IMG/VR virus record: IMGVR_UViG_3300030333_007174
Span: 1 to 23,004 of that record
Direction: 5' to 3' (one strand)
Source of the DNA: a virus
DNA length: 23,004 bases
Shown: positions 1-23,004 of the stretch, piece by piece
Position numbering within the stretch: position 1 is the stretch's first letter
Layout: each line of letters begins with the position of its first letter
Position numbers and translations under genes: made by a program
The notes under the pieces: model-generated
What the model was told of the DNA's origin: nothing
Seen by the model: the letters and a program-made list of their open reading frames with translations, nothing else
Databases searched by the model: none

Positions 1-59
1 ATATCATAAATAAGTTTTTGAGCATGAGCCTGCTTTGATGTTAGCTTACTTATTTTCAT
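1..59 (-). CDS. Partial CDS, N-terminus of the gene after the capsid genes
   Basis: An open frame starts with ATG at 59 and runs off the left edge of the window; 19 residues are visible, beginning MKISKLTSKQ. A GGAG sequence lies about 11 nt upstream of the ATG, which is a slightly long but acceptable spacing. It follows the capsid paralogues, a position often held by head-completion or neck genes, but nothing in the short visible peptide identifies it. The product is unknown. The call rests only on the open frame, the strand and the ribosome binding site. Confidence 0.5.
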   Translation of the reverse strand, partial: MKISKLTSKQAHAQKLIYD

Positions 60-60
60 T

Positions 61-111
61 TTATGATGTTCTCCATATAATTAATAAAGCTTTATTCAAG
101 CAGAGTCTCAT
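61..111 (-). CDS. Possible 16-codon leader ORF
   Basis: A tiny frame, MRLCLNKALLIIWRTS, starts with ATG at 111, has an AGGAG about 10 nt upstream, and stops with TAA one base before the ATG of the next gene. The layout would fit a translated leader coupled to the downstream gene. A frame this short can easily arise by chance in AT-rich DNA, and its GGAG-containing end also serves as the ribosome binding site of the next gene. It sits in the largest intergenic gap of the window (60-208), which otherwise shows no clear promoter or minus-strand terminator. Confidence 0.2.
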   Translation of the reverse strand: MRLCLNKALLIIWRTS

Positions 112-208
112 ATAAGGACTTCTCCTTTTAATAATAACTTTACATTATTAAGTTTAATATTGCAACCATAAGTTACAACATTTTGGACTCGTAGTCCTAT
201 TGTTTTTT

Positions 209-1498
209 TTATACGTCTAGTTGAATCCACGCTTCACCAAAAACACCAGCGTCAACTGCGTTTTTAACTACTTTCGCTTCATCTGTGTTAGGCCACTTAG
301 CGGCCCAAGTTGTTCCTGCTTTAACAACAGCTTTATTTAAAGCTGTGTAAGCAAAATCGAATAGGAATTGAGGTACACCCATTGTACCTGTTCCTGCTAA
401 GGCAAAGTCCGCATCGTCATCCCATTTAGACTGTACTGTGTCTAAAAGGTCTTTACCGAAACGATAATCGACACCCATCAAACGTCCAACTGTATTAGCT
501 GTATCGCCTGAATCTGGCATCCAATTGCCATAGAAATCAGATTTTAACAGTTCGCCTGCGTCACCTTCACCATTCTCACTATTATATGTGTAGAAAGAAT
601 ACTCTTTCTCAACAGCTGCATAACCAAATGTCGAAACATCTGTAGCATCTACTGGAGCACCACTACTTAAGTTCTCAAGATCATATACAAAAGTTACTAC
701 TATCTCGTCTTCTGCATTATCTTTAACAAAAGTGATCGTACCATTACCAGCATTTACTGTATAATCAGTAGTTAGTGCAAGAGCTGCTCCACCAGCTGTA
801 ATACCAGTTACAGACTGAAACTTAGCTCCTGTAAAAGCAGCAGCATAAGTTGCAAATGTTAAATTAACATTTGAGCCTGTAGCACCTGAAATATCTATAG
901 TAGCACTATATGTACCAGTGATGTTTTCAGCGTTGCCATCAGTTCCTGTTGCATCTGCTGGAACAAAAGAACCTGCTTCACCCATAAAATCGTCAAAATA
1001 ATATGTGTCTACTGCAGGTATTTTTATTAACTGTTGTGTAAGAACTCCCCAGTTCTTATTTCTCATATCATAGTTAAGGTTGTCGCCGTTTATATCTTGA
1101 TAAACGTCGTGTTCTGCTATACCAATTGGTAAGTTTTTAGCGATAGTTTTAGTTGATCCATCAACTGGACTAACTACATCTCTATTAACATTACCATTAC
1201 ATGGAACCATTAAACCCATAATACCTTTACCTACGCTGTAGTAGGAAGTGCCGTCACCCAGATCTGAGTTCTGAGTGATAGCACTAACAATTCTACCTTT
1301 AGGTATTACAACGCTGTCTTGAGTACTTACGTCCTCAAAACTTTTTGGTAAGTGAGCATATGGCATTAATGGAAATGCAGGTCTAATACCGTCAGATTGA
1401 CTAATATTAGGTCTACCTGCGGACTCTCTGTACTTAGCAGGAGTCTTTTTCATTTTCTTGTTTACAGCTGTTGAAGCCGTAAAGTTTAGTTTTGCCAT
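209..1498 (-). CDS. Capsid protein paralogue 1, probable major capsid protein with inserted beta domain
   Basis: This 429-aa protein is a close paralogue of the next gene upstream: by hand alignment about 80% of the first 102 residues are identical, and the C-terminal block (GRLMGVDYRFGKDLLDTVQS onward, ending GVFGEAWIQLDV) is also shared. It is called a capsid protein from position, directly after portal, protease and scaffold-like genes, rather than from a recognised motif. Residues about 165-285 have no counterpart in the paralogue. They are rich in Thr, Ala, Gly and Val, and the stretch LTTDYTVNAGNGTITF looks like an immunoglobulin-like beta sandwich of the kind used for capsid decoration. 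Start: ATG at 1498 with AAGGAG about 9 nt upstream. Alternatives are a vertex or head-decoration protein. Confidence 0.55.
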   Translation of the reverse strand: MAKLNFTASTAVNKKMKKTPAKYRESAGRPNISQSDGIRPAFPLMPYAHLPKSFEDVSTQDSVVIPKGRIVSAITQNSDLGDGTSYYSVGKGIMGLMVPCNGNVNRDVVSPVDGSTKTIAKNLPIGIAEHDVYQDINGDNLNYDMRNKNWGVLTQQLIKIPAVDTYYFDDFMGEAGSFVPADATGTDGNAENITGTYSATIDISGATGSNVNLTFATYAAAFTGAKFQSVTGITAGGAALALTTDYTVNAGNGTITFVKDNAEDEIVVTFVYDLENLSSGAPVDATDVSTFGYAAVEKEYSFYTYNSENGEGDAGELLKSDFYGNWMPDSGDTANTVGRLMGVDYRFGKDLLDTVQSKWDDDADFALAGTGTMGVPQFLFDFAYTALNKAVVKAGTTWAAKWPNTDEAKVVKNAVDAGVFGEAWIQLDV

Positions 1499-1520
1499 CT
1501 TTATGTTCTCCTTTTAAGGT

Positions 1521-2567
1521 TTATACGTTTAATAGAATCCAAGCTTCGCCAAATACTCCAGCATCCACAAGCTGTTTAATTACTTTACCTGGTGCATTAG
1601 AACCAAAATCAGCTGATGCGTCATTTGATACTACTGTGTAAGCAAAGTCATAAAGATGTTGTGGAATACCAGCTGTACCTGTACCAGCTAATTGATAATC
1701 ACCTTGATCATCCCATTTAGATTGAACTGTATCTAATAGATCTTTGTTAAATCTATAATCAACACCTAACAATCTTCCAACTACTCCTGCACCTGCTGAT
1801 CCATTTGTATGATTACCATATGCATCTGCAACTACTAAGGAACCAGCTTCACCTTCTCCAGTTACTGCGCCATCAAAGTGAAAGAAAGAATATTTCTTTT
1901 CAGCTGCTTTGTATGCAGCACCATAAGCGCCATTAGATTGCTTAATGAAAGAATCATCATGTAAGTCAACCATTTTGCCACTAAGGTCTGTATATGCATC
2001 AATATCAACTGAAGGAAGTTTAATTAACTGATGTGCTAAAACACCCCAGTTTTTATTCCTCATGTCGTAGTTAAGGTTTGTTCCATTTATGTCTTGGTAG
2101 ACATCGTGCTCTGCTACACCAATTGGTAATGAATTAGCTGCCATTGTAATTGTACAAGTAGCTGTATCCCAAGCTCCACCTAAAGCCTCACATTCTGTTT
2201 GGTTTTGTGGATAAGATTCATCGTCTGTTTTTAATAACTCGATGTCTCTTCCTGCTGCTGATCCGTTACATGGAACCATTAAACCCATGATTCCTTTACC
2301 AACTGAATAGTATTCTGCACCATCACCTAAAATTGAATTTTGAGTGATAGCAGAAACGATTCTACCTTTTGGTATTACTACACTGTCTTGAGTAGAAATG
2401 TCTTCAAAACCTTTAGCTAATCCAGCGAAAGGCATTAAAGGCCATGCTGGACGAATACCGTCAGATTGAGAAACATTAGGTCTACCTAGCGACTGTCTAT
2501 ATTTTGAAGGGACTTTCTTCATTTTTCTTGTTAATGAAGTGCCCGCTGTGAAATTTAGTTTTGCCAT
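1521..2567 (-). CDS. Capsid protein paralogue 2, probable major capsid or vertex protein
   Basis: A 348-aa paralogue of the following gene, sharing the N-terminal arm (MAKLNFTA, then the GRPN-SQSDGIRPA region), the STQDSVVIPKGRIVSAITQN block and the C-terminal FGEAWI end. It lacks the roughly 100-residue beta insertion of paralogue 1. Instead it has an insertion of some 15-20 residues around 118-142, containing ECEALGGAWDTATC (Cys126, Gly130-Gly131, Trp133, Cys138), which paralogue 1 does not have. It follows the scaffold-like gene with a 14-nt gap that carries an AGGAG ribosome binding site. Two tandem capsid genes recall T4 gp23 and gp24 (hexamer and vertex proteins), but I cannot tell from sequence which copy builds the lattice. 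Confidence 0.55.
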   Translation of the reverse strand: MAKLNFTAGTSLTRKMKKVPSKYRQSLGRPNVSQSDGIRPAWPLMPFAGLAKGFEDISTQDSVVIPKGRIVSAITQNSILGDGAEYYSVGKGIMGLMVPCNGSAAGRDIELLKTDDESYPQNQTECEALGGAWDTATCTITMAANSLPIGVAEHDVYQDINGTNLNYDMRNKNWGVLAHQLIKLPSVDIDAYTDLSGKMVDLHDDSFIKQSNGAYGAAYKAAEKKYSFFHFDGAVTGEGEAGSLVVADAYGNHTNGSAGAGVVGRLLGVDYRFNKDLLDTVQSKWDDQGDYQLAGTGTAGIPQHLYDFAYTVVSNDASADFGSNAPGKVIKQLVDAGVFGEAWILLNV

Positions 2568-2581
2568 TTTTTAAATATCTC

Positions 2582-3322
2582 CTATTTATTCTCTTTTTTA
2601 GAGTTAAAATAACTTTTTAGTATTGTGTATGCTTCGCTCTTATTCTCGGCGTCCTCTTGCTTGTCCAAACCTTCTGGACTATCCTCTGAGATAGACTCAT
2701 TCTCGAGACTCTCCGTTGGAGCATTCACGAAAGAATCAACCATATCTTTAGCTAAATTGCTATAGATAGATTTTAAATCTTCATGATCTTTACCTGCCAA
2801 CTCTTCTCTATATTTATCCTGAGACTCACTAACTTTTTCTAGGTCTATTTCAGGTTTACGTAGAGCTGTAGCCGACTGAATTATAGAGTCGATTAATACT
2901 TTTTTTACGTCCTCATTGGGTGTATCTTCTTTTTCATTATCTTCACTTGATACTTCAGCTTCCTCGGAAGCAGGTTCTTCTGTTTTCTCTAATGAAGATA
3001 GAGCACTTGCTTCAGCATAGCCTTTAGCGTGAGCTTCTTTGCTAACTGATTCAATATACTCTTTCATGCCTTTAACTTTTAAAGCAGAAACTAAATCTGC
3101 AGGAGCTGAATCTTCTGTTTCAACAGTTTCTTCAACTTCTTCTTTTTTAGGTTCTTCTTTAGCAGACATAAAATCTGCAATAACTTTTAATAATGCTTCT
3201 TTAATTTCGTCAGAAACTTCAGAATTATTTTCAATTAAAAGCTTAATTCTATCAATTTGATCATCACTAGATTCAGCTAGTTTAGCTTCTAGTGCTTCAA
3301 TAGTATTTTTCTTTAATTCCAT
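2582..3322 (-). CDS. Probable head scaffolding (prohead core) protein
   Basis: A 246-aa, strongly acidic, Glu/Lys/Ser-rich protein with low-complexity stretches (for example EEPKKEEVEETVETED near residue 60) and helix-favouring ends. There is no predicted membrane segment, and the single-domain signature of an enzyme is absent. It lies between the prohead protease and the first capsid paralogue, which is the usual place for a scaffolding protein in tailed phages. Scaffolds have little sequence conservation, so composition, helix content and position are the only support. It would be expected to be cleaved out by the neighbouring protease during head maturation. A start at ATG 3322 is preceded by AGGAAAA, a moderate ribosome binding site. 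Confidence 0.55.
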   Translation of the reverse strand: MELKKNTIEALEAKLAESSDDQIDRIKLLIENNSEVSDEIKEALLKVIADFMSAKEEPKKEEVEETVETEDSAPADLVSALKVKGMKEYIESVSKEAHAKGYAEASALSSLEKTEEPASEEAEVSSEDNEKEDTPNEDVKKVLIDSIIQSATALRKPEIDLEKVSESQDKYREELAGKDHEDLKSIYSNLAKDMVDSFVNAPTESLENESISEDSPEGLDKQEDAENKSEAYTILKSYFNSKKENK

Positions 3323-3346
3323 TTTAATGTTTTCCTTATCTGTAAG

Positions 3347-4699
3347 TTATGTCAATTTACTTATGTTTAATGCTTCTTGAAGAGCATTCTGTATCTGATG
3401 TTCAGAATCTTTATTAGACTTAGATCCATTATATTTAACCCATATAGTCATTTTTTGATTACCATCGCTAACTTCTATATAAGTTTCTCCTTTTTCATGC
3501 AATTCTTCCATTGCACTTTCAGAGATATTTAAATCATGATCGTAGTCTTGATCCTGTATTGGTTCATTAACCTTAGACGAATTTGACTTTTTCTCTACAG
3601 ATTTAGTATTCGCATCAGTTTCTGATTCTTTTAAATTTAGAATATCCTCTAATAATACTTCAGCATCATATGAAGACTTTTTCTTTTTGGCAGAAGTTTT
3701 ACTTTTACTATCACTAGCAACGCATTTCTTTTTACCATCTACAGTTGCAACCTTATAACCGTCATTACAATTAGGTGGATAGCCTGCTTTAGCAGCATCT
3801 TCTAAATCACCATCTGTATCGCCAGATATGTCACCCTTAAAAGGTTTGTTAGCAGTCAGTATAAGGCCTTTATTAGCTATATACTTTTCAGCATCCTGAC
3901 CAACTGAATCCCATAAAGCCAGATTAGCAACAACTGATTTTTTATCTTCTAAATTTAAAAAAGACTCATCTGCATATTCTACATCTGAATCTTTAAAAAT
4001 TAAAAAATTTGAATTTTTATTTTCTTCTTTATCTGTTCCAACCGCCGGATTTTCTCCATCAATCATTGAAACAGCAGTAATTTGTGCAGCAGTGGTCCCA
4101 TCATTATCTGCTGGATTGTTTACTATAGATACTTCTTTGTAGTCCATAGCTCCAACTTTCCAGTAGCAGACTTCTTCTACACCGCTATCTTCATCGGTAT
4201 AAACTTGACCTCTACTGTGTCCGCACCATTCATCTTTGTTTAAGTTAGTTCCACAAATAGAACATTGAACAAAGTTATGCTTTAAATCCGCGTCCTTCAT
4301 AGGAGCGCCGTGAGTAGATACAGTTAAGTACCTACCATCTAAAATTTTATCAATAGCCTCACTATCTGTTACTTTAACATCTAGTTGAGTGTACCCTTTC
4401 CCATCCATTGTATCGATATATCTTGCTGCTTGAACTCTACCTAAAGGTTCAGAGTCAAGATCATGATTCTTAAGCAATGGTTTTGGGAAAGGTTTTGTCC
4501 ACGTATCTTGATGTACAGCATACTTCATAGATTGTGGATCATAATAAAAGAAATTTTTGTTTTTGTAACCAGCATGTGTTGCGTCTATTGTGATTACTAA
4601 CGATTCTGGTTTTTCTTTTCCTGAACTTGAAATAATAGTGTGATTATCACTTGCATTATTTACTTGCTCATCTGAAAAAGAATTTAACATTTTACTCAT
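3347..4699 (-). CDS. Prohead maturation protease, HK97 type (peptidase U35 family), with zinc-knuckle insertion and long tail
   Basis: A 450-aa protein. The N-terminal half fits the HK97-type prohead protease pattern: PLLKNHD followed by PLGRV (His79, likely catalytic), YLTVSTH (Ser128, likely nucleophile), and KEVSIVNNPADN around residues 188-199, the conserved strand near the end of this domain. Between them sits an insertion with Cys146, Cys149, Cys159, His161 and possibly Cys178, a likely zinc knuckle as seen in some relatives. The C-terminal 200 residues are Lys/Ser/Asp-rich and may act as a scaffold segment. They hold a short Cys pair in the stretch YPPNCNDGYKVATVDGKKKC. The gene overlaps the upstream zinc-ribbon gene by 8 nt. 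It matures the capsid by cleaving scaffold and capsid precursors inside the prohead. Confidence 0.75.
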   Translation of the reverse strand: MSKMLNSFSDEQVNNASDNHTIISSSGKEKPESLVITIDATHAGYKNKNFFYYDPQSMKYAVHQDTWTKPFPKPLLKNHDLDSEPLGRVQAARYIDTMDGKGYTQLDVKVTDSEAIDKILDGRYLTVSTHGAPMKDADLKHNFVQCSICGTNLNKDEWCGHSRGQVYTDEDSGVEEVCYWKVGAMDYKEVSIVNNPADNDGTTAAQITAVSMIDGENPAVGTDKEENKNSNFLIFKDSDVEYADESFLNLEDKKSVVANLALWDSVGQDAEKYIANKGLILTANKPFKGDISGDTDGDLEDAAKAGYPPNCNDGYKVATVDGKKKCVASDSKSKTSAKKKKSSYDAEVLLEDILNLKESETDANTKSVEKKSNSSKVNEPIQDQDYDHDLNISESAMEELHEKGETYIEVSDGNQKMTIWVKYNGSKSNKDSEHQIQNALQEALNISKLT

Positions 4700-5072
4700 A
4701 AGTTTCCTCCGATAATAACTCTGGAAATTGATCTTTACTATAAGTTATTTTTTTGCATCTAGGGCATTTAATTTCAACGTCACTTCCTGGTATAATCTTA
4801 GATAATAATTTATTACAAACTGTAGGAGCTCCCCATTTCTCAGACTTTTTATCGTCTATATGAGTGCACCTTAATTCTACTAGTTTTGTAGGAACACAGT
4901 TTGCTCTAATAGCAACTGTCCCACATCCTCTTTTTTGGCACTTTATTTCTACAGCAGATGGATTTTCTTTATCCATGTATTTGCATAATAAAGATGCACA
5001 AGAAGGGCATCTAAACTCAGTATATTCTAAAGACTTTGCTATTTTTTGCACGTCTTTTTCTTTTTTATCCAT
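4692..5072 (-). CDS. Small double zinc-ribbon protein (Com-like) between portal and protease
   Basis: A 126-aa protein with about ten cysteines arranged as zinc ribbons: FRCPSCASLLCKY with a later KCQKRGCG pair, then RCTHIDD...VCNK, and a final EIKCPRCKK. The first ribbon resembles Com-type regulators (phage Mu Com binds mRNA), but the similarity is only in spacing. It overlaps portal by 8 nt upstream and the protease by 8 nt downstream, so it is translated with the head genes. It could bind nucleic acid or a head protein; the function is unknown. Confidence 0.6.
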   Translation of the reverse strand: MDKKEKDVQKIAKSLEYTEFRCPSCASLLCKYMDKENPSAVEIKCQKRGCGTVAIRANCVPTKLVELRCTHIDDKKSEKWGAPTVCNKLLSKIIPGSDVEIKCPRCKKITYSKDQFPELLSEETYE

Positions 5073-6825
5073 TGATACTCCCAGTTAGCCTATCCTCTAA
5101 AGCAGAGAATACAAACTTTACCGTGTCCTTTAAGCTATAGGTATTCAAATAGTTAGATATCATTACCTGCAGTATAGTTATGTCATACGGGTCTAAGTTA
5201 GAATCTGTAAGTACTTTATTTAGCTGCTTTCTCGTCCTGACAGCTAAGCAATCATTCCATAGTTTTTTATAATTGTCTTTTGATATTTTTGGCTTGGCAA
5301 GTTGAGTGCCATGCTGATTTGAAGGCCTGCTTGTATTATTAGATGCATTTTGTTGCGGAGTATCTGCTGCACTACCTGCTTCAGCTAGTGGAATAGATAC
5401 TCTGTTTAAATACATATCTTCTTCTTGTATGCCTTCTAATAAATCTTTTCCTAATTCTTTTCTAAGCTCGGAGTGTGTAATACCATTTGATAAATATAGA
5501 TTTAAATGGTGAGCTTCTCTAGTGATTTTTTCTTGTAAAGCTACTTCCGGAATAGATAGCTCTACCATATTATCAGGGCCTAGGGTAAATTCGGTAAAAC
5601 CACCTTCATATAAAAGTTCTTTAATAATATGAAATTCTATAGATTTTTTAATAATTCTTTGAAACTTTGCAGATGTACTTTGTATTTCTGAATTCATAAC
5701 TTGAGCTGTTGCCCTATTAGCTGTATCCCCTTGACCCATAGATACATCAGACATACCTAGTCCTGCTAATACTCTTGCTCTAAAATATGTTAATGCAGCC
5801 GTTAAAATATTATTAGCGCTTGTTGCTTTAGCGACATCTTCTATCTCAACCCTTTCAGTTGTAATCATTACTCCGTCACCGGTTAAATTTCTAATAGTCG
5901 CAGCTAGATCGTCTACTTGTTCTTGAGTTCCTGGCTGTTCTTTACTTCCTACTTTAGCGTGTAGCTTTGGAACAGCTACTTTTATTGACTCTAGTAATAA
6001 TAATTCTTCTAATTCTCGTAAAGCTTGCATATCTGCTATTACAGGAGTTGCCATTGGCATAGCAAAGAAATAGTTAGAAGGAGAAGCACCCTTATCTTTT
6101 ATGTGAATCATATTATAAGAAGGCCACTCTATTGCTGTGTCTGCATTTAATTCTTTATTAAATCTAGTTACTACTGAACCGTCCTCTCTTATTTGTTTCC
6201 ATTTTCTAACATTACCATAGTCATCTCTATCTACTTCTACAGTAGCAGGATCTACGCAAAAGTAACCAGCAACTGGTACTCTTTTATAGCCATCAAATGT
6301 TGTTCTTTCTTTTCCTCCAGAAGCTCTTCTATTTCTTTGTTTAGCAATTAAAGAATTACTATACAAAACTAAATTAAAAGCAATCTCATCAAATAACTCA
6401 GATGTAGGTTTATTCGTAACTGTCGCCATTTGCTCAAATCTTTTTCTAATATACTTTACTGTAGCTGGATTATTTCCAACAAATTCCCATTCATGCTTCC
6501 TAATCTGTTCTACATACTTTTCTACGGCTCTTCTAAAAATTGATTCATTAGAAAAAGCTAATGCTACTTTTCTAAAGTCCCATTCAGGTTTTATATATAC
6601 TCCTCTACTGCCTCCAGTTAAGGCAGAAAGTACCTTAGCTTTAAGTTGAGCTAAAATATTTGCAACGCTCAGAGACTTAGCATCTTTAACTAGAGCACCG
6701 CCCTCTATAGGGTCCTCTAAAGAGTTATTACGTCTACTAATAATATCTTCAATTTTACTTTCTAGAGAATCATCTGATCCTTGAAACCATGTAAATGGAT
6801 TTAATACTGATCTTTTTTGAGCCAT
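5065..6825 (-). CDS. Portal protein
   Basis: A 586-aa protein of the size and layout expected for a phage portal, which forms the dodecameric ring at the head vertex through which DNA is packaged. The N-terminal part contains FRRAVEKYVEQIRKHEWEFV, typical of the portal region that introduces the wing. The middle has long helices and strands, and MGQGDTANRATAQVMNSEIQ resembles the conserved region before the stem and crown helices. The last 100 residues are Asn/Ser-rich and then helical. It starts with the TAATG overlap of the 749-aa gene and lies two genes downstream of terminase, the standard order. No single motif is diagnostic, so the call combines overall layout and neighbours. Confidence 0.75.
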   Translation of the reverse strand: MAQKRSVLNPFTWFQGSDDSLESKIEDIISRRNNSLEDPIEGGALVKDAKSLSVANILAQLKAKVLSALTGGSRGVYIKPEWDFRKVALAFSNESIFRRAVEKYVEQIRKHEWEFVGNNPATVKYIRKRFEQMATVTNKPTSELFDEIAFNLVLYSNSLIAKQRNRRASGGKERTTFDGYKRVPVAGYFCVDPATVEVDRDDYGNVRKWKQIREDGSVVTRFNKELNADTAIEWPSYNMIHIKDKGASPSNYFFAMPMATPVIADMQALRELEELLLLESIKVAVPKLHAKVGSKEQPGTQEQVDDLAATIRNLTGDGVMITTERVEIEDVAKATSANNILTAALTYFRARVLAGLGMSDVSMGQGDTANRATAQVMNSEIQSTSAKFQRIIKKSIEFHIIKELLYEGGFTEFTLGPDNMVELSIPEVALQEKITREAHHLNLYLSNGITHSELRKELGKDLLEGIQEEDMYLNRVSIPLAEAGSAADTPQQNASNNTSRPSNQHGTQLAKPKISKDNYKKLWNDCLAVRTRKQLNKVLTDSNLDPYDITILQVMISNYLNTYSLKDTVKFVFSALEDRLTGSING

Positions 6826-9074
6826 TAAATTTTCACCCCTGCATTATTTAAAATTTCTTGTACTTGTTGTGCTTCTTCATCAGACATTCTAGAGAAACAA
6901 TCTCCCTTTTTAGCAGCAGTTAATGCTTCCGCTGCTTCCTCTGGAGAAAGACCCATATATTGATTAAAGAATTTACTAACATCATCATCTGTTCTATAGA
7001 CTAATAAACCTATTGGGTCCACTGTATTACCAGTTATGTCAATCTTTGTTGTACCTGCACCAAAACCCGTAGGTTGATTACTAGATATATTTATATCATT
7101 ACCACTACTACTTCCATCCCCTGATAAAGTAGTATTACTTGGATCTAATAGATTATTGGGATCATACCCTGTTGTTAATTGATCATTAGCTGGATCGTAG
7201 CCTCCTAGTACATCATTTACTGCACCTTGATAGGTATCTTCTCCAAGCATAGAAAGATCCCTAGAATAAGCTCCACAAACAGTTAATGCATCAACATTTA
7301 ATGCTAGAATCCAATCACACATATCCAATAACCCATAAAGCCATTTTAATGCTTTATCTTTTTGAGCTTCTGCTTCAAATTGATATGCAGGTAGTCCCAT
7401 ATTCTTAGCTCTTAGCATCATATTAGCTTTCATTCTGTCAGTATACCCTCTTAACTGATCAAATAATCCTGTCCCTTCTGCCGTTAGCATTTCTGCTAGA
7501 AGTACTATTAAAGATTCCCAAGGTAGACATTGTGCTGCCGCTGTTTTTAAATTCCCACCATAAGTCCAATATCCTCCATTCTCTTCACACCCGCTTTTAG
7601 TAGTATAAGAATCATCATCGCAATAACCATTGCTTTCTAATTCTTCTTTAACAAATTCATCTATTTCTTTTTGCCTTTCCTCAACCCACTCAAATATTTT
7701 TCTAGTAACTTCTATTTGCACTTCATCAATTAAGTAATGTAAAGTCATATGTACAGCATTTATTAATATTTTTAAAACATTTATTCCTAAGCTTGGAAAT
7801 CCAAAGCTCATTCCTTGAGAAACATAAAGACCTATAATGATTTCAACCCATTTTCTAATTTCTGCTACATCTGACTGTAAATCAATTAAAAACTCTTCTA
7901 TTGAATATTCTTTACTTTCCCATTCAGCTTTCTCTGCTTCTAGCCTAGCTATTTCAGCGGGATCGTCTTCATTTTTTAATTTTTGTTCAATCCACCATAT
8001 ATAAACTTTTTCTAAATGATTTGGATCTAATCCTAAATTTTCTCCTAAGTAATCACTTAAATGAGGAATACCAGAAACTAGTTCAAAAAATACACAACAG
8101 AAAAATTCTCTAGAAAACACTTCTTCTTGCATCATGGTTAAAGCATCTGTTGCAAATTTATTACTCATTTTCTGCATACCATTCCACATATCATTTTTCA
8201 TATACTCAGCCATAGCTCCGGAGATATCTGCAGAAGCTGCATCTGGATCTATGTATCTCCCTAAGTATATATACTCATCATCATAATTAGTGTTAGTCAT
8301 GTTGACTGGAAAAAACTGTGTAAAATCATCAGAAGGAATAGAGGAATTTTTCTCAGGCATCGTATAAAAGTGTAATCTTAAGATTTCGTCACCTACAGCA
8401 TTTGTTGTGTATTGAGCTTTTTTAATGGCCATTGAAAAGGCAGCAGTAAGAGATTTATCTCCATTATGCATAGCTGCCACATCTCCTCCTGTATGACCTA
8501 GTGCATGTACAATACTTGCTTTAGTTACTCCTATGTATAAATTAGCGTCTTCCGAATATGAAATAGAATCTTGATCCCCTACAACTATTTTAACTATATC
8601 AGGAAGCCTAAATGCATCTTCAGATTGACTATATGGTATATCTAAATAATCTCTTCCTAGCTCTGCAGCTTCTCTAAAATCTCCATATCTTAAACGAACA
8701 TAAGATGTTTTATGCGCAAGATTAATCCTAGGATTAGATTCTTTCGCTAAGGAAGTCATCTTAGTTCTAAGTTTTTCTTTTATTTTTTCTAAATGCCTAT
8801 CAGGAGCTCCTAATAAATTATTAAATTTATCTGAACCTTCTTTTATTCTGTCAGTAATAGGCCTGTTATCTCTCCATTTTAAGCCAGCCGCATTACATGA
8901 TTTTTTATCAGGATAAAGAGGATCTATTGTTCCATTATTATCTATACAATATTGAAGATCACCAGATTTGGCCATCTTCTTCAGTTCTTTTCTACGTACA
9001 CGCGCAGTTGTACGTAGATTCTCCATAAAGTTATCTAGTTCATTTTGTAACTGATCGTTGTATGCGTCGCTCAT
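6825..9074 (-). CDS. Large virion structural protein of unknown role, between terminase and portal
   Basis: A 749-aa protein I do not recognise. It starts and ends in TAATG overlaps with terminase and portal, so it is part of the head and packaging operon and probably structural. The N-terminal 110 residues are basic and helical. A hydrophobic stretch lies near 405-450. Two Cys-rich micro-modules stand out: Cys43/Cys60/Gly64/Trp67 and Cys485/Cys496/Gly500-Gly501/Trp503 with Cys516, of the same type as the insertion in capsid paralogue 2. Residues about 640-690 are Asp/Asn/Gly/Ser-rich and probably a linker, followed by a small helical C-terminal domain. Possible roles include a neck, internal core or head-vertex protein. 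Confidence 0.5.
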   Translation of the reverse strand: MSDAYNDQLQNELDNFMENLRTTARVRRKELKKMAKSGDLQYCIDNNGTIDPLYPDKKSCNAAGLKWRDNRPITDRIKEGSDKFNNLLGAPDRHLEKIKEKLRTKMTSLAKESNPRINLAHKTSYVRLRYGDFREAAELGRDYLDIPYSQSEDAFRLPDIVKIVVGDQDSISYSEDANLYIGVTKASIVHALGHTGGDVAAMHNGDKSLTAAFSMAIKKAQYTTNAVGDEILRLHFYTMPEKNSSIPSDDFTQFFPVNMTNTNYDDEYIYLGRYIDPDAASADISGAMAEYMKNDMWNGMQKMSNKFATDALTMMQEEVFSREFFCCVFFELVSGIPHLSDYLGENLGLDPNHLEKVYIWWIEQKLKNEDDPAEIARLEAEKAEWESKEYSIEEFLIDLQSDVAEIRKWVEIIIGLYVSQGMSFGFPSLGINVLKILINAVHMTLHYLIDEVQIEVTRKIFEWVEERQKEIDEFVKEELESNGYCDDDSYTTKSGCEENGGYWTYGGNLKTAAAQCLPWESLIVLLAEMLTAEGTGLFDQLRGYTDRMKANMMLRAKNMGLPAYQFEAEAQKDKALKWLYGLLDMCDWILALNVDALTVCGAYSRDLSMLGEDTYQGAVNDVLGGYDPANDQLTTGYDPNNLLDPSNTTLSGDGSSSGNDINISSNQPTGFGAGTTKIDITGNTVDPIGLLVYRTDDDVSKFFNQYMGLSPEEAAEALTAAKKGDCFSRMSDEEAQQVQEILNNAGVKI

Positions 9075-11410
9075 TAAAATCTTCTTTTAGGCTTATTTAC
9101 TAAGCTTCTAGACCTATGTTTAAATGTTTTATTATCATTTTGTTTTATTGTACTTCCTACTTTTTTTAAGTTTCCATCCTTATCGCGAGTATATTCTCCT
9201 GGCTCACCAGGAGTAGAATGATTACCATGTCTATATATAGTTATGCCATTCGACTTCTCAACTGAGGGTATATTTTGCTCTTTAAATTGAGATCTCCACC
9301 CAGGCTTGACATTAGTAGATAAAACCTTTTCAGACTGCTCAACAGCCAAGTCTGATTCCCATCTATGAAACTGAGAAGTATCTAGCATATATCCATGTAC
9401 TGCTAGCATAAAAGCGTCTAGTCTGTGGTCTAAACTGTCTCGGACTGTTGATTCATATATTTCTCCAGTTTTTCCGTATCGTGCTACAACATAGCCTCTC
9501 ATTTGTCCTATTAAGTTTAGCTCATCGTTTTCGATTGTTTTTCCTTTTTTATTTACAGCAGGAATTACTAATCTATTTTCCTCGTTTAATAATTGTGCAT
9601 TTTTAACTATAACATTTTTAGTTAATGCCTTAGAAGTTGTTCCGGTTACTCTATCAATTATTTCAGAATTTCCTCCCATATCTATTGACATCATATTATC
9701 GAGTTGATGCTTCAACCCTCTAGCAGATGTACCTAAAGGTCCCTCTCCTTTATCGATAGAAATTCTTAACATTTCATAATTAGCTTCACCGTGCCCCCTA
9801 TCGAATACTAAAGAACTAAATGGAATTTTTTTCATTAATTTTAATATAAAGTCTACCGCTCCCATATTGGTATATTCTGCCCCATCTATATTATCTGCAT
9901 AAAAGACTCTTAAAACATTTTTCTTTTTAACAGGATTTATAATATCTCCTGATAAAGATTTCCACTCCCCGTCATTATATGGAATTAATTCTTCTTCTTG
10001 GTTCATTACTTCTAGTACAACTGCTTGTACTCCAAATTGAGATTCATTCCAATCTACTCCTAAAATATATTCATTATTAGGATTTAATTTTAGATCACTA
10101 TAATCGTATACATATAAATTTTGGTCTATGTGATGATTCTTAAATACTCCATCGGCTGCACTTCCAAATTCTGCAAGATACTCATGTTCGAACTGAGACA
10201 TCGGTGTAATAACTTTTAATTCTTTTTCTCTTTGAGCTGACCACTCTGGACTAACCATTGATGGGAAATGATGCTCTCCAAACCCTAGCTCTTCTTTATT
10301 TGTAGAAACTTGATAAAAATATTCTCGTCTACCTGTAGGAGTTCCTGAAACAGTTAAAGTCGTATCTTTATATGTAGTTTCAATAGGTATAACTGCTTCT
10401 ATAAGAGAATTAAAAGGAATAGAATCAACCTCATCAATATATAAATCATTTGCAGAGTTATGTGCTAGAAATCCACCTGTATGTCCACCCTGAACTTTAT
10501 GACCAGAAGCTACACTTGCTCCAGTTGCAACAGCTCCGCTTGTTTCAGGATAATCATTAAATACGACTAAGTTGTGATGATCATCCACTGTTATATCATA
10601 AGTGGCTGCTTTACCAATTTTTTTAATTCGTTTCACTCTAGCCCAATAGGATGTACCATCTGGATGTATTACAGAAATAAAATCTGCTTTATTGTCGTGA
10701 GTTTCTTGCGTATTCATGTCCTTCATTTCAGTCCATCCTCTATATAAACACATGAACTTATGATTATCTGTAGCATGCACAACACGTTCACTTGTTGTCT
10801 CTAGCTCGTAAATATCTCTTACTCCGTTATCGTGTACTGCAGAGACTGTTCCTTTTATCGCCTTGCCATCTGAATCTTCTGTGTTTACGGAAAGAACTTC
10901 ATCCCCTACTTTAATATCTTTTATAGATTTAAGATTACGATCCCACATTACTACATTAGTGGTAGCCGGAAAACATTTACCACGAACTGCATTATTTCCA
11001 ACGTATCCCATTATAACAGATCCATTTTTAAACCATATTTCATATGGTCTCATACGAGTTCTTTCAATTGAACTAGCAATAAACTCAGCGTCTCTGGCCA
11101 TTCTAAATATTAAATTAAAAATAGTTTGGACTTGTGAATCGTAGCCAGCCACTAGCAAAACCTCTCTATTAGTATGAGTATATGCTTTCCATATAGCTTC
11201 TATTGCAAGCGTCACTGTTTTACCTGTACGACGTCCCATTCTTAAAACTCTTTTTTGAGTTCTATCCCTAAGTATTTCTTTTTGATATGGACGTAGAATA
11301 AGATCTTCTTTGGGATTTGCAGGAGATTTTAAGTACATCTCAGCAAAATACACAGGATCAGCAAGTATCTGAGCCTCTAATAACTCTTTATCTGTTAACT
11401 TATCTGACAT
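9074..11410 (-). CDS. terL: Terminase large subunit (packaging ATPase-nuclease) containing an in-frame mini-intein
   Basis: This is the DNA-packaging motor. Numbering from the ATG at 11410 (MSDKLTDKE): Walker A GRRTGKT at 59-65, Walker B LYIDEVD ending around residue 329, and the coupling motif SGTPTG near 355. Nuclease acidic residues are likely Asp453 (LGVDWNES), Asp537 (LVFDRGHGE) and Asp665 (DHRLDAFMLAVH). A 173-residue intein splits the ATPase domain just before Walker B; the exteins join as AVRGK-SANDLYIDEVD, which matches terminases. A longer frame opens at a GTG at 11434, but the ATG at 11410 has GGGAG six bases upstream and is preferred. It overlaps the upstream gene by 16 nt. Without the intein the protein is about 605 aa, normal for the family. 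Confidence 0.92.
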   Translation of the reverse strand: MSDKLTDKELLEAQILADPVYFAEMYLKSPANPKEDLILRPYQKEILRDRTQKRVLRMGRRTGKTVTLAIEAIWKAYTHTNREVLLVAGYDSQVQTIFNLIFRMARDAEFIASSIERTRMRPYEIWFKNGSVIMGYVGNNAVRGKCFPATTNVVMWDRNLKSIKDIKVGDEVLSVNTEDSDGKAIKGTVSAVHDNGVRDIYELETTSERVVHATDNHKFMCLYRGWTEMKDMNTQETHDNKADFISVIHPDGTSYWARVKRIKKIGKAATYDITVDDHHNLVVFNDYPETSGAVATGASVASGHKVQGGHTGGFLAHNSANDLYIDEVDSIPFNSLIEAVIPIETTYKDTTLTVSGTPTGRREYFYQVSTNKEELGFGEHHFPSMVSPEWSAQREKELKVITPMSQFEHEYLAEFGSAADGVFKNHHIDQNLYVYDYSDLKLNPNNEYILGVDWNESQFGVQAVVLEVMNQEEELIPYNDGEWKSLSGDIINPVKKKNVLRVFYADNIDGAEYTNMGAVDFILKLMKKIPFSSLVFDRGHGEANYEMLRISIDKGEGPLGTSARGLKHQLDNMMSIDMGGNSEIIDRVTGTTSKALTKNVIVKNAQLLNEENRLVIPAVNKKGKTIENDELNLIGQMRGYVVARYGKTGEIYESTVRDSLDHRLDAFMLAVHGYMLDTSQFHRWESDLAVEQSEKVLSTNVKPGWRSQFKEQNIPSVEKSNGITIYRHGNHSTPGEPGEYTRDKDGNLKKVGSTIKQNDNKTFKHRSRSLVNKPKRRF
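10457..10975 (-). other. Mini-intein (Hint domain) within the terminase gene
   Basis: A 173-codon in-frame insertion starting at Cys (codon 10973-10975) and ending at Asn (10457-10459), followed by Ser as the first C-extein residue. Block A is CFPATTNVVMWD leading to IKVGDEVLS. Block B is VVHATDNHKF with the expected Thr and His (intein residue 72). Block F is ATYDITVDDHHNLVV. Block G is GGFLAHN then Ser, with the penultimate His and terminal Asn needed for Asn cyclisation. Only about 50 residues separate blocks B and F, so there is no homing endonuclease domain. Unusually, about 26 Gly/Ala/Ser/His-rich residues lie between blocks F and G, which are normally almost adjacent. All catalytic residues for splicing are present, so it is probably active. 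Confidence 0.9.
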
Positions 11411-12144
11411 AAAAAACTCCCAATTAATGTACACTTAGCTTTAGGAAAAGAAAGCTCTAGTGCCTTTCCTTCATAGGATTTAATAAATCTAATACTTTCT
11501 TTTTTAGTAGGTTTCTTATTCATTCTTCTTATAGAATCAATTAATTCTATACTGCCTGTAATATTTGTTGAAACATGCTTTGTTTGTCCATTAAAATACA
11601 TACCTAATCTACTGAGTAACATTATTAATAAATCTTTACTATCTTGATCAAGATGTTGTACTCTTTTATTAGAGAATAAATATTCAATAATATTTCTTAA
11701 CGATTTTTCATTTAACTTTGATAAGTATAAAGGTAGTGTTTGAACTATATGGGTGTTAGGTCTTTTTCCTTGAAAGTTACTAACAGAGCCTTTAAGATAA
11801 TCTAATTGCTTAGTGCTAAGATCCACCTCTCCATATAGGGGCAAATATCTTGATACTACTGCAGAATTTTCGGATCCCTTTAAAGTAGTTGATTTAGTTA
11901 AATCTGAGTTATATCCTAAAAAAGAGGTAGAAGTACCACAACGAATAGTCCTACCTTGAGCTCCACTAATTAATAATAAATTATCAGTTGATTCTGATAT
12001 ATCTAGTATAGAAGTTGAGCTATACTCTCCATCCCATTGCAAGAGATTATAACTTTGGTGTAACAGTTGCTTTGCTTTAATAATTTCTCCCTCATCTGTT
12101 ATTAAAAGTTGCTCCTCACTTATTTTAATCGTTTTCTTGGCCAT
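11395..12144 (-). CDS. Unknown protein encoded between bS21 and terminase
   Basis: A 249-aa protein of no family I recognise. The N-terminal 110 residues are rich in Ser, Thr and strands (ISESTDNLLLISGAQGRTIR). The second half is mainly helical (LNEKSLRNIIEYLFSNKRVQ), with a basic patch near 205-225 and two cysteines near the C-terminus. Its ATG lies inside the end of the bS21 gene (25-nt overlap) with no clear ribosome binding site, suggesting translation coupled to bS21, and its end overlaps the terminase start. Position next to the large terminase makes a small-terminase or packaging-accessory role possible, but no helix-turn-helix is evident and this is only a guess. Confidence 0.55.
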   Translation of the reverse strand: MAKKTIKISEEQLLITDEGEIIKAKQLLHQSYNLLQWDGEYSSTSILDISESTDNLLLISGAQGRTIRCGTSTSFLGYNSDLTKSTTLKGSENSAVVSRYLPLYGEVDLSTKQLDYLKGSVSNFQGKRPNTHIVQTLPLYLSKLNEKSLRNIIEYLFSNKRVQHLDQDSKDLLIMLLSRLGMYFNGQTKHVSTNITGSIELIDSIRRMNKKPTKKESIRFIKSYEGKALELSFPKAKCTLIGSFLCQIS

Positions 12145-12302
12145 GGTGATGGTTTAGGTTCCTTCTTAGCGAGGCTTGGTTTTCTATGATATTTTCTATA
12201 ATATATTTCTTTAATGACACCTGTACTGTCTACTTTCTTTTTAAACCTTTTTAACATTTGCTCAAAAGGCTCTCCGTTATACTTAGGTTTTACTTCTACC
12301 AT
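12120..12302 (-). CDS. rpsU: Phage-encoded ribosomal protein bS21
   Basis: A 60-aa basic protein that matches bacterial bS21 over nearly its whole length. Its start, VEVKPKYNGEPFEQMLKRFK, aligns with the E. coli stretch IKVRENEPFDVALRRFKR. The following KKVDSTGVIKEIYYRKYHRK aligns with CEKAGVLAEVRRREFYEK, and the end is Lys/Arg/Pro-rich as in bS21. bS21 sits on the 30S subunit near the anti-Shine-Dalgarno end of 16S rRNA and helps mRNA selection. Phage copies are documented in environmental phages and are thought to enter host ribosomes. The ATG at 12302 has a strong AAGGAGA 5-6 nt upstream. It is placed just before the packaging genes and overlaps the next gene by 25 nt. Only its effect on translation is inference. 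Confidence 0.9.
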   Translation of the reverse strand: MVEVKPKYNGEPFEQMLKRFKKKVDSTGVIKEIYYRKYHRKPSLAKKEPKPSPWPRKRLK

Positions 12303-12310
12303 TTTTCTCC

Positions 12311-13381
12311 TTATCTTGAGTGATGATACATGGCTTCGTTGCCATACATTCTATTTTGAGGGTTTATTTTTGCCGAGTATGCTGCACGCAACGCCCTCTG
12401 TCTTTCCGTTGCTGCTCCTCTTGTATCTAAAGCTTCAGGAATGTAACCTCTACCAAAATCTGGTTTGTTTACATCTCCCATAAATCCATATAATCTTCTG
12501 GCAGCTTCTCCAAATCCAGCAGCAGCTACTCCAGAAACAACAGCTGTTGTATCTTTAACAATACTCATCCAACTCCACAAAGAAAAAGCACCACCAGCCA
12601 CATTAAAAGCTTTGCCTGCTGTTCCCACTGCAGATAACATTAAACCTTTTTTAGCTAGTTTATCTGTTATTTTAATAGCTCCTTTTCCTTTTAATCCTTT
12701 GCCTCCTATAGCTCCAACTGTAGCATCTGAAGGATCAATACCAGCTATTTTATATAACCAACCATGTTTTAAATCTCCTGCAGTTGCGCCATCTTTAATA
12801 TCATCCATAACATTAAACATACCCGCAATACCCAGTTTTCTTGCATTTGCCATTTTAGCAACAGTAGGGCTTTTCCATGTTGGATCAATTGCTTGCATGC
12901 TTTTACCTATTAGCTCTATGGTAGATAAACCTACATTACCAATAGACATCTTAGCCCAAATACCCCCAGAATCTTGTACACCAAGTAACATGGTTTTCCA
13001 ACCAATAGCTCCTGCGTATCTACGTTTAGTAAGATTTTTATCTACCGCAGCTCTAGATGCAAATGATCCAGCTCTGCCACCTCCATGTCCTGTATGTCTC
13101 CATCCACTAGGAGACGACCAAGATTCTTTAAAGGCTTTCCCAGCGTTTGCTCCAAATATTCCTTCTCTTAATGCGCCTGCAGCTTGCCAAGGAAGAGGCA
13201 TTCCTGCAGCAGCTCCCCACATTGCTCCTACCCAAGGCCAAGGAGTTACATCTGCAACTGGATTAAAGCCAGTAGCTTCTCCCATTGCATAGTTACTCCC
13301 GCCATATAATGTTCCAGCAATAGCACTAGCACCAAACTGAGATGCAATTGAACTTGCTCCATATCCTACTCCCGCTGGCAT
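12311..13381 (-). CDS. Gly/Ala-rich protein with membrane-active segments, possible internal virion protein
   Basis: A 356-aa protein of unknown family, very rich in Gly, Ala and Trp. Weakly hydrophobic glycine-zipper-like stretches occur near the N-terminus (ASSIASQFGASAIAGTLYGG), at about 48-70 (WPWVGAMWGAAAGMPLPW) and at about 255-295 (FSLWSWMSIVKDTTAVVSGV). The C-terminal 60 residues are Arg-rich and hydrophilic. It starts at the TAATG overlap with a similar Gly-rich gene upstream, so the two form a pair. Gly/Ala-rich proteins with such segments are often injected or internal head proteins that cross membranes, which is my inference. A long open frame exists on the opposite strand here but only mirrors this codon usage. 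Confidence 0.5.
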   Translation of the reverse strand: MPAGVGYGASSIASQFGASAIAGTLYGGSNYAMGEATGFNPVADVTPWPWVGAMWGAAAGMPLPWQAAGALREGIFGANAGKAFKESWSSPSGWRHTGHGGGRAGSFASRAAVDKNLTKRRYAGAIGWKTMLLGVQDSGGIWAKMSIGNVGLSTIELIGKSMQAIDPTWKSPTVAKMANARKLGIAGMFNVMDDIKDGATAGDLKHGWLYKIAGIDPSDATVGAIGGKGLKGKGAIKITDKLAKKGLMLSAVGTAGKAFNVAGGAFSLWSWMSIVKDTTAVVSGVAAAGFGEAARRLYGFMGDVNKPDFGRGYIPEALDTRGAATERQRALRAAYSAKINPQNRMYGNEAMYHHSR

Positions 13382-14121
13382 TATACAGTACTCCTATGTC
13401 TTGCTTTATGCATAGCAAAAGGAGTAGATCCATCCATTCCTAAATGACCAGGTCTGCCAATTCTTCTACTTCCAGATGTCCATGATTTAAATCCAGGTCC
13501 AACTGTTCTTCCCCTATTACTCATTCTTCTTTTATTTAAAGCATTCTTTTTGGCTTCGTTTACTGACCTAACAATATCTAAATTTACTTTTCTTGCTCCA
13601 TACCCTCCAGCAACAGCTCCTAATAATCCTAAGATAGGAACCGCTTTCTTTAAAGGAACTCTACCCCAACTAGCAATACTAGACATTAGTCCTACACCAG
13701 CTCCGGCTGCTCCTCCATACATTGCTCCAGACATAAAAGAATCACTTAATCCTGTTTGACCTCCAACAGTCGTTGCCCATAAATCTTTTGCTTTCTCTAC
13801 ATGATAAGTTCCTATCATTTGTAAAGCATTTCCAGCTCCTGCAACACCAGCAGCTACTCCTCCGCCCCCACTAGGTTGAGCCATTCCTAAAGCGGCTAGT
13901 CTGCTCATTCTTTGAAAATATCCTGCTTCTTTGAAAGATTGGGCAGAGAAAGGATTTTCTCCTTGTGGTGCTTCTACACTTGCTCCAGGATTAGCAAAAA
14001 ATTTAGTTGTACCGTAAGCTGCCATCATTCCAGCTCCTGCCATAGCATAAGACTTCCAAGATGGTGTTTTAAACGATCTAGCTATATTACTTTTTGATCT
14101 TTTAGTTTGTTTAATCGGCAT
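13381..14121 (-). CDS. Gly/Ala-rich putative membrane-active protein, partner of the following gene
   Basis: A 246-aa protein with a basic N-terminus (KQTKRSKSNIARSFK) and four Gly/Ala-rich hydrophobic stretches: about 26-43, 87-103, 128-150 (SFMSGAMYGGAAGAGVGLMS) and 160-178 (AVPILGLLGAVAGGYG). The C-terminus is again basic (Arg, Lys, His). The family is not recognised. It overlaps the upstream Cys-cluster gene by 11 nt and the downstream Gly-rich gene by one base. The glycine-zipper spacing resembles proteins that insert into or deform membranes, such as phage ejection proteins, but a pure structural role is equally possible. There is no signal peptide with a cleavage site. Confidence 0.45.
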   Translation of the reverse strand: MPIKQTKRSKSNIARSFKTPSWKSYAMAGAGMMAAYGTTKFFANPGASVEAPQGENPFSAQSFKEAGYFQRMSRLAALGMAQPSGGGGVAAGVAGAGNALQMIGTYHVEKAKDLWATTVGGQTGLSDSFMSGAMYGGAAGAGVGLMSSIASWGRVPLKKAVPILGLLGAVAGGYGARKVNLDIVRSVNEAKKNALNKRRMSNRGRTVGPGFKSWTSGSRRIGRPGHLGMDGSTPFAMHKARHRSTV

Positions 14122-14908
14122 TATTAGTATCCTCTTTAAATGCTTCGTCTAAGTCAGCTTTTTCTCTTTCTTGAATAGATTCTTCTCTACTTTTTAACAG
14201 CTCAAATTTTTCTCTCATTTCTGCTGCTCTAGTAGACGGATCACTGTCATCAGTTAATTTATATTTAGCTCTTTGCTCTCTAGTAGCTAATAATTCTTTT
14301 CTTATAATACTTAATCTTCTAGAAGCTTTATCTTTTATATCAACGTATGGTGTAAGCTGTTCTTGATATAATACAGTACCCGTTGACTGAACAACAGCTG
14401 AAGCAACCTCTTTAACATCTCCTTCCATCGCTATCATATTTCTAGCTCTTCTTTCATCTAGTAAAGTTGCTGCATATTCTTGAACCATATTAACTTCTAA
14501 ATAATTCTCCATATCTACACCCATGTCTTTTATCAGTTGAGGAACCATTGCTTCTAAATACAATATTTCATCAGGACATCTTTCTCCTTTAGGAGCAATA
14601 CCCATTTTATAAAAAGTACAAATAGATGCAAATGGACACTCATCATTTTGACATACCATAGGGAGTGTATTTTTAACTCCAAAGGTAGATGTCTTAGAAT
14701 TCTTAATTAGAGTCTCTACTTGAGATCTACTAAGCTCAATACTATCCACCATACTTTCTGGATATGCTCTTAATATACTTTCTATCTCTGGCACAGAAGG
14801 TAGATTGACTAGCTTTACTTTCTCGTCTCTATCTATCTGCTTTAATGCCTGAGTCAGCTTAGTTGGTAAAGCATTCCTCTTATTAGTTATGTCAGATTCT
14901 TTCTTCAT
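14111..14908 (-). CDS. Unknown protein with a four-cysteine cluster and a helical C-terminus
   Basis: A 265-aa protein. Its middle carries VCQNDECPFASICTFYK followed by GERCPDE: Cys-x4-Cys-x5-Cys-x13-Cys, likely to bind zinc or an iron-sulfur cluster. The C-terminal 100 residues are charged and helical, with coiled-coil-like heptads (SRRLSIIRKELLATREQR, then REKFELLKSREESIQERE). The Cys cluster plus helical tail is seen in some phage packaging-accessory proteins, so a small-terminase-like or DNA-binding role is possible, but I cannot confirm it. It starts with a 4-nt ATGA overlap with the upstream small gene and overlaps the next gene by 11 nt. The function is unknown. Confidence 0.55.
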   Translation of the reverse strand: MKKESDITNKRNALPTKLTQALKQIDRDEKVKLVNLPSVPEIESILRAYPESMVDSIELSRSQVETLIKNSKTSTFGVKNTLPMVCQNDECPFASICTFYKMGIAPKGERCPDEILYLEAMVPQLIKDMGVDMENYLEVNMVQEYAATLLDERRARNMIAMEGDVKEVASAVVQSTGTVLYQEQLTPYVDIKDKASRRLSIIRKELLATREQRAKYKLTDDSDPSTRAAEMREKFELLKSREESIQEREKADLDEAFKEDTNNAD

Positions 14909-15126
14909 TTGATGCTCATAAGTCTATTATATAAATCTGGATTAGTTTTATGAATTGCCTTTGTTAATGCCAGTAAATATGGACAATTCCCTCCATTACT
15001 TTTATAAAGCTTTATAAAGATATTAACTTCTTTTTTATCTTTAAATACTTCAAGTTTGCCTTTATCAGCTAAAGTGCATAACTTATAACGAGGCTTTTTA
15101 TAATCTTGTAATTTACTGTCTTTCAC
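14905..15126 (-). CDS. Small unknown basic protein
   Basis: A 73-aa Lys-rich protein with two cysteines and no recognised domain. It overlaps the upstream 123-aa gene by 14 nt and the downstream Cys-cluster gene by 4 nt (ATGA). The dense coupling and absence of an alternative frame support a real gene. It may form a small helical domain in its second half (CPYLLALTKAIHKTNPDLYN). Confidence 0.5.
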   Translation of the reverse strand: MKDSKLQDYKKPRYKLCTLADKGKLEVFKDKKEVNIFIKLYKSNGGNCPYLLALTKAIHKTNPDLYNRLMSIK

Positions 15127-15484
15127 GAAATTCTAAAATATCCTCATTTAATGATTGTTTTTTATACTTAGATTGCCATACTCTAATTGCAGCTTCATCC
15201 ACTTCGAAAAAAGCTAATATAGATCGTGCAACAAAAAACGGATCATGATGTATAACTTGAGATACTATTTTTCTTTCAGCGTCTCCTGCTAATACCGCAT
15301 AAAATTTATGTTCTGTTCTCCAATACAATAATTGAGTTACAACATCCTGTGACTTAGCTAATGTATCATATTCCTCAGAACTACATTCAAATATTTCAGG
15401 TTCATTTGTATCTGACTCTAAAAAATTACGAGCCATCGCTCTAACTGGATGAGGTAAATCTTCTATTGTTTCTATTGTCTGCAT
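15113..15484 (-). CDS. Unknown 123-aa soluble protein
   Basis: A 123-aa slightly acidic protein with no recognised family. The first 60 residues include an acidic stretch (ESDTNEPEIFECSSEEYDTL). The rest is mixed helix with many aromatic residues (VIHHDPFFVARSILAFFEVD). It begins 9 nt after the membrane protein gene, with an AAGGAG ribosome binding site just upstream of the ATG at 15484. It is cotranscribed with the neighbouring structural-region genes. Confidence 0.5.
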   Translation of the reverse strand: MQTIETIEDLPHPVRAMARNFLESDTNEPEIFECSSEEYDTLAKSQDVVTQLLYWRTEHKFYAVLAGDAERKIVSQVIHHDPFFVARSILAFFEVDEAAIRVWQSKYKKQSLNEDILEFRERQ

Positions 15485-15493
15485 TATTTCTCC

Positions 15494-15838
15494 TTAAATA
15501 AATTGTAAAATCATAATTACTACAGCTAGCATAATCGTAATAGCAGTTTTTATAGTTATAGCTTCTCCTAAATATAAGTAAGTCATTAGTGGAAAAACAA
15601 GCATAGAAGTAGCAAACCCCATAAACCTTACAGGCCATAATGCTCCAAACCCTTGATATCCCCACTTTGTTCCATACCAAAATAGTAAACTTATAGGCAC
15701 TCCCATAATGGCCATAAACCACATAGACTTAGGAGTCTTGGCCCAATCCCAAACTAGTTGACTATTAACCTGGTACCAAATCAAAACATTACTAATTAAG
15801 AAAACTATTACAGTATATATAATATATTTATTTGGCAC
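15494..15838 (-). CDS. Small membrane protein with about four transmembrane helices, half-transporter-like
   Basis: A 114-aa protein dominated by hydrophobic helices at about 4-22, 42-56, 68-88 and 95-113, leaving almost no soluble part. The segment MTYLYLGEAITIKTAITIML resembles the end of EamA/small-multidrug-resistance type membrane proteins (a Gly-Glu before the last helix), and the length is about that of an SMR half-transporter. This resemblance is weak and functional residues cannot be assigned. Its start lies inside the ClpP-like gene (11-nt overlap), so the two are translated together. In a phage it would act in the host inner membrane; holin-like activity is a possible alternative but not favoured, since four helices in 114 aa is unusual for holins. 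Confidence 0.55.
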   Translation of the reverse strand: MPNKYIIYTVIVFLISNVLIWYQVNSQLVWDWAKTPKSMWFMAIMGVPISLLFWYGTKWGYQGFGALWPVRFMGFATSMLVFPLMTYLYLGEAITIKTAITIMLAVVIMILQFI

Positions 15839-16424
15839 TATTTACCTCTAATGCAATAGGCTCTAGTGCATATTCCATAGCCCCACTAATAACAGAGGAC
15901 GGCAATTTAGAAATTATATCAGTCACAATATTATATTGTTTAGCCTTATTAGCCCATAAATAAGTGCTTACTTCATGCATTTCCATATACCGCTTTTTAC
16001 TCATTTTACATCTAGATTTAAATAAATTAAAAACTTTTCCATTCTGTTCTAAACATTGTTTTGCAGTTGCTTCGAAGTCTCTTTTACTTCCTCCTACAGA
16101 TAAAGAACTTTCATGTGTCATAAATTGACTGTGTTTGAATGCATATCGTTTCTCCCCAGATATATAAATAACTGTGCCTGCTGAACTTACTTCAGATAAC
16201 GCATAGGTATATATTGGGGCTTTTGAAGAACGAAGTATATCAAAAATACTTAAAGCAGTTTTTAAATTACCTCCATCAGTATCGATAAATACATGAATAG
16301 GATCTTTTCCTAACAAGTTTAAGTAATTAATATCATCAAAAACTCTACGTATTAAAGACGCTTCTCTTTGATGATCTCCAGATGTTGATCTGATATCTTC
16401 AGTAATGTATATTATTCTATTCAT
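15828..16424 (-). CDS. ClpP-like serine protease fold protein, third triad residue substituted
   Basis: A 198-aa protein of ClpP length. HVFIDTDGGNLKTALSIFDI matches the ClpP strand-helix with the oxyanion Gly-Gly. The nucleophile region EVSSAGTVIYISGEKRYAF corresponds to the ClpP xASMG region, giving Ser81, and SQFMTHES gives His104. Aligned without gaps from this His, the catalytic Asp of E. coli ClpP (Asp171, 49 residues later) falls on Ser153, so the canonical Asp is absent; His150 or Glu151 nearby might substitute. The closing ANKAKQYNIVTDII fits the last ClpP helix and strand. It overlaps the membrane protein gene by 11 nt. Roles seen for phage ClpP-like proteins include head maturation and host protein turnover, but a separate prohead protease is encoded in this window. 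Confidence 0.75.
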   Translation of the reverse strand: MNRIIYITEDIRSTSGDHQREASLIRRVFDDINYLNLLGKDPIHVFIDTDGGNLKTALSIFDILRSSKAPIYTYALSEVSSAGTVIYISGEKRYAFKHSQFMTHESSLSVGGSKRDFEATAKQCLEQNGKVFNLFKSRCKMSKKRYMEMHEVSTYLWANKAKQYNIVTDIISKLPSSVISGAMEYALEPIALEVNSAK

Positions 16425-16458
16425 GCAAACTCCTAGGTTTTGTGTTAGGTTAATTAAA

Positions 16459-16893
16459 TTATTGTACTTCTAGTAATTGAGTATACTCAATTGTTATCAT
16501 ATAAAATTGTGTTTCCTCTGCTGATACGCCCTCTTTAAGCATAGTTGTTTCTGTAACTGTTTTAGGCTCAAAATCAAACTCATCATACACTCCAGACTCT
16601 TTTGATTTTTCTGCTTGTAATTCTACTTCTTGTACTTTTACAAAATCAGATTTAGTGCTTTTATCTATATATTGTATATTGAAATCACCATCTACATATC
16701 TATCTTCTCCACCAACCTCTACTATGAGTTGGGCTGTACGTTGATTTACAAAATCTGTAAGTGCCTGTGCCCCTGTAGAAGCGGGTAAAAAAGATATATC
16801 TTTTTTAGGTAATCTTTTAAAGCTTTTAACAACATTCTTTTTTTCTTGTTGCTTTTTTAAACGATTTTTTAACTGGTCTAAAAATATACCCAT
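16459..16893 (-). CDS. Unknown 144-aa protein
   Basis: A 144-aa protein not recognised. The first 30 residues are very basic (LDQLKNRLKKQQEKKNVVKS), followed by an acidic, strand-rich remainder (VEVGGEDRYVDGDFNIQY near 80). Its start follows immediately after the stop of the 94-aa zinc-ribbon gene (no gap). Basic arm plus beta body is common in small capsid-binding or head-completion proteins, but nothing specific supports this. A minor 34-nt gap separates it from the ClpP-like gene. Confidence 0.5.
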   Translation of the reverse strand: MGIFLDQLKNRLKKQQEKKNVVKSFKRLPKKDISFLPASTGAQALTDFVNQRTAQLIVEVGGEDRYVDGDFNIQYIDKSTKSDFVKVQEVELQAEKSKESGVYDEFDFEPKTVTETTMLKEGVSAEETQFYMITIEYTQLLEVQ

Positions 16894-17178
16894 TTACTCC
16901 CATTTCCTCCTATCATGTTCTATTATCTCATCTATGTCTACATCCGAATAGTTTTGATCATCAGCTAATTCTTCTGGAACTTCCACTTTAACTATTTCCA
17001 TTATAGAATATTTTCTACTGCATTTCGGACATATGGTTGGAGATTCTGAAAATAACTCTAACTCTGTTCTATCTTGACAAACACAAACAATCGTTATTTT
17101 TTGATCTGACCATTCTATTCTATAGTCTCCTAAATAGACTTCGTGTCTATATAAATTTTCGTATTTACTATTATCCAT
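16894..17178 (-). CDS. Small zinc-ribbon protein
   Basis: A 94-aa protein with one zinc-ribbon: ITIVCVCQDRTELEL...TICPKCSRKY, that is Cys-x-Cys and, about 15 residues on, Cys-x2-Cys. The C-terminal 30 residues are acidic (DDQNYSDVDIDEIIEHD). The fold is likely a small zinc finger that binds nucleic acid or protein. It starts inside the end of the 379-aa-class gene (8-nt overlap) and is directly followed by the 144-aa gene, so the three are probably made together. The function is unknown. Confidence 0.5.
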   Translation of the reverse strand: MDNSKYENLYRHEVYLGDYRIEWSDQKITIVCVCQDRTELELFSESPTICPKCSRKYSIMEIVKVEVPEELADDQNYSDVDIDEIIEHDRRKWE

Positions 17179-18295
17179 TTGTTGCTTTCATTATTACATC
17201 TTTTCCGAGATCTGAAGTAATAAATGTATCTTTGTGATCATAATATCTTTTTTTATATCTAGGAATGTTTTTAGTTTTTTCCTGTAAACTATTTATAGTC
17301 GATGCGTGCATTTTTTTATCCTTTATGCCCCCAGATAAAATAGAAAATTTTCTAGCTTCATGATATGCTCTTTCTTCCATAGCAAAAGCCATATTTTTTA
17401 ATGCAGTATTTTTTGGCATTGTTCTTTCAATATGTTGCATTACCATTCCTGCAGCCTCTATACAGTCTAATCCAGTACCTTCAATATCCTCTGCAGTTAA
17501 ATTATATACTTCATCTTGCTCTAAAGGATCATCTGCTTCCTCTCCAGGTTTACATGTTCTAGCTTCTCCTGTTAAAAGAAACCATCCAGGATTTATCATC
17601 CTACATTCTACCCATCTAATAGCTCTATTTACTGGTCTTTTTGTCCATCTGTTTCTTATTTTTTTCAAAAACTTTTTAATATCTACTCCAGGATAGTACT
17701 TAAATATTTTCCATAATTTAGCATATATCGATAGTGTTTTAACTTTTTCTACTTCTATGTGAACTTCATCGACTGAGGTTGTTTGATAATTATTATCTTC
17801 AGGAGAAGGTACATTTTGTAATTCTTGCATCTCTAAACAATCCATAAACAACTCAGGAACTGGTACATTCGGCCTATCTTCTCCTCCATAAAGACCTAGT
17901 ACTGCTGCAACGGGATCAAAACCATTAATATGGATTGGTCCATCCATAGACAAATCTGCAGCCATTTGTATTATTTCTCCATCCAATGTTAAATGAGGCT
18001 CTCCTGCTAAGGTAGATACAGCCTTAACTAATTCAAATTCTTTATCTGGATCTAATAAAATAGCGATTTCATCTAATTGTTCTTTTACTAAATCCTCTAA
18101 GGCTTCAAGAGTTTCTTCCGCCTCTACTAATAGATTTGCTTTTACTAAATCATCATAAATTACTTCAGAATTAGCTGCTTCGTCTACTATTTCTGGATCT
18201 GCTTGAGCGCTTTTTGACGTTGGATTTTGAACCCTTACGTCTCCTGATATTTCTTTTCTTCGAAATACTTTTTTTTCGCGTCTTATATAAGCCAT
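17171..18295 (-). CDS. Unknown acidic structural-region protein
   Basis: A protein of 374 aa from ATG 18295 (MAYIRREKK), which has GAGG about 9 nt upstream; a TTG 15 nt further up opens the same frame but is not preferred. A basic N-terminus is followed by acidic helices (VEAEETLEALEDLVKEQLDE). Then comes a mixed domain with FDPVAAVLGLYGGEDRPN, and a basic C-terminal third (KKIRNRWTKRPVNRAIRWVE). No family is recognised. Its first 125 nt overlap the end of the preceding 170-aa gene in another reading frame. Possible roles include virion or packaging accessory proteins. Confidence 0.5.
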   Translation of the reverse strand: MAYIRREKKVFRRKEISGDVRVQNPTSKSAQADPEIVDEAANSEVIYDDLVKANLLVEAEETLEALEDLVKEQLDEIAILLDPDKEFELVKAVSTLAGEPHLTLDGEIIQMAADLSMDGPIHINGFDPVAAVLGLYGGEDRPNVPVPELFMDCLEMQELQNVPSPEDNNYQTTSVDEVHIEVEKVKTLSIYAKLWKIFKYYPGVDIKKFLKKIRNRWTKRPVNRAIRWVECRMINPGWFLLTGEARTCKPGEEADDPLEQDEVYNLTAEDIEGTGLDCIEAAGMVMQHIERTMPKNTALKNMAFAMEERAYHEARKFSILSGGIKDKKMHASTINSLQEKTKNIPRYKKRYYDHKDTFITSDLGKDVIMKATNG

Positions 18296-18683
18296 TTTTC
18301 TTTGCCTCAAATAATCTAATTAATTGTCTTTCTACCTTTAAAGGAAAAACCATAATATCTTTAAAAGCTATTTGTGTTGGATCATTCTTTTTCAATATCT
18401 CTTCTTCATCTTCACAAATTTGAAGAGTTGAACAAGGAAGAATTAATAAAGTTCCGCCTTCGTCTGTTCTAACACTAGTAAATCTATTTCTTAAAAATCT
18501 ATTTACTTTTACTCCTGGAGGAACTACTAACTCATGGTGCATTCCCCACTCCACTCTGATATAATCCATTTTGTCTAGATACGCTGTACTTTTCACTTGT
18601 TGAGCTAAATATGTTTCTAGCCTTTTACGCTCATAATGAATAACTTCAAAATCAGAATCCATATAGTTTAATACTACTAACAT
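18171..18683 (-). CDS. Unknown protein with a very basic C-terminal tail, overlapping the next gene
   Basis: A 170-aa protein. The first 130 residues look like a folded domain (YIRVEWGMHHELVVPPGVKV, then LLILPCSTLQICED). The last 40 are Lys/Arg/Ser-rich (KKSISKKRNIRRRKGSKSNV and on), a tail that could bind DNA or RNA. That tail is read from the same bases as the N-terminus of the following gene in a different frame (about 125 nt overlap). The ATG at 18683 is 2 nt past the preceding stop without a clear ribosome binding site, so coupling is likely. It may be a genuine overlapping gene or reflect a recent stop-codon loss. Confidence 0.45.
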   Translation of the reverse strand: MLVVLNYMDSDFEVIHYERKRLETYLAQQVKSTAYLDKMDYIRVEWGMHHELVVPPGVKVNRFLRNRFTSVRTDEGGTLLILPCSTLQICEDEEEILKKNDPTQIAFKDIMVFPLKVERQLIRLFEAKKNGLYKTRKKSISKKRNIRRRKGSKSNVKKRSSRSRNSRRSS

Positions 18684-18685
18684 AG

Positions 18686-19006
18686 TTATGTCTTTGTTGC
18701 TTCGTATCTGAGCTTATTATAATGCTTTTGGCACATGCCTCCAGCATGATGAACATTAGTACAATTAGGATAAGAACAAAGTCCGCCCTTCCCTCTATTG
18801 GGAGCAATTCTTGGTCCCCATCTAAGTATCTCTTCATAGTTCAAGCCTGCTGCTTCTATAGCATCGCCCCATGAGCCAAAGTGTCTTTCCGCTGCTTTCC
18901 ACAATGCTCCGTTGCTATTCTTAACATACGTTGAGTATCTTTGTGACTTTTTTAGTTTAAGAATTTCTTCAATAATTTTACTATCTGTCCATCTATATCT
19001 TGGCAT
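18686..19006 (-). CDS. Small DNA-binding protein with repeat-type helix-turn-helix and terminal Cys/His motif
   Basis: A 106-aa protein. The N-terminal part shows the pattern W-x-x-S-K-I-I-E-E-I with ...GALWKAAERHFGSWGDAIEAAGLNYEEI, which resembles the DNA-recognition modules found in phage and mobile-element endonucleases. The C-terminal part has CSYPNC, then GGMCQKHYNKLR (Cys, Cys, Cys, His), a small zinc-binding unit common in the same proteins. No HNH or GIY-YIG nuclease residues are present, so it is probably DNA-binding only, perhaps a remnant or partner of a homing endonuclease. Its start follows directly after the GroES stop. Confidence 0.6.
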   Translation of the reverse strand: MPRYRWTDSKIIEEILKLKKSQRYSTYVKNSNGALWKAAERHFGSWGDAIEAAGLNYEEILRWGPRIAPNRGKGGLCSYPNCTNVHHAGGMCQKHYNKLRYEATKT

Positions 19007-19303
19007 TTATTTTTTGAAACTTGCCACAATATCAGCTTCCCTTATTATTAAATATTCTTTTTCATTTTCAGTGTATTTAGTACCTGAGTATTTAGAAAAC
19101 ATAATTCTGTCACCAATGTCTACGTCAGGTTTTCTTTGAACTCCTGAGCTCATCCAAAGACCAGGACCTACTGCGATAACAGTCGCTGTATGCGGTCTTT
19201 CTTTTGCGCTATCTGGAATAATTATTCCAGCTTCTGTTTTTGTGTCTACGACATCTACTTCTATAACTACTCTGTCTGCTTTTGGTATTAAGTTAAAACT
19301 CAT
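19007..19303 (-). CDS. groES: GroES-type co-chaperonin (Cpn10)
   Basis: A 98-aa protein of GroES size and layout: IPKADRVVIEVDVVDTKTEA at the N-terminus, the mobile loop TEAGIIIPDSAKERP with a hydrophobic Ile-Ile-Ile tip that docks on GroEL, then ATVIAVGPG, DIGDRIMFSKYSGTKYTE and EYLIIREADIVAS. It caps host GroEL and would help fold phage proteins, as T4 gp31 does for capsid protein gp23. No GroEL is encoded here, so it must work with host GroEL. A GGAG ribosome binding site lies 5-6 nt upstream of the ATG at 19303. It is directly followed by the small DNA-binding gene. Confidence 0.92.
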   Translation of the reverse strand: MSFNLIPKADRVVIEVDVVDTKTEAGIIIPDSAKERPHTATVIAVGPGLWMSSGVQRKPDVDIGDRIMFSKYSGTKYTENEKEYLIIREADIVASFKK

Positions 19304-19348
19304 ATTATCTCCATTTTTATACGTGCCTAAAATTATTAAATTTTTTTA

Positions 19349-20167
19349 TTAATTCAAAGAAAAATTATCATTTTCTTTAAACATATTTATTGGTGGAACT
19401 TTTATCCATTCTTCGTCCATGTTGCTTGTCATCAGCTCTAAAAAATTATGATGAATTGCTCTAGTTCCGTTTCTATGAGAGCCATAATCATCAACAAGAT
19501 TGTATTTTTCAAGGATAACAGGTATCTCATCTCTTCTAATCCAACATCTAAATGCTTCCTGTAGTTTTGTACTATCTTCCATAGTTTTACAAATATTTAA
19601 ATAATTCATTGGTATCTCTTCACTGTCTCCTGGAATAAAACCTCTATCTGCCCATACAATCCTTTGAAGATTAGCAGATAGATTTCCATCCTTGTCTATA
19701 TGAGTATCATCTGTTGATATTGCAAAATCTTTATTATTACTCGATTTTATTATAACACTTCTGTTAAATAAGCCTATATGATATGGACTGGGAGAATTAG
19801 GACATTTGATTAGTTTTAAGAATAATTCTCGATTTTTATCCTTGGAAGGCACAATCTCAGGATCAGTTAACATAACATTTTTAATCTCTCCTTCAAAGTA
19901 GTATTCTAAATATATAGCATGAGCTGGAATACCTACTTGTGCTGCAGATAAACCCATTAGTTCATGTTTATCCAATCTATGACTAAGACTATTCCGTAGT
20001 GTTTCTTTTAGAGCATGTAAACTTTCATAATTTAGAATAGCTTTTGACGAACTAGATAAAGTTGGTGTAGAAACTATTGAAGACGCTACTCCTAAAAAAG
20101 AAGCATAATCTATAAAATCCTGTCTGAAAGTATTACGTAGATCTTTTAATGATCTTCTTTCAAACAT
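19349..20167 (-). CDS. Peptide-deformylase-fold protein, apparently inactive
   Basis: A 272-aa protein whose middle third matches peptide deformylase (PDF). Motif I is MGLSAAQVGIPA (Gly72, Gln77), followed by the strand NVMLTDPEIV corresponding to PDF ...INPEL. The PDF motif II (EGCLS) is represented by KCPNSP with Cys122. The PDF motif III, HExDH, which supplies two metal-binding His and the catalytic Glu, aligns with LQRIVWADRG at 167-176 and has neither the His residues nor the Glu. It therefore probably cannot bind the metal or deformylate peptides. N- and C-terminal extensions (about 30 and 90 residues) are not typical of PDF. Upstream gene abuts with no gap; GroES follows 45 nt on. An active PDF that uses other residues cannot be excluded. 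Confidence 0.7.
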   Translation of the reverse strand: MFERRSLKDLRNTFRQDFIDYASFLGVASSIVSTPTLSSSSKAILNYESLHALKETLRNSLSHRLDKHELMGLSAAQVGIPAHAIYLEYYFEGEIKNVMLTDPEIVPSKDKNRELFLKLIKCPNSPSPYHIGLFNRSVIIKSSNNKDFAISTDDTHIDKDGNLSANLQRIVWADRGFIPGDSEEIPMNYLNICKTMEDSTKLQEAFRCWIRRDEIPVILEKYNLVDDYGSHRNGTRAIHHNFLELMTSNMDEEWIKVPPINMFKENDNFSLN

Positions 20168-20443
20168 TTATTCTTCCTTCTTGTCTTTTACCCTTGTTAC
20201 TTTATCAGCTGTAAGGGGAGAAGAGTGTTGGGAACCTGACTGCCCTTGAGACGCTGTTTGTAATTTTTTATAAATATTTTGTAATTTCTCTATAGTAGTA
20301 ACAGCTTGTTCTAGATTTGCTCCAGGTATCATACTGTTTTTAATTGCTATTAAAAGAAACTCAATATCAGCTTCTGTTATTTGAAGCTCTTTAATTAATT
20401 TAAGCTTTTCGCTTGGTTTTACCATTTTACTTTTTAAACTCAT
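20168..20443 (-). CDS. Small helical protein of unknown function
   Basis: A 91-aa protein. A basic start is followed by helices (LIKELQITEADIEFLLIAIK, LEQAVTTIEKLQNIYKKLQT) and a Gln/Ser/Lys-rich flexible end. The helices have coiled-coil character. No recognised family. It has a strong AAGGAGG ribosome binding site 4 nt before the ATG at 20443, and its stop abuts the start of the deformylase-like gene. Confidence 0.5.
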   Translation of the reverse strand: MSLKSKMVKPSEKLKLIKELQITEADIEFLLIAIKNSMIPGANLEQAVTTIEKLQNIYKKLQTASQGQSGSQHSSPLTADKVTRVKDKKEE

Positions 20444-20458
20444 TATACCTCCTTGGGT

Positions 20459-20466
20459 TATTTATA
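20459..20466 (-). promoter_or_regulatory. TATAAATA motif, possible T4-type late promoter
   Basis: On the minus strand the gap before the 91-aa gene reads TATAAATA exactly, the T4 late promoter consensus. It lies only 4 nt before an AAGGAGG ribosome binding site, so a transcript starting where T4 late RNA starts would begin within or next to that site. Chance in AT-rich DNA is plausible. Confidence 0.2.
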
Positions 20467-20472
20467 AGCGAT

Positions 20473-20946
20473 TTAATCGGCTAACCAGAAATTGTCTCCA
20501 TCGAAATACATTCCTCCTGGCTCTTCAGCTGGAGGCGTTGACTTAGGTGAAAAGATTAAAACTCCATCTTGTTTAACTCTAAGTACTTCTTGTCCGCCGC
20601 TTTTAAAAATCATTAAATCATTTGGATTTGGACCTACTCCGTGAACAGGTCTATCAATTACTAAGTTACCTAAAATGCTGGTACTGCTGTCTCCATTTAT
20701 CCCGCCTATTCTAAGCTGAGTATTACCCATACTTGGAAATAAAGCTATACCGCCGGCTAAATCTCCGCCATATACTGTGTTATCTATTTCAAGTATATCT
20801 GTAACGGAATTATAATCAAAATTAAAACCAGGAGGTGTAGCACTTTCTATTCCCTCTTTAAGATTAAGAAAATTATTATCTATCTCTTGGACGGTTAGAG
20901 GAGCTCCTTTTACCTCTCTAGTTACAATATTTAGACTAATTGCCAT
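20473..20946 (-). CDS. Small structural protein, tail-fibre or neck type
   Basis: A 157-aa protein. It begins LNIVTREVKGAPLTVQEIDN with NF following; a TREVKG-LT-EID-NF start is a motif I recognise from the N-termini of many phage tail-fibre and neck proteins. The middle is Gly/Asp/Asn-rich with strands (GGDLAGGIALFPSMGNTQL). The end is GGMYFDGDNFWLAD, typical of fibre or appendage domains that display a residual Tyr/Phe/Gly pattern. It overlaps the PhoH gene by 11 nt and precedes a small helical protein. It probably builds a short trimeric appendage or attaches one to the virion. Confidence 0.55.
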   Translation of the reverse strand: MAISLNIVTREVKGAPLTVQEIDNNFLNLKEGIESATPPGFNFDYNSVTDILEIDNTVYGGDLAGGIALFPSMGNTQLRIGGINGDSSTSILGNLVIDRPVHGVGPNPNDLMIFKSGGQEVLRVKQDGVLIFSPKSTPPAEEPGGMYFDGDNFWLAD

Positions 20947-21802
20947 GTTTAGTTTCCTTATTATGTTGTTCGTTCTTTAAAGGTATGTCATTATCCCTTA
21001 AAAACGCTCCGGCTCTTGGTATTAGATGCGCAGCTCCATCTCCTCCAGATTGTATCATATCAATATCTTCAGAAGAAATATCTAATTTATACTTATCTAA
21101 AATAATAGAAATTATAGGATTTCTTACAATATCCTCTGGACCAAATGTGGATATTCCTACACAGTCTGTATTTATGAAACGGAGTAATCCATCTAAGAGA
21201 CCGTTTGTTTTTCTATCTGTTTGCTCAATATCTCCACAAATAATATATTTACTTTTTTCTCCTATCCGAGTTAATAGCATTTTCATTTGATCTCTAGTAG
21301 CATTTTGAGCTTCATCTAATATTACAATTTTGTTATCTAAAGTTACTCCACGCATATAAGCCATAGGAATTACTTCAATTACCTTACTATAAGTTAATAC
21401 ATCTAGTATATCTCTGCCAATAAGTTTTTCCATATTACACCAATAAGACATCATAAATGGATCTGTTTTTTCATCAATATCTCCTGGTAAAAATCCTATT
21501 TTTTCGCCTGCTGCTTCTACTAAAGGCTTAGTAATAACTATTCCATCAATTTGATTTCCTCTTTCTGCTAAAGCTTTTAGAGCGTATGCAACAGCAATAT
21601 ACGTTTTTCCGGAACCAGCCGGACCTGCGCAAAATGTTAAATCTTTTTCTGTTATTTTATCATAAAATACTTTTTGATTCGCAGTTCTAAACTCTAATTT
21701 ATGTGCTCTCATTTTTCTTTTTAGTTGGGAAAGTGCTTGACGTTTATTTACACAAGCTTGACCTTTTGGGTCAGGGGTAGAGTTGGTCTTCTTCTTAGAC
21801 AT
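20936..21802 (-). CDS. phoH: PhoH-family ATPase
   Basis: A 288-aa PhoH-like P-loop protein. Walker A is GPAGSGKT at 60-67, then FLPGDIDEKTDPF (PhoH signature), and YMRGVTLDNKIVILDEAQNA with Walker B Asp163-Glu164, followed by MLLTRIGEKSKYIICGDIEQ, the conserved sensor region. The first 35 residues are basic and disordered. PhoH proteins are common in marine phages, but their role (RNA-related ATPase, response to phosphate stress in the host) is not settled. The ATG at 21802 has AGGAGG upstream. It starts its own block after the membrane protein and overlaps the fibre-like gene at its end. Confidence 0.93.
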   Translation of the reverse strand: MSKKKTNSTPDPKGQACVNKRQALSQLKRKMRAHKLEFRTANQKVFYDKITEKDLTFCAGPAGSGKTYIAVAYALKALAERGNQIDGIVITKPLVEAAGEKIGFLPGDIDEKTDPFMMSYWCNMEKLIGRDILDVLTYSKVIEVIPMAYMRGVTLDNKIVILDEAQNATRDQMKMLLTRIGEKSKYIICGDIEQTDRKTNGLLDGLLRFINTDCVGISTFGPEDIVRNPIISIILDKYKLDISSEDIDMIQSGGDGAAHLIPRAGAFLRDNDIPLKNEQHNKETKHGN

Positions 21803-21817
21803 TAGAAGGTACCTCCT

Positions 21818-21825
21818 TATTTATA
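21818..21825 (-). promoter_or_regulatory. TATAAATA motif before the PhoH gene
   Basis: A second exact TATAAATA on the minus strand, just 5' of the AGGAGG ribosome binding site of the PhoH gene. The same tight spacing as the other copy argues both for a pattern and against a simple T4-type leader. It sits in one of the few gaps longer than 40 nt (21,803-21,846). Confidence 0.2.
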
Positions 21826-21846
21826 ATATATATAAAAGCTCTATAC

Positions 21847-22689
21847 TTACCCGTTAACGTTACTACCAGCAACTGGCTGTGGTTTTTTAGGTTTAGTATC
21901 TTTTGGCTTTTCTTCTAGCTTTGGTTCTGGTTCTATCTGATTAACTGGAACTTTAATTATAGTTCTAGCTACTCCAGTATCTTTTTTTACTTTTAGTTTA
22001 GCGAGTGCTATATTGGTTGCTAATACTAGCGCAACGGCTAGAGGGTCAAATACTAGGATTAGTATAAATATTAGCCATTTAACAACAGTATCTACATCAG
22101 TGTTAAACGCGTCAGCTACGTAAAGGATAGGACCGACATCCGCTCCAGTTTGCAGTATAGAAAGTTTTAAATCACTTACCTTTGAATTTACCTCTCCTAT
22201 CTGTTTTGTTACTTCGGAGATCTGATCATAGTATTCATTTCTTAGATTCTTTTTTGCTGTTATGTAATTATCTGGCAAAGAAGATATTTGAATATCCATT
22301 TCTTCCATTAGATAAGTTTTATTTTCCTTTAACCTATCTAGTTCTTCTTCGTAAATATCTAATTCTAAACTTATTTGATTTAATTCAAGGGTAGATCCTT
22401 GGTATGCTTTAGATAAATATCCAAAAATACCAATAGAAGTTATAAAAACGAGAGTGACACATCCAGTTACTAAATACACTTTTATCCACGTACTTAAAGT
22501 GTTCCAGTATCTATGTAAGAAACTTGCTGTAACTAATTTACCTAATTCTAAAGAAGAAGCCATAATAACTACAGACCAAAAGGCTCCTGCGAATAAATGT
22601 GATAATCCTGTTATACTAAAAAAAGCTGCATTACCTGCAATAAATAAAGCACTAAATGCTAATAGAAATATAAATAATTTACTTTTCAT
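21847..22689 (-). CDS. Four-helix membrane protein with central coiled coil
   Basis: A 280-aa protein with hydrophobic helices at about 4-27, 31-50 and 71-92, a charged coiled-coil-like region at about 95-180 (LELDIYEEELDRLKENKTYL), a fourth helix near 200-225 (WLIFILILVFDPLAVALVLA) and a Pro/Lys/Glu-rich C-terminal tail from 245. With three helices before the coiled coil, that coil would lie on one side of the host membrane. Similar predicted proteins are common in marine T4-like phages, without known function. It begins 2 nt after the partial gene upstream with no clear ribosome binding site, so it is probably translated by coupling. Confidence 0.6.
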   Translation of the reverse strand: MKSKLFIFLLAFSALFIAGNAAFFSITGLSHLFAGAFWSVVIMASSLELGKLVTASFLHRYWNTLSTWIKVYLVTGCVTLVFITSIGIFGYLSKAYQGSTLELNQISLELDIYEEELDRLKENKTYLMEEMDIQISSLPDNYITAKKNLRNEYYDQISEVTKQIGEVNSKVSDLKLSILQTGADVGPILYVADAFNTDVDTVVKWLIFILILVFDPLAVALVLATNIALAKLKVKKDTGVARTIIKVPVNQIEPEPKLEEKPKDTKPKKPQPVAGSNVNG

Positions 22690-22691
22690 AA

Positions 22692-23004
22692 TTATTTATT
22701 AACATATATTGTAGCGGTCTGGTCCCAAGCTGCCATCTTTGTTCTATGGATAGCTCTTTCTACAAAATAAGTAGTTCCTGTTTTAGAAGTTTTTATCTTA
22801 ACTAAAAGCATTATTTCATTTAGATTTTTAGTCTGAAATCTAAGCCAGTCTCCTTCAGCTAATGCTATTTGATTTGATTTGGCTTTGGCTACGAGAGTAA
22901 AACTATTATCTATATCTAATGGTCGTAGGGTGAATTTATTAGGAAGTTGCCAGCCACTCTCTTTCCAAGAGCGTTCAATATCTAAATCTCTTTTTCTCTC
23001 TTCA
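22692..23004 (-). CDS. Partial CDS, C-terminus of an unknown protein running off the right edge
   Basis: An open frame enters from the right edge and ends with TAA at 22692-22694. The 103 visible residues begin EERKRDLDIERSW and end ATIYVNK. They have a strand-rich pattern, with conserved-looking LRPLDIDNSFTLVA and ERAIHRTKMAAWDQTA. The 5' end is outside the window. The frame carries no stop over more than 310 nt and lies 2 nt before the membrane protein, supporting a real gene. No family is recognised. Confidence 0.6.
   Translation of the reverse strand, partial: EERKRDLDIERSWKESGWQLPNKFTLRPLDIDNSFTLVAKAKSNQIALAEGDWLRFQTKNLNEIMLLVKIKTSKTGTTYFVERAIHRTKMAAWDQTATIYVNK

Follow-up and report, generated by a model that had tools for sequence, protein, structure and literature searches.

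The window, a virus record of 23,004 bases, encodes a homologue of peptide deformylase (PDF) in which the motif that supplies most of the catalytic metal ligands has been replaced by other, conserved residues (Table 1). The protein descends from PDFs or shares their fold, and to judge from sequence and gene order it is a PDF-fold pseudoenzyme that most likely acts on phage late proteins, as a binding factor or in assembly. Its open reading frame is intact, with 272 codons running from an ATG at 20167 to 19349 on the minus strand, and GGAAG lies a few bases 5' of the ATG.

Table 1. Coordinates in the window of the PDF-fold gene, its sequence elements and the adjoining genes.
Feature	Coordinates	Strand	Remarks
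PDF-fold protein without metal site, 272 aa	19349..20167	minus	ORF, profile and model evidence
N-terminal extension, residues 1-39	20051..20167	minus	low model confidence; R15, F18, Y21 invariant 8/8
Motif I remnant LMGLSAAQVG, residues 70-79	19931..19960	minus	Q77, G79 invariant in family
Motif II remnant IKCPNSP, residues 120-126 (LIKCPNSP = 119-126)	19790..19810	minus	Cys122 kept 8/8
Motif III helix position, residues 162-176 NLSANLQRIVWADRG	19640..19684	minus	helix 162-174 in model; register from ungapped fit and helix position
C-terminal region, residues 189-257	19397..19603	minus	mixed alpha/beta in model; C208, E214 invariant
91-aa protein	20168..20443	minus	immediately upstream; abuts start codon of PDF-fold gene
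GroES/Cpn10 co-chaperonin	19007..19303	minus	next gene downstream of PDF-fold gene, 8/8 loci

Kinship with PDFs rests on the convergence of relatives, a profile-profile score, HMM ranking and AlphaFold/Foldseek matches. Because the window protein alone gives weak single-sequence matches (Pfam PF01327 over residues 35–111, E 0.0026 and 17.8 bits, below the 22.8-bit cutoff; PHROG 2890, E 0.0011), with direct sequence support spanning only residues about 35–113, we gathered relatives. Seven were obtained from uncultured viral contigs (L001, L006, L008, L010, L027, L032 and L041, with L027 and L032 located via a conserved neighbour gene), giving eight distinct family proteins, the others being 38–72% identical to the window protein (72% for L001). 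PF01327 is a weak match in seven of the eight; the best score in the family is 21.4 bits, so that no member attains the gathering score, and nothing on any contig scores above it. No second PDF match occurs on any family contig, these being fragments of 20–70 kb. When the eight-member profile was compared with the PDB, all 26 sequences listed (E up to 0.4; best E 0.0021) were deformylases, including 3uwa, the deformylase of phage S-SSM7, although the sequence file lists it under a different molecule name. Alignment of the family against 11 PDFs (the E. coli PDF and ten phage PDFs) with hhalign gave P 91% and E 1.1e-6, against P of 0.5 and 0.1 with two neighbouring families as controls. Additionally, an HMM of the same 11 PDFs ranked all eight members (7.3 to 22.2 bits) ahead of all other ORFs in those loci and of 1036 shuffled sequences, the best of which scored 6.1 bits.

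The predicted structure indicates that the PDF fold is present in the window protein. AlphaFold was given the eight-member alignment without any known PDF, and the best model reached pLDDT 71 and pTM 0.73 (the other four of five, 42–60); an earlier model from three sequences had a pLDDT of 40 and was useless. The core of the best model comprises a helix at residues 40–62, strands from 72 to 151 and a helix at 162–174, followed by the alpha/beta region 189–257. The best 50 Foldseek matches of the model in the PDB are all PDFs, with TM-scores by target length of up to 0.64 and a best E-value of 3.2e-4 for the Helicobacter pylori PDF (2ew5), and only deformylases came to the top in a search of a viral fold library. 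In the shorter targets the alignments take in almost all of the PDF core, covering 142 columns over the 151 residues of 1ws0 and 136 columns over the 148 residues of 3uwa (TM-score 0.63 by target length, rmsd 3.3). Profile, HMM ranking and Foldseek matches thus bear out the first-pass annotation, which had called the protein deformylase-like. That annotation also described long extensions at both ends; the C-terminal one is indeed large, with about 70–95 aa of extra sequence relative to PDFs, whereas the N-terminal one is modest, at about 25–40 aa of low confidence. Neither Pfam nor the PDB offered a credible match for the C-terminal region. A match to 8pju (SAKe6DEtal, E 2e-4) was dismissed as spurious, the chain being repetitive and each of three repeats contributing only about 5 bits.

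PDFs hold their metal through the motif II Cys and both His residues of HExxH (PMC5591237). Motif I (GLSAAQVG) and the motif II Cys had been reported in the window protein from its sequence, and both were found. The window sequence MGLSAAQ follows the motif I pattern, hydrophobic-G-hydrophobic-(A/S)-A-x-Q, of which the Q is kept in all eight members and the G becomes Ala in L010 and L041. Compared with the EGCxS of motif II, EG is replaced by [IV]K and Cys122 is followed by P[NT]SP; Cys122 itself is aligned with the PDF motif II Cys in the extended, low-confidence part of the hhalign alignment. HExxH is absent from all eight members whatever the register, in agreement with the earlier claim that both His ligands and the Glu are lost. 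Whether residues 167–176 (LQRIVWADRG) fill the motif III helix had been named as a check, and in the AlphaFold model residues about 162–176 do so, the helix at 162–174 having the sequence NLSANLQRIVWAD. An ungapped fit of this region on DGNLSANLQRIVWADRGFIPGD of the E. coli PDF matches Q168 and G176 to the conserved motif III flanks, and the PDF QHExDHLxG then reads QRIVWADRG. In this register, which is inferred from where the helix lies and from the Q and G at the flanks of the motif and carries no significant sequence score, His is replaced by Arg169 (Lys in L041), Glu by Ile170 (Ile, Val or Ala in the family), Asp by Trp172 and His by Ala173. The replacements are themselves conserved, with Q168, W172, A173 and G176 invariant and position 169 always Arg or Lys. 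No His is invariant across the eight members, and thus no rebuilt metal site is visible in the family; H130, considered as a substitute ligand, was rejected, being Asn in L027 and Tyr in L041. Nor does any of the seven homologues carry HExxH, so neither a restored site nor an active-looking relative speaks for a deformylase. We strongly infer that the protein is without a catalytic metal and has no deformylase activity.

The PDF-fold gene is maintained by selection. The ratio dN/dS is about 0.13 for two pairs, window–L001 (dN 0.20) and L006–L008 (dN 0.18), with dS about 1.45 and hence near saturation, which argues that the protein is kept and is not the product of a decaying gene. A non-functional deformylase gene in decay would account for the lost catalytic residues, but the ORF is open in all eight loci, even where identity falls to about 40%, and the replacement residues are invariant; together with dN/dS these columns contradict such a reading, which we reject as almost certainly wrong. 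Outside the uncultured viral contigs, tblastn with three family members against 50,697 phage records gave no match, and profile scans of bacterial and archaeal genomes found no member. The portal (window 5065–6825, minus strand) and a 265-aa conserved Cys protein (14111–14908, minus strand) have distant kin in three named phages, Moorella phage MTATph1, Bacillus phage KLEB27-3 and Acinetobacter phage ME3, which suggests a large-phage lineage without close named relatives. These three phages gave no PDF match, and the family profile had no match in MTATph1 or KLEB27-3.

The operon around the PDF-fold gene is a morphogenesis block. In the order of transcription, a 280-aa putative membrane protein, PhoH, a 157-aa protein and the 91-aa protein precede the PDF-fold gene, which is followed by GroES, an HNH-like protein, several unknowns, a ClpP-like protease, the terminase and the portal. 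A weak match to a head-maturation protease comes after the portal, and then two tandem related proteins, which their location and resemblance to each other mark as putative capsid proteins. The PDF-fold gene holds a fixed place in this PhoH to terminase/portal/capsid block in 8/8 loci. GroES had been pointed out as its neighbour from the sequence, correctly; the further description of the operon as otherwise linked to protein folding was overstated, GroES being the only chaperone seen.

Our preferred explanation, to which we give about an even chance, is a PDF-fold pseudoenzyme whose motif III helix would carry QR(I/V/A)xWA in place of HExxH and whose groove side, formed by the motif I and Cys122 strands, may have been kept as a protein- or peptide-binding surface. 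A new C-terminal region would have been added to the PDF core, and the protein may work while late genes are expressed or particles are assembled; it might, for instance, hold on to a phage late protein that is bound for GroES-assisted folding or for the particle. We prefer a binding-factor role because the gene keeps its place next to GroES in the head-morphogenesis block, and because the motif I and Cys strands are retained while new conserved sequence is found at both ends. The putative assembly role is drawn from gene position, and the adjacency of GroES is no independent evidence for it because the whole block is conserved. The change of function proposed in the first-pass annotation is in keeping with these results.

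The dead fold could instead act as a decoy that binds formyl-Met N-termini or the ribosome exit site, excludes host deformylase or aminopeptidase and so alters N-terminal processing during infection. Binding at the ribosome exit or to formyl-Met chains had been suggested in the first-pass annotation but gained no direct support here. No PDF element is better conserved in the family than the motif I strand, and in PDFs this strand lines the peptide groove; active PDFs are common in marine phages (PMC5591237). The E. coli PDF, however, binds the ribosome via its C-terminal helix (PMC5591237), which has no recognisable counterpart in the window protein, where an unrelated region is found instead. 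The location of the gene within a morphogenesis block also speaks against a decoy. Finally, the motif III helix positions that line the Met pocket would be altered in the register proposed above, being Asn162, Ala165, Asn166 and Arg169 in the window protein, and we regard the decoy as unlikely.

A role in the virion, also suggested in the first-pass annotation, finds support in gene position only. A structural virion or prohead protein, with the PDF core as a mere scaffold and the function in the N- and C-terminal parts, would suit a gene among head genes and the invariant residues at the N-terminus (R15, F18, Y21) and C-terminus (F206, C208, W254, P258, F263), but no structural-protein family in PHROG or Pfam matches it, and we consider it quite improbable. 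We doubt even more strongly a metal-free enzyme chemistry, for example with Cys122 as nucleophile, or a metal site made up of C122, C208 and acidic side chains: C122, C208, E88, E214, K118 and K121 are invariant in all eight members, but they resemble no known active site, no His is invariant, and C208 falls in the C-terminal region. Some residual, non-canonical activity through Cys122 is conceivable from the sequence.

Comparison with known PDFs sets the family apart. The type 4 and type 1B PDFs of phages and marine viruses (S-SSM7, 3uwa; Vp16) are likewise phage-encoded and of PDF fold, but they keep all three motifs and have short C-termini, whereas the window family is without motif III and has a C-terminus longer by about 70–95 aa; the H. 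pylori PDF (2ew5), solved with an inhibitor, has 166 aa and likewise no long C-terminal region. Vp16 PDF and marine PDF 1906 deformylate in vivo, most viral PDFs described keep the three motifs, and all phage PDFs have been suggested to be active enzymes (PMC5591237). Type 3 PDFs, which include the accessory PDFs of S. aureus and S. pneumoniae and those of archaea and trypanosomatids, have been characterised as having little or no activity (PMC5591237, PMC12690207) and in this respect would resemble the window family. The part of the family that aligns with PDFs, about 60–75 residues, was considered too short to place it reliably in or outside the type 3 clade of a PDF tree. Their described substitutions lie in motifs I and II (PMC12690207); by that description the phage family differs in retaining most of motif I and the motif II Cys, in lacking any motif III ligand and in its extra C-terminal sequence. 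Exact motif conservation is an imperfect predictor of PDF activity, although the relaxed motif III of that study still holds HExxH (PMC12690207). The loss of the whole motif III, the conserved replacements and the long C-terminus thus make the family new relative to described PDFs, and we found no earlier description of a PDF pseudoenzyme in the open-licence literature. In cyanophage P-RSM6 (L049) the PDF gene adjoins a gp23-like capsid gene, so capsid regions of other phages can contain PDFs.

In phages, PDFs are commonly catalogued as auxiliary genes providing deformylase activity. A conserved family without the metal site means that a PDF-like phage gene does not imply deformylase activity, and it offers a well-defined instance, open to experiment, in which the fold of an essential host enzyme has been reused as a pseudoenzyme. 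With roughly equal belief for and against, we propose that a phage lineage has converted a PDF into a specialised protein free of metal, in which Arg/Lys, Trp and Ala became fixed at the former metal site and which would act as a binding factor in assembly or in the handling of nascent late proteins.

Several other features of the locus were observed. The terminase large subunit (window 9074–11434, minus strand) contains an intein-like insert that starts with CFPATTNVVMW after NAVRGK and ends before SANDLYIDEVDS, and the terminases of L006, L008 (L025), L010 (L023) and L001 (L026) are similarly long (781–786 aa) and carry an insert at that site too. The tandem related proteins at window 209–1498 and 1521–2567 (minus strand) resemble paralogous capsid proteins (MAKLNFTA...SQSDGIRPA). 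A short Cys-rich motif (TKSGCEENGGYW, NQTECEALGGAW, DKKSCNAAGLKW) recurs in two otherwise unrelated head-block proteins, encoded at window 6825–9074 and 1521–2567 (minus strand). Within the gene of a 114-aa membrane protein, an overlapping frame is open both in the window (15441–15722, minus strand) and in L001 (10496–10720, plus strand), which may only mirror the conservation of the membrane protein.
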